From contig OY783208.1 of NCBI GenBank assembly GCA_963678705.1, positions 1,798,001-1,862,000 on the forward strand: a stretch of 64,000 nt of DNA. Direction: 5' to 3'. Below are positions 1 to 64,000 of this stretch, piece by piece; the stretch's first letter is position 1; each line of letters opens with the position of its first letter. The translations under genes and the position numbers were made by a program. Source of the stretch: Panorpa germanica (taxonomy: Eukaryota; Arthropoda; Insecta; Mecoptera; Panorpidae). The notes beneath the pieces were generated by a model, which saw only the letters and a program-made list of their open reading frames with translations, was not told where the DNA came from and ran no database searches.

Positions 1-570
1 ACAGCGGCAAAATGATTTCTAGTCCAGCTTAACTTTTTATATGGGGTGTGTTGGAAAGGTATCGAGAATTTGTAATTAAAAAGAGCAGCGGTAATTATTT
101 TATAAAAATCTTTTTTCCCGTAAATTGGTAGAACTGTCCTTAATTACTATGCCACATTTTAGCAAAATCGGTCGACCCGTTTGTTAACAGTAACTAATTG
201 AATCAGTTGACTTCAGTTGTGTGGCGAATTTTTGCTTACTGGGTTTAATCGAGGAAAAACGGGTAACCCGGGGCGGCAATTTTAGTTACGGGAACATAAA
301 GAAGTCATATGGTGTCAGATCTGGTATTTATTGCGATTTTGGCGTTAAATTTGGTCACAACTATCGCACTATGTCAAGATGATTTGTCTTCCCCAAATTT
401 TAACATTTCTGACGGATTCTCTTACACAAACGCTGCAAATACGGTCAACTAGTGACTGTATGTTGTTCTGGAATGAATTCATGATGCATTAAACCACGAA
501 TATTGAATAAAACAATGAGCATCACCTTAACTTTTAAGCGATGACGTGATTTTGATGAAAATAATTTAAC
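1..570. other. No gene recognised (left edge)
   Basis: AT-rich sequence with no convincing coding frame, splice-bounded exon or recognised repeat end. A short stretch near 85-175 resembles other interspersed sequence here but could not be assigned. Confidence 0.5.
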
Positions 571-1209
571 AATGGGCTTGTGTCCTATGTCTTAATTTCT
601 ATAAAAGTGTACTACATATTGATAAAGTGGGTTACTAGAACCTCAAATGTTCAATTATTTGTTAATAACTCCTTATATGTTAAGAGATATTAACAATTAA
701 AAATGTCATTTTGTCTCTTTAATTATTAAAGGGATTCAACGTTGTACACATTCCAAGTGCGTGTGACATCACAATCCTTGTGTAAGGCTACCAACCTTAC
801 AGATCATAAATCTCTGCTATATGTATTTATATATTAAAATACCAAATATTATTTACAGCTATTTCAAGGAACAATCAAGTTTTAATATTATGTCTGCCGT
901 AACAGGGATAAATAAAATAAAAACTTATTATTCTTTGACTTGACTTGATTATTTTACTACCAACAGCTACAGAACATTACCACAGCACTGACCTACTCAA
1001 CAAATAACTGACGTTGCAATGCATTTCACGTCATACAAATATAGCCGACCATTTCTAGCGCTAAAACTACAATTCAAACTTTTAATTGCTATATCCCGTC
1101 AACATTTAGATATTTAATAAAATAGACACGCCAATACACATTTATTAACATCAAGTTCAATCAACAATTGAAAAATCGACCACTAAAAAATGAGGACACA
1201 AGCCTCATT
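571..1209 (+). mobile_element. MITE family A, full-length copy (A1)
   Basis: About 640 bp bounded by inverted ends: it begins AATGGGCTTGTGTCC and finishes GGACACAAGCCTCATT, the reverse complement with one mismatch. It holds the family's diagnostic interior: a block around 630-690, the region near 840-960 and the end block near 1090-1180. There is no coding capacity. No clean target duplication is visible, so the superfamily is left open. The copy serves as the reference orientation for A. Confidence 0.85.
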
Positions 1210-2150
1210 TTTAAATCACAAATCCGTGTGCTATCGTTTTAAATTTCGCACCGTTTTTTAACTATCAACATACATCTGTCATTGCGGTGACATTTGGCAG
1301 ATATTGTGTTTCTTTACTAACCTCAGAGTTTGTACTTTAGATTAAAATAAAAATATCACTAATTTTCACGAAAATATTGCGTTTTTCTGTTGATTTAAAA
1401 TCAGCACTCTTGTTGAATTTTTTTTTACATATCGGACAAATTGAGCCGCTGTATTGAAAAGTGGTATAACCTCTTATCATTCCTTTAACATTGAATCCTT
1501 ATCAGGCGAATTTTAAATACAAGGAACTCGATGTTATTAAACAGCGCCTCTTTTGGCATAAAATGGAAACTCTGCAACTGTTAGTATTATTGAAAAAATG
1601 TGTGAGTGATACCGACGGGGTAAGGTGAAAGGAGGGGGAGAGGAGAAAAAAGTATCTACTAGATATTTATAAAAATTCAATTGACTAAAAAATATAATAT
1701 TCACGGTTACTCATGCGGCGACTAGCTGCGGACGTGACGTATGATTGTGATGATATTTTTAATAAAAATGTCAATTATTTTAGTGATTTCTTCGTTCCAC
1801 ATACTATTTGTATTATTTGAATCGAAAGCTTGATGTTTTCTGAACCATATTCAATTGAAATAATAATTTTCTCCATTAGATACTTACATGAAATTTTCAA
1901 TCAAATGCACAAGTTAATGAAATTAGTTTTTAAAACTAATTATTTCCTTAAAATTTTCGGAAACCTACCCTTATTTAATTGTTTTATTAATTATTGACCA
2001 TCGTAGAACAAATTTACGAAGTTTCAGCATTCTTTACTACTTCACAAGGATCACCTTAACCCAAACATCATGCTTTAACAGCAGAAAATACTATTATTGG
2101 TATAAAGTTGTTTATTCGGAATTCAATAAGGTTTCAATAAGAACGAAATA
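1210..2150. other. No gene recognised
   Basis: AT-rich spacer with no feature I can support. A purine-rich patch lies near 1616-1655 (GGGGAGAGG type). Confidence 0.45.
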
Positions 2151-2290
2151 GGGTGGTCACCACCCCTAGTTTAGCCAGCCGCAGGCTGTACTGTTTGGGA
2201 GGTTGCCAAGGATCTTTTCACAGGATAAAACCTCGTTTCTAATTGAATCCTTCATGTCCAGAAGATCATCTATACCTCTAAACATTTCAG

Positions 2291-2356
2291 GCGGAAAAAT
2301 TCATCAAATATATCAAATTCTACATCCCCAAAGGATGGCAGAAACCGTTTAAATAA
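2291..2356 (+). CDS. Possible short terminal exon (weak)
   Basis: A splice-acceptor-like tract ends in TTTCAG at 2290. It is followed by 21 open codons (reading AEKFIKYIK then FYIPKGWQKPFK), a TAA stop and an AATAAA-type signal overlapping the stop. A different frame is also open across 2174-2350, so the call is ambiguous. The product is not recognised, and the piece could equally be a fragment of a dead mobile element. Confidence 0.2.
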   Translation, partial: AEKFIKYIKFYIPKGWQKPFK

Positions 2357-2357
2357 A

Positions 2358-2805
2358 ATAAAAGTGACGGAGATATAGAGTTTTAAGTCTTCACCTCTCT
2401 GATCTGGTTTCGTCTTTCTTTGAAACTTTTAAACGCGTTTTTCTCACACTTAGCTTTTTCAGAGTCGGTGTCCTCTCTAGCGCAAAACTACTGCACCGAT
2501 CCGCAATGAAATTTTGCACACTCTTTCTTTACATAAATGCCGAGGTAACACTATCGAGTTTTTTTTGCAGAAACTTATCAACTAATGAAATCATTTTGGT
2601 TTTTTGATTTCAAATAATCCAGTGATGAGTTATGAGTTACTTTTTTTGTGACGTCACCGGAGATTTGCTGTAAATGGCTCATTTCTTGATATTTATTTAT
2701 GAAAATTTCACAAAATATTCTTTAAATGTTATTTTATCATGTAGTAATTATAGAAATAATTATATATTAACTGTGTCGTCAAAAAACATTATCGAAAATA
2801 TGCCT
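2358..2805 (+). repeat. Interspersed repeat G (copy G1)
   Basis: Runs from the block reading GACGGAGATATAGAG to the terminal block ending AACATTATCGAAAATATG. The same linear order recurs near 8830, 32708, 55198 and 62538, always in this orientation. No transposase was seen. Short open frames in it are shared between copies only because the copies are similar. Confidence 0.75.
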
Positions 2806-3029
2806 TAAAAATATATATAGTAAAATTGACTTACTCGTTATTTTGGTTCACATGTCTGCCGCTATCCACAGCAACGCTATGGCGCTGCTGACGAATTTCT
2901 TTTCTATTATTGTTATTCCCTGTAAGAAAATAACAAAATTATTTCGTTTATAAATAACATCTCAGAAATATTGTCACATTTGGGAGTCACTTTGACGTCA
3001 TATTGAAGATGCGTCATGCGTCAATTGAA

Positions 3030-3215
3030 TTTGATTTGACTCGTTCAAGGAAATGTCAGTGATATGAACTACAAATGACAAAATCACTTCACCTGGCTTC
3101 ACTACCGTACAGTATTGAATGAAGCTGCAAATAAACCATTCAAGAGTAACAGAGACAGATATATCTTGTTTCTTTGTCTGTGATATTCTAGAATTTTATC
3201 TCTACTAAAATATAT
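3030..3215 (+). repeat. Direct-repeat arm flanking repeat I
   Basis: About 175 bp containing a GAATGAAGCTGCAAATAAAC block and a CAGATATATCTTG block. It recurs as a direct repeat at 3810-3985 and once more at about 29545-29720. The two local arms bracket about 600 bp of repeat I. Confidence 0.65.
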
Positions 3216-3221
3216 ATATAG

Positions 3222-3985
3222 GAAATATAGGCTATTTACACATATATATATATATGCTGTAAGCTGAAGACTACCTTACTTAGTTTCTTCAATTAACTAA
3301 GTTAATTTTAATAATAATTTAATCATAGTTTTAGTTAGAAGTGGTATAATTAATATTATGAAGTGATTTTTATACACATTTTAATTAGGTAGTGTCACTA
3401 AAACCTCTGTATCTCGTAAAGTAGTGGTCAGATTGTCTTGAAATTTTAACACAAATCGTTTGAAGGATAGTTCTATCAAGTACTATAAAAATTTGGTGAA
3501 TTTGTCCATAATTGCGCCCTGTACACGTCACCCTACGAACTTATTGAGTGACGCTTGTAAATCAAACATACGATTTTGTTCTACCGTATACTACAAATAT
3601 AAATAGCTTCTAAAAAAAGTGGATAACAGTGTGGTGGGAAGAGCGGGAAGTGGGGGAGGGAAGGAGGCGATATGTTATGCGGTAATTTAACATTGTTATC
3701 TCAGGCTTACTAATTAAATATTTAATTACTATGCCGCATGATTCTAATTAGTCAGGAAATAACAGAAGTTATTCTTGGAAATATTACAATCAAAAAAAAA
3801 ACAAATTAATTGATTTGATTTGACTCGTACAAATGATAAAATCACTTCACCTGGCCTCACTACCGTACCATTATTGAATGAAGCTGCAAATAAACCATTC
3901 AAGTGTAACAGAGACAGATATATCTTGTTTCTTTGTCTAGCAATATTCTAGAATTTTATCTCTACTGAAATAAATATTTTCAAAT
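3222..3985 (+). repeat. Interspersed repeat I (copy 1)
   Basis: A long block closely matched by 28975-29745. It opens with a TA-rich tract near 3225-3255, then a conserved non-coding stretch, a purine-rich patch (3636-3668) and the arm shared with 3030-3215. No protein is recognised. Confidence 0.7.
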
Positions 3986-4349
3986 GTAAAAGAGACAACT
4001 ATATCTACATTTAATTATATGGTGTTGGAAAGAGACACATATAAGAATACTTGCCTATACAAGAAGTGATAAACGACTTAACATTCTTCCGCATTTTTAC
4101 AAATAATTATCCAATTAACTTTGTTATTAATAAACTAAAAACTGAAAAGCAACGAAATATATTTGTAAAAATTAATAAACACAAAAAACACGTTATTAGT
4201 ACGCATGCGCAGTAACGAATTCTTGAAATGACAGTCAGACATGCCTGAACTTGCATCGAACTTGTCACTGGTTCAACGTATAAGGTTTTAAAATATTTAT
4301 TTTAGACATTTTGTGTACAAAAATAGTAATTATTAGCCCTGCGTGTGTA

Positions 4350-5072
4350 CACTGGGTCTTTTAAGGAACAGTTGAAATTTACAACTCCTATTTCTCTCTC
4401 ATGAGTACAGAGCGCCCTTCACATATGCCCCCTAAAAAATCTAGGTAGTAGTAGTGACTTAAGGTTCCAGTGGCGTCCAGATTTGGCAGTTTACCGGCAA
4501 AGGCGAGCCAGTTAAACTTGCCCCTCTAAAAGGGTCAATAAATGCACTTTTTTTTGCTTTTCCCGTTGATTTACAGTTTTTTCATAGTTTTTGTAATTTA
4601 ATTTATTATTTCTTAAGAAGATGGGTGACAATTCCCCGTAAATTCTCTTTGTGACACTAATTATTATTAACTAATATTAAATATTATTTCATAACTTTTG
4701 TATTTTCAACAATAAAAACTTATTTTGTGCCGAATAATCACCGGTCCGTTTATTATGACATGCCTGAATCCGTAAAATATTCCCCACTTTCAGGTGCACA
4801 AATAATTCAACTTTTTGGAGCCCACGTCAAAGACACTACTTTCTTTCGAAAGCTTATAGTCTAAGCTAAAAAAGTCTACAACCGTTTTTCTTAATATTTG
4901 TTTGTTTTAAAGTTACGAATTTTTTAACAAGATTACGTTTTTCACTATTTGTGAATTTTTATTAACAACGGTTTTAAACTTTGGACTTTGGCAACTTCTG
5001 GACCATGTAGTAGACACTTCAAGAAGTCATCCAGAACTGGAAAGACTCAACTGTTCCCTCAAAGACCCAGTG
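4350..5072. mobile_element. TA-flanked MITE with 25-bp inverted ends
   Basis: Ends are near-perfect inverted repeats: 4350-4374 begins CACTGGGTCTTTTAAGG and 5048-5072 is its complement with two mismatches over 25 bp. Each end is flanked by TA (4348-4349 and 5073-5074), the target duplication of Tc1/mariner-type elements. The 723-bp element has no transposase frame, so it is non-autonomous. No second copy was seen in the window. Confidence 0.8.
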
Positions 5073-5359
5073 TACATACCATGACTCGAATTAAATTAAT
5101 TGTTTAAATAAGTATTTTTGATTCTTTTCTTAAAAACGTGCTTTAAATGCAGAAATTTGGGCGCAAATAGCTTCGAATGATTAACGACAACTGCAAATAG
5201 AAATGCAGAAATAAATTTGCATTGATTGCGCTAAAACGCGTTTCGAGCGCTATTCCAAGAAACAATTTGTCTGTGTTTATTTATCGTATCAAAAAGTTCC
5301 GATAATCTTAAGCAGTTCCAAGAAACGACGTAAAATTAACTGAATAAGGAAAAGGATCG

Positions 5360-5590
5360 AAAGTAGTTCACTTTCAACATATTTTACAATCAAACGAACA
5401 CCGCTTGCTGTAATTTTCTTTACAAGACAATATTTGTCATATTCTCAATGAATGATTCTAAGTTCTTCAAAAGAATCGTAAGAAAATGACCATTGTTACA
5501 TCACAAAACCGTCCGCTTCAACATAGGTCGGCTAGCGTTCGTATGTTGAAATGTAGTACCGCATGAGTATTGAAACTTTTCTACGTACAA
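5360..5590 (+). repeat. Repeat E (copy 1, uninterrupted)
   Basis: About 230 bp including CACTTTCAACAT and CAACATAGGTCGG blocks. It matches 11979-12170. In the second copy a D element lies at the left edge, so this copy shows the undisturbed junction near 5366-5372. Confidence 0.7.
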
Positions 5591-5596
5591 ACGACA

Positions 5597-6343
5597 TTAA
5601 GGAGGTACAGGACGTTAACGTAAATGCAAAAAGTTTATCTCTCGGTACTACGAAATGCAAAATACGAAGTACATGACGGGACTGTACCTTTGAAAATGAA
5701 TTTATCAATTCCCTATTAAACTGCTTTTTGCTTGTTAAAATGATTTTTTATGCATTTTATAGTTTAATAAATTAAAAATTACCTATAATTAATATCAAAT
5801 TTATATTAATTCAATTTAAATACAAATTAAATATTTTGAAAAAGGAATAATAAATTTGGCAACGCTGTAAATTTACGTGTGTTGACGCATGCGTGATTTG
5901 GTTCTTTGACCAATAAATTGTTATATTTTATATAACATTTATTCCGATTTTGAATTTCCCGCTCGATTTGCCATTTGCAACGTTGCCGGCTTATAACCTA
6001 CATTTACTGTTTCTTAAAGGTTTTATTTAGATATTTTCGTAAATAGGTATCCTTTTGATAATTTTCTTTTTGCAATAGTTACAGAAAAGATTATTTTATA
6101 TACACCTAGTTTTTGAAAGCCGTGTCACCATTTTTTTATAGATAAAAGTTATATTATGTGGCGAAATTGAGCTAAAAATTATGATTTGTATGGAAAATGA
6201 CTATTTTTAATCATGTATAAAAAGAAAACTATGAACCCTAGGTCTCTAAAATTTTGAGACAGCATGTATTTTAACTATTTGTATCGACCCTCCAAATTTC
6301 ACAACGTTTTTATCATTTACGTTAACGTCCTATACCTCCTTAA
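5597..6343 (-). mobile_element. MITE family B, full-length (B1)
   Basis: About 745 bp. It has TTAA at each end (5597-5600, 6340-6343) and long inverted ends reading GGAGGTACAGGACGTTAACG inwards from each side. It is inverted relative to the other three large copies. TTAA duplications are used by piggyBac and Kolobok elements, and the sequence does not decide between them. No transposase is present. Confidence 0.85.
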
Positions 6344-6761
6344 AGTAGCTATATACGTTTATAAAACTATTTATGCGAGATTATAAATTGTTACATATTA
6401 AAGTAATATATGAGTTAAAGATTTTGACAGTTTTTAGTATTTAATTAATAACAATATCAAAGAAATGTTTGATAATTAATAACTCGTATTTAATCACTTG
6501 ATTAGTCACTTAATTTGTCTCAAAGCACTGCAAGACACTACTGAATGTGTTCACATACTGATTAACTAGTTCCTTTAAGATGTCACTCTGCAAGGACGTC
6601 AAAGCGATAATTAGAATTATTCAAATTAAGAACTGCATGGTAATGAGGACCTATAACTAACAACATGTGGTTGCAGAGAGGGAGAAAGAGGGGGCGGAAA
6701 TAATAGTGCAAGAAAAAACTACTTCACTTGTCATAGTCACAGTCTACAAAAGTTGCCTATC

Positions 6762-7235
6762 GTAACTTCAAATGTTCAATTATTTTTTAATAACTCGTTA
6801 TATGTTAAGAGATATTAACAATTAAAAAGTAATTTTGTCTCTTTAATTATTAAAGGGATTCAACGTTGTACACATTCCAAATACATGTGACATCACAACC
6901 TTACAGGTCATAAATCTCTGCTATATGTATTTATATATCAAAATATCAAATATTATTTACAGTTATTTCAAGGAACAATAAAATTTCAATATTATGTCTG
7001 CCTTAGCAGGGTTAAATAAAATATAAACTTATTATTCTTTGACTTGACTTGATTATTTCGACTACCAACAGCTACAAAACATTACCACAGCACTGACCTA
7101 CTCAACAAATAACTGACGTTAAAATGCATTTCACGTCATACAAATATGGCCGACCATTTCTAGCGCTAAAACTACAATTCTACTTTTTAATTGTTATATC
7201 TCCGTCAATATTTAGACATTTAATAAAATAGACAC
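6762..7235 (+). mobile_element. MITE family A, truncated copy (A2)
   Basis: Matches the interior and right part of A1 from the block reading CAAATGTTCAATTATT to ATAAAATAGACAC. Both terminal inverted repeats are missing. Confidence 0.8.
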
Positions 7236-7257
7236 AAATTAAACAAAACTATATTAT

Positions 7258-7320
7258 ATTATAACCTCCAAAATGAAACAATCTGTCAAACGCAGTAGGA
7301 TTTATTTTTAGCAATAGAAT
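7258..7320 (+). repeat. Repeat F, left-end fragment (F1)
   Basis: Short match to the start of repeat F (AACCTCCAAAATG onwards through GCAGTAGGATTTATTT). Fuller copies lie at 23570, 27671 and 50728. Confidence 0.65.
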
Positions 7321-7340
7321 TAAAATTGAAAATGTTATTC

Positions 7341-7395
7341 ACTTCGCGGCGGAAATATTTTTTTTGCGGGCCTTACTATGGCTAAGGCCGCCCCT
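7341..7395 (-). mobile_element. hAT-like MITE end fragment
   Basis: Finishes TAAGGCCGCCCCTG, the inverted form of the start of the better-preserved hAT-like element at 24702. The rest of the element is absent or unrecognisable. Confidence 0.45.
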
Positions 7396-7421
7396 GGTTA
7401 AGAAACCGTTAACATAGCTAA

Positions 7422-7523
7422 ATGCACCAGGATGTGATTCCCGCAGATGCTAAGAATGCATCAAGCGAACCAGATGTAGTGGAATATGCCACAGCATTAA
7501 AAAATTGTATATATACAATTTGA
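7422..7523 (+). pseudogene. Short coding-like remnant
   Basis: 33 codons from ATG to TGA with protein-like composition (it includes SSEPDVVEYATALKNC). No splice signals or homologous copy in the window support it as a gene. It may be a fragment of an unrecognised transposon protein or chance. Confidence 0.15.
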
Positions 7524-7698
7524 AACTTTAAAAAAAAGGAGCTTTGGTGTTTAGTAAATTTGACGTCAATGTTTTGTATAGCCCATTCCTCAAAAAAGTA
7601 AGAACTTCAACTTTCAGCAAGAACTTTAAAGGAAACTGTTTTATCATTAATATATTTTTTATCATATTTAGCAAAGACTCAAACTATACATTGTGAAC

Positions 7699-8297
7699 TC
7701 GATTTTCAATTATTGATTGAAATTGATGTTAATAAATGTGTATTGGCGTGTCTATTTTATTAAATATCTAAATGTTGACGGAGATATAGCAATTAAAAGT
7801 TTGAATTGTAGTTTTAGTGCTAGAAATGATCGGCCATATTTGTATGACGTGAAATGCATTTTAACGTCAGTTATTTGTTGAGTAGGTCAGTGCTGTGGTA
7901 ATGTTTTGTAGCTGTTGGTAGTCAAATAATCAAGTCAAGACAAAGAATAATAAGTTTTTATTTTATTTAACCCTGCTAAGGCAGACATAATATTGGAATT
8001 TGAGTGTTCCTTGAAATAGCTGTAAATAATATTTGATATTTTGATATATAAATACATATAGCAGAGATTTATGAACTGTAAGGTTGGCAGCAGTTGTGAT
8101 GTCACATGCATTTGGAATGTGTACAACGTTGAATCCCTTTAATAATTAAAGAGACAAAATGACTTTTTTAATTGTTAATATCTCTTAACATATAAGGAGT
8201 TATTAAAACATAATTGAACATTTGAGATTCTAGTAACCCACTTTATCAATATATAGTACACTTTTATAGAAATTAAGACATAGGACACAAGCCCATT
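7699..8297 (-). mobile_element. MITE family A (A3)
   Basis: Inverted relative to A1. It ends with GGACACAAGCCCATT at 8283-8297, and its left terminal repeat is lost. The copy lies in the inferred intron just downstream of the SAM-domain exon, about 55 bp from the splice donor. Confidence 0.85.
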
Positions 8298-8351
8298 AAA
8301 TATCCAAACCATGTAGTTCACCTATTAATAAACAGATGGCAGTGCTCTTAC

Positions 8352-8666
8352 CTCGATCATATTTAGTCCTTAAAGCCACAAGACTTGAAATCATTCTTGC
8401 TCTATGCGCTGAATTTTTAACTCCTAAGTCTTTTAAATCGGATTCATTATATTTGAGCATATCTTCAACACCGTTGAAGTGATCCAGGAGTCCTTGATAT
8501 TGTCCTAGCTCAAGAACATTCAACCATTGTCGAATATCCAGGTGGGGTCCTGTCGTTGTTGATCCATTTTGCATTGTTACTGGAATTACCGTCATATTTA
8601 GCGGCATATTTTTATTTCGCCGGGATAGTGTGCTGATTGACGGGAACCGGAAACTCCAGGCTATGC
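8352..8666 (-). CDS. SAM-domain protein, internal exon
   Basis: On the minus strand a consensus acceptor (TAATTGTTCCAG) precedes 8666 and a consensus donor (GAG/GTAAGAG) follows 8352. The 315-nt exon between them is open throughout, entering with two bases of a split codon and leaving with one. The last 60 or so residues form a SAM domain: WLNVLELGQYQGLL, then DMLKYNESDLKDLGVKNSAH and RARMISSLVALRTKY, with the usual hydrophobic spacing and the D-L-x-x-L-G-V core. SAM domains mediate protein-protein or RNA contacts. The first part is a low-complexity linker. The next exons are not recognisable here, so introns are large. The ATG at 8607 is probably an internal Met, not the start. The family cannot be named from this exon alone. 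Confidence 0.8.
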
Positions 8667-8829
8667 CTGGAACAATTAGAAAATAACAAATTAATTATAT
8701 GCATATGTTACAGAGTAAATATAAAATTAAAATAACTTTTTGTACTGCACTACAATGAAACTAGCATGAACATTAAATAGACATTAATAAAGATAGATAT
8801 TGCAGTTATTAAAGAAACAATGATAGAAG

Positions 8830-9322
8830 AATTGAAGTATTTATATGAATGTACAACATATTAAGTTTATTGTGTGAAAATTTGAAGTCGATTGGAGTAA
8901 AACTGTCGGAGATATAGAGTCTTAAGTCTTCACCTCTCTGGTGTGGTTTCGTCTTATTTTGAAAATTTTAATCACGTTTTTCTCACACTTAGCTTTTTCA
9001 GAGTCGGTGTCTTCTCTAGCTCAAAATCTACTGCACCGATTCTTTTGAAATTTTGCACACTCTTTCTTTGCATAAATGTTTTTGCAGGAACTTATCAACT
9101 AATGAAATCATTTTGGTTTTTTGATTTCAAATAATCCAGTGATGTTATAAGTTACTTTTTTTGTGACGTCACCGGAGATTCGCTGTCAATGGCTCATTTC
9201 TTGATATTTATTTATGAAAATTTCACAAAGTATTCTTTAAATGTTATTTTATCATGTAGTAATTATAGAAATAATTATATATTAACTGTGTCGTCAAAAA
9301 ACATTATCGAAAATATGGTTTT
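8830..9322 (+). repeat. Interspersed repeat G (G2)
   Basis: Second copy of the block that begins around GTACAACATATTAAG and ends AACATTATCGAAAATATG. A central segment is shorter than in G3. Confidence 0.75.
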
Positions 9323-9840
9323 TTTATCGATTTGAATCAGAACGTTTTGTCAAGTATTTATGTTATAGTGAACAAGTCACTGTCATAACGTCACTTTTAT
9401 TTTATTTAAATGAACAAGTTTATACGTGTTTAATATTTGATCTAACCTAACTTTTATGAAAAGCAAATGTCACTTACAAATAATAACGTCACCAGTAACT
9501 GTTGCGGCGCATATTTTGCACAAAAAAACATAAATTAGATGATTTCATTATGTTGGTAATTTCAATTTGACACTAGTCCTTATAAACACAATAAATATGC
9601 AAGGATTTTCTTTTCGGTACTGACATAGACAGTTGCAAGAATTATGAGGCTCGCTGAGGAAGGCGGGCAGGGGAAATGTAACGAACATTGCTGCCTTGCA
9701 CTTTAAATGAAGAAATTAAACACCGATGGAATTTCAATACATGCCTTTGTTGTGTGTGTATTAAAATAATACAGGGCTACCCGAAAATAATCGAATATTA
9801 AAGGTAAGTAAAGATTTTGGAGTGACTTTGCCATCGTATT
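9323..9840. other. Spacer with a short shared fragment
   Basis: No gene seen. About 60 bp at 9355-9420 (containing GTGAACAAGTCACTGTC) recurs at 42183-42245, so part of this spacer is a dispersed repeat. Confidence 0.4.
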
Positions 9841-10383
9841 TTTTAATTGTTGATTGTAATTGATGTTAATAAATGTGTATAGGCGTATCTATTTTATTAA
9901 ATATCTAAATGTTGACGGAGATATAGCAATTAAAAGTTTGAATTGTAGTTTTAGCGCTAGAAATAGTCGGCCATATTTGTATGACGTGAAATGCATTTTA
10001 ACGTCAGTTATTTGTTGAGTAGGTCAGTGATGTGGTAATGTTTTGTAGCTGTTGGCAGTCGAAATAATCAAGTCAAGTCAAAGAATAATAAGTTTTTATT
10101 TTATTTAACCCTGCTAAGACAGACATAATATTGAAATTTGATTGTTCCTTGAAATAGCTGTAAATAATATTTGATATTTTGATATATAAATACATATAGC
10201 AGAGATTTATGAGCTGAAGGGTGGTAACCTGTAAACTTGTCAGAGTTCTGTCATGAATATGCTATATCTCCTAACATATAATGAGTTATTAACAAATAAT
10301 TGAACATTTGAGGTTCTAGTAACCCACTTTATCAATATGTAGGACACTTTTATAGAAATTAAGACATAGGACACAAGCCCATT
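9841..10383 (-). mobile_element. MITE family A (A4)
   Basis: Inverted copy ending GGACACAAGCCCATT. An interior part near 10217-10260 belongs to the sub-type with CATGAATATGCTAT instead of the usual block. Confidence 0.8.
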
Positions 10384-10385
10384 AA

Positions 10386-10446
10386 AATGCAATAGTGATA
10401 GAAACGTCATAAAACATGACACTTCAACAAATTGTTTACGGGGTAG
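10386..10446 (+). repeat. Repeat D right-end fragment
   Basis: About 60 bp matching 10940-10992, the right end of the short D sub-type (ACTTCAACAAATTG then GTTTAC). Confidence 0.55.
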
Positions 10447-10479
10447 CAGGAATGAATGAAAAAAATTGACAATAGAGGA

Positions 10480-10730
10480 TTTGGGAGAGAGAGATATCGA
10501 AATACATACGAGAAAAGGAGATAAGGAACATAGAAAGTTTGAGAAACGAAGAGAAAGGCAGCAGATACTTGGAAAATGGAGAGCAAGGTGTGCTGGAGAA
10601 AGATAGAAATGCTAGAGCACATTAAGTGTTCATGTGAGAAAAGAGTAAAAAGAGAAAAGAGGATTGTGCAGTTATTAAAGGGAGGCAGTGAAGGAAATGG
10701 CAGAGTAGAAACAGAAGAGAGAGAAGCTTT
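10480..10730 (+). pseudogene. LINE ORF2 C-terminal remnant
   Basis: Diverged relative of the fragments at 25160 and 44351. A match to their RYWEKSEERKC region and to LLKGGSEG can be followed, but through several frame changes. It is dead. Confidence 0.55.
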
Positions 10731-10773
10731 AGGGGTTTAAGTTTATTTTGGAAGTATAGAGAATAAGTAGATA

Positions 10774-10992
10774 CCCAGTAAACATTTTGGAGTCACGTTG
10801 ACATCATATTGAAGATGCGTATGACTTTTTTGTCATGAAAGAGTTCAGTTTCTAACAGTCCGTTCATATGAAATGTTTTTTTTTCCCGCTACAAATGGCA
10901 AATATGAAGATAAAGTTGATGCGAACTATAATTGAAGTGCAATAGTGATAGAAACATCACAAAACAGGACACTTCACCAAATTGTTTACTGG
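10774..10992 (+). mobile_element. Repeat D, short sub-type
   Basis: 219 bp with the D inverted ends (CCCAGTAAACATTTTGG at left, complement at right, last G lost) but an unrelated, shorter interior. It probably uses the same transposase as the 840-bp elements. Confidence 0.75.
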
Positions 10993-11127
10993 TTAGAATA
11001 ATTTAATGGCGAAAGCATTAAAATAAAGTAATAATATCTATATGAAAGGTTTTGTGTATCAAATACACTCCTTAAAACAAAGAAAATACTGTCCCTACAT
11101 ACAAATTGAAACGATCAAAAGTAGCTC

Positions 11128-11978
11128 CCCAGTAAACATTTTGGAGTAAATTCTACTTAATTTCTATTACATATCATGAGTTTTTTGTCTGGAACGTGTT
11201 CGTTTTCTATTCAGTCGTTCATAGGAAAGGCCCTTTTTATGAGCTACAGAGATCGCAACGACGGTTCACTGCTGAAATAAAAGCGGAGTAGGTTTATGAT
11301 TTATGACCGGAGTTATAAACTTGGTACTAGCAGGGGTATAAAACTTAATAGAATTCTACTTTTTAGAGTCTGAAAAATATAAATATTTAAATGAAGAAAT
11401 AAATAGATGTAATATTTAGTACGGATCGTGTTTTTTTTAATGAATATTATTCATCTTCAACAATACTCGTTATATTAGTTTTTTACATTGTTTTGGTGAT
11501 TAAAAAATCCACGATCGGCAGGTCTGCGTTAGGTTTAAAACCTCTGTCTTACCATCGCTAGATACTATCTTCGTTTATATTCATTATATTCGGGGATTGA
11601 GAGAGATAGCGTCTGTCTATTACCATTAAAGAAATATTTGTTGAAAAAGGATAGCATATACTTTAAGCATACTGTCCTGAACAAAATACTATACAAGTAT
11701 ACAAGTGTAACGGTGAAAAATATATTTTACTTGTCTAACGCATCTCGTTTCTCTCTCACTTTGGAATAAATGAGATGAAAGTGAACTTAAAAAAAATATA
11801 TCCATGTGGGAAAGAAACAGAAATACTTAATGAATGATGTTGGAAAAAGAAAGAATACTAGAAAGAATAACTAACACTAAATCTGTGACAGGTAGAGAAC
11901 TTGTAAAGCGTTAGAATAGAATTGAACGAGTGACTCGAACTTCACCAAATAGGGCACTTCACCAAATTGTTTACTGGG
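11128..11978 (+). mobile_element. MITE family D (D1)
   Basis: 851 bp. Starts CCCAGTAAACATTTTGG and ends CCAAATTGTTTACTGGG. It is nearly identical in layout to copies at 26837, 42537 and 63626. It is inserted at the edge of repeat E, whose undisturbed version is near 5366. Non-coding. Confidence 0.85.
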
Positions 11979-12170
11979 TCACTTTCAACATGTTTTACAA
12001 TCAAACGAACACCGCTTGCTGTAATTTTCTTTACAGGACAATATTTCTCTTATTCTCAATGAATGATTCTAAGTTTTTCAAAAGAATCGAAAGAAAATGA
12101 CCATTGTTATATCACAAAACATGCGTTTCCGTTTCAACATAGGTCGGTTAGGGCTCGTATGTTGAAAATG
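11979..12170 (+). repeat. Repeat E (copy 2)
   Basis: Matches 5370-5565, starting directly at the end of a D element. Both E copies are followed by a B element within several hundred bases. Confidence 0.7.
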
Positions 12171-12584
12171 AAAATTTTAACGTCAAAATCTTAAAATATA
12201 GTACCGTATAAAATACATTAATTTTAATATTATTTTTACGTTTTAAAGTACACATTTTATGATACCCTATATCAAAAACTATTTTAGCGTTTTTTTTAAT
12301 ATATATAGAATATTTATTCTTGATAAGAAATTTCCGATAAGATAAAAACTAAATAGCACAACGGCTTGTTTTTTTAGTAAGTTCGTGTCATGATTGGTCT
12401 ACCTGATAATATAGGTGTATCTGGGACAACAGCGAAAATTTGAACAGCTTTAGGAAAGATAACTCCAACCCTCTTTATTTACTTTCAGAAAACAGGCGTC
12501 TGTCATATATCCAGTAGCTTGGCAAGCGCAGTAACGAATTTTTGAAAATGACAGGTCGAGCAAGTAATTTTAGGTTATGCTCTT

Positions 12585-12625
12585 TTGCTCGAATTTGCCC
12601 CTGAAGGATACGTAACACATCTAAC
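12585..12625 (+). repeat. Short dispersed motif GCCCCTGAA
   Basis: A block reading CCCCTGAAGGATACGTAACA and then CATCTAACG recurs in variant form near 25880 and 52175. It is probably a transposon end fragment. Confidence 0.35.
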
Positions 12626-12663
12626 GCTAGATTCACACGCCACATTGTTTAATGTATTCGATT

Positions 12664-13414
12664 TTAAGGAGGTACAGGACGTTAACGTAAATGATGAAAT
12701 TTGGAGGGTCGATTTAAATAGTTAAAATACATGCTGTCTCAAAATTTTAGAGACCTAGGGTTCATAGTTTTCTTTTTATACATGATTAAAAATAGTCATT
12801 TTCCATACAAATCATAATTTTTAGCTCAATTTCACCACATAATATAACTTTTAACTATAAAAAAATGGTGACACGGCTTTCAAAAACTAGGTGTATATAA
12901 AAGAATCTTTTCTGTAACTATTGCAAAAAGAAAATTATCAAAAGGATACCTATTTACGAAAATATTTAAATAAAACCTTTAAGAAACAGTAAATGTAGGT
13001 TATAAGCCGGCAACGTTGCAAATGCCAATTTGAGCGGAAAATTCAAAATCGGAATAAATGTTATATAAAATATAACAATTTATTGGTCAAAGAACCAAAT
13101 CACGCATGCGTCAACACACATAAATTTACAGCGTTGCAAAATTTATTATTCTTTTTTCAAAATATTTAATTTGTATTTAAATTGAATTAATATAAATTTG
13201 ATATTAATTATAGGTAATTTTTAATTTATTAAACTATTATATGCATAAAAAATCATTTTAACAAGCAAAAAGCAGTTTAATAGGGAATTGAAAAATTCAT
13301 TTTCAAAGGTACAGTCCCAATATTTGCTCGTCCCTCATGTACTTCGTATTTTGCATTTCGTATTACCTAGAGATAAACTTTTTGCATCGACGGTACGTCC
13401 TGTACCTCCTTTAA
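12664..13414 (+). mobile_element. MITE family B (B2)
   Basis: About 745 bp with the family B inverted ends and TTAA or TTTAA flanks. It splits repeat Q. The uninterrupted Q at 26195-26215 reads TTTTAAACG at the corresponding point, showing this is an insertion at TTAA with one base change since. Confidence 0.85.
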
Positions 13415-13875
13415 CGTATAATCAGTGGGATGTTCACACGGTAAATTTTAAATAGTAAAAACGTATAGCCGCAGTTTTCATACGACAAAATGAATGTACT
13501 AAAATTAAATTAGCTAAATGTTTAAGGTAAGTTGAGAAATAAGAAAACGCTGTTTGATATAGGTATTACTTAAGTTTATTAATTTTGAATTGGACCAATA
13601 GAATCAATAGAGTTCGAAGCGGACTTTGAAGCGAAGGTATTGTTAGAAGGTTAGATTTGTACTGCTAGAATTTATAGTAGCCGAATTATTGTTGATTTGG
13701 AATTCTTGGATAAAATATTGCGTGGTCTGTGACGCACGCCACTGGAGTTTTTCTATAATTCCATAGTTTTATCCCACAAAACATAGTGGGCTTTTGTTCT
13801 AGTTCAACCCACCAAAGAAATCAATAAATCATTACCTATAAAAGATTCGTCGAACATTTTCTAATAATAAACTTG
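13415..13875 (+). repeat. Repeat Q (copy 1)
   Basis: About 450 bp matching 26205-26620, with two replaced patches (near 13549-13573 and 13732-13748). No gene recognised. Confidence 0.7.
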
Positions 13876-14427
13876 AGATACTTCACCACTAAACACTTGT
13901 TCGGTTACTATTCGATAAAAGTCACCCCATAATACTGTACGCCACTGGAAGGCGAATTCGTTAAAGTTCATTCGATTTGCTTGACAAGGCCGGTGAGTAT
14001 TCGATAAACATGTTTATTTAAAGAACCAAACCATGGTTCTAAAATAGAATCAAGTTTATCCAAGTTTACAACCAAACATCTACAGACATCTGTTTTACAC
14101 AATCAAAACGCAATATTAAAGAACAACACGCTATTATTGTCTGAAGGGCAAGTTGTAAATAAATGCGTCATTGAATTGACAGCTACAAATTATCTTTCAT
14201 GATATCAAAGTCATTTACTGACCAATTGAAATAATTAAAAGAATTTATTGATATTAAATGAAACATATGCAGAAATAATTATACGGGTCAATTAGTTCAT
14301 GATATAACCGCTAGAGTGTGCGATATAAATAAATAAATAAAAATTGAACAAAGATTGTTTTTATTTCTTTAATTTAATTTTTCTTTATATTTATAGCCAA
14401 AACACAACTAGCTTAATAATTAAAAAG
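13876..14427. other. No gene recognised
   Basis: AT-rich spacer with no supported feature. Confidence 0.4.
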
Positions 14428-14965
14428 TACTATACTATATATTGATAAAGTGGGTTACTAGAACCTCAAATGTTCAATTATTTGTTAATAACTCCTTATA
14501 TGTTAGGAGATATTAACAATTAAAAAAGTCATGTTGTCTCTTTAATTATTAAAGGGATTGAACGTTGTACACATTCCAAATGCATGTGACATCACAACCG
14601 CTGCCAACCTTACAGCTCATAAATCTCTGCTATATGTATTTATATATCAAAATATCAAATATTATTTACAGCTATTTCAAGAAACAATAAAATTTCAATA
14701 TTATGTCTGCCTTAGCAGGGTTAAATAAAATAAAAACTTATTATTCTTTGACTTGACTTGATTATTTCGACTACCAACAGCTACAAAACATTACCACAGC
14801 ACTGACCTACTCAACAAATAACTGACCTATCCCACTAAATGTTACGTCATAAATATGGTCGACCATTTCTAGCGCTAAAACTACAATTCTAACTTTTAAT
14901 TGCTATATCTCCGTCAATATTTAGATATTTAATAAAATAGACACGCCAATACACAATTGAAAAAT
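14428..14965 (+). mobile_element. MITE family A (A5)
   Basis: Long copy lacking its outermost inverted ends. The interior is the sub-type ending with CTATCCCACTAAATGTTACG near 14826. Confidence 0.8.
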
Positions 14966-14984
14966 AAAATACAAAGACCGAGTT

Positions 14985-15115
14985 GTGATTATCTTGAAAA
15001 CTATAGCTCGCACAAAAATTTTGTAAATAACTTTTTTGTAGATAATAAAATTGCCTACTTCTTTTGTTAATAACTTTTTTTTGTAGCTTTAAAAACAAAA
15101 GAGTTATAAGCGCAA
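14985..15115 (-). repeat. Fragment of the K-type core repeat
   Basis: Inverted match to the block in repeat K (ACTATAGCTCGCACAAAAAT, then AATAACTTTTTTGTAG). Further relatives are at 16560-16680, 34980-35115 and 53100-53230. Confidence 0.5.
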
Positions 15116-15225
15116 AAATGAAACGCAAATGAATCATCAAATTCGACAATGTAGATATTTAATTAGTGTAAATTTTAATACAAATAAACACACACTGGGA
15201 TTCGGAAATTCCCAATTGTTGAAAG

Positions 15226-15265
15226 CAGGGCCGCTTCTAGGATATGTGGGGCCCTAAATTGTAGC
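15226..15265 (+). repeat. hAT-like end fragment (weak)
   Basis: CAGGGCCGCTTCTAGG resembles the ends of hAT-type MITEs in the window. No partner end is found. Confidence 0.25.
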
Positions 15266-15289
15266 TGAGAAGTACTCTTCACTTTCCCC

Positions 15290-15850
15290 CTCCCATTCCC
15301 CGACCAAACATTTGATTTTGATTTTAAATTTGGCGCCTAAGAGAATCTGATACAAGTGCCCCACCCCCCTCCACTCTATCAGCGTCCACCCACCACCCAC
15401 ACACCAGCACGTTTCAACTTGCAAACGAATCAAATATTTATTTCAAATTCAAATATTTTGTTAGATTGATCTGGAAACTATATCCATCTCTTTCCTTCAA
15501 CAGGCAATTGAACAAAGTGTCTCAAGCTCGTCTTTATCTGTAACACATCCACCGACATAACCCTAACACTAAATTCAATTGTTTACTTTAGAAATATTTT
15601 TATAACAATATTGCTCTCTCTTTCTTTTACATACAATAATCTTATGCACTGCTCTAACACATTGTAATAATTTTTCTCTAAAATGAAACATTGTAAAATA
15701 ATGAACAGAACTTGTGATGACTTACCGGTCATTGATCTCGGTGCAGGTGTGCGAACATAAACAAAACACGATGCGTTGTTGACATATTTACATTATTAAG
15801 ATTAAAGTCATGTTTTAATTAATTTACAATGTTGTACGATCTAAATATTT
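15290..15850 (-). repeat. Repeat J (J1)
   Basis: About 550 bp, inverted relative to 41560-42130 and 59950-60490. It includes a C-rich patch (CACCCACCACCCACACACC in part) and CTCAAGCTCGTCTTTATC. Non-coding. The element type is unknown. Confidence 0.7.
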
Positions 15851-15867
15851 AAAGTTAAATAATGTTT

Positions 15868-16106
15868 TGACTTTACTTGTTAATTTCGACTACCAACAGC
15901 TACAAACATTATCACAGGACTAACCGAATCAACAAATAACTGACTTGTCTCACTACATGTTACGTCATACAAATATGGCCGACCATTTCTAGCGCTAAAA
16001 CTACAATTCAAACTTTTAATTGCTATATCTCCGTCAATATTTAGATATTTAATAAAATAGACACGCCAATACACATTTATTAACATTAAGTGCAATCAAC
16101 AATTAT
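15868..16106 (+). mobile_element. MITE family A, right-half fragment (A6)
   Basis: Right half of family A, from the CGACTACCAACAGCTACAAA block to the end block ATTAAGTGCAATCAACAATT. The rest is missing. Confidence 0.7.
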
Positions 16107-16505
16107 CACAACCCAATATTCTCGATGTGAAGACAGTCAATGACCTACGCAAATTTACATTTCCCATTTTACATTTTCCATAAACAGACTCGGCTAACAG
16201 ATGTTCTTATTTCCAGAATATTTTGCAAACGTATTCCCCCCTGCCCCTGCGTACCCCTGGATAGTCCACCAAAGTAACACTTGAAAACAAAGTGCATGTA
16301 ATTCAACTTGCTTTGGCTCAAGGCACCACTAACACGCTCTGGCGTTAGAAACGCGAAGCTGCAATAACCAGACACCTATGTTTTTCTAGACTACTTATAC
16401 TAATATTATTATAAACGCATGCAAACATACACAGATTCTCAAACTGTGCCACCGCCAGGTTCACTTAGTTTTTATTTTATTTATTTATTTGCCTTGAGTT
16501 TTATT

Positions 16506-17105
16506 CGTCATAGCCACCATTTTCATAGTTGTCACGATCATTTCTGCATTTATTTTTGCTTATAACTTCTTTATTATAAAAGTTAAAATAAAAAGTTATT
16601 AATAAAAGTTGTAGGTGATGTTATTATCTACAAAAAAGCTTTTTACAAATTTTTTGTGGGAGCTATAGTTTCCCAAATAAACGAAGAAAACTGACTACAC
16701 CATTATTTTCAAGATGGCGGCCGAACGAAGGCGTCCTAAAATGTACAGTTCTCTGTTTGTTCAATGCTATTTTTCTGCGGCATAAACAAAATTATCTTAA
16801 GACAGTCGTGTCCCCAGTGTCCACCCTTAGGGCAAACGCACAAAATATAACACAAACCATTGTCACCTACTTTTACTAAAATAAATATTCTTTAAAGATT
16901 CATAATATTTTTAATTTGAATTTAAATTTGAATGTAAGTGTACTGTCTAATGAATGCAGCGATCCTATTGGTTGATTTTATTGTTTACATATTTGTACAT
17001 CAAGTATTTCCAAAACAACACCTGACTTTGCAAGCTTTAACTTGTTTCAAAATAAATCTCATTTAAATTTAATGTGTTCACCATAGTAAATACTAATTTT
17101 CATAT
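16506..17105 (+). repeat. Repeat K, left part (K1)
   Basis: Matches 53073-53664. It is interrupted at 17105 by the LTR retrotransposon and resumes at 22687. The block includes CAAGATGGCGGCCGAACGA-like sequence near 16712. Confidence 0.8.
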
Positions 17106-17937
17106 TGTTGTGAGTTAGTTCGAAGGCGGATGTTACACCTGACATCAATGTTGTAAAAAGAGGTCGGATTGTCGTTCTAGAAGGAGATTACTCAGCTTGC
17201 CAATACATCACGTTGTGTTGCTAGTTTCTGGAAGTAGACTCTTCAGTTGACGATCATCCACCTTCTTGAATTACTCACGTTGATAAGAATTAACTCTTTT
17301 AAGATGATTAATAGGATTCTTGTTAAGACGGTGTATTGTTGCAATTTGAGAATACTTGAGCGGCCTAAAGTATAACCTCGTTGCACATACGACGGTTGAA
17401 CAATTAGTATCTTTTTATTACTATTAATACAAACACTTTTATTAAAATATATCATTTATTCGTTGTAATATTATATCTGCGTACTTAATTACAATAGTAT
17501 TTTATTGGATTAATAAAGATGCCAGATATAAAACAAAATGTAATTCTAGTGTTATAATTTGATTAATAGTTAAAATGTGCTCACTATTGAATACTTAGAT
17601 GTTACAATTGGAGTATTGTACGAACGAAGTACAATTAGTAAACACTTGGTTGAGACTCAGGAGAAGACTGACTTTTTGACTCCAGTACAAAACGGTATAT
17701 TAACAATTTATTTGTTAACTTTACATCATACAATACTAGTTCAGTGTTGCCAAAAATTAAATAACAATATAAAATATCCACAGACCAGAGTCAATGTTTA
17801 CAAGCGCTAACTTTAAACAATTATTTGTTACAATATTAATACTAAAATTAAAGATAACATAATATAATTCTTATAAAATAAATAACATTTATATTAAAAA
17901 TAGGAAGGATAAGTACGACTTATGCGTACTTACAACA
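17106..17937 (-). repeat. 3' LTR of the retrotransposon
   Basis: 832 bp, starting TGTTGT and ending ACAACA on the plus strand. It lines up with 21855-22686 at a constant offset of 4749, with no length change. The differences I can see are clustered in the first 20 bases (17112-17119). Confidence 0.93.
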
Positions 17938-18212
17938 CCCTTCAACCCTAGAAAAGGAACGCATATTAAACAAACATATGCGTTTCTTTCCAAGAAAAAG
18001 AAAAAGGAAGATAGGACGATGTCGTACTATCGCAACACCCCCTTCCAAAAAAAAAGGGACACGTATAAAAACAAAATATACGAGTTACAATTCTGGAAAA
18101 AAAACAAAAAGAGAAGCAAAGTGTCGACAACGATTCTGATCCCATCGTATAGAGTTAACACTGCTTCACAAAACAATCATCCCTGACAAAATCCATCTAA
18201 CACGTCAAGGTT

Positions 18213-20753
18213 TTATTCATTGGTACAAAATCTCTTCAATCTATTCCTATTAACTACCGTATACTTTCTAGGTGAAAAAAAAGAATTGACCCTTCTATCA
18301 AAATTTAATTTAAATTTTGGTTTATTACTAGTAAATTTATTTGTAGCTAAATCAATCGTAGAAGAATATTTTGCACCACTAAATTGGTCTAGTATGTCAT
18401 GTACGAGAGGCAAAGTATAAACATCACTTGTCGTCTGTTCATTAAGTTTACGATAGTCGATTACAACGCAAAATTGTTTGTTCCCCGACACATCTGCTTT
18501 TTTAGGTACCATTAACAGAGGTGCGTTAAACTGTGAGTCGCATTTTTCAATAATGTTGTTAGCCAACAGTTCTTGGATATGCTTCTCAACAATTTCTTTA
18601 TGCGCATGAGATAATCTATGCGGCTTAATGTTTACAGGGTTAGGTGAGTCACTCAGTGCACTCGCACAAGATAACTTATCTACCGGGAAAAAAAATATGT
18701 TATTAAAATTATTACAGATTTCCATTAAATCTGTTAAGTATTTTGAATTAACATTTGAAAAGTCTATATTATTAAATAAAAGATGTCGTAAGGATCTTTT
18801 AGGATCGTTAGGATTTCTTTTCAAAAAATGGTAAAAATTAAATTTATTTATTGGAATAATATTTGGTTTAAAATTGTTAAGTATTACATCTTTTGCTGAG
18901 GAATTAGTTATTGATATATAAAAAGTATTATTAACAGGATTAATTAATGCGTTGGCTAAAAAAACTTCAGGTAGCAATTCCTTGGCTACACAAACTCCTA
19001 CCGTAGAACCCGACATAGGAATTAATTTCCTAGTACGTGCTGGAACTATGATAATACTGTTTATGTTCAATAATGGAAATTCAAACATTTTGCCATGTTG
19101 TGAGAATTGTACGCTGTTTGTTACCAAATTAATTACTGCTTTAAATGTACGTAAAATATCTAATCCTATAATTCCATCGTGTTTAATGGGGAAATCCTTT
19201 GACACAACCTGAAAAGTATGTTTCGACCTAGAACTATCTAAAATTATAGAAGTTTTTAGTGAACCTAAAGTATAAGGCGTGCCTTCAGAGATTCCCTTTA
19301 ATAACACTTTAGATGTACTATCTATTTTGATATTATTTTTTAAAATATTTTGTTTAATTAAAGAAATTTGAGAACCAGTGTCCAATAAAAATGATACAGT
19401 CTTTGCTTTGGCTGCGACTATTCTGAATTGAACAGTGTCAGCTGTTTGCTTGTCAATAACATTTTCATTGTTACAGTTAAAATTTGTTATATCATTGGTA
19501 TTTTGTATTTCTTTAATCTCAATATTTTTATTTAAACTATTAAATTTACGTAAATGGTGATTATAAAAAGAACGTGAATTTTGTTTTGTATTTTTAGTAA
19601 AAGATGCTTGAGGACCATCAGATTCAAGATGTCTCGATCTTTTACAATAAACAGAAGGTTTTGAAAATACCGTAGCTCTCCTACAAATATTAATTTGCGC
19701 GACAGGATTTACCGTATCCGCATTTTCCTTCTTGATAAAACAATATTTCTCTAAATGACCATTTTTTTTACAATAGTTACAAAAAAAAGTTTTAAATTTT
19801 GTTTCGACTTCGTTAGCAAATTGTTCACTTGAAACTGGTTCACTACTAGAAATAGAATGACTTGAATCTGTTTTAAATTCAACATGCCTTCTTCTTTCTA
19901 GAGTGCGCCACCGTGTTTCAAGAAAATTCGTAAAATCATTTAGGGTTGGTAATTCAGAAGTATTTCTGTTTTCCCATTCCTTTAATGTGTTAAAATCTAA
20001 CTTGGTCTTTAAAAAATGTATAAAAATAAAATCTGAATGATTAGAATATATTCCCAACTCGGTTAATGCTCTAATCGATTCATTAATTTCGTCTAAAAAA
20101 TTTTTGATATTAGTTTCTGATTCTAAACGTATAACATTGTAGTTTATCAAATTGTTTAAATAGGTTTCAATAAGTGCTACCTTGTTATCATAACGTTTAC
20201 AAAGGATGTTCCAAACAATTTCATAATTATCGTTTGTTAAAGGATAATTCTTTATGAGTTTGAGTGGTTCTCCTGTCAAATTTAATTTTAAATAATGCAT
20301 TTTTTCAATGTTTGATAGTTTGCTATTATTACGAATTAAATTTGTAAATAATTCCATGAAACTTTGCCAATTAGTATATTCTCCATCAAAAACGGTTAGT
20401 TGCATTGGACTTAAGTTCAGATTTTTTATTGAATCTATGCTTTTTGAGTCGTCTACAGTATGTGTATCATTCTCAAATGTTTGCTTATAATTCAACAAGT
20501 AAATAAGAGTGTCGTCATAAATACTTTCAACTTCCATAGACTTACTAACGATAGCCGTAGCTTCTTCATTTTTTAGAATTGGAAGCAGTGCTTCTACGAT
20601 ACTACTATATTTTACCCAAGCTTTATCTAAGTTTTTGATTTTTAATTCAACTATTGTTAAGGATGTTGATTGGACTTCTAAATTTTTTGAAAACTCATTA
20701 ATTAGATTGATTGTATTCTCAACTAATGTGAGGGAATGAACGTTCGGTGCCAT
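18213..20753 (-). CDS. Gag-protease-partial RT polyprotein of LTR element
   Basis: 846 codons without a stop. Residues about 110-210 resemble the DUF1759-type gag region (LTVFDGEYTNWQSF, MHYLKLNLTGEPLKLI). A CCHC zinc knuckle follows at C325-x2-C328-x4-H333-x4-C338. An aspartic protease has its DTG at 458-460 (FLLDTGSQISLI) and a flap-side GIIGLDIL at 527-534. RT begins near 705 with PHRLSHAHKEIVEKH, VPKKAD and IDYRKLNEQT, in Ty3/gypsy style, and reaches motif A (STIDLA, 799-803). It then runs out of frame into about 43 unrelated residues. YxDD, RNase H and integrase are absent. The start is chosen as the first Met after a leader, with gag homology downstream. DUF1759 is commoner in BEL/Pao elements, so gag and RT affinities differ; this is family knowledge that I could not test. 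Confidence 0.9.
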   Translation of the reverse strand: MAPNVHSLTLVENTINLINEFSKNLEVQSTSLTIVELKIKNLDKAWVKYSSIVEALLPILKNEEATAIVSKSMEVESIYDDTLIYLLNYKQTFENDTHTVDDSKSIDSIKNLNLSPMQLTVFDGEYTNWQSFMELFTNLIRNNSKLSNIEKMHYLKLNLTGEPLKLIKNYPLTNDNYEIVWNILCKRYDNKVALIETYLNNLINYNVIRLESETNIKNFLDEINESIRALTELGIYSNHSDFIFIHFLKTKLDFNTLKEWENRNTSELPTLNDFTNFLETRWRTLERRRHVEFKTDSSHSISSSEPVSSEQFANEVETKFKTFFCNYCKKNGHLEKYCFIKKENADTVNPVAQINICRRATVFSKPSVYCKRSRHLESDGPQASFTKNTKQNSRSFYNHHLRKFNSLNKNIEIKEIQNTNDITNFNCNNENVIDKQTADTVQFRIVAAKAKTVSFLLDTGSQISLIKQNILKNNIKIDSTSKVLLKGISEGTPYTLGSLKTSIILDSSRSKHTFQVVSKDFPIKHDGIIGLDILRTFKAVINLVTNSVQFSQHGKMFEFPLLNINSIIIVPARTRKLIPMSGSTVGVCVAKELLPEVFLANALINPVNNTFYISITNSSAKDVILNNFKPNIIPINKFNFYHFLKRNPNDPKRSLRHLLFNNIDFSNVNSKYLTDLMEICNNFNNIFFFPVDKLSCASALSDSPNPVNIKPHRLSHAHKEIVEKHIQELLANNIIEKCDSQFNAPLLMVPKKADVSGNKQFCVVIDYRKLNEQTTSDVYTLPLVHDILDQFSGAKYSSTIDLATNKFTSNKPKFKLNFDRRVNSFFSPRKYTVVNRNRLKRFCTNE

Positions 20754-21063
20754 TGTACTTAATTAAAGTTATATATAATATACAGACTAAAGATTATTTT
20801 GTACCAATAAACGACTCTCCGAAAAATAGGATTCTGACAAGGAAAAATTGTTAGCGAAAACAGTAACTCACAGGAAATTTCCGATGGGGCTCAGACGTTG
20901 CAGTTGTAACAGGAAGGTAGTCTCTCTGATTGAACAGACTGCTATCTAACTGCTTCAGCTCTTTACTTCTCCTTTTCAAAATTCCCTCTCGTTCAAAAAA
21001 AGATGTTGTTCTAAAAAAATATTAACATAAATTAGTATAATTGTGGAAACAATTATAAAAAAA

Positions 21064-21420
21064 TATTATAGTAAATATGCAAAAGTATTGGATATAATAC
21101 TAAAAAAAATTAATAGCTTCAATGACAAACAATGATGCTACAAAAATACTTAGGTTATAGCAAATATTCAAAAGTATTGAATATAATACTAAAAAAATTA
21201 ATAGCTTCAATGACAAACAATGATGCTACAAAAAAAGTTAGGTTATAGCAAATATTCAAAAGTATTGAATATAATACTAAAAAAAAATATCAATAGCCTC
21301 ATTAACAACGTTGCTACTAAAAAAATGCTTGGATTATAGTAAATATTCAAAAGTACTGAATATAATACTAAAAAAAATGATAGCCTCGTTAAAAATAATG
21401 CTATTAATAAAAAAAATACA
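21064..21420 (-). repeat. Tandem array in the retrotransposon leader
   Basis: Four units of 88-91 bp, starting near 21073, 21162, 21250 and 21341. Each carries AAATATTCAAAAGTATTGAA then ATAATAC, an A-run and AATAGC. The array lies between the primer-binding region and the gag start in the element's sense, so it is part of the untranslated leader. Divergence rises towards the 5' LTR side. Confidence 0.85.
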
Positions 21421-21836
21421 ATTATCAATTTATAATAATAATTATATACAAAAAGAAAGATACTGTCTTATTATACTTAAAGATTTTCTTATCAGTGATT
21501 ATGATCTATAAACAGCTGTGTGCGAAATTCTGCACGCGACCAACATCGATTTAGATTATTCCAAGTGTTCTAGAAGCATCCATCCATTCCCGTGGCGGCA
21601 AAAGATTTCTTTTTCCAGGTTCAGCGGGCTGTAATTTTGCATCCGCCGGACTTGTAGAAAATTATGTGAAATACAGATGAAATGACGTTCTAGCTCGTAC
21701 TTTTCAGCAATTTTGGAAATAATCGATCGACGTAGTGGTATCCAGAATAATTGATCTGCATCCAGGTGTAGAATATATAGAAAAAAATTTTTGGGCGTAC
21801 CTCTTGGATATTTATGTGTAGGAATATCTCTTCGAG

Positions 21837-21851
21837 ACCCCACCTGACACC
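21837..21851 (-). other. Primer-binding-site-like sequence
   Basis: On the minus strand, three bases inside the 5' LTR, the sequence reads TGGTGTCAGGTGGGG. It begins with TGG as expected for pairing to a tRNA 3' CCA end. The tRNA species is not assigned. Confidence 0.6.
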
Positions 21852-21854
21852 ATT

Positions 21855-22686
21855 TGTTGTAAGTTTAATCGAAGGCGGATGTTACACCTGACATCAATGT
21901 TGTAAAAAGAGGTCGGATTGTCGTTCTAGAAGGAGATTACTCAGCTTGCCAATACATCACGTTGTGTTGCTAGTTTCTGGAAGTAGACTCTTCAGTTGAC
22001 GATCATCCACCTTCTTGAATTACTCACGTTGATAAGAATTAACTCTTTTAAGATGATTAATAGGATTCTTGTTAAGACGGTGTATTGTTGCAATTTGAGA
22101 ATACTTGAGCGGCCTAAAGTATAACCTCGTTGCACATACGACGGTTGAACAATTAGTATCTTTTTATTACTATTAATACAAACACTTTTATTAAAATATA
22201 TCATTTATTCGTTGTAATATTATATCTGCGTACTTAATTACAATAGTATTTTATTGGATTAATAAAGATGCCAGATATAAAACAAAATGTAATTCTAGTG
22301 TTATAATTTGATTAATAGTTAAAATGTGCTCACTATTGAATACTTAGATGTTACAATTGGAGTATTGTACGAACGAAGTACAATTAGTAAACACTTGGTT
22401 GAGACTCAGGAGAAGACTGACTTTTTGACTCCAGTACAAAACGGTATATTAACAATTTATTTGTTAACTTTACATCATACAATACTAGTTCAGTGTTGCC
22501 AAAAATTAAATAACAATATAAAATATCCACAGACCAGAGTCAATGTTTACAAGCGCTAACTTTAAACAATTATTTGTTACAATATTAATACTAAAATTAA
22601 AGATAACATAATATAATTCTTATAAAATAAATAACATTTATATTAAAAATAGGAAGGATAAGTACGACTTATGCGTACTTACAACA
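21855..22686 (-). repeat. 5' LTR of the retrotransposon
   Basis: 832 bp copy of 17106-17937. Its ends form a 10-base inverted repeat (TGTTGTAAGT and ACTTACAACA), and the other LTR has lost one of these matches. It should contain the promoter for the minus-strand transcript. Confidence 0.93.
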
Positions 22687-23345
22687 ATATTAACACTTGA
22701 TGTTTTTTTAAATGAATTTATTGTATTATTACTTGTGGTGCAGCTGTGTTTTTAAAACGAACTCGTCTCCTCGGTTTACTTCGGGAATGTTCGTGTTCGT
22801 GTTCGTGACTACCGCTAACGTTCATCAGCTTAGACAGAGTGATATACATAAGTACATATTACAAAAATGTGTTTTTGATCTGTAGAAAAACGAAAAACGA
22901 AAAATAGTTTAAGGCAAGGGCATGCTTTAGTCCGGCTCTGGAAACATATCACCTTTATCACAAAATGACGATTAATGATGTTTTTTCTTTTGTTGCACGT
23001 GAGTCTTTAATCTTCGTCAACTTCCGAAATAATGTAAGTACCGTTAAATTCTACAAGTAGTCGATATACTTAAATCACGCGTCTGTAGTTAGTTGGATGG
23101 GTCACATATCGTTCAGGGGCAGTCAAAATTTATTTAAAAATAAAATCACATTGGAGAATACACATTTGTTGGTTTAAATTCCAAACGTAATGCAGGAACT
23201 TCATGAAAATTTGATATGTTATAAAAATCGTAGTCACAGACCTCATAAAGAAAAATGGACATTATTGACCACGTCGTTAGCGAGATATTATTATTTAAAA
23301 AGTGAATTTTTCAATTAACTCGAACTGACAGTTTGAGAATCACTC
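22687..23345 (+). repeat. Repeat K, right part (K1)
   Basis: Continuation of K after the retrotransposon, matching 53661-54260. It ends with the block TCCAAACGTAATGCAGGAAC through GAGATATTATTATTT. An internal patch (23098-23150) is absent from the other copy. Confidence 0.8.
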
Positions 23346-23569
23346 AAAAATAACTGTAATACAATATGAATCAAAACGAATTAGAAATTTAATATTTTTT
23401 ATTATTTATAATAATTTAATAAAGTTAAATACGTCTACAATAAACAATTATTATAAATAACAAAAATAATCTAGAATTCGTATTTAATTATATATTGTAT
23501 TTAATATAGCGTTAGTAGTACGTTGTAACATTAGCGGGACGTTTAAAATACTGTACACACGTTAATCTA
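23346..23569. other. No feature recognised
   Basis: AT-rich spacer between K and F. Confidence 0.35.
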
Positions 23570-23770
23570 GTTGGTGCGCATGCGTCGTTAGTAATATAAA
23601 TTTTGACAGTTCAATTGAACGTGAAATAATTAAAATTGCTGTTTTTAATAACAATTAGTAATAGAAATTGTTTTTACATCTTTATTTTTGACAAAGTGAC
23701 ATTGAACTTCTTTTAAAAATAAATCCTACTGCGTTTTGACAGATTGTCACATTTTGGAGGTTATAATATA
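23570..23770 (-). repeat. Repeat F (F2)
   Basis: About 200 bp inverted copy running from TTGGTGCGCATGCGTCGTTA to CACATTTTGGAGGTT. It contains the palindrome CGCATGCG at one end. Confidence 0.8.
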
Positions 23771-24074
23771 ATTTTACATTACGAATAAAACAACGCAAGT
23801 ATAATGTTGTATCAGACTTATTATTGTAGAAAGAAAGAGATAGCGATATGTGTTATAAGTTATCTATATATACATAGATAGTATTTAAAAAATATTTGAA
23901 AAAAATATTATTAAAAATATAGCGGAAGTTTAAAACGAACGATAAGAAAACTATAAAGGTGATCGTTCGATAGCTGACGATAAGAAAAGGTGACAGTTAT
24001 ATATATATGTGTCACAGGAATGCCCCAATAGCTGGTTTTCTTAATTCCTGGAATAATAAGGTTTATAGATAGAG

Positions 24075-24673
24075 CGATTTTTCAATTGTTGATTGAAATT
24101 GATGTTAATAAATGTGTATTGGCGTGTCTATTTTATTAAATATCTAAATATTGACGGAGATATAGCAATTAAAAGTTTGAATTGTAGTTTTAGTGCTAGA
24201 AATGGTCGGCCATATTTGTATGACGTGAACTGCATTTTAACGTCAGTTATTTGTTGAGTAGGTCAGTGCTGTGGTAATGTTCTGTAGCTGTTGGTAGTCA
24301 AATAATCAAGTCAAGTCAAAGAATAATAAGTTTTTATTTTATTTAACCCTGCTAAGGCAGACTTAATACTGAAACTTTATTGTTCCTTGAAATAGCTCTA
24401 AATAATATTTGATATTTTGATATATAAATACATATAGTCGAGATTTATGAGCTGTAAGGTTGGCAGCGGTTGTGATGTCACATGCATTTGGAATGTGTAC
24501 AACGTTGAATCCCTTTAATAATTAAAGAGACAAAATGACTTTTTTAATTGTTAATATCTCCTAACATATAAGGAGTTATTAACAAATAATTGAACATTTG
24601 AGGTTCTAGTAACCCACTTTATCAATATATAGTACACTTTTATAGAAATTAAGACATAGGACACATACCCATT
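24075..24673 (-). mobile_element. MITE family A (A7)
   Basis: Inverted near-full copy ending GGACACATACCCATT. Its left inverted end is lost. Confidence 0.85.
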
Positions 24674-24701
24674 GAGTGAAAACTTGTATATTGTGTATAT
24701 G

Positions 24702-25032
24702 CAGGGGCGGCCTTAACCATTGCGAGGCCCCGGACGGCGGACCTTTTTTTGTTCTTTGCATAATTTATGTAAAATGTAAGTAAGTATTTTTGATGATAAT
24801 TGACGAGAAATAGAATTATATATTGGAAGTTTTATAAAAGTTAACAAGCACAAAGATGACAAATATTAATGATGATAGACTAAGGTACATGAATGCCTTA
24901 AAAGAAGACGCAGTGATTTAAGGCGCGAGATTCAAATACATATATAGTAATGAATTTTTCTACTTGGGTTGTTGCGCGAGAATGTGAGGCCCCTGCGGTT
25001 GCCCTGCTTGCCAACCCCTAAGGCCGCCTTTG
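24702..25032 (+). mobile_element. hAT-like MITE (331 bp)
   Basis: Starts CAGGGGCGGCCTTA and ends TAAGGCCGCCTTTG, imperfect inverted ends of hAT type. Flanking octamers TGTATATG (24694-24701) and TGTATATA (25033-25040) fit an 8-bp target duplication with one change. An inverted relative lies at 43955-44263. Non-coding. Confidence 0.8.
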
Positions 25033-25159
25033 TGTATATAATTTTATATAAGTTTGTTGGAAAGAGATAGTATAAAATGAACTGATAAAAATCTTGTTTC
25101 TTTGTCTGGCAGTAGAATCTGAATTATAAAGAACTAGTATATTATATTATTGAAGCAAC

Positions 25160-25483
25160 TACAATGCAAGATATAAAAGGTTATGGGAAAATAATGTGCC
25201 TCAGTACCTTATAGAAAAAGACATAAAACACATAAGAAGAACAGAAAGGTTTAGATTGGGAAATGAGGAAAAAGGAAACAGATACTGGGAAAAGAGTGAG
25301 GAAAGAAAGTGTAGAGTGTGCGGAACGGAGGACGAAACACTGGAGCACATTAAGTTTGAGTGTAAGGAAAAAGTAGCGAGCGAAAGGAATATTGGCCAGC
25401 TATTAAAGGGAGGCAGTGAAGGAAAGAGGTGGATGGCGGAAATAGTAAGAAGGAAAGAAAAAACAGGAGAAGAAATAAGCTGA
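25160..25483 (+). pseudogene. LINE ORF2 C-terminus, 5'-truncated
   Basis: 108 open codons reading YNARYKRLWENNVPQYLIEK and onwards. They include FRLGNEEKGNRYWEKSEERK and a CCHC-type cluster C-x2-C-x8-H-x4-C (CRVCGTEDETLEHIKFEC). This is the tail of a non-LTR retrotransposon reverse transcriptase. The catalytic domains are absent, so it is a 5'-truncated insertion. Confidence 0.8.
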
Positions 25484-25802
25484 TGGCTGGGTTGCACAAG
25501 GAACAGGAAGAGAAAGGAAGTACTAAAAGAGGCAATGAAGGGAAGCAGGAGAAAGAAAGAAGTAGCGAGGAAACAGTTAAACTTCAGCCCAGAAAAATAG
25601 ACTAGGGAATAGACCAGTACAGAAGGAAGACTAGGGAAAATGAAGGAAGAGGGTCAAGAGAAGAAGAAGCAGAAAGCACTTTTTGGAAGTACTAATATAG
25701 GAATGAAATGTAACAAGAAATAGAATACGGTAGATTGTAAAGCCGAAAGGCACACACAATTAACAATAAATAATAAAGTTAAAATAATAAAGTTAAAAAA
25801 TA
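25484..25802 (+). mobile_element. LINE 3' untranslated region
   Basis: Purine-rich tail after the ORF2 stop, ending GATTGTAAAGCCGAAAGGC and then A-rich repeats near 25765-25802. It is shared with 44552-45175. Confidence 0.7.
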
Positions 25803-25877
25803 TTAATGAAGTTTGTTGTATAACAGAGATAGAATATGTAGTAGAAAAGAGAAAGAATTCTGTTATATATATTGATT

Positions 25878-25905
25878 CTAACAGCCCCTGAAGTATATGT
25901 GACAT
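25878..25905 (+). repeat. Short dispersed motif GCCCCTGAA
   Basis: A CCCCTGAAGTATATGTGACA block, as near 12590 and 52175. Confidence 0.3.
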
Positions 25906-26197
25906 ATCACACACTTTTTAATTTATGTTGAAATCTGCAGGGGGTGGTATTTTACAAATTCATTTATATTATAATTAATAAATAAAATGGTAAACATACT
26001 TTCACTTCTTCTTTTTTTCATTTTACTCGACGATTTTCCCATTTTTTCACTTTATCACTTGGCACTTTGTTTTTATTTGCGTTTATTTTTTTACTGCTCG
26101 ATGGAACACTTATATAATTATTATTAATAGAAATTATTACACTTAGTTTTCTGAAATAGCAAAATATGTTTTATACAGCACGTTTTTTACAGTATTC

Positions 26198-26620
26198 GGT
26201 TTTAAACGTATAATCAGCGGGATGTTCACACGGTAAATTTTAATTAGTAAAAACGTATAGCCGCAGTTTTCATACGACAAAATGATATATACTAAAATAA
26301 AATTAGCTAAATGTTTAAGGTAAGTTGAGAAATAAGGAAACGCTGTTTTTTTGAATAGGACCAATAGAATCAATAGAGTTCGAAGCGTACTTTGAAGCGA
26401 AGGTATTGTTAGAAGGTTAGATTTGTACTGCTAGAATTTATAGTAGCCGAATTATTGTTGATTTGGAATTCTTGGATAAAATATTGCGTTATTTCGCGAT
26501 TTTTCTATAATTCCATAGTTTTATCTCACAAAACATAGTGGGCTTTTGTACTAGTTCCACCCACCAAAGAAATCAATAAATCATTATCTATAAAAGATTC
26601 GTCGAACATTTTTGTACAAT
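26198..26620 (+). repeat. Repeat Q (copy 2, uninterrupted)
   Basis: Matches 13411-13860. At 26199-26207 the sequence TTTTAAACG gives the target site that is filled by a B element in copy 1. Confidence 0.75.
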
Positions 26621-26654
26621 TTTTGATAATAACATTTTTTTGAATCTCTAAAAG

Positions 26655-26757
26655 GTACTTGTATGTCACAACTGTCACTTTCGACGCATGCGCATAGAGA
26701 GCAAATAGAAACATATACCTTTCTCTCTCGCACACATTTTGGACACACTTTCAGCTC
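26655..26757. repeat. Foldback repeat H, single arm (H1)
   Basis: One arm of repeat H: ACTTTCGACGCATGCGCATA through TTTCTCTCTCGCACAC and CACTTTCAGCTCCAGCATTC. The partner arm is missing. Confidence 0.7.
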
Positions 26758-26836
26758 CAGCATTCTCTCTCCATGTAGATGAACTGATTAAAAGGGCGAA
26801 GTAGTTATTGTACTGATCTAAATTTAAGTCTGCTTT

Positions 26837-27670
26837 CCCAGTAAACATTTTGGAGTAAATTCTACTTAATTTCTATTACATATCATGAGTTTTTTGTCTG
26901 GAACGTGTTCGTTTTCTATGCAGTCGTTCATAGGAAAGGCCCTTTTTATGAGCTACAGAGATCGCAACGACGGTTCACTGCTGAATTAAAAGCGGAGTCG
27001 GTTTATGATTTATGACCGGAGTTATAAACTTGACACTAGCAGGGGTGTAAAACTTAATGGAATTCTACTTTTTAGAGTCTGCAAAATATAAATATTTAAA
27101 TGAAGAAATAAATAGATGTAATCTTTAGTACGGATCGTGATTTTTTTAATCTTCAACAATACTCGTTATATTAGTTTTTTACATTGTTTTGGTGATTCAA
27201 AAATCCACGATCTTCTGCGTTATATTTAAAACCTCTGTCTTACCATCGCTAGATTCTATCTTCGTTTATATACATTATATTCGGGGATTGAGGGAGATAG
27301 CGTCTGTCTATTACCATTAAAGAAATATTTGTTGAAAAAGGATAGCATATACTTTAAGCATATACTTTAAGCATATTGTACTGAACAAAATACTTTACAA
27401 GTGTAACGGTGAAAAATATATTTTACTTACCGCATCTCGTTTCTCTCTCACTTTGGAATAAATGAGATGAAAGTGAATTTAAAAAAAATATATCCATGTG
27501 GGAAAGAAACAGAAATACTTAATGAATGATGTTGGAAAAAGAAAGAATATTATTATGAAAAACTAACACAAAATATGTGACAGGTAGAGAACTTGTAACG
27601 CGTTAGAATAAAATTGTACGAGTGACTCGAACTTCACCAAATAGGGCACTTCACCAAATTGTTTACTGGG
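26837..27670 (+). mobile_element. MITE family D (D2)
   Basis: 834 bp with CCCAGTAAACATTTTGG at the start and CCAAATTGTTTACTGGG at the end. It abuts repeat F directly on the right. Confidence 0.85.
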
Positions 27671-27868
27671 AACCTCCAAAATGTGACAATCTGTCAAAAC
27701 GCAGTAGGATTTATTTTTTAAAGAAGTTTAATGTCAATTTGTCAAAGTAAAAACAATTTCTGTTACTAATTGTTATTAAAAACAGTAATTTTAATTATTC
27801 CACATTCAATCGAACTGTCAAAATTTACATTTCTAACGACGCATGCGCACCAACTGAATTAACTAACC
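27671..27868 (+). repeat. Repeat F (F3)
   Basis: Full-length F beginning AACCTCCAAAATG and ending near GACGCATGCGCACCAACTG. Confidence 0.8.
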
Positions 27869-28523
27869 TCAAATTAGACTTTGCTATATGTAACAATTTG
27901 ATTTTTAAAGAATAAGCTCTATTTAATAATATTTATGTAAGATATTAAAGCGATTAGCTAATATATACATAAATAAATATTTGTTCATTAGATTTGCTTT
28001 ATTAAGGTCGCCTTGGAAATATATATAAATGCAAAACAGCTTGTGTAACAAAAACAAGCTGGAAATATGACGTCACTGCAGGTGTGCCAACAAAAAATAA
28101 TAGAAATGTATTTGCCAATATAAAAACACAAAATTCTACATTTTTGATTAAGTGGACATAAAGAATTCTAACAAAAGAATAAACAGAATTACGAATGTGA
28201 TGTATCAACATGAACTGACTGTTTTATTTTTTGTATAAAATGTCAAATATTTGTTATATATCTGATTTTTTCGATTCATTGTATAAGTAATACTTGGGAG
28301 AAATAGTCTGTGTGAAAATAAACAATTATTTAAAAACAATCGCAATATTATAGGCGGATGAATCTGCGTATGACGTCACGTCCGATGATTTGCTATATCT
28401 TTTATACAACATAGAGGCGTACAGCTGCGTTGTGTATCCCGTCAATTTATATATATATATATATAAACAGTAAAACTGTAAATCAGCACTAGTATTGTAA
28501 ATCCGAATCTTAAAGCATATATA
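27869..28523. other. No gene recognised; short TA microsatellite
   Basis: No gene or repeat assigned. A TA dinucleotide run lies at about 28447-28466. Confidence 0.4.
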
Positions 28524-28975
28524 TATGGAGAGAGAATGCTCCCTGAAAGTGTGTCCAAAATGTGTGCGAGAGAGAAAGGTATATGTTCATATTTGTTCTC
28601 TATGCGCATGCGTCGAAAGTGACAGTTATCAAGTCAGAGCTGTCTAGATATAATACGTGACAGTTGTTAAATATGACATTATATTGATGTAGAATAATGT
28701 AGATATGTATAAATATAAATAAACTATATATAAATATAAATATAACTAAAAGCGTGAGTTCTGCCCACTCCAAATATCAACTGTGTTGGCCGTTATCCCT
28801 ATGAGTATATGTTTTCACTGAACGGTCACTGTTTTACCGACAGACGAGCTTTGTACCAACTAAAGAAATAATATTTCTTTACATATTTAATATTTATTAT
28901 ATCTAGACAGCTGTCACTTTCGACGCATGCGCATAGAGAATAAATAGGAACATATACCTTTCTCTCTTCATATAT
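28524..28975. repeat. Foldback repeat H, two-armed (H2)
   Basis: Left arm at about 28556-28653 and inverted right arm at about 28896-28970, with about 240 bp between. The arms contain TATGCGCATGCGTCGAAAGT and its complement. A transcript would form a long hairpin. The outer end matches H1 (GGAGAGAGAATGCT). Confidence 0.8.
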
Positions 28976-29745
28976 ATATGCTCTAAACTGAAGACTAACG
29001 TACTTAGTTTCTTCACGACCTACGTTAATTATTAAAGTTCATTTTAATAATAATTTAATCATATTTTTAATTAGATATTTTAATTACATATTTTAATTAA
29101 GTAGTGTCACTAAAACCTCTGTAGCTCGTAAAGTAGTGGTCAGATTGTCTTGAAATTTTAACACAAATCGTTTGAAGGTTAGTTCTATTAAGTTCTATAA
29201 AAATTTGGTGAATTTGTCCATAATTGCGCCCTGTACACGTCACCCTACGAACTTATTGAGTCATGCTTGTAAATCATACATACGATTTTGTTCTACCGTA
29301 TACTACAAATATAAATAGCTTCTAAAAAAAGTGGATAACAGTGTGGTGGGAAGAACGGGAAGTGGGGGAGGGAAGGGGGCGATCTGTTATGCGGTAATTT
29401 AACATTGTTATCTCAGGCTTACTAATTAAATATTTAATTACTATGCCGCATGATTCTAATTAGCCAGGAAATAACAGAAGTTATTCTTGGAAATATTACA
29501 ATAAAAAAAAACAACAAATTAATGATGGTCAGTCAATTTTATCATGCGTCAATTGAATTTGATTTGACTCGTACAAATGACAAAATCACTCCACCTGGCC
29601 TCACTACCGAACCAGTATTGAATGAAGCTACAAATAAACCATTCAAGTGTAACAGAGACAGATATATCTTGTTTCTTTTTCTGTTATATTCTAGAATTTT
29701 ATCTCTTCTAAAATAAATATTTCAAGTGTAAAAGAGACAACTATA
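28975..29745 (+). repeat. Interspersed repeat I (copy 2)
   Basis: Matches 3240-4000 closely through ATATGCTCTAAACTGAAG, the CACTAAAACCTCTGTA block, the purine patch and the CAGATATATCTTG arm. It joins directly to H2. Confidence 0.75.
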
Positions 29746-30109
29746 TCACTATTCAAATGTATGATGTTGGAAAGAGAGGGAATATTCTTATGTGACAGAA
29801 ATAGCTTTAAATTTGATGGAATCATCAATGTATAAATACAACATTATTGAAGATAATAAATTTCTCTTCTAATTATCATTTAACCGCTATTTAATTAGCA
29901 TTGGGAATCGACAAGTCCAACTCCGAGTCAATGCCGTGCTGAGTTCCAACTGAGGACAACGGACAAACGACTTTGATAGCTGAGATCACGGGTATTAATA
30001 AATAATTACTAAATTATGCAAAAATAATCAAACCCAACAAACCAGTAAGATTCCAATCCATATACTAAGATTAAACAATACTAAGAAACTAAATTTGTAT
30101 AAAACTGCA
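29746..30109. other. Unassigned stretch, higher GC patch
   Basis: No gene recognised. The patch 29895-29990 has a more balanced base composition than its surroundings but no convincing frame. Confidence 0.35.
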
Positions 30110-30167
30110 CTGTATATTGATAAAGTTGACTAACATAACCTCAAATATCCAGTTATTTTTATTCAAT
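30110..30167 (+). repeat. Repeat C, left part (C1)
   Basis: The block GTATATTGATAAAGTTGACT through CAGTTATTTTTATTCAAT is the start of repeat C. It is cut by a B element and continues at 30923. Confidence 0.7.
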
Positions 30168-30922
30168 AGGTACAGGACGTTAACGTAAATGATGAAAACG
30201 TTGTGAAATTTGGAGGGTCGATACAAATAGTTAAAATACATGCTGTCTCAAAATTTTAGAGACCTAGGGTTCATAGTTTTCTTTTTATACATGATTAAAA
30301 ATAGTCATTTTCCATACAAATCATAATTTTTAGCTCAATTTCACCACATAATATAACTTTTAACTATAAAAAAATGGTGACACGGCTTTCAAAAACTAGG
30401 TGTATATAAAAGAATCTTTTCTGTAACTATTGCAAAAAGAAAATTATCAAAAGGATACCTATTTACGAAAATATTTAAATAAAACCTTTAAGAAACAGTA
30501 AATGTAGGTTATAAGCCGGCAACGTTGCAAATGCCAATTTGAGCGGGAAATTCAAAATCGAAATAAATGTTATATAAAATATAACAATTTATTGGTCAAA
30601 GAACCAAATCACGCATGCGTCAACACACGTAAATTTACAGCGTTACCAAATTTATTATTCCTTTTTCAAAATATTTAATTTGTATTTAAATTGAATTAAT
30701 ACAAATTTGATATTAATTATAGGTAATTTTTCATTTATTAAACTATTATATGCATAAAAAATCATTTTAACAAGCAAAAAGCAGTTTAATAGGGAATTGA
30801 AAAATTCATTTTCAAAGGTACAGTCCCAATATTTGCTCGTCCCTCATGTACTTCGTATTTTGCATTTCGTATTACCGAGAGATAAACTCTTTGCATTGAC
30901 GGTACGTCCTGTACCTCCTTAA
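30168..30922 (+). mobile_element. MITE family B (B3)
   Basis: Near-complete B copy. The left end has eroded to AGGTACAGGACG and the right end is intact with TTAA. It is inserted inside a repeat C copy with loss of some C sequence. Confidence 0.85.
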
Positions 30923-31110
30923 ACAAGAGAAGTGTAAAAGAGATGCATAATTAAACGTCAAAGCTATAGCAGCTGTTGTGTCGACCCATAATGTTTCAAT
31001 ATAATGTCGTGATATAAAACGAAAAACAAATAACATTACTTCAGGAACATTACGCAGTAAAACTTTAAATAGATATATCTCCGTCAATTTTTGGATATTT
31101 TAATAAATTC
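30923..31110 (+). repeat. Repeat C, right part (C1)
   Basis: Continuation of C. On the minus strand it carries the shared frame that includes YIETLWVDTTAAIALTF. Confidence 0.7.
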
Positions 31111-32435
31111 TATATCAAATGAAAGCTAATTTTCGTCTTTACACGATGGTTGCTCAGATAAAAGTGGCCGAAAATTGGATTGCTTACTGTTAAAGATACA
31201 TAAGAGCGAGAGAGAGATAGCACAAAATCGTCTATTAGACAAGGACGGAAGTTTTAAAACTATTGCGCATGTAACAGAGTGTCCCAAGTTTGTATATCTC
31301 TCTTTAAAATAAATAATATTTTACCATCAACATTTGGGGCCATATTTTAATAGGCTAGCTTAAAAATTATCTATATAAATTGTATTTTGATAAAAACTGG
31401 TGGAAGTTATTATTAAAATAGTCGTTTTTGATTCTATAATTATTAAAAGTATCCAAAATCATAAAAAATAAATTGCCCATCGATGGCATCTCTTATCCTA
31501 CCCTCTTCCTTTTTATGAATTGTCTTTTACTTTTATACAACAGAGTGCAAAAGCCTTTTTTAATTGTTTAATCGTTTTAGTTCTGTTTCTAGTAGGTGTA
31601 TTATATATTAAACATCAATTTTTATCTAAACTATTGATTTTATCAAAAAAATGTTTGAATAAAACTTGTAGAACGTTAAAAATCCTTTAAAATGATGTAT
31701 GATAAGTTTAGATACTTTAACGCGTTTAAGAGATATGGCTATTTTTATCGTAGAACGCATTGTTAATGAGATATTGCAATAAAACTAAATCATCAAAATA
31801 TTCTGAATCAGTTAAGGTTCTAAAATGTGATCAAAAAAGCACGCAGTACGTCTCAAAAACGATATTTTTGTAAACCAATTCCACAATAAAGATCTCCTTT
31901 AATTTCTTCCTTGTTTCACACTGTCATCTTAATTAATAAGAGTGTACCAGCCTGTCAAAATACGTCAGAACCGATTGACTTAATTAAAAAATTCACTTAA
32001 AAATCTCACACATTTTTCTAATTGTTTTTACCATTATTTAAAACACCACTGAACTAATTTTATCACTTTATTTTAAATTCATATTCACTTTTTCTATTAA
32101 TTTTATTATTTCACTTTTTTTACACGTAAATTTAGAATCACGTGGATCACTCACTTCCTATCACTTACATTTCAACCGACTGACATTTTACCACCAAGCA
32201 AGCGAACAAATTCCAACATAGCACCTATGAAAACACTATCCATCTCTTTCGCACTTACGTTATGTATATACAAATACTGAAACAACCATTCCCCTCACAT
32301 GTATTCAAAGAAACGCAGTTCTCGGCAACGACAACAATTTCTTCAATGTCCTATACCGTTAAAGGCGTTTACGAAAATAAAATAATGCTGTCTTATTTTG
32401 CAAGCTAAAGTAATAAATTTCTGTTAACTTAAATT
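31111..32435. other. No gene recognised; small shared repeat
   Basis: Spacer. A segment at 31655-31760 (containing GATAAGTTTAGATACTTTAA) is an inverted relative of 60810-60915. Nothing else could be assigned. Confidence 0.4.
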
Positions 32436-32535
32436 GGTCGATTGGATTAAAACTGTCGGAGATATAGAGTTTTAAGTCTTCACCTCTCTAGTCTAGTTTC
32501 GTCTTTCTTTGAAAATTTGAAACGCGTTTTTCTCG
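32436..32535 (+). repeat. Repeat G fragment (G3a)
   Basis: First 100 bp or so of G, cut off after AACGCGTTTTTCTC by repeat N. Confidence 0.6.
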
Positions 32536-32539
32536 CGAA

Positions 32540-32700
32540 ACGCGAATCAAAATCTAAAGCTGCAATTAGTTAGATGAATAACGTATCTACATTTTAAGCT
32601 TTCTTCCACTGACTTTTAATGAGTTGGAACCGCAAAAATAAGTTTTGAAAATTAATATTACTATATTTTCTAGTTAAATTCCAATTTTTATATGACTTCA
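32540..32700 (+). repeat. Repeat N
   Basis: Runs from CGCGAATCAAAATCTAAAGC to TCCAATTTTTATATGACT. It is the same as the two inverted arms at 56228-56405 and 57220-57360. Confidence 0.7.
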
Positions 32701-32707
32701 ATTTTTT

Positions 32708-33325
32708 ATTTATTTATATGAATGTACAACATATTAAGTTTATTGTGTGAAAATTTGAAGTCGATTGGAGTAAAACTGTCGGAGATATAGAGTTTTAAGT
32801 CTTCACCTCTCTGGTCTGGTTTCGCCTTTCTTTGAAACTTTTAAACGCGTTTTCTCACACTTAGCTTTTTCAGAGTCGGTGTCCTCTCTAGCCCAAAATC
32901 TGCTGCACCGATCCGCAACGAAATTTTGCACACTCTTTCTTTACATAAATGCCGAGGTAACGCTGTCGAATTTTTTTATAATTTTAACGTATTTTAAAAT
33001 AACAAAGATTCTGATCGGTATTTTGACTTCTAAGTGCTGTAAAAAATTGAACAGTGACACGACAGGGCGTCCTGCAGAAACTTATCAACTAATGAAATCA
33101 TTTTGGTTTTTTGACTTCAAATAATCCAGTGATGAGTTATGAGGGACACCGCAATGAAACTTCTTTTTGTGACGTCACCGAAAATTCGCTGTCAATGGCT
33201 CATTTCTTGATATTTATTTATGAAAATTTCACAAAGTATTCTTTAAATGTTATTTTATCATGTAGTAATTATAGAAATATTTATATATTAACTGTGTAGT
33301 CAAAAAACATTATCGAAAATATGTT
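32708..33325 (+). repeat. Interspersed repeat G, longest copy (G3b)
   Basis: Contains an extra central segment (about 32970-33075) not seen in the other copies. Confidence 0.75.
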
Positions 33326-33880
33326 TTTTCTTTATCGTTTCGACCCTACCTCTTGATTCCCTTGAATATATATTTTTTATGTTCTAAAATGTTATTTATG
33401 GCGTGTTTTTAATACAAGGCTCAAAAGAAACTAAAATTATAAGGTAAAAAAGTAAAATCAAAATAGATTTCGAAACGCCCTTGAAATATTTTTCTAAGTA
33501 AAGGAACATTCATTCATGCCGCTGCATATATAAGCTTAATATATGCAGCAGGTACTATTATATCTGTCCTTTTCTTTCGCATGTAAATTTTACAATCAAA
33601 ACTATTTCTATCTCTCTCTTTCTTTTTAAATATGAATATATTTTAAAGTCAGCTAAAAAGAATTTTAAGTAATTGCAAAAATGTAGCATCTCTTGTACCT
33701 AGGGTCCTATGAGCGTGGAACATGAAGTTGCAAGAAACATGAGAGAATGTCATCAAAAAAAATTAAAAATACGAATTAATCTGTAGCTGAAGATAAAAAA
33801 TCGAATAGAGCAAGATTCCAGACCTATGCTGCTTTAGAAAACCCGAAATTTTGAGAATAATAGTGTAATACGTAGTTAAG
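33326..33880. other. No gene recognised
   Basis: Spacer with no supported feature. Confidence 0.35.
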
Positions 33881-34217
33881 AACGTATGCCTACTTGCTAG
33901 CTTGAAAGCGGGCCCCAAAGGTACGCAAAATCCTGCAGGAAATTATAAATACTGATTTCTATATAAATTAACTTGAAAACGGCTGGACCGATTTGGCTAA
34001 TTTTTCCTTTAAAATGTTCATAATAGTCTGTATAGGGTTTCTAAGGTAAGAAAAATAGGAAAATTTGCCCGGAAAATAGGAAAATTTTAGAAAAACTGAA
34101 AGTGTGTTTTACTAAGTGAATTTTGCTACAATGTGCGCAAATTTCGTTTGACAGCTGATTGCCAAATTGTGGAAAAATTTATTAAAATTTGGACAGAACG
34201 TCTGTTGGGTCAGCTAG
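33880..34217 (+). mobile_element. Possible Helitron-like or LINE-derived end
   Basis: The stretch around GGCTGGACCGATTTGGCTAA and the terminal GTCTGTTGGGTCAGCTAGT resembles a widely dispersed insect repeat end. The CTAGT finish would fit a Helitron 3' end (CTRRT), but the preceding hairpin is weak. Confidence 0.3.
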
Positions 34218-34682
34218 TGAGAAAATAATGATCACAAGAAATATAACCAAACTTTGCACGACTCTAGCAACCAAACTATAATAAATAGCGTCAAAAGACA
34301 TTCGACATTTTTTACGCAGAATTGTATCCTCTACAAAATGTACTCGAAACATTTTAAAAATCTTTTACCGTTTCTGAGTTATACGCGAAAGAACGCGGCC
34401 GAAATTACTTTATTGCCAACCCAACAGTTTTAAAAAATGCTTTTGGTTGCTAGTGAAAATATAATTATCACAAAAAATATAACCAAACTTTGCACGGCTC
34501 TAGCACCTAAGCTATAACAAATATTGTCATAAGTCATTCAACATTTTTTACTCAGAATTGTATCCTCTACAAAATGTACCCAAAACTTTTATCAAAATCT
34601 TTTACCGTTTCTTAGATATACGCGAAAGAACGCGACCGAAATTACTTTATTGCCAACCCAACAGTTTTAAAAAATGCTTTTG
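34213..34682 (+). repeat. Two-unit tandem duplication, period 236 bp
   Basis: 34213-34448 and 34449-34682 are the same block (GCTAGTGA start, AAATTACTTTATTGCCAACC near the end), differing at scattered bases. Non-coding. Confidence 0.85.
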
Positions 34683-35470
34683 GTTTTGAATCATCCTTAC
34701 AAACTATATCTACAACGTCATAGAATTACTAATTAGCAAAAAACAACATTGATAAGTTGCTCTTATCTAATCAGCTGGGCAAATTAACATATGTGTAGCA
34801 TCCCACATGCCGCATTTTTGACATAGCTGTTGCAAAAATAGCTATACAAAGAAAACCAAGGTCAAAATAATCGATATTTTTAAAACTATGTTTTGCCCGC
34901 TTTTTACACCGTATGCGTTCACTGCTCTGCACTAAAAAGTGTCCATAGTTGCTAGTCCGAAAATATTGAATTTAAGATTTACTTTTGCGTATAACTTTTT
35001 TGTTATAATAGTTACAACCAAAAGTTATTAATAGAAGTTGTAGATAATATTCATATCTACAAAAAAGTACTTAACAAATTTTTTGTGAGACTTATAGTTT
35101 TCGAGATAAACACAAAAAACTGATTACACTGTTATTTTCAGTTAAAAGTGCATGATTCTATTGTACCAATATTTTTGTGTCTACATAATGTTTTTTTCTA
35201 AAGATGTTAACTTTAAAAATAATCCAAATATAACAAATGCTAATTAGAAAAAATAATTTTAAACTTACCGTGGTTTTACAACCCTTAAAATCATATTTAG
35301 TTAACAATAAACATTATTTATATATTTAATTTAAAACAAAGGCTATATTCTTTCTTGAAATTATTATATTATAAGCATATTCGGTACTGTCGGTATGTAA
35401 AACACAACAAAGCGTCCGAGTATTTGCTTCGGGTGTCTTCGGGGTACCGAACACACATACGTTGACGTCT
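34683..35470. other. No gene; K-type core fragment
   Basis: 34980-35115 is related to the K core (AAAGTTATTAATAGAAGTTG). The rest is unassigned. Confidence 0.4.
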
Positions 35471-35615
35471 ATAGGGATTGAGAAAGAACTGTAGAGGCAG
35501 CACTACTGTCGAAAGTGGAGCGCTCTGGTGTCATAAATGTAAAGGATTGTGATGTAAACAGCGTAGAAATAGTATATGCATAGAATAGTATATAAATAAA
35601 TAATGCAAAAAATAA

Positions 35616-36210
35616 TTAAATTCGGGTTCTTGATAATCTTGAACCTTGATAATCAGATTTAATAGGATCTGGAGTAATTGGATCACACCCAACATCTTCA
35701 ACATTCTTTCGTAAAAGCGGCAAATTAACATCACACATTTTTTCGGCTGTCCTTTTAATTGGAATGTTTACTTGCACTTCTGCAGTAGTTACACCATCAC
35801 GGGAATTTATGTTACAAAAAAAATACTTATGTTCATCTAAAACACTTTCATCAACAATTTCATCAGTTTGACATGTTATACTACGAGTTGTTTTTTGTGG
35901 AGTAGCATCAGAAGCATAATGATCTTCAACGCTCTGTGTTTCAATATCTACATAATTATCCTCTTGAATTTCAATTTCATTATTATTATTATTATTATTA
36001 TTATTGATATTCATTTCACTTCGTACATTCCGTTGCCGTAATCGTTCGAAACGTTCAAATGACTGAGTGGATTTTTTGGTGTTTACTTTACCAGGAAAAA
36101 TTGTTGGTGTGTATGAAGGATGCCGAGGATGTTCTGACTTTTGATTATTCACAAAATGATCACTACAAAAGCGTATATTTTTAGTTGGTTCCCAATCCTT
36201 TGGATATTTT
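35616..36210 (-). CDS. THAP-domain protein, exon 2
   Basis: Continues exon 1 after a 157-bp GT-AG intron. The acceptor is TTTGTGTTTCAG, and the first base completes a split Val codon. The exon supplies the rest of the THAP domain: WEPTKNIRFCSDHF, with C72-x2-H75 as the second metal-binding pair, and the closing SYTPTIFP motif. Next come a basic stretch, a nine-Asn run encoded by an ATT/AAT microsatellite (35979-36005), an acidic stretch, and RSITCQTDEIVDES. It stops at 35616 after 197 further codons. Total predicted length is 254 residues. There is no DDE or RNase H-like region. The end may be the deletion joint of the transposon. Confidence 0.88.
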
Positions 36211-36367
36211 CTGAAACACAAATTTTTTAAATTTTACTTTTACTTATTACTATTTTATTTATTTCATAAAATAATTATTATATAGTTTAATATTCTATTT
36301 TATAATACTTAGCTTTTCAAATTTGATTGTGATTAATTAAATTTTTTTATTAAAATAATTTACTTAC
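36211..36367 (-). other. Intron of the THAP gene
   Basis: 157 bp with donor GTAAGTA and acceptor TTTCAG on the minus strand. Splicing restores a continuous THAP domain, which is strong evidence that the intron is real. Confidence 0.85.
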
Positions 36368-36537
36368 ACATAGTTTTTCACTGCATTTATCCATTGTTGA
36401 CGTTTAAGGGTTATCCATTCTGAATTCAGAGTACTCGCAGGGAAACGATAAAATTTCACACTTGTATTTTGGTTTTTGTTTTTATATGGCATATTGAAAC
36501 AGCCACGGATACAGCACGATACTTTTGACGAAGACAT
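36368..36537 (-). CDS. THAP-domain protein, exon 1
   Basis: 56 codons plus two bases, from ATG at 36537. It encodes the first metal pair (SCCIRGCFN, C8 or C9 with C13), the FYRFP motif and the conserved Trp residues of a THAP zinc finger (W41, W49). THAP fingers bind specific DNA through a C2CH zinc site. The 5' flank up to the inverted end is only about 130 bp and should hold the promoter. Confidence 0.88.
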
Positions 36538-36789
36538 TACTTAAAATTATTTCGATTAGATTAAAAAAATTATTAATTTAACAAATTCCTTATTGTTTTC
36601 TATACCACTTGCCACCACTTTGCTTTACATTTACATTACATTTTCTCGGTAGTTGGCGTCAAAGTCATCTTTCTCAATCCCTATAGAAAATTTCTTTTTG
36701 TTTTCTCATCTCTTTTATATAACGGAGACGTATACGAGTGTCTGTGTGATACGTCATAACAGCTGGTTGTGTATTCCATGAAGAGAAAA

Positions 36790-36867
36790 ATAATTTCGAT
36801 TTTGATATAGCTATAACTTCGTCAATTTTTGGTTATTTAAAAAAAGAAAAACGCCAATATACATATA
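36790..36867 (+). repeat. Repeat C, right-half fragment (C2)
   Basis: The block ATAGCTATAACTTCGTCAAT through AAACGCCAATATAC is the C right half, interrupted by a B element and continued at 37629-37675. Confidence 0.65.
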
Positions 36868-37628
36868 TTAAGGAGGTACAGGACGTTAACGTAAATGATA
36901 AAAACGTTGTGAAATTTGGAGGGTCGATACAAATAGTTAAAATACATGCTGTCTCAAAATTTTAGAGACCTAGGGTTCATAGTTTTCTTTTTATACATGA
37001 TTAAAAATAGTCATTTTCCATACAAATCATAATTTTTAGCTCAATTTCACCACATAATATAACTTTTAACTATAAAAAAATGGTGACACGGCTTTCAAAA
37101 ACTAGGTGTATATAAAATAATCTTTTCTGTAACTATTGCAAAAAGAAAATTATCAAAAGGATACCTATATACGAAAATATTTAAATAAAACCTTTAAGAA
37201 ACAGTAAGTGTAGGTTATAAGCAGGCAACGTTGCAAATCCCAATTTGAGCGGGAAATTCAAAATCGGAATAAATGTTATATAAAATATAACAATTTATTT
37301 GTCAAAGAACCAAATCACGCATGCGTCAACACACGTAAATTTGCAGCGTTGCAAAATTTATTATTCCTTTTTCAAAATATTTAATTTGTATTTAAATTGA
37401 ATTAATATAAATTTGATATTAATTATAGGTAATTTTTCATTTATTAAACTATTATATGCATAAAAAATCATTTTAACAAGCAAAAAGCAGTTTAATAGGG
37501 AATTGAACAATTCATGTTCAAAGGTACAGTCCCAATATTTGCTCGTCCCACATGTACTTCGTATTTTGCATTTCGTATTACCGAGAGATAAACTTTTTGC
37601 ATTCACGGTACGTCCTGTACCTCCTTAA
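36868..37628 (+). mobile_element. MITE family B, full-length (B4)
   Basis: Clean TTAA at both ends (36868-36871, 37625-37628) and inverted ends of family B. It is inserted in repeat C. An 81-codon minus-strand frame inside is not recognised as a protein. Confidence 0.88.
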
Positions 37629-37844
37629 CCCATATTTTAATAAAATATAAAAAACGACCCCTAAAAAATGAGCTACAAGCCTATTTCTACAAGACTTGCG
37701 TACTCATTCCATCTTGATACTATCCAATTGAAATACTTATGAGGTCAAAGCATGAATTTATTGAATTCTTATTTTAATATGCTTACGTCGACAATCCTTA
37801 ACTTCTATAAATAGCAGTCAGTTGTTTGTTAATTAAACTAATTA

Positions 37845-37945
37845 AAGCGGCAGACTCAAAATCATTGCATCACTCGCTATAAAAATAATAAACAAATAAA
37901 TAAAACCGCTAGCTTGTAAGATAAGTTGCATTCAGGAAATAAGCA
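37845..37945 (+). repeat. Dispersed fragment matching 49090-49195
   Basis: About 100 bp including CATCACTCGCTATA and AAATAAATAAAACCGCT. It is the reverse complement of the loop of the foldback at 48761-49320. Confidence 0.6.
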
Positions 37946-38026
37946 GGCGACATGAAGTTAGATACTATTCAAAACTATTCAACACTATATACGAAAATAA
38001 TAAAATAAAAGCAGTAAAGATAAAAT

Positions 38027-38629
38027 TAATAACTTGTTATATGTTAGGAGATATTACCAATTAAAAAAGTCGTTTCGTCTCTTTAATTATTAAAGCGATT
38101 CAACGCTGTACAACATTCCAAATGCATGTGACATCACGTCCGCTATGTTGCTATCTCTTTTATACAACACAGCGTAAAAGAGATAGCATATTCATGACAA
38201 GTTTACATGTTACCAACCTTACAGCTCAAACATCTCTGCTATATATATTTATATATCAAAATATCAAATATTATTTACAGCTATTTCGAGGAACAATCAA
38301 GTTTCAATATTATGTCTGCCGTAACAGGGTTAAATAAAATAAAAACTTATTATTCTTTGCGTACTAGATACACAGGACTACCAACAGCTACAAAATATTA
38401 CCACAGCACTGATCTACTCAACAAATAACTGACGTTAAAATGCATTTCACGTCATACAAATATGGCCGACATTTCTAGCGCTAAAACTACAATTCAAACT
38501 TTTAATTGCTATATCTCCGTCAACATTTAGATATTTAATAAAATAGACACGCCAATACACATTTATTAACATCAATTTCAACCAACAATTGAAAAATCGA
38601 CCACTAAAAAATGAGTACACAATCCTATT
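38027..38629 (+). mobile_element. MITE family A (A8), hairpin sub-type
   Basis: Copy of the sub-type with an internal palindrome GCTATCTCTTTTA / TAAAAGAGATAGC (38148-38190) and the TTGCGTACTAGATACACAGG joint. The right end is degraded to GAGTACACAATCC. Confidence 0.8.
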
Positions 38630-38642
38630 GCATTCTAATAAT

Positions 38643-38678
38643 CTTTTTGCATTGGCGGTTCGTCCTGTACCTCCTTAA
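38643..38678 (+). repeat. MITE B right-end fragment
   Basis: CGTCCTGTACCTCCTTAA, the last 36 bases or so of a B element with its TTAA. Confidence 0.6.
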
Positions 38679-38679
38679 T

Positions 38680-38851
38680 TTAATCATTTCCATAAAAAAA
38701 GACAATAAAGAAGTAGTTAGCCTTGCTGAAGGTGAAATTGCATTAAACAATATCTATAAATAAAGAAATAAACAAACTAAAGAAGATTGCAAAACGACAT
38801 TCCAATGAAAATACATTAATTGTATATTTTGGTGGAGAACAAGTACATTAA
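38680..38851 (+). pseudogene. Decayed coding fragment, unidentified
   Basis: Two adjoining frames look protein-like: one reads KKDNKEVVSLAEGEIALNNI, then after a shift EINKLKKIAKRHSNENTLIV and YFGGEQVH. No family recognised. It lies directly after a MITE B end, so it may be the flank of an old insertion or part of an unknown element. Confidence 0.3.
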
Positions 38852-38995
38852 AATATTTTAGCAACAAAAAAAGACCAAATTTATTAATCTGAATAAATAA
38901 AATTTAGTAGTCCCATCTATTAGCGAAATGGCAAACTATTTAATCATGTGTTTGAATCTTAGCTAAAATATCTAAGGCATTTATCCAAATAGTCC

Positions 38996-39305
38996 GAAAT
39001 GTGTGCGAGAGAGAAAGGTATATGTTCATTTTTGTTCTCTATGCGCATGCGTCGAAAGTGACAGTTGTCAAGTCAGAGCTGTCTAGATATAATACGTGAC
39101 AGTTGTTAAATATGACATTATATTGATGTAGAATAATGTAGATATGTATAAATATAAATAAACTATATACCGACAAATATAATTTCTTTATATATTTAAT
39201 ATTTATTATATCTAGACAGCTGTCACTTTCAACGCATGCGCATAGAGAACAAATAGCAACATATACCTTTCTCTCTCGCACACATATTGGACACACATTT
39301 AATCT
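38996..39305. repeat. Foldback repeat H, two-armed (H3)
   Basis: Arms 39001-39095 and 39203-39285 are inverted copies separated by about 107 bp. They contain ATGCGCATGCGTCGAAAGTG and its complement, and CTGTCTAGATATAAT and its complement. The tail TCTATAGGACACATAGGC is shared with H4. Confidence 0.85.
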
Positions 39306-39597
39306 ATAGGACACATAGGCTATTCACACTCCATATATATATGCTCTAAGCAACTGATTGGTGGGTTTTAAATTTATAAATGAGCAAGATCTGCAGAGGC
39401 GTAGACATGCACCACCTGTTCATAAACAGGTTTCACCAGGATTTTGAAATTAATGTTGTTGCTGAATTAAATGGAAAAAAGTACACCGTTTGCATGTGTG
39501 TGGGCAGAAGTTGAACCACATTCACTGTGGAATACATTCAACTGACTAATGTATAAAGAAAGAAATTCACGTAAAGCGAGACAAGACGTGACAAGCT

Positions 39598-39895
39598 GTC
39601 ATAACCTCAAATATCTAATTATTTTGATTCAATTCGCAATATTATAGAAGTTATTAACGATTGAAATAGTCATTGCTTCCTCATTACCATTTATAATCAA
39701 AGTTAAATAAGAAAAGTGCAAAAGAGATGCAGAATTAAACGTCAAAGCTACAGCAGCTGTTGCGTTGACCCATAAGGTTTCAATATAATGTCGTGATATA
39801 AAACGAAAAATAAATAACATTACTTCAGGAATATTACGCAGTAAAACTTTAAATAGATATATCTCCGTCAATATTTGGATATTTAATAAAATAAA
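39598..39895 (+). repeat. Repeat C (C3)
   Basis: Uninterrupted C copy from ATAACCTCAAATATC to GGATATTTAATAAAATAAAA. It shows the normal C sequence at the places where B and D elements entered C1 and C4. Confidence 0.75.
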
Positions 39896-39900
39896 AACAT

Positions 39901-40343
39901 AAAAGTGTCCTATATCTTGATAAAGTGGTCTACTAGAACCTCAAATGTCCAATTATTTTTTAATAACTCCTTATATGTTAAGAGATATTAACAATTAAAA
40001 AAGTCATTTTGTCTCTTTAATTATTTAAGGGATTCAACGTTGTACACATTCCAAATGCATGTGGCATCACAACCGCTGCCAACCTTACAGATCATAAATC
40101 TCTGCTATATGTATTTATATATCAAAATATCAAATATTATTTACAGCTATTTCAAGGAACAATAAAATTTCAATATTATGTCTGCCTTAGCAGGGTTAAA
40201 TAAAATAAAAACTTATTATTCTTTGACTTAACTTGATTATTTCCACTACCAACAGCTACAAAACATTACCACAGCACTGACCTACTCAACAAATAACTGA
40301 CATTAAAATACATTTCACGTCATACAAATATGGTCGACCATTT
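39901..40343 (+). mobile_element. MITE family A (A9)
   Basis: Internal part of A, from AAAGTGTCCTATATCTTG to ATATGGTCGACCATTT. Both ends are lost. It directly follows repeat C3. Confidence 0.8.
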
Positions 40344-41171
40344 GTCCATTACAACTATTAAAATTAACAATAAAATAAACATCTTACCTTTTGAAATCAG
40401 CATAAGCAACTTTTAAAAACCTTGCACGTAAATTATAACACATAATAAAAACGTAAACTTAAACGTACGTCTAATGTTATTTGATGCACATTATTTAAAA
40501 AGAAAACATGACATTAAAAATAACAAATATGTATAATTACTTCATTGTTAATTAATTATTTATAGGTTATATTCATAAAATACCTTTTATATGTCATTAT
40601 TATTATAATACAACGAAGTATATTAAAATATAATAATTATAATGAAGTTTAGAAGTTATTAAATTCATTTTATTTTATAAAAAACCTAATTTTATAATCT
40701 ACTTTCTTTGTACCAGTTTTTAAACATATTATTCACGATACATTTTCACTATTAAATGTTTGAGATGTTATTAATTAATAAGTAATCAATCAATTAACAT
40801 TTTAATTCACTAAAACACAATAATTATTTTGACATTTCAATCCACAAGTTAATTCGTAGTTTCATGTTATCGTTGTTGCCATCTATGAGCGACTGAAGAG
40901 ACTAACTCTTGTGCAACGGCTCAATTGCAACTGAACTTATAAAATCTTGTACACAGGTGTGTTTAGAACATGGAACAATTCTAGGGGAGAGGGGAATGGA
41001 ATAGGAAAGGGGAACGGGAACAAACAATTTGTTGATGATACATTGAGTTCAGTCGAACAAGTTATAAGAAGAAGGGGGAGAGAGGGGGACTAGTTGGGTA
41101 ATACACCTTTGCAAAGATATTATAATAAATGTGTGTAGGTATGTTAAGGGTCTATAATAAGTACCACTTTA
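40344..41171. other. No supported gene; possible splice donor
   Basis: AT-rich. On the minus strand an 18-codon open piece at about 40394-40450 (starting MCYNLRARFLKVAYADFK) ends at a consensus donor (AGG/TAAGAT type). It could be a small first exon, but this is weak. Confidence 0.2.
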
Positions 41172-41176
41172 TTTTT

Positions 41177-41533
41177 ATCTAAATGTTGACGGATATATAG
41201 CAATTAAAAATTTGAATTGTATTTTTAGCGCTAGAAATGGTCGGCCATATTTATGACGTAACATGTAGTGGGATAGGTTGGTTATTTGTTGATTCAGTTA
41301 GTGCTGTGGTAATGTTTTGTAGCTGTTGGTAGTCCTGTGTATCTAGTACGCAAAGAATAATAAGTTTTTATTTTATTTAACCCTGTTACGGCAGACATAC
41401 TATTGAAATTTCATTGTTGAATCCCTTTAATAATTAAAAGGACAAAATGACTTTTTTAATTGTTAATATCTCCTAACATATAAGAAGTTATTAATAAACA
41501 ATTGGACCCACAAACTTTATCAATATAGGACAC
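41177..41533 (-). mobile_element. MITE family A (A10), internally deleted
   Basis: Inverted, with a deletion joining TGAAATTTCATTGTTGAATC around 41405-41420 that removes the central block. Confidence 0.75.
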
Positions 41534-41559
41534 TAAAAGAATCAAAATTATTATGAAAT

Positions 41560-42130
41560 AAATTTATTACCTTTAAATATTTCGATCGTGCAACGTTGTA
41601 AATTTATTAAAACATAACTTTAATTTTAATAATGTAAATATGGCAACAACGCATCTTATTTTGTTTATGTTAGCACACCTGCATGGAGATCAATGACCGG
41701 TAAGTCATCACAAGTTCTGTTCATTATTTTGAAATGTTTAATTATAGAGAAAAATTATTACAATGTGTTAGAGCAGTGCATAAGATTTTTATATGTGAAA
41801 GAAAGAGACAGCAATATTGTTTTAAAAATATTTCTAAAGTAAACAATTGAATTTAGTGCTAGGGTTATGTCGGTGTATGTGTTACAGATAAAGACGAGCT
41901 TGAGACACTTTGTTCAACTGCCTGTTGAAGGAAAGAGATGGATATAGTTTCCAGATCAATCTAACAAAATATTTGAATTTGAAATAAATATTTGATTCGT
42001 TTGCAAGTTGAAACGTGCTGGTGTGTGGGTGGTGGGTGGACGCTGATAGTGTGGAGGTGGTGAGGCACTTGTAGCAGATTCTTCTATAGACATACAGGCG
42101 CCAAATTTAAAATCAAAATCAAATGAATTC
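41560..42130 (+). repeat. Repeat J (J2)
   Basis: Inverted relative to J1. Contains GACCGGTAAGTCATCACAAG, AAGACGAGCTTGAGACAC and a G/T-rich patch (GGTGTGTGGGTGGTGGGTGG). Confidence 0.7.
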
Positions 42131-42491
42131 AAATTGTAAAGGTAGTTATTAATAATTAAAATGCACAAATTTATCAACGTTTATATGTATTTATGTTATA
42201 GTGAACAAGTCACTGTCATAACCTCACTTTTATATTATTTAAATAAATTGTATTTTTTATATCTCTTTCATTTTAATATAGATATATATTTAATTTTATT
42301 TTAGTAAGTAGTTACTAGCCTTAACTTCAGTTAGTTTTAATTTTTTACAAAGAGAAATAAAGCTGCTTGCTCAGTTGCGTGTATACTAGTGTCAGGGATT
42401 CTCAAGCTTTATATTAAATGTATTTATCGAAGCAAAATCGAACAAAGACTTGAAATGTAATAAGTTGTGAACAACCACTGAATTTATATAA

Positions 42492-42536
42492 ACCTGCACT
42501 GTATATTGATAAAGTTGGTTATCATAACCTCAAATA
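42492..42536 (+). repeat. Repeat C, left part (C4)
   Basis: The start of C, through CATAACCTCAAATA, where a D element entered. It resumes with TATCCAATT at 43379. Confidence 0.7.
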
Positions 42537-43378
42537 CCCAGTAAACATTTTGGAGTAAATTCTACTTAATTTCTATTACATATCATGAGTTTTTTATCTG
42601 GAACGTGTTCGTTTTTTATTCAGTCGTTCATAGGAAAGGCCCTTTTTATGAGCTACAGAGATTGCAACGACGGTTCACTGCTGAATTAAAAGCGGAGTCG
42701 GTTTATGATTTATGACCGGAGTTATAAACTTGACACTAGCAGGGGTATAGAACTTAATGGAATTCTACTTTTTAGAGTCTGCAAAATATAAATATTTAAA
42801 TGAAGAAATAAATAGATGTAATCTTTAGTACGGATCGTGATTTTTTTAATGAATATTATTCATCTTCAACAATACTCGTTATATTAGTTTTTTACATTGT
42901 TTTAATGATTCAAAAATCCACGATCGGCAGGTCTGCGTTAGGTTTAAAACCTCTGTCTTACCATCGCTAGATTCTATCTTCGTTTATATACATTATATTC
43001 GGGGATTGCGGGAGATAGCGTCTGTCTATTACCATTAAAGAAATATTTGTTGAAAAAGGATAGCATATACTTTAAGCATACTGTACTGAACAAAATACTA
43101 TACAAGTATACAAGTGTAACGGTGAAAAATATATTTTACTTGTCTAACCACATCGTTTCTCTCTCACTTTGGAATAAATGAGATGAAAGTGAACTTAAAA
43201 GAAATATATCCATGTGGGAAAGAAACAGAAATACTTAATGAATGATGTTGGAAAAAGAAAGAATATTATTATGAAAAAATTCTAACACTAACACAAAATC
43301 TGTGACAGGTAGAGAACTTGTAAAGCGTTAGAATAGAAATGTACGAGTGACTCGAACTTCACCAAATTGTTTACTGGG
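42537..43378 (+). mobile_element. MITE family D (D3)
   Basis: 842 bp with family D ends. Comparison with intact C (CAAATATCCAATT) shows TA duplicated at the insertion point (42535-42536 and 43379-43380). Confidence 0.9.
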
Positions 43379-43690
43379 TATCCAATTACTTTTATTCAAT
43401 TCACAATATTGTAGAAGTTATTAACGATTACCATTACCCACTACAATTTGCCAAGTTTTACCATCCCTGTTAAACAAGAGAGGTGCAAAAGAGATGCAGA
43501 ATTAAACGTCAAAGCTATAGCAGCTGTTGCGTCGACCCATAATGTTTCAATATAATTGCGTGACACAAAACGAAAAACAAATAACATTACTTCAGGAATA
43601 TTACGCAGTAAAACTTTAAATAGATTCATCTCCGTCAATTTTTGGTATTTAATAAAATAAAAACGCCAATATACGTTTAATAACCAATAT
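43379..43690 (+). repeat. Repeat C, right part (C4)
   Basis: Continuation of C. Its minus-strand frame contains LRNIPEVMLFVFRF and YIETLWVDATAAIALTF. The right end (AAAACGCCAATATACG) resembles the corresponding part of family A. Confidence 0.7.
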
Positions 43691-43954
43691 TTCAATAAAG
43701 TTTGGTTTTAAATAAGTAGTTTGAGAACTAGTGCAATAGAGCGCTTAACAAAATCACTAATACATGCAAACAGATTCATTAAATGCAAAACGCACGCAAC
43801 TACATAAAGCCTACATAGCTAGATGCAGGTGTGTAAAACATTTTTTCTGCGTACATATTTAAATTTACTTTTTGTTTATGATATTGCAAAATATCCCATT
43901 ACGTGAAATTTATACTTGACGGAAAAAAATTGTTTCTTTTATTCGGAAAATAAT

Positions 43955-44263
43955 TAGGGGCCTCTGCTCCTTCGTTGCCACAGGACCAGAAGCAGCCTGA
44001 GGCCTCGCAATCTTATGCAACAACCCAAGTAGAAAAATTCATTACTATATATCTATTTGAATCTCGCGCCTCGCCTTAAGAAATCCCACTAGAAACACTG
44101 CGTATATCTTTTAAGGCATTCATGTCCCTTAGTTTATCATTATTAATATTTGTCGTCTTTGTGCTTGTTAACTTTTATAAAACTTCCAATATAAAATTTT
44201 ATTTCTCGTCAATTATCATCAAAAATACTTACTTACAATTTGTATTAATTATACAAAGAATAA
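43955..44263 (-). mobile_element. hAT-like MITE, inverted relative
   Basis: Matches 24750-25015 in reverse complement (CAACAACCCAAGTAGAAAAA, TTCTCGTCAATTATCATC). The outer inverted ends are worn or missing. Confidence 0.65.
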
Positions 44264-44350
44264 TAGTAATTTGAATTATTATATTTAACTATTTAATTGG
44301 AGAACGAAAGAAACACGTCCGCACTGTTGTGAATCACAAGGATCAATCAA

Positions 44351-44551
44351 GGAAACAGATACTGGGAAAGTAGTGAGGAAAGAAAGTGTAGAGTGTGCGG
44401 AACGGAGGACGAAACACTGGAGCACATTAAGTTTGAGTGTAAGGAAAAAGTAGCGAGCGAAAGGAATATTAGCCAGCTATTAAAGGGAGGCAGTGAAGGA
44501 AAGAGGTGGATGGCGGAAATAGTAAAAAGGAAAGGAAAAACAGGACAATAA
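44351..44551 (+). pseudogene. LINE ORF2 C-terminus (second copy)
   Basis: 67 open codons starting GNRYWESSEERKCRVCGTED and ending RKGKTGQ then stop. They are almost identical to 25271-25480, including the CCHC cluster. It is 5'-truncated further than the first copy. Confidence 0.8.
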
Positions 44552-45175
44552 ATAAGCTGGTGGCTGGGTTGCACAAGGAACAGGAAGAGAGAGGAAGTAC
44601 TAAAAGAGGCAGTGAAGGGAAGCAGGAGAAAGAAAGAAGTAGCGAGGAAACAGGTAAACTTCAGTCCAGAAAAATAGAGGATTTTCGGAAAGGAGATAAG
44701 GACAATAGTAACATAGTAAAGGAAGAGAGTCAAGAAGAAATAGTAAAGTAAGAGAGTCAAGAGGAAATAGTAAAGATAGAGCGTCTATGCCTGTAATAGA
44801 CATAAGTGGAGAAGTGAAAACGAAAAGAGAAGGCAGGAAGGATAGTGAAAAGATAATAGAGGGTTTGTCGAGAGGAGACAAGCAAGGCAAGAGGTGATAG
44901 ATGAAGATACAGGCAATAAGGAAGGAGAAGCAGGAAACGGTTTGCCGAGAGGAGACAAAGAAGACAAGAGGTGAGGAAACGGTGAGAAGGAAGGAAGACT
45001 AGGGAAAATGAAGGAAGAGGGTCAAGAGAAGAAGAAGCAGAAAGTACTTTTGGAAATAAAAAGGTCTGGAATAGTTTTAAGTTTAATTTCAAGTTGAAGT
45101 TCTATGAACTGTATTAAGAATGTAGATTGTAAAGCCAAAAGGCGAACAACAATTAATAATAAATACAAAGAATAA
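44552..45175 (+). mobile_element. LINE 3' untranslated region (second copy)
   Basis: Purine-rich tail with an internal duplication of an AAGAGGAAATAGTAAAG-type unit (44730-44775). It ends GATTGTAAAGCCAAAAGGCG and then an A-rich tail near 45150-45175. It is longer than the 25484 copy by several hundred bases. Confidence 0.7.
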
Positions 45176-45292
45176 GAGCCTCTCAATCGCACCTCTAAAT
45201 CTGGCCCTGGTGACGCTTGTAATAAATTTAATTTATTAATAAATGACAGTTTTCTGAGAAAATATTTTTTATTTTATTTTATAAAACTTTAA

Positions 45293-45932
45293 TATATATT
45301 GATAAAATTGAATACAAGAACCTTAAATATCCAATTAATTTTTAATAACTCCTTATAAACTAAAAGATATTAACAATTAAAAAAGTCATTTTGTATCTTT
45401 AATTATATTAAGGAATTCAACGTTGTAGAACATTCCAAGACATGTAACCTCACGTCCGTTATGTTGCTATCTCTTTTAAACAACACAGCGTAAAGGAGAT
45501 GGCATATTCATGACAAGTTTACAGGTTACCAACCTTACAGCTCATAAATCTCTGCTATATGTATTTATATATCAAAATATCAAATATTATTTACAGCTAT
45601 TTCAAGGAACAATCAAATTTCAATTTTATGTCTGCCGTAACAGGGTTAAATAAAATGAAAACTTATTATTCTTTGCGTACTTGATACACAGGACTACCAA
45701 CAGCTACAAAACATTTACAACACAGCACCGAATCAACAAACCCACTACATGTTACGTCATAAATATGGCCGACATTTCTACCGCTAAAACTACAATTCAA
45801 ACTTTTAATTGCTATATCTCCGTCAACATTTAGATATTTAATAAAATAGACACGCAAATACACATTTATTAACATCAAGTTCAATCAACAATTGAAAAAT
45901 CGACCACTAAAAAATGAGGACACAAGCCCATT
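45293..45932 (+). mobile_element. MITE family A (A11), hairpin sub-type
   Basis: Nearly complete copy ending GGACACAAGCCCATT, with the GCTATCTCTTTTA / TAAAGGAGATGGC palindrome around 45468-45506. The left inverted end is lost. Confidence 0.82.
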
Positions 45933-45936
45933 AAAA

Positions 45937-46199
45937 ATTTCAATCGTAGTTTTAGCACATTCATGACAGTTTACAGGTTACCAATCTTACAGTTCATAAA
46001 TCTCTGCTATATGTATTTATATATAAAAATATCGAATATTATTTACAGCTATTTCAAGGAACAATAAAGTTTCAATTAAAACTAACGCATGCGTACTAGA
46101 TATATAAGACTGACCGAATATTTATTAAAATAAAAACGCTTATATACATTTATTAATATCTATCAACAATTAAAAAATCAACCCTTAAAAAAGTTCATT
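45937..46199 (+). mobile_element. MITE family A fragment (A12)
   Basis: Separate fragment with the TTACAGTTCATAAATCTCTG block and a variant right end, carrying ACGCATGCGT near 46085. Confidence 0.6.
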
Positions 46200-46257
46200 A
46201 CCCAAACGAAACTGGTCAAAATATAAATGAAAGTTAGATGATGAAATATAACCACAA

Positions 46258-46875
46258 CTAAACTTTATTCCCTAAATGAGTTTTTTGATGTCTTCTCATT
46301 GAATCAACTCGTGAAAAACATCTGTTACAAAAAGTGCATGAAAATGATTTCAAACCCAAATGACTACTATTTTGATGTTGTTTTAAATTATATGAATTAG
46401 TAAACGATTTATCACATTGATTACAAGAAAATGGCTTCAAACCTAAATGTCCATTTTTATGTCGTACTAAATGTGTTGATCGACTAAACGTTTCGTTACA
46501 TTGGTCACAAGAATATGGTTTCAAACCTAAATGTGTGTTATAATGTCGATTTAAACTGGATAAATATTTAAATGTCTTATTACATTCACTACAAGAATGT
46601 AGCGTCCTTTTATCTGTATGTACTTCAAACTGTTTTATGATTTCGTTCTTGTTGTCTAATGATATGATATATGCTTCACATATATTAGGCTTCACTTTCT
46701 TATATGGTAGTTCTTCATTTTGTGAAATTTCAGCTTCTTCTGAATTATCCTTAGGTTCTTCTTTTATTTCTATTATAATTTCATCAGAAGATGTTACTTC
46801 TTTGATAACTATATCATTTTCTGTTACGATTTGGTTATATACAATATCAATTTCCAAATCTTTGTGATCCTCCAT
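46258..46875 (-). CDS. C2H2 zinc-finger protein, 205 residues
   Basis: Start is taken at the Met at 46875 (MEDHKDLEID), because an acceptor-like TTTTGTTTTAG ends at 46901 just upstream and the longer frame from 46962 would read through it. The N-terminal 90 residues are acidic and include IIIEIKEEPKD, common in insect zinc-finger proteins. Four C2H2 fingers follow: C95/C98/H111/H115, C123/C126/H139/H143, C151/C154/H167/H172 and C180/C183/H196/H200. The linkers read LGLKP instead of the canonical TGEKP. It is likely a DNA-binding nuclear factor. AATAAA overlaps the last codons, three bases before the stop, implying a very short 3' UTR or a retained signal. It is short for its family, and a 5' exon is expected upstream. 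Confidence 0.85.
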   Translation of the reverse strand: MEDHKDLEIDIVYNQIVTENDIVIKEVTSSDEIIIEIKEEPKDNSEEAEISQNEELPYKKVKPNICEAYIISLDNKNEIIKQFEVHTDKRTLHSCSECNKTFKYLSSLNRHYNTHLGLKPYSCDQCNETFSRSTHLVRHKNGHLGLKPFSCNQCDKSFTNSYNLKQHQNSSHLGLKSFSCTFCNRCFSRVDSMRRHQKTHLGNKV

Positions 46876-46926
46876 ATCGATGTAGAAATTTAAGCGTGTA
46901 CTAAAACAAAAATGAATGTTGCAATT

Positions 46927-46967
46927 ATTCGATATAGCTACACCTTTTGTTTTGAATCTCATGAAAT
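46927..46967 (-). repeat. Inverted copy of 47257-47303
   Basis: CGATATAGCTACACCTTTTG and onwards is the reverse complement of 47257-47303. A direct diverged copy of the latter lies at 48235-48290. The repeat lies at the 5' side of the zinc-finger gene. Confidence 0.7.
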
Positions 46968-47059
46968 AACTATTACACTTTCGTATATTTCCTGGCGCTT
47001 TTAATATAGTGAAAACATGTACAAATCACACGTAATATACATTATACAATTTTTTATTA

Positions 47060-47303
47060 AAAAATAGATGTGAAATAAATGTGAAATATGACACGTGAAA
47101 AATGACAATGTCATTTTATTTCTAACCTCAAATTTGAAGTTTAACTGGAACCATTAATGTAGTCTTTTCTCAAATAAAAAATGCTATAACGTATATTACG
47201 TAAGATTTGTACGTGTTTTAGTATACAACAAATGTCATAAAACATACAAAAATGCAGTAGTTTTTTTATAAGATTCAAAACAAAAGGTGTAGCTATATCG
47301 AAT
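47060..47303 (+). repeat. Local duplication, first unit
   Basis: Runs from GACAATGTCATTTTATTTCT to the block around 47300. It is repeated in diverged form at 48068-48290. The two units bracket the mitochondrial insertion. Confidence 0.6.
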
Positions 47304-47504
47304 ATTAACCATAATTAGTTAGGTTGAAACAATGCCAAATCTTTGTAAAACGTGAAGAAAATAGATAAAGTTAATGTGAAAAGAAGGATTCTATCTAAGA
47401 AGGTGTCGATGTAAAGCATTTAGATATTTGATAAAACGATATTTGTTATAAAAACTGCTACACTTGTGTATATTTTATTGCGCTTTTAATATAGTAAAAT
47501 AGGG

Positions 47505-47990
47505 AAAAATTGGAATTGGAAAAATAAGTCCTCTTAATATTCTACCTCCTAAAATAGCTATAATTAATAAAGCAAGTATACTACGAAGTATAACTCAACC
47601 CTCATCATTTAAAGGATGAAAACTATTTCTATTAAAATCTCCACTTATAGAATAATAAACTAATCGAAAAGAATAACATACAATCTAAATAAATTTAAAT
47701 TAGAAAGACATACAATTTCTAAAATTAAATCCTTACAATAAAATCCAGCTAAAAAGGATATTCCACATAAAGCTAAATTAGCAATATTAAAACAACTAGA
47801 AGTTAAAGTTATTTGATTAACCAATCCTCCTTTATTTCGAATATCTTGGGAATCCTTTATATTATGAATAACAGCCCCAGCACATATAAATAATAATGCT
47901 TTAAATAAAACATGAGTTAATAAATGAAAAAAATGTTAATTTTGCAAATCCAATTGATAAAATTCTTATTATTAATCGTACAAATACTTC
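47505..47990 (-). pseudogene. nad5: Nuclear copy of mitochondrial nad5
   Basis: On the minus strand the sequence reads as the second half of insect NADH dehydrogenase subunit 5: FKALLFICAGAVIHNMKDSQ, then SSCFNIANLALCGMSFLAGF, a gap, YSFRLVYYS, then FHPLNDEGWVMLRS. The Trp in DEGWV is TGA and AGA falls at Ser positions, so mitochondrial code applies. An extra T in a homopolymer near 47928-47934 and an internal deletion near 47685 break the frame. It is a non-functional NUMT. Confidence 0.93.
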
Positions 47991-48067
47991 TTAATATTAA
48001 TTATACCACTTCTAATTAAGATAGAGACAATATTAATGGCTAAACTTGACCAATAATTTTCATCTGC

Positions 48068-48290
48068 ATATGACACATTGTCATTTTATTTCTAACCTAA
48101 CCTCAAATTAAAAATTTCAACTTTAATAATTAATATTGTGTATTTATAAATAAAATGGGATAAAATAAAATGTTTGTAGTGATTTATAGATGTTTTGAGT
48201 ATATAAGAAACCATATAACACATAAGACAATACAACAGTAGTTTTTTTACAAGCCTCTAAACAAAAAAATGTAGGTATATCAAAAAATTA
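48068..48290 (+). repeat. Local duplication, second unit
   Basis: Diverged copy of 47060-47303 (ACATTGTCATTTTATTTCTA and CAACAGTAGTTTTTTTACAA blocks). Confidence 0.6.
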
Positions 48291-48760
48291 CCAAAATATT
48301 TATATAGCTGTCAAATTATATACTAATTAAAAACAGGATTACGATCCCTAAGGTCCGTAATTCTAATAAATCATTATTTTAATATTATTAAAAATGTCTT
48401 TAGCTTATTGATAATATATACTCACGAATTTGTTATAAATAATAAGGTTATTAACTGTCAATATATTAAAACAATTAAAAGTAAAATGTTAAAATATATT
48501 TATATATTATATTACACTATTTTTACAGATGTTTGCAGTTTCTTTAAGTAAAATATTTAGTGAATAAGTTGAAGGTACAATAATTTGTATGACATTCTTT
48601 AATGTTTCTAATGCACTGTGAAAATCAGTGAAAATATGAAAGAAAGTTTTTGCTGTCAAAGTACAGCAGTTATTTTAACTACACCAGTAATTGAGGTTGC
48701 AGAATATTCAGGCGCAGTGATGCCTATAAACTTCAGTTGATTAATTTATTTTTGGGATAT
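48291..48760. other. No gene recognised
   Basis: AT-rich. Near 48689-48715 a GTTGCAGAATATTCAGG motif is a relative of 50523 and 52629. Confidence 0.35.
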
Positions 48761-49320
48761 AATGGGCTTGTGTCCTATGTCTTAATTTCTTTAAAAGTGT
48801 ACTATATATTGATAAAGTGGGTTACTAGAACCTAAAATGTCCAATTATTTGTTAATAACTCCTTATATGTTAGGAGATATTAACAATTAAAAAAGTCAGT
48901 CTTCAATTTTGTGAAGCTTAACATCGGTGAAAACTGTTTTTAGTAATAAGAAAGAAAATATTTGTAGAACGTAATTTGTAGTGTCATCTATTAAGTATAA
49001 AATATATTAATTTCATTAAAGAAACCAACCATAAAGGTGTAGACTGCTGTAGTGGGTGTGAAGCTGCAATGTTATACTTTTTACATTTTGTTTGTTACAA
49101 TTTCGCCTGCTTATTTGCTGACTGCAATGCATCTTACAAGCAAGCGGTTTTATTTATTTGCTTATTACTTCTATAGCGAGTGATGAAATGATTTTAATGA
49201 ATATATCCTAACGTATAAGAAGTTATTAACAAATAATTGAACATTTGAGGTTCTAGTAACCCACTTTATCAATATGTAATACACTATTATAGAAATTTAG
49301 ACATAGGACACAAACCCATT
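48761..49320. mobile_element. Foldback derivative of MITE family A
   Basis: Left arm 48761-48895 and inverted right arm about 49200-49320 are both the left end of family A (AATGGGCTTGTGTCC and GGACACAAACCCATT at the termini). They enclose about 300 bp of unrelated sequence, part of which recurs at 37845-37945. It is a long-terminal-inverted-repeat element built from two A ends. Confidence 0.8.
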
Positions 49321-49628
49321 CTGTTGGAGTAATACAGTGGTTCTGATCTTCGCTGTGAAGTGTCAGAGTATAAGGGGCAAGTTTACCCATGTCCCGAGAG
49401 ATTTCTCTTTTGCCCAGGGGTGCAATGATTCTTTGGGGTTAATAGAATATTTAACGAGACTCAATTTGAAGACCAATCCCTTTCAATTCCCTCGCTATAC
49501 GTATTACATAATGGCATTTTCTCTTTAACGATTTAATACTGCTTCTTTGTGTTACGACAATGATGCTATCTTATATATAACCTAAAATAATTACCAGACT
49601 GTCAAAGTTGAAGATGTATTTACATTTT

Positions 49629-50046
49629 GCTTGTGTCCAATGTCTTAATTTCTATAAAAGTGTACTACATATTGATAAAGTGGGTTACTAGAACCTCAAA
49701 TGTCCAATTATTTGTTAATAACTCCTTATATGTTAGGAGATATTAATAATTAAAAAAGTCATTTTGTCTCTTTAATTATTATTTTATTTCGAGGAACAAT
49801 CAAATTCGAATATTATGTCTGCCTTAGTAGGGATAAATAAAATGAAAACTTATTATTCTTTGCGTACTAGATACACAGGACTACCAACAGTTACAAAACA
49901 TTACTACAGCACTGACCTAATCAACAAATAACTGATCTATCCCACTACATGTTACGTCATAAATATGGCCGACCATTTCTAGCGCTAAAACTACAATTCA
50001 AATTTTTAATTGCTATATCTCCGTCTACATTTAGATATTTAATAAA
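49629..50046 (+). mobile_element. MITE family A (A15), deleted
   Basis: Starts inside the terminal repeat (GCTTGTGTCC). The central part is deleted at about 49778, where TTTAATTATT joins ATTTCGAGGAACAATC. Confidence 0.8.
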
Positions 50047-50727
50047 TTTACTGATTTTAATTTTGCGAGCACTATAGAAGTATTTAATTTATAAATTGTT
50101 TTAAAAGAATGAAAGATTTAATTTAAAATATTATTTATGTATTTCTCTTTAAGTTCATCAATTATAAAATCTTTTATTTGAATTATTATAAGGCTGTAAG
50201 CTCAATAATATCTTAATATAAGAAACGGTCAGAGGAGGAGTGGGGGGTAGGTTATCAGTGCTTCTAAGAACAGAAAATGAATTAACAGAGGTCAATGACT
50301 CATGCCAACGTGTCTAAACTTGTCAAGACTCGTTCTGTGCAAATATTTTTAAATGTGAATAAAACGCAACATAGATAATAATAAAATTATAGAAAACTAA
50401 TCATTCTTCTACAGAGTTTGTTAAATAAGATGTTAATATAAGTGTCCTTAATGTAATTACAAAGTTTCAAATGGTTTGACAAGCTGAAAAGCAAGATATT
50501 AATCATTAAAGTAAGGTGTAACTTAAGTTGCAGAATGTTCAGGGGCAACGGTGTCCATAATCTTAAATCTATAATTCGTAATTTCTATAAAACTGTACTG
50601 CACATTAATAAAATCGGTCATTCCCTACACTAGTTCCAATTTAGAATTTAAATTATGTTTTCTTTGTTCTTTTAGAACCTTACAAGATCCAATGTTTCTA
50701 AATTAAACAAACACTATATGATATTAT
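50047..50727. other. No gene recognised
   Basis: AT-rich spacer with a G-rich patch near 50230-50250. A GTGTAACTTAAGTTGCAGAA motif at about 50517 recurs near 52618. Confidence 0.4.
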
Positions 50728-50930
50728 AACCTCCAAAATGTAACAATCTGTCAAAACGCAGTAGGATTTATTTTTAAAAGAAGTTCAATGTCAGTTTATC
50801 AAAAATAAAGAAGTAAAAATAATTTCTATTACTAATTGTTATTAAAAACAGCAATTTTAATTATTCCACATTCAATCGAACTGTCAAAATTTATATTACT
50901 AACGACGCATGCGCACCAACTGAATTAACT
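50728..50930 (+). repeat. Repeat F (F4)
   Basis: Full copy from AACCTCCAAAATG to GACGCATGCGCACCAACTG. It is preceded by TCTAAATTAAACAAACACTA, which is also found before the F fragment at 63602. Confidence 0.8.
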
Positions 50931-51328
50931 TAACTCAAACTAAAACAAGAAAGTCTAACCTAAAATCTAGATTAAAATATTGAATAAAAACGTAAATTAT
51001 ATATCAAAACAGTGAGTGGGAATGAGGGTTTTTAAACCCAAATACCCCAGAGGGCGCCGGTTCAAACAAAGCCTTTCCGATTTAAATATTTTTTATTAAA
51101 ATAATTTTATTTTTCATATATTTTCCTACAATATGAAAATTTCATTATAGCATCCGTGTTAACTTTAGATTTATGTGAATTTGAAATGTTTGCCGGGCTG
51201 ATATTTACATATACCTACAGACGTATATATATACATATATTTTACATACTTACTATGTACTATGTATTTACATATTTTGTATGAAATTATTCCATTCCAT
51301 AAACCAGGGTCGAGAAACTTAAACGCGC
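50931..51328. other. No gene recognised
   Basis: Contains a patch with GGGCGCCGGTTC near 51052 and TATACATA repeats near 51225-51245. No gene. Confidence 0.35.
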
Positions 51329-51962
51329 AGTTGGTTTGTGTACTCATTGTTCAATTATTGATTGAAATTGATGTTAATAAATGTGTATTGGCGTGTCTAT
51401 TTTATTAAATATCTAAATGTTGACGGAGATATAGCAATTAAAAATTTGAATTGTAGTTTTAGCGCTAGAAATGGTCGGCCATATTTGTATGACGTGAAAT
51501 GCATTTTAACGTCAGTTATTTGTTGAGTAGGTCAGTGTTGTGGTAATGTTTTGTAGCTGTTGGTAGTCAAATAATCAAGTCAAGTCAAAGAATAATAAGT
51601 TTTTATTTTATTTAACCCTGCTAAGGCAGACATAATATTGAAATTTGATTATTCCTTGAAATAGCTGTAAATAATATTTGATATTTTGATATATAAATAC
51701 ATATAGCAGAGATTTATAACCTGTAAGGTTGGTAACCTTACACAAGGATTGTGATGTCACACTTGAAAGGAAGCATTTGGAGTTTGTACAACGTTGAATT
51801 CCTTTAATAATAAAAGAGACAAAATGACTTTTTTAATTGTTAATATCTCTTAACATATAAGGAGTTGTTAACAAATAATTGAACATTTGAGGTTCTAGTA
51901 ATCCACTTTATCAATATGTGGTACACTTTTATAGAAATTAAGACATAGGACGCAAACCCATT
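51329..51962 (-). mobile_element. MITE family A, near-complete inverted copy (A16)
   Basis: Both termini are recognisable (GGTTTGTGTACTCATT at left, GGACGCAAACCCATT at right). About 17 bases next to the left end are deleted. Confidence 0.82.
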
Positions 51963-52439
51963 AAAAGTTTGAATTGTAGTTTTGCCGCTTCTTTTAGCTC
52001 TGCGCATGACGTCACTGAAGAAATAAATCAGCAACCGTGACCTACAATGCGTTGGAATTTTCTATAACGTTGTCTGCATTTAATAATTAAACACAAAATA
52101 TATTTTTTAATTGTTATTAATTTTTATAATAGAAAAAAAGACTATAAACTTCTGAGAAAGAAATTTAGTTATGAGCAACCCCTGAAATATACGTGACACA
52201 TCTAACGCAACTTTAAGTAGCTCAAAATGACTAAATACTAACTGCCTGTTGATTCACAAAATGTTGAAATATCAATACAACCAAAATTAAATTAATATTT
52301 AATTAATTCAATATAACCTTACTAATAAAACAAAATTATTTATTTAACGCTGTTATCTATGATCTTAAAAAATATGTATTGAAAGTTATTTAAAATTTAA
52401 TATACATACATACTAAATATTTAAATAAAATAAATATTA

Positions 52440-52580
52440 ATACAGAAGGGAAGCCACGCCCACTTTGGTTTCGATGTTCATTGCGATTGGTCAACCAGTT
52501 ACGCGGTGAATTTGAATTTGAAATTTCGAGTGAACACAGCAGGTTGAAATTTGCAGGTAAAAGAATCTAAGCTTAATATA
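52440..52580 (+). promoter_or_regulatory. Possible promoter / first-exon region (weak)
   Basis: A locally GC-richer patch holds an inverted CCAAT box (GCGATTGGTCAACC) and, downstream, a donor-like TTTGCAG/GTAAAAG. No coding frame attaches to it, so this is only a candidate. Confidence 0.2.
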
Positions 52581-52699
52581 ATATATAACTTGGTGTTGCA
52601 AGCAATGCAAAAGTGTGGTGTAACTTAAGTTGCAGAGTGTTCAGGGGCATGAATGTATGAATTTCACAATTGTATTTTAAGTTGAGTTTAGTTAATTTA

Positions 52700-52821
52700 G
52701 TTGGTGCGCATGCGTCGTTAGTAATATAAATTTTGACAGTTCAATTGAATATGGAATAATTAAAATTGCTGTTTTTAATAACAATTAGTAATAGAAATTG
52801 TTTTTACTTCTTTATTTTTGA
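52700..52821 (-). repeat. Repeat F, outer-half fragment (F5)
   Basis: The outer half of F, TTGGTGCGCATGCGTCGTTA through TTCTTTATTTTTGAG, joined to the unit that leads into K. It faces F6 at 54807 in inverted orientation. Confidence 0.7.
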
Positions 52822-52935
52822 GAGCCAATTTAGATTCTTACATAAAACATCAACAAAACCTAAGTTAACAGCAGTTTTAACTAAAACTTCCCCCCACACT
52901 TTGTGGATGCAGGATTTTAATAAAACTTTGCTTCC

Positions 52936-54260
52936 AAATTCCAAACGTAATGCAGGAACTTCATGAAAATTTGATATGTTATAAAAATCGTAGACACAGA
53001 CCTCATAAAGAAAAATGAACATTATTGACCACGTCGTTATCGAGATATTATTATTTGAAATGTGAATTTTTAGTTGTCACGATCATTTCTGTATTTATTT
53101 TTGCTTATAACTTCTTTATTATAAAAGTTACAATAAAAAGTTATTAATAAAAGTTGTAGGTAATGTTATTATCTAAAAAAAAGGTCTTTACAAAATTTTT
53201 GTGGGAGCTATAGTTTCCCAAATAAACAAAGAAAACTGATTACACCATTATTTTCAAGTGCGGTCGAATAAAGGCGTCCTAAAGTAAACAGCTCGAACCT
53301 GACCTACTCTCTTTTTACTCAATGCTATTTTTCTGCGGCATAAACAAAATTATCTTAAGACAGTCGTGTCCCCAGTGTCCACCCTTAAGGCACACGCACA
53401 AAATATAACACAAACCATTGTCACCTACTTTTACTAAAATAAATATTCTTCAAAGATTCATAATATTTTTAATTTGAATTTAAATTTGAATGTGAGTATA
53501 CTGTCTAATGAATGCAGCGATCCTATTGGTTGATTTTATTGTTTACATATTTGTACATCATGTATTTCCAAAACAACACCTGACTTTGCAAGCTTTAACT
53601 TGTTTCAAAATAAATCTCATTTAAATTTAATGTGTTCACCATAGTAAATACTAATTTTCATATTAACACTTGATGTTTTTTTAAATGAATTTATTGTATT
53701 ATTACTTGTTGGGCAGCTGTGTTTTTAAAACGAAGTCATCTCCTCGGTTTACTTCGGGAATGTTCGTGTTCGTGTTCGTGACTACCGCTAACGTTCATCA
53801 GCTTAGACAGAGTGATATACATAAGTACATATTACAAAAATCTGTTTTTGATCTGTAGAAAAATGAACCGAATCATTTTGTACTTAATAGTTTAAGGCGA
53901 GGGCTAGCTTTAGTGCGGCTCTGGAAACATATCACCTTCATCACAAAAGGACGATTAATTCATTTGTTTTTTCTTTTGTTACAGGTGAGTCTTTAATCTT
54001 TGTCAACTTCCGAAATAATGTAAGTACCGTTAAATTATACTAGTAGCTGATTTACTTAAATCACGCGTCTGTAGTTAGTTGGGTTCTTATTGAGAATACA
54101 CATTTGTTGGTTTAAATTCCAAACGTAATGCAGGAACTTCATGAAAATTTGATATGTTATAAAAATCGTAGTCACAGACCTCATAAAGAAAAATGAACAT
54201 TATTGACCACGTGGTTAACGAGATATTATTATTTAAAATGTGAATTTTTCAATTACCTCG
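52936..54260 (+). repeat. Repeat K, uninterrupted copy (K2)
   Basis: Contains the empty target site of the LTR retrotransposon at 53660-53675. A segment of about 130 bp (TCCAAACGTAATGCAGGAAC through GAGATATTATTATTT) occurs as a direct repeat at both ends: 52938-53068 and 54115-54245. No coding frame is recognised. Confidence 0.8.
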
Positions 54261-54806
54261 CTGTTTTTGATACTGTACCAGCAAGAAAACATCAAATTAT
54301 AATTTCCCATTAATAAGTAATATGCATAATGAGTTTACATTTTCTTATTTTTCACTGAATTTTCCGCTTCGAGTCGTATAACAATTTCATTTCCATATTA
54401 TGATTGTTTTAATTTCATAAACGCAGAACAAGGTGGACCTGCAATGCGCGTGGTGGCATATCAGGCGTCATATAAACCTGATCCAACAAGTATTTTATTT
54501 ATTATACTAAAAAATATTAGTTTTATGAAATAAAATTATGAAACTTGCTAGGGTGGATAAAGCTTGAAATGATCAACTTGAAAGGATGTTGCTTTTAAGC
54601 TATGGAGCTCTAGTAACTGCCTCAGCTTGGTAGCTAAATTAGCATATTATTATTCTCGTAGTAGAAAATGCTCCTGGTATAATTATATACTAAAATAAAA
54701 ACAAAATTCGGAGGTTTATACAAATATGATAACAGAGTAATATTAGTTGCATACAAATCAGGCGTCACATTAAACAATTTTAAATCTATATAAATAAAAG
54801 TTAAAT
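54261..54806. other. No gene recognised
   Basis: Spacer. There is one GC-richer patch near 54430-54490 without a convincing frame. Confidence 0.35.
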
Positions 54807-54966
54807 GAAGTAGGATTTATTTTTAAAAGAAGTTCAATGTCAGTTTATCAAAAATAAAGAAGTAAAAACAATTTCTATTACTAATTGTTAATTAAAACCG
54901 CAATTTTAATTATTCCACATTCAATCGAACTGTCAAAAATTTATATGACTAACGACGCACGCGCAC
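54807..54966 (+). repeat. Repeat F, right-hand part (F6)
   Basis: From GTAGGATTTATTTTTAAAAG to ACGACGCACGCGCAC. With F5 it forms outward-facing inverted ends around K2. Confidence 0.7.
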
Positions 54967-55197
54967 TGAAGCAAAGTGCGGTGAGAACCTACACAACATC
55001 TCTACTGATAAATCAATCTTCACGCTATATCTCAGGAACGGTTCATCACACGAAAAAATGCATAAGAACAAATTTGTAGAGAATTTTACGCTCTACAATT
55101 TTGCTAATAACATAAAATGTGATTTAGACCTTAGGAAAGAAGATATCTACAAAAAACTAATTTAGCTACCTTTTACATATGAATATTCATTTGTTTT

Positions 55198-55716
55198 TTA
55201 ATTATTTATATGAATGTACAACATATTAAGTTTATTGTGTGAAAATTTGAAGTCGATTGAAGTGAAACTGTCGGAGATATAGAGTTTTAAGTCTTCACCT
55301 ATTTGGTCTCGTTGCGTCTTTCTTTGAAACTTTTAAACGCGTTTTTCTCACAATTCGCTTTTTCAGAGTCGTTGTCCTCTCTAGCTCAAAATCTACTGCA
55401 CCGATCCGCAATGAAATTTTACACACTCTTTCTTTACATAAATACCGAGGTAACGCTGTCGAGTTATTTAACAGGGTGTCTTGCAGAAACTTATCAACTA
55501 ATGAAATCATTTTGGTTTTTTGATTTCAAATAATCCAGTGATGAGTTATGACTTACTTTTTTTGTGACGTCACCGAAGATTCGCTGTCAATGGCTCATTT
55601 CTTGATATTTATTTATGAAAATTTGACAAAGTATTCTTTAAACGTTATTTTATCATGTAGTAATTATAGAATTAATTATATATTAACTGTGTCGTCAAAA
55701 AATATTATCGAACATA
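55198..55716 (+). repeat. Interspersed repeat G (G4)
   Basis: Full G copy from TATATGAATGTACAACATAT to AAATATTATCGAACATATG. Confidence 0.75.
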
Positions 55717-55722
55717 TGCTTT

Positions 55723-56209
55723 TTATAAGACACTGGCAAAGTCAAAGCAAGTGAAATCATCTATCACAATTTGTCCTGCGCTTATCTCTTTTAAAGCAGC
55801 CTTACATTCCACGGCTTCTGCTAACCCTTTAATACTCATAATTACTACCGAAGCTCTTCTCCAGGCGAACACATTGTGCTCTAGGTCTGCCTGGCAGTAG
55901 CGCTGGTGGGAACAGCTTCCTCGTCTAGTTGTTCTTTGGAGTGTCGTTATTTCCTGTTCATATTTTGAAGTACCTGATAAAAACATATCTAAGGTCGTTT
56001 AATTTTCGTTTTAAAACATTTATTTTCTCATCTGCAACTAAATCCAGTGACGCCTCGTTTGAAGAAGTATCTAGATTTACAGATTTTGTTCCAATTGAAT
56101 TAGAAACAATATTAATTACAATAAGGTGAACCGATACTTGACCATTTTTAACTCGCGAAATATAGATGGCGATACTATACAGCAGGTTAAATATTATCAA
56201 AAAAACCAT
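55723..56209 (-). pseudogene. Decayed gene fragment, unidentified
   Basis: Two overlapping minus-strand frames look coding. Upstream is SNEASLDLVADEKINVLKRK with LNDLR (helical, possibly coiled coil). After a one-base shift near 55985 comes LSGTSKYEQEITTLQ, then VIMSIKGLAEAVECKAALKE. Base composition in 55840-55930 is richer in GC than its surroundings. No family recognised. The upstream end runs into repeat N sequence. Confidence 0.35.
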
Positions 56210-57482
56210 ATTTTTTTATGTTTAAATCGTTTTATGTAAGTAACTATAAACGCGAATCAAAATCTAAAGCTGCAATTAGTTAGATGAATAACGTATCTAC
56301 ATTTTGAGCTTTCTTCCACTGACATTTAATGAGTTGAAACGGCAAAAATAACTTTTGAAAATTAATATTGCTATATTTTCTAGTTAAATTCCAATTTTTA
56401 TATGACTGGGATATTATCGAATACTATATATTATTATTTATTTATTTAATGTTTTACCTTTCGGCATTACATTCTTCTGCCTTAGTACAATACATTTTAA
56501 TCCTTAAATAAATATCTATTTCCTTATTTCAGAACCAAAAACGAAAACCTCAATTCTCCTAATATCTACAAGAAAATAAATGGTTTTGTACATTTTCAAA
56601 AGATTTAAAAAGCTTCAGCCTTCCTTCTTCTAATTATTTCTGCCATCCATCTGTTCCCTTCCTTGCCCCCTTTTAAGAGCTGCCCAATATTCATCTCACT
56701 CCCTACTATTTCCTTACAATCAAACTTAATGGGCTCCAGTGTTTCGTCCTCCGATCCGCTCACTCTACACATTCTTTCCTCTCTACTTTCCCAGTATCAG
56801 TTTCCTTTTTCCTCATTTCCCAATCTACACCTTGCTGTCCTTCTTCTTTTTCTATTAAGAACTGAGGTATATTACTTTCCCAAATCCTTTTATATCTTGT
56901 ATTGTAATTACTTTTCTTGATTTTTCTCATTCTTTCCTGTTGCTGTATCTCCTTATCCCTTCTCCTTAGCTCCTCTTCCACACTTGCGCCTCCTTGTCTT
57001 CTTCTCTCTGCCTCCTCCACCTCCTTCTTTATACTTTCCAACCCTTATTTTCTTTAAAATTTTACTTTCAGCACTGCTCATTTTCTCCTCTTATTTTACT
57101 GCTCTTTCACCTGCTTTAATTCGTATCTTGTCCCTTTTTAGCTCCTCCATGACCATGTATCCTGGCGTGCACCTGTCCAGCGCTAGGCAAAAATACTCTA
57201 TATATTTTTAAGTCCAGTCATATAAAAATTTGAATTGAACTAGAAAATATAGCAATATTCATTTTGAAAAGTTATTTTTGCGGTTCCAACTCATTAAAAG
57301 TCAGTGGAAGAAAGCTTAAAATGTAGATACGTTATTCATCTAACTAATTGCAGATTAATTACTTACTTAAAACAATTTAAACATTAAATAACATGTTTTT
57401 TTTTGATAATATTTAACCTGCTGTATAGTATCGCCATCTATATTTCGCGAATCTAAACATGGCCAAGTATCGTTTCACTTTA
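56128..57482. repeat. Large inverted repeat enclosing a LINE fragment
   Basis: The left arm, about 56128-56410, is mirrored by about 57217-57482 (for example GGCGATACTATACAGCAGGT and its complement, and CGCGAATCAAAATC near its inverted partner). Each arm contains repeat N. About 800 bp of LINE sequence lies between. Confidence 0.8.
56455..57215 (-). pseudogene. LINE ORF2 C-terminus and 3' tail (third copy)
   Basis: On the minus strand: RKIKKSNYNTRYKRIWESNI then PQFLIEKE, matching 25160-25210. A deletion and frameshift follow, then the C-rich complement of the CCHC region near 56735-56780, and a tail ending with the complement of AAAGGTAAAACATT at about 56455. It extends further upstream in ORF2 than the other copies (a Glu/Arg-rich helix). 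Confidence 0.75.
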
Positions 57483-57825
57483 AGCGTAAATGTTACGTGT
57501 ATTGACTCCGCTTAAGTAAAACTCTGAAATAGTGTATCTAAACGTCCACGTAAAAACATTATTTTTAATTAAAACAAATTAATAAATAAACAGAAGGCTG
57601 GCGTCGCATGAAATGTATAAAACAAACAATCGACAAAACCGTGGCGTTTAGAAGTAATAGTATTTACTTAAGTAAAAAGGTAAATTACATTGACATTTGG
57701 TTTTGAGTAATCATAGCCTGGCCCTCCTAGATGTCCCGCCCGATAGAACTGAACAAACACTCAAATTATTTTATTTTGAAAAGTAATAATTGTTCTACTT
57801 GTACATTCAGTTGAAAATATAAAGC

Positions 57826-58717
57826 AATGGGATTGTGTCCTATGTCTTAATTTCTATAAAACTGTACTATATATTGATAAAGTGGGTTACTAGAACCTCA
57901 AATGTTCAATTATTTGTTAATAACTCCTTATATGTTAAGAGATATTAACAATTAAAAAAGTCATTTGTCTCTTTAATTATTAAAGGGATTCAACGTTGTA
58001 CACATTCCAAATGCATGTGACATTACAATCGCTGCCAACCTTACAGCTCATAAATCTCTGCTATATGTATTTATATATCAAAATATCAAATATTATTTAC
58101 AGCTATTTCAATTTTTTTTTTATTTAATTTATTTAACGTCGGCCTATTTCCGATGCTGAGTCCTATCACCGACGACCTCCTTCAATGTTGGCAGTATTTA
58201 TGGTGTCGTGGCCTCATATATGTGGGCTACACCACTGCCTAATAAGTGTACGATTATGAATGACCATAATCAATATAAGTTCATAATAACCAAACCCAGA
58301 AAATATATATCTGGTCCGGGGATCGAACCCGAAGACACAGCAGTCGGCGTCAAGCATCAATGCTCTCGCCCACTGTGTCGTCTACAGCTATTTCAAGGAA
58401 CAATCAAATTTCAATATTATGTCTGCCTTAGCAGGGTTAAATAAAATAAAAACTTATTATTCTTCGACTTGACTTGATTATTTGACTAACAACAGCTACA
58501 AAACATTACCACAGCACTAATCGAATCAACAAATAACTGACCTATCCCACTACATGTTACGTCATACAAATATGGCCGACCATTTCTAGCGCTAAAACTA
58601 CAATTCAAACTTTTAATTGCTATATCTCCGTCAACATTTAGATATTTAATAAAATAGAGACGCCAATACACATTTATTAATATCTATTTCCTTAAAAAAT
58701 GAGGACACAAGCCCATT
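57826..58717 (+). mobile_element. MITE family A, complete but split by a SINE (A17)
   Basis: Starts AATGGGATTGTGTCC and ends GGACACAAGCCCATT. Without the SINE and one copy of its duplication it would be about 610 bp. It joins directly to repeat C5 on the right. Confidence 0.88.
58111..58383 (-). mobile_element. tRNA-derived SINE with target duplication
   Basis: A 12-base duplication ACAGCTATTTCA (58099-58110 and 58384-58395) flanks a 273-bp insert. On the minus strand the insert begins with a tRNA-like head carrying a B box GGTTCGATCCC (58318-58328) about 50 nt from the start and an A-box-like CAGTGGGCGAGAGCA before it. It ends in an A-rich tail (58111-58130). These are the features of a pol III SINE inserted by LINE machinery. 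The gap between the head and the tail is unique here. Confidence 0.9.
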
Positions 58718-59015
58718 TATATAAAACTATACCATATATTGATAAAGTTGGCTATCATAACCTCAAATATCTAATTATTTTTATTGAATTCGCAATATTA
58801 TAGAAGTTATTAACGATTGCAATAGTCATTGCTTCCTAACCTTCTTCCCCACTACCATTTACCATCCTGTTAAACAAGAGAAGTGCAAAAGAGATGCAGA
58901 ATTAAACGTCAAAGCTATAGTAGCTGTTGCGTCGACCCATAATGTTTCAATATAATGTCGTGACACAAAACGAAAAATAAATAACATTACTTCAGGAATA
59001 TTTCGCAGTAAAACA
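58718..59015 (+). repeat. Repeat C (C5)
   Basis: C copy with the minus-strand frame LRNIPEVMLFIFRF and YIETLWVDATATIALTF. The right end is replaced after GCAGTAAAAC. Confidence 0.7.
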
Positions 59016-59037
59016 AAATTCAAACTTTGGGTCTGAC

Positions 59038-59180
59038 TTGACAACTGTCACTTTCGACGCATGCGCATAGAGAACAAATAGTAAGATATACCTTTCTTTC
59101 TCGCACACATTTTGGACACACTTTTAATCTATAGGACACATATGCTATATTTACACTCCATACATATATGCTCTAAGCAA
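59038..59180. repeat. Foldback repeat H, right arm only (H4)
   Basis: ACTTTCGACGCATGCGCATA through TTTCTTTCTCGCACACATTT, and the tail GGACACATATGCTATATTTA. Confidence 0.7.
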
Positions 59181-59907
59181 AAAACTGGTTTTTGTGACCT
59201 TTAACCTTTGAAAATGAAGACGAGGTCCTAGGAAATTTTTGAGGTAACTTATAAAATGTCAAAACAACTTCTCAGCTAATTTCATTGTGAGATTTCTCGA
59301 TAAATGATAGTCTTAAATAAAAGGAAAGTATTTCACTTAAAAAAAAACAAATTTATTTAAAAAACAAAAATGTCTTCGTAATAAATCAAACATGGCTTCC
59401 GACACCAATCGTCAATCATCGTGTTTTGTATAAATACACCAACTAAATAATCAAATTTGACAAATTACAAACACAAGAAAGAAAAATAAATAAAAGAAAA
59501 GCACCCCTTTAACTTTAAACTACAAAAAAAAACACGCGTACAGAATATTAAAAACACATTTTAGTCACAACATGTCAAAGGGTTTGCCGTTCCATTTTTT
59601 TGAAGGGGTATTTTAAAAAGTTTTTTATTTTTAAAGTCGTTGTGTTATATATCTTATGTCACTTTAGTAAAGGGTGAGTTGTAGAGAAGGGTAGGTGGTG
59701 GAAATAGGGGAGAGGTAGGTGTCACCCTTTGCTTTAAGCTGTAAGATGGTGGACGGCCACGATTCTTCAGTCCTGTTGTTTATTATGTGTACATAATGTT
59801 GACTGTAAGTCAGGCGTTGTTTCTTATTACTGTAACAGAAATATAAAAAATGGACAACAAGCTTGGTGCACAATGGGTGACATATCCTACGTTTCCTATA
59901 GATTAAA
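59181..59907. other. No gene recognised
   Basis: No supported gene. G-rich near 59670-59720. Confidence 0.4.
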
Positions 59908-59949
59908 AGTGCGAGAGAGAAAGGTATATGTTCCTATTTGTTCTCTATA
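59908..59949. repeat. Foldback repeat H, short fragment (H5)
   Basis: GTGCGAGAGAGAAAGGTATA through TTTGTTCTCTATA, directly joined to repeat J3. Confidence 0.6.
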
Positions 59950-60490
59950 TTATCTTTAAATATTTCGATCGTGCAACCTTGTAAATTCATTAAAACATAA
60001 CTTTAATTTTAATAATGTAAATATGGCAACAACGCATCGTGTTTTGTTTATGTTCGCACACCTGCACCGAGATCAATGACCGGTAAGTCATCACAAGTTC
60101 TGTTCATTATTTTACAATGTTTCATTTCAGATAAAAATTATTACAATGTGTTAGAGCAGTGCATAAGATTTTTATATGTAAAAGAAAGAGACAGCAATAT
60201 TGTTATAAAAATATTTCTAAAGTAAACAATTGAATTTAGTGTTAGGGTTATGTCGGTGGATGTGTTACAGATAAAGACGAGCTTGAGACACTTTGTTCAA
60301 CTGCCTGTTGAAGGAAAGAGATGGATATAGTTTCTAGATCAATCTAACTAAATAATTAGCAAATATATTTGATTCGTTTGCAAGTTGAAACTTGTTGGAA
60401 CGTGTTAGGTGTGTGGGTGGTGGGTGGACGCTGATAGTGTGGAGGGGGAAGTGAAATGGAAGACATATAGGCGCCAAATTTAAAATTAAA
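59950..60490 (+). repeat. Repeat J (J3)
   Basis: Same orientation as J2, with GACCGGTAAGTCATCACAAG and GTGTGTGGGTGGTGGGTGG blocks. Confidence 0.7.
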
Positions 60491-61049
60491 CTCAATATAA
60501 TACAAAATTTAAACGTACGCGTAATCGAATTGCACCTCGGGCCTGTCAGTATTACATTTGAGTTGTGAATGTATTTGAAATAATTAATGAATATAATGAA
60601 ATAATTTACAATTTTATTATATTTACATTTACTATTTTGCCCATATCTTCTACTGCGTGCGTCCCACGTTAAAAATAGTTATTATCAATCTGATAGAGGA
60701 CTCAATTTCCTTCAATTTGTGTATACAACATTTCTTTGTATGTCTGATAGATATTGAGCTACACCGCTATAAAGTTGACCACTTCACTTCGAGTGCATGC
60801 GCTTACAATTTTGCCCATATCTCTTAAACCCATTACAGTATCTAAACTTATCAGCCATCATATTACAGGGTTTTTAACGCTGTACAACTTTTATTTAAAC
60901 ATTTTTTTGATTAAATAAATAATTTACTTAATTATTCATTTCAAATTATTAAATTTAAATGAACGGCAGAATATTTTAATCAGTATTGCATGTCTCACAT
61001 ACATTTAATGGAAATTAGCTTCTTTTTATTAAATAAATGGTTATTTGAG
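60491..61049. other. No gene; fragment of a small shared repeat
   Basis: 60810-60915 is related to 31655-31760 in reverse complement. The rest is unassigned. The last 14 bases (ATGGTTATTTGAG) are the left target duplication of the following LINE. Confidence 0.4.
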
Positions 61050-61893
61050 TAGTGGGATAATTCTGATAAAGGTAGAGAATTTTATACAATACAACCAATA
61101 CTGAGACGTAACCCAGTAAACAATTTGGTGAAGTGTCCTATTTGGTGAAGTTCGAGTCACTCGTACAATTCTATTCTAACGCTTTACAAGTTCTCTACCT
61201 GTCACAGATTTTGTGTTAGTTTTTCATAATAATATTCTTTCTTTTTCCAACATCATTCATTAAGTATTTCTGTTTCTTTCCCACATGGGTATATTTTTAT
61301 TATCCGGTCATAAATCATAAACCTACTCCGCTTTTAATTCAGCAGTGAACCGTCGTTGCAATGTCTGTAGCTCATAAAAAGGACCTTTCCTTTGAACGAC
61401 TGAATAGAAAACGAACACGTTCCAGACAAAAAACTCATGATACGTAATAGAAATTAAGTAGAATTTACTCCAAAATGTTTACTGGGAAGCCATGGTTTGC
61501 CAAACTAAAATGGCCAAGAAGATTAATTACAATGACCTCAAGACTAAGAATGAATCATACTGGAGCTCCGAAACATCTAGCAAGAAACAAAATCATTCCA
61601 AACCTAAATGCAAATGTGGTGAAGAAGAGGCAGACCCTGACCACATTCTGTGGCAATGTAAAAATACATCAATGGCAAGAAATGGACTCCAAAGGGCGGT
61701 GCTACAGACTTCGCAGACGCTTCATGTTAACACCGCCTTTTTGATTGAGAAACCGAAATTTATAACAGCAGTAGCTATGAATAGATCATTCTTGTTGTCT
61801 GGATACAAAGTATAAGAAGAAGCAGAATATATTAGGGGCGATAAAAGGCTACGTGCCTAGGAAGCACGAGAAACTATATTTAAAAAAAAAAAA
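61050..61893 (+). pseudogene. 5'-truncated LINE with poly(A) and target duplication, split by a D element
   Basis: A target duplication ATGGTTATTTGAG (61037-61049 and 61894-61906) encloses a LINE 3' end. ORF2 pieces are WDNSDKGREFYTIQPILRR (61055-61111), then after the D element KPWFAKLKWPRRLITMTSRL. A frame change leads to CKCGEEEADPDHILWQCKN with its CxC..H..C cluster, and a stop at 61813. A run of A follows at 61879-61893. It is from a different LINE family than the copies at 25160 and 44351. Confidence 0.88.
61112..61486 (-). mobile_element. MITE family D, internally deleted, nested in a LINE
   Basis: 375 bp with the D inverted ends, inverted orientation. It interrupts the LINE codon run R-R-K-P-W-F, leaving AA on both sides, which fits a 2-bp duplication. 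Confidence 0.88.
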
Positions 61894-61906
61894 AATGGTT
61901 ATTTGA

Positions 61907-62537
61907 GGTTCAGATAGCTAACTTTATCAATATATAGTACAATTTTATACAAATGAAGTGTGAATAGCTCCTTATAAACAGCTTGTTGCATAAAAAATAC
62001 GAAAGAAAAACAACAACACATAATTGTGAACAGCCGCAGCAATTCTTCACCCCCAAGAGGAAACCGAACGTTGTCCTCCAATTAAAAACTGCCCCCGAAC
62101 AAAATATATATATTTTTTCACTACTACTCCCCCTTGTGGCCCCCCCACCACTCCTTTTTCGACGCTGCTTGAATGTTAGCTAGTTAGTTAATTTTTTGTA
62201 TCAAGATTATATGAACAAAACGATAGGAGAGTCAAATAAAAACCTCTCCCTCACTTTTGTGTCCCCATTCCATGACAAGTTTTGGTTCATGTCCCAAATT
62301 AATCAAGTGCTTTTCAACTAACATGGTAGCCAACCGAATAGATACAAAAAAGGACATAAAAAAAAATAACGCAAAAAATAGAATTAAATTGTAAGGTTTT
62401 CCAGTGAAATATTACCGCGGAAAATGAGAAAAATAATTATGTGTGATGGCGCTGTAGCTAATGGAAAAATCGTGAATCGCTTAATTATGTCTTAGAGCGC
62501 GGAACTCACTTTATTGAAGAGTTAAGAATTTCTTTTA
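61907..62537. other. No gene recognised
   Basis: Mixed composition with a C-rich patch at 62125-62155. No supported feature. Confidence 0.35.
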
Positions 62538-62803
62538 CTTATTTATATGAATGTACAACGTATTAAGTTTATTGTGTGAAAATTTGAAGTCGATTGGAGT
62601 AAAACTGTCGGAGATATAGAGTTTTAAGTCTTCACCTCTCTCGTCTGGTTTCGTCTTTCTTTGAAACTTTTAAACGCGTTTTTCTCACACTTAGCTTTTT
62701 CAGAGCCGGTGTCCTCTCTAGCTCAAAATCTACTGCACCGATCCGCAATGAAATTTTGCACACTTTTTCTTTACATAAATGCCGAGGTAACTCTGTCGAG
62801 TTT
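62538..62803 (+). repeat. Interspersed repeat G, left part (G5)
   Basis: Left half of G. About 285 bp of unrelated sequence follow, and the terminal G block reappears at 63088-63128 (TATTAACTGTGTCGTCAAAA). Confidence 0.7.
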
Positions 62804-63148
62804 TATTTGCCGAGAGTAAAAATTGTGCTAGAAAGTTGAAAATTTGTATATAGGCTAACCTTGGTAACTTATTTACGAATCGAAAAAAAAATCCCAAATT
62901 TTGAAAAAAAGTTGGTCAAATAACGCATAAATTGAAAATATTTTTTATTTTGATAAATTGATAAATTATTTTATTATTGTGCGAGTTTATTATTTCAATT
63001 TAAAAATAGAATTAAATATGAAATGTAATTACGAATTATTTTATTGGATTCAAATCATACACGCCAAAAAGAACTCTAGTGGCAATACATATTAACTGTG
63101 TCGTCAAAAAACATTATCGAAAATATGCTTTTTTTGTTTCGATTGTAG

Positions 63149-63336
63149 GTCCTATACCTGCACTAAAATATACAAATGCGTCAACTAATTCGGAACACAG
63201 GGTTTCCTTTCCAATGATCCTGTGGGAATATCATTGTCAACAGGATTACCGTCAAGTTTGTGAACTTTTTAACATATCAATGTCCCATGACTTCTTTCAG
63301 CAGCGCGTTGAAGAAGACCAATATCGTGATGTTTGA
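63149..63336 (+). CDS. Possible terminal exon, unidentified
   Basis: A pyrimidine-rich acceptor (TTTTTTTGTTTCGATTGTAG) ends at 63148. The 188 bases after it are open to a TGA at 63336. The sequence is protein-like: TNASTNSEHRVSFPMILWEY, HCQQDYRQVCELFN, FFQQRVEEDQYRDV. Most of the pyrimidine tract comes from the tail of repeat G5, so the acceptor may be supplied by a mobile element. The family is not recognised, and no upstream exon could be found in the window. Confidence 0.4.
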
Positions 63337-63601
63337 TATATTCTGATCACGCCGTTTAAGAGTGAATTAGATAGCGATATATCGCTCACCCCGTGCCCCT
63401 GTCAAGCTATCCACTCCTCCCTAAACTCCTAAACTCCTCTCCACGCATTCCAGGAACAATTTGGTACACCGGAACAATTATTTGGTGAATATTACAGAAT
63501 TTCTATTCGTATAGTCTTAATTTTACGTTGAAAAAGTTGGGCTTTTCTTTTTTAGAACCTTACAAGGTCCAGTGTTTCTAAATTAAGCAAATCTATATGA
63601 T

Positions 63602-63625
63602 ATTCTAACCTCAAAAATGTGACAA
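63602..63625 (+). repeat. Repeat F left-end fragment
   Basis: CTAACCTCAAAAATGTGACA then a D element, so the rest of F lies beyond the insertion or is lost. Confidence 0.5.
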
Positions 63626-64000
63626 CCCAGTAAACATTTTGGAGTAAATTCTACTTAATTTCTAATTTACATATTATGAGTTTTTTGTCTGGAACGTGTT
63701 CGTTTTCTATTCAGTCGTTCATAGGAAAGGCCCTTTTTATGAGCTACAGAGATCGCAACGACGGTTCACTGCTGAATTAAAAGCGAAGTCGGTTTATGAT
63801 TTATGACCGGAGTTATAAACTTGACACTAGCAGGGGTATAAAACTTAATGGAATTCTACTTTTTAAAGTCTGCAAAATATAAATATTTAAATGAAGAAAT
63901 AAATAGATGTAATCTTTAGTACGGATCGTGATTTTTTTAATGAATATTATTCATCTTCAACAATACTCGTTATATTAGTTTTTTACATTGTTTTGGTGAT
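63626..64000 (+). mobile_element. MITE family D (D6), cut by the window end
   Basis: Begins CCCAGTAAACATTTTGG and follows the 840-bp family sequence to the last base. The right end lies outside. Confidence 0.88.

Follow-up and report, generated by a model that had tools for sequence, protein, structure and literature searches.

Structure of the element

The window analyzed here is a stretch of 64,000 nucleotides from Panorpa germanica (C5:1798001-1862000), and the genome searched is the window's own (464 Mb in 249 contigs). Positions 35473-36682 of the window are occupied by a 1,210-bp element whose left terminal inverted repeat, AGGGATTGAGAAAGA (35473..35487, + strand), is matched exactly by its right terminal inverted repeat (36668..36682, − strand), and which is flanked by AT at 35471..35472 and 36683..36684 (no strand). 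The perfect 15-bp inverted ends with AT on each side had been recognized in the preliminary description, and the AT is upheld as a target-site duplication by its presence on both sides in 26 of 30 type-A-side loci, type A being the kind of copy to which the window element belongs. The only exact matches to the 15-bp end in the window are the element's own two ends; with two mismatches allowed, three matches were found versus 0.11 expected from shuffled sequences. Once the flanking TCTAT/ATAGA is counted, the inverted match extends to 20 bp, and the window copy alone would also allow a TA, TATA, or CTATAG duplication; these candidates were ruled out by the comparison of loci, which gives AT.

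The − strand of the element carries a two-exon gene. Exon 1 (36368..36537) contains the start codon, an ATG at 36537, and the first half of a THAP domain; it is followed by a GT...AG intron (36211..36367), with the donor GT after 36368 and the acceptor AG before 36210. Exon 2 (35616..36210) encodes the remainder of the THAP domain, a linker, and an 8-residue tail derived from filler and left-end sequence, and the stop codon ends at 35616. Both splice dinucleotides are present in 29 of 30 loci, the sole exception being L150, in which the donor is AT. The spliced product of 254 residues matches the full Pfam THAP profile (1-87 of 87; E 7.4e-10), and no other Pfam family scored above the cut-off in the window copy's protein. 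Thus, the coordinates, the two exons, the 36210/36368 junction, the length of 254 residues, the complete THAP domain, and the lack of a transposase core had all been described correctly from the sequence alone.

Of the seven PDB entries retrieved with this protein, THAP11 (E 0.0004) is the single THAP relative; the remaining six (E 0.051 to 0.75) were rejected as fusion or tag proteins, and the two of these whose alignments were inspected match over the asparagine run and its surroundings. No relative of the THAP protein was found in viral contigs or in bacterial and archaeal genomes. At least 120 stretches matching the 15-bp end in viral contigs were taken as chance and left unused.

A 10-bp sequence, AAATGTAAAG, which was found on the long copy L155 and read off here, lies near the left end (35535..35544, +) and, in inverted orientation, near the right end (36623..36632, −), and the pair is a candidate binding site. 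A 10-bp AATGTAATGT insertion (36633-36642) lies beside the latter site and is absent from all 27 other type-A copies compared. Comparison with L155 identifies 35603..35631 (+) as a remnant of a YqaJ gene, comprising its first codons, of which the ATG is the putative start, and stopping at the deletion junction; it is followed by a 10-bp filler (35632..35641, no strand), a copy of the adjacent GATTATCAAG, at a point where about 2.5 kb of the parent is absent.

Elsewhere in the window, an 849-aa frame with DUF1759 and a retroviral-type aspartyl protease domain (18216-20762, −) looks like part of an LTR retroelement, a 255-aa frame (46261-47025, −) encodes a C2H2 zinc-finger protein, and a SAM-domain frame (8299-8694, −) is probably a host gene exon. 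Inverted pairs of TTAAGGAGGTACAGGACGT, or most of it, are located about 0.75 kb apart at 36868-36886/37610-37628 and also at 12666/13411, and may mark the termini of a further family of short repeats.

Full-length relatives and origin of the deletion

Four long relatives are present in the same genome: L155 (3,671 bp, AT on both sides), L156 (3,945 bp, flanked by GT at its left end and by AT at its right), L157 (rearranged, one end missing), and a copy on contig C1 (4802130 to 4806074, AT on both sides). The first three were found among ten additional stretches retrieved from the genome. In L155, exon 2 (477 aa) contains the Pfam domains HTH_Tnp_4 (1.4e-7) and DDE_Tnp_4 (7.3e-41), the spliced transposase is 527 aa long, and its THAP region is nearly identical to the Pfam-matched THAP of the window copy; a 430-aa frame on the other strand contains the YqaJ domain (1.5e-12). 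Among the four, open frames for both genes are found only in L155: in L156, two stops interrupt the transposase and the YqaJ exons are open, L157 has a frameshifted transposase and a broken YqaJ gene, and the C1 copy has a transposase with one stop and a shortened exon 1, together with a broken YqaJ gene. The parent type is a transposon of about 3.7-3.9 kb with two converging genes, one for a spliced THAP-HTH-DDE transposase and one for YqaJ. The earlier suggestion that the element is a deletion derivative was borne out by the genome search, since THAP and DDE domains are encoded by these longer elements, which share its ends. More distant transposase relatives, with 52-75% identity to L155, were observed at C1:2116022, C5:9934666, C8:178942, C7:299805, C5:2748451, and C84:4759, some with long open frames.

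Compared with L155, the window element runs up to GATTATCAAGGTT, continues with the 10-bp filler CAAGATTATC, and resumes with AAGAACCCG from the other end. The parent frame is cut after DYQG and meets a stop eight residues on. A genome-wide scan allowing up to two mismatches located this junction 67 times, of which 58 are exact and 9 deviate by one base, whereas a reversed control pattern had no match. The presence of one junction, including its filler, at 67 places shows that a single deletion event was multiplied; the filler, being a repeat of the neighboring GATTATCAAG, suggests that the template was switched during repair.

Taken together, the ends common to the full-length elements and the absence of the catalytic core make the window element, with high probability, an ISL2EU (Harbinger-like) transposon derivative that is non-autonomous and arose by internal deletion, an assignment resting on the duplication, the domains, and the YqaJ gene. 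One deletion took away the last part of the linker together with the HTH region, the DDE core, and all but a small part of the YqaJ gene; what remains is the THAP domain, the linker, and the 8-residue tail. According to this model, the break may have been produced by faulty gap repair with template switching after excision, and the resulting copies would have been moved in trans by the transposase of full-length elements. The THAP frame persists, on this reading, because the copies are young, each decaying neutrally after insertion.

Copies and types of derivative

The genome search with the element returned at least 46 matches, at least 32 of them spanning all or nearly all of it, with 40 of the 131 candidates scored. 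In all 26 type-A-side loci that carry AT at each flank, this AT is bordered on its outer side by A or T, and both ends start with AGGG in 26 of the 30 loci; L125 reads AT...AT, but its terminal bases are lost. Since some junctions are segmental duplicates, such as L146 and L148, which share flanks, independent insertions number fewer than 67. Contig C5, to which the window belongs, makes up 5.3% of the genome and holds 22 of the 67 type-A and 7 of the 43 type-B junctions, an excess that is probably due in part to segmental duplication. After removal of L148, which lies at the site of L146, and of the type-C copy L138, 28 distinct type-A copies were retained.

A second derivative, type B (1,425-1,507 bp; 25 copies after removal of L187, the same copy as L151, and L178, which has the length and flanks of L177), still contains the HTH region and is marked by a junction of its own, for which 43 sites were found, 36 of them exact and 7 differing by one base. 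AT is present on both sides in 24 of the 25 copies, and A or T lies immediately outside on the left in 24 and on the right in all 25; L176 reads TATA on the right. The frame is broken inside the THAP domain in 22 of the 25 copies read, 21 of which carry an 11-bp deletion in exon 1, with another early frameshift in L152; THAP is still read through in L151, L153, and L154 (209, 106, and 202 residues, respectively). The normal exon-2 stretch is absent from all 25, and no splice acceptor was found by the search pattern in L176 and L180. Divergence within type is 0.78% for type B versus 1.51% for type A, and private divergence is 0.22% versus 0.42% (p 0.01, 24 copies each), tentatively suggesting that type B is the younger, with both samples ranked by similarity to a query. 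A rarer third type, C, is represented by L138/L164 (one copy) and L181.

The window copy occupies a distinct position among type-A copies. All 27 others compared have a 12-bp deletion and adjacent changes near the left end, whereas the window copy lacks this deletion and is similar in that region to the full-length copies. A tree was built from 28 type-A, 24 type-B, and 3 long copies (L167 was also dropped from the type-B set, and L191, whose left end lay outside the sequence retrieved, was left out). In it, the window copy joins the long copies (support 88), and the remaining 27 type-A copies form one group (support 92). A pattern combining the filler junction with the undeleted left end matches the window copy alone in the whole genome, with up to three mismatches allowed. 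Judged by these sequences, the window copy looks like the basal form of the derivative, although its left end may instead have been converted by a full-length copy.

Decay of the THAP frame

The preliminary description had considered the frame unusually intact for a non-autonomous element, a view that the comparison of copies does not sustain. Among the 28 distinct type-A copies, which are those of the 67 most like the window copy, 14 have an open frame (15 of 30 loci), versus a mean of 14.7 (95% range 9.5-19.5) in 301 runs of a neutral simulation that took its substitution counts from the private changes of the copies themselves and its indel rate from noncoding sequence. Indel density does not differ between coding and noncoding sequence when a variable run of asparagine codons is excluded (Fisher p 0.48). 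Private coding changes in 29 copies, with L138 retained and its scrambled tail masked, comprise 71 non-synonymous, 16 synonymous, and 8 stop changes, near the expected fractions of 0.733, 0.204, and 0.063. Selection on the frame was therefore rejected, as both the intact count and these proportions are close to neutral expectation.

Changes common to at least two copies affect 10 of 765 coding versus 19 of 423 noncoding sites (16 noncoding without L138). This sparseness in coding sequence could hint at constraint; however, all ten shared coding changes are non-synonymous and none is synonymous, the opposite of the pattern left by purifying selection at the protein level. In addition, L140 and L141, which lie at different sites, have a common frameshift, indicating that a frame-broken copy multiplied too.

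Discussion

The data favor simple parasitism with neutral decay: the window element is real but looks ordinary for its kind, with a fragment that appears intact from youth rather than need. A finer version of this explanation, not an opposite to it, holds that the short copies act as passive titrators or parasites, soaking up transposase or moving preferentially, and that the THAP frame is irrelevant. This somewhat probable account agrees with the spread of type B to its 43 junctions despite a mostly broken THAP domain in the copies read, with the multiplication of type-A copies whose frame is broken, and with passages of PMC12393704 on the preferential mobilization of deleted P elements.

Alternatively, the truncated THAP-linker protein might be made, bind the ends of full-length elements, block the transposase, and so have aided the persistence of the derivative, in the manner of the KP repressor. 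Retention of the DNA-binding half and both ends means that repression by competition for the ends could occur, and the two properties of P-element repressors given in passages of PMC12393704, an interrupted transposase and a DNA-binding domain, are both found here. The ends, upstream region, and splice sites are retained as well, KP itself provides a precedent (PMC7776569), and a family in which just one of four long copies has both frames open might fit repression. Several observations argue against this reading. The frame bears no sign of selection, and residues 91-254 contain no heptad of four L/I/V/M by a crude test, unlike KP with its leucine zipper. Furthermore, a poly(A) hexamer (AATAAA or ATTAAA) is missing between the stop position and the end of the element in all 30 loci; L155 has two ATTAAA less than 200 nt from its stop, and the window copy has one about 142 nt into the flank. 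Finally, the lower divergence of type B, with its broken THAP, weakly suggests, from query-ranked samples, that the family continued to move after type A arose. Such a repressor thus appears unlikely. Still less likely is the more specific proposal that a KP-like, self-limiting THAP repressor arose independently in ISL2EU, outside the P superfamily, with the window copy as its surviving basal form: the sole copy found with a parent-like left end and a possible source copy.

The preliminary description had also offered a step towards domestication, in which a host THAP gene is in the making. The spliced frame is intact in the window copy, but a multicopy mobile family with 67 junctions, intact ends and duplications, and neutral decay is far from the single-copy, immobile gene under purifying selection that defines a domesticated one, making this reading highly improbable. 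That unrelated inverted repeats flank a host THAP gene by chance is refuted because these ends, this junction, and the duplications recur at numerous positions in the genome, and this reading retained no support after the genome search.

Comparison with known systems

The closest match is ISL2EU of the PHIS/Harbinger-like superfamily, for which sections of PMC4482050 and PMC9179366 describe an AT duplication, an A/T-rich target, a THAP-HTH-DDE transposase, and a YqaJ gene. The family studied here shares the AT duplication in an A/T context and the two genes of its long relatives, whereas the window copy lacks HTH, DDE, and YqaJ. It also differs in that its ends begin with AG versus usually GG (a usual feature, not a defining one) and its long copies measure 3.7-3.9 kb versus an average of about 4.8 kb, with both reference values taken from PMC4482050. 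No description of a THAP-only ISL2EU derivative was found among the titles and abstract openings of the papers listed, and one may exist elsewhere.

KP and other internally deleted P elements, as portrayed in excerpts of PMC7776569 and PMC12393704, likewise keep their ends and THAP domain and encode a truncated protein; they belong to another superfamily, and in the present element the 3′ gene end is also deleted. Short Har-P elements are comparable as non-autonomous copies acting with full-length transposase and differ in being highly truncated (PMC6917496). Galileo, as described in PMC3688188, resembles the present family in its THAP domain, which has sites inside the ends, and in its internally deleted relatives, and differs in its P-superfamily membership and long inverted repeats.

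Internally deleted transposons that retain a DNA-binding fragment are known best from P elements. The family described here provides a natural experiment outside that group, with two derivatives of one ISL2EU family, one with THAP open in half of the copies read and the other with THAP mostly broken, alongside one long copy in which both genes are open; comparing the spread and expression of both derivatives could test whether the THAP fragment matters.
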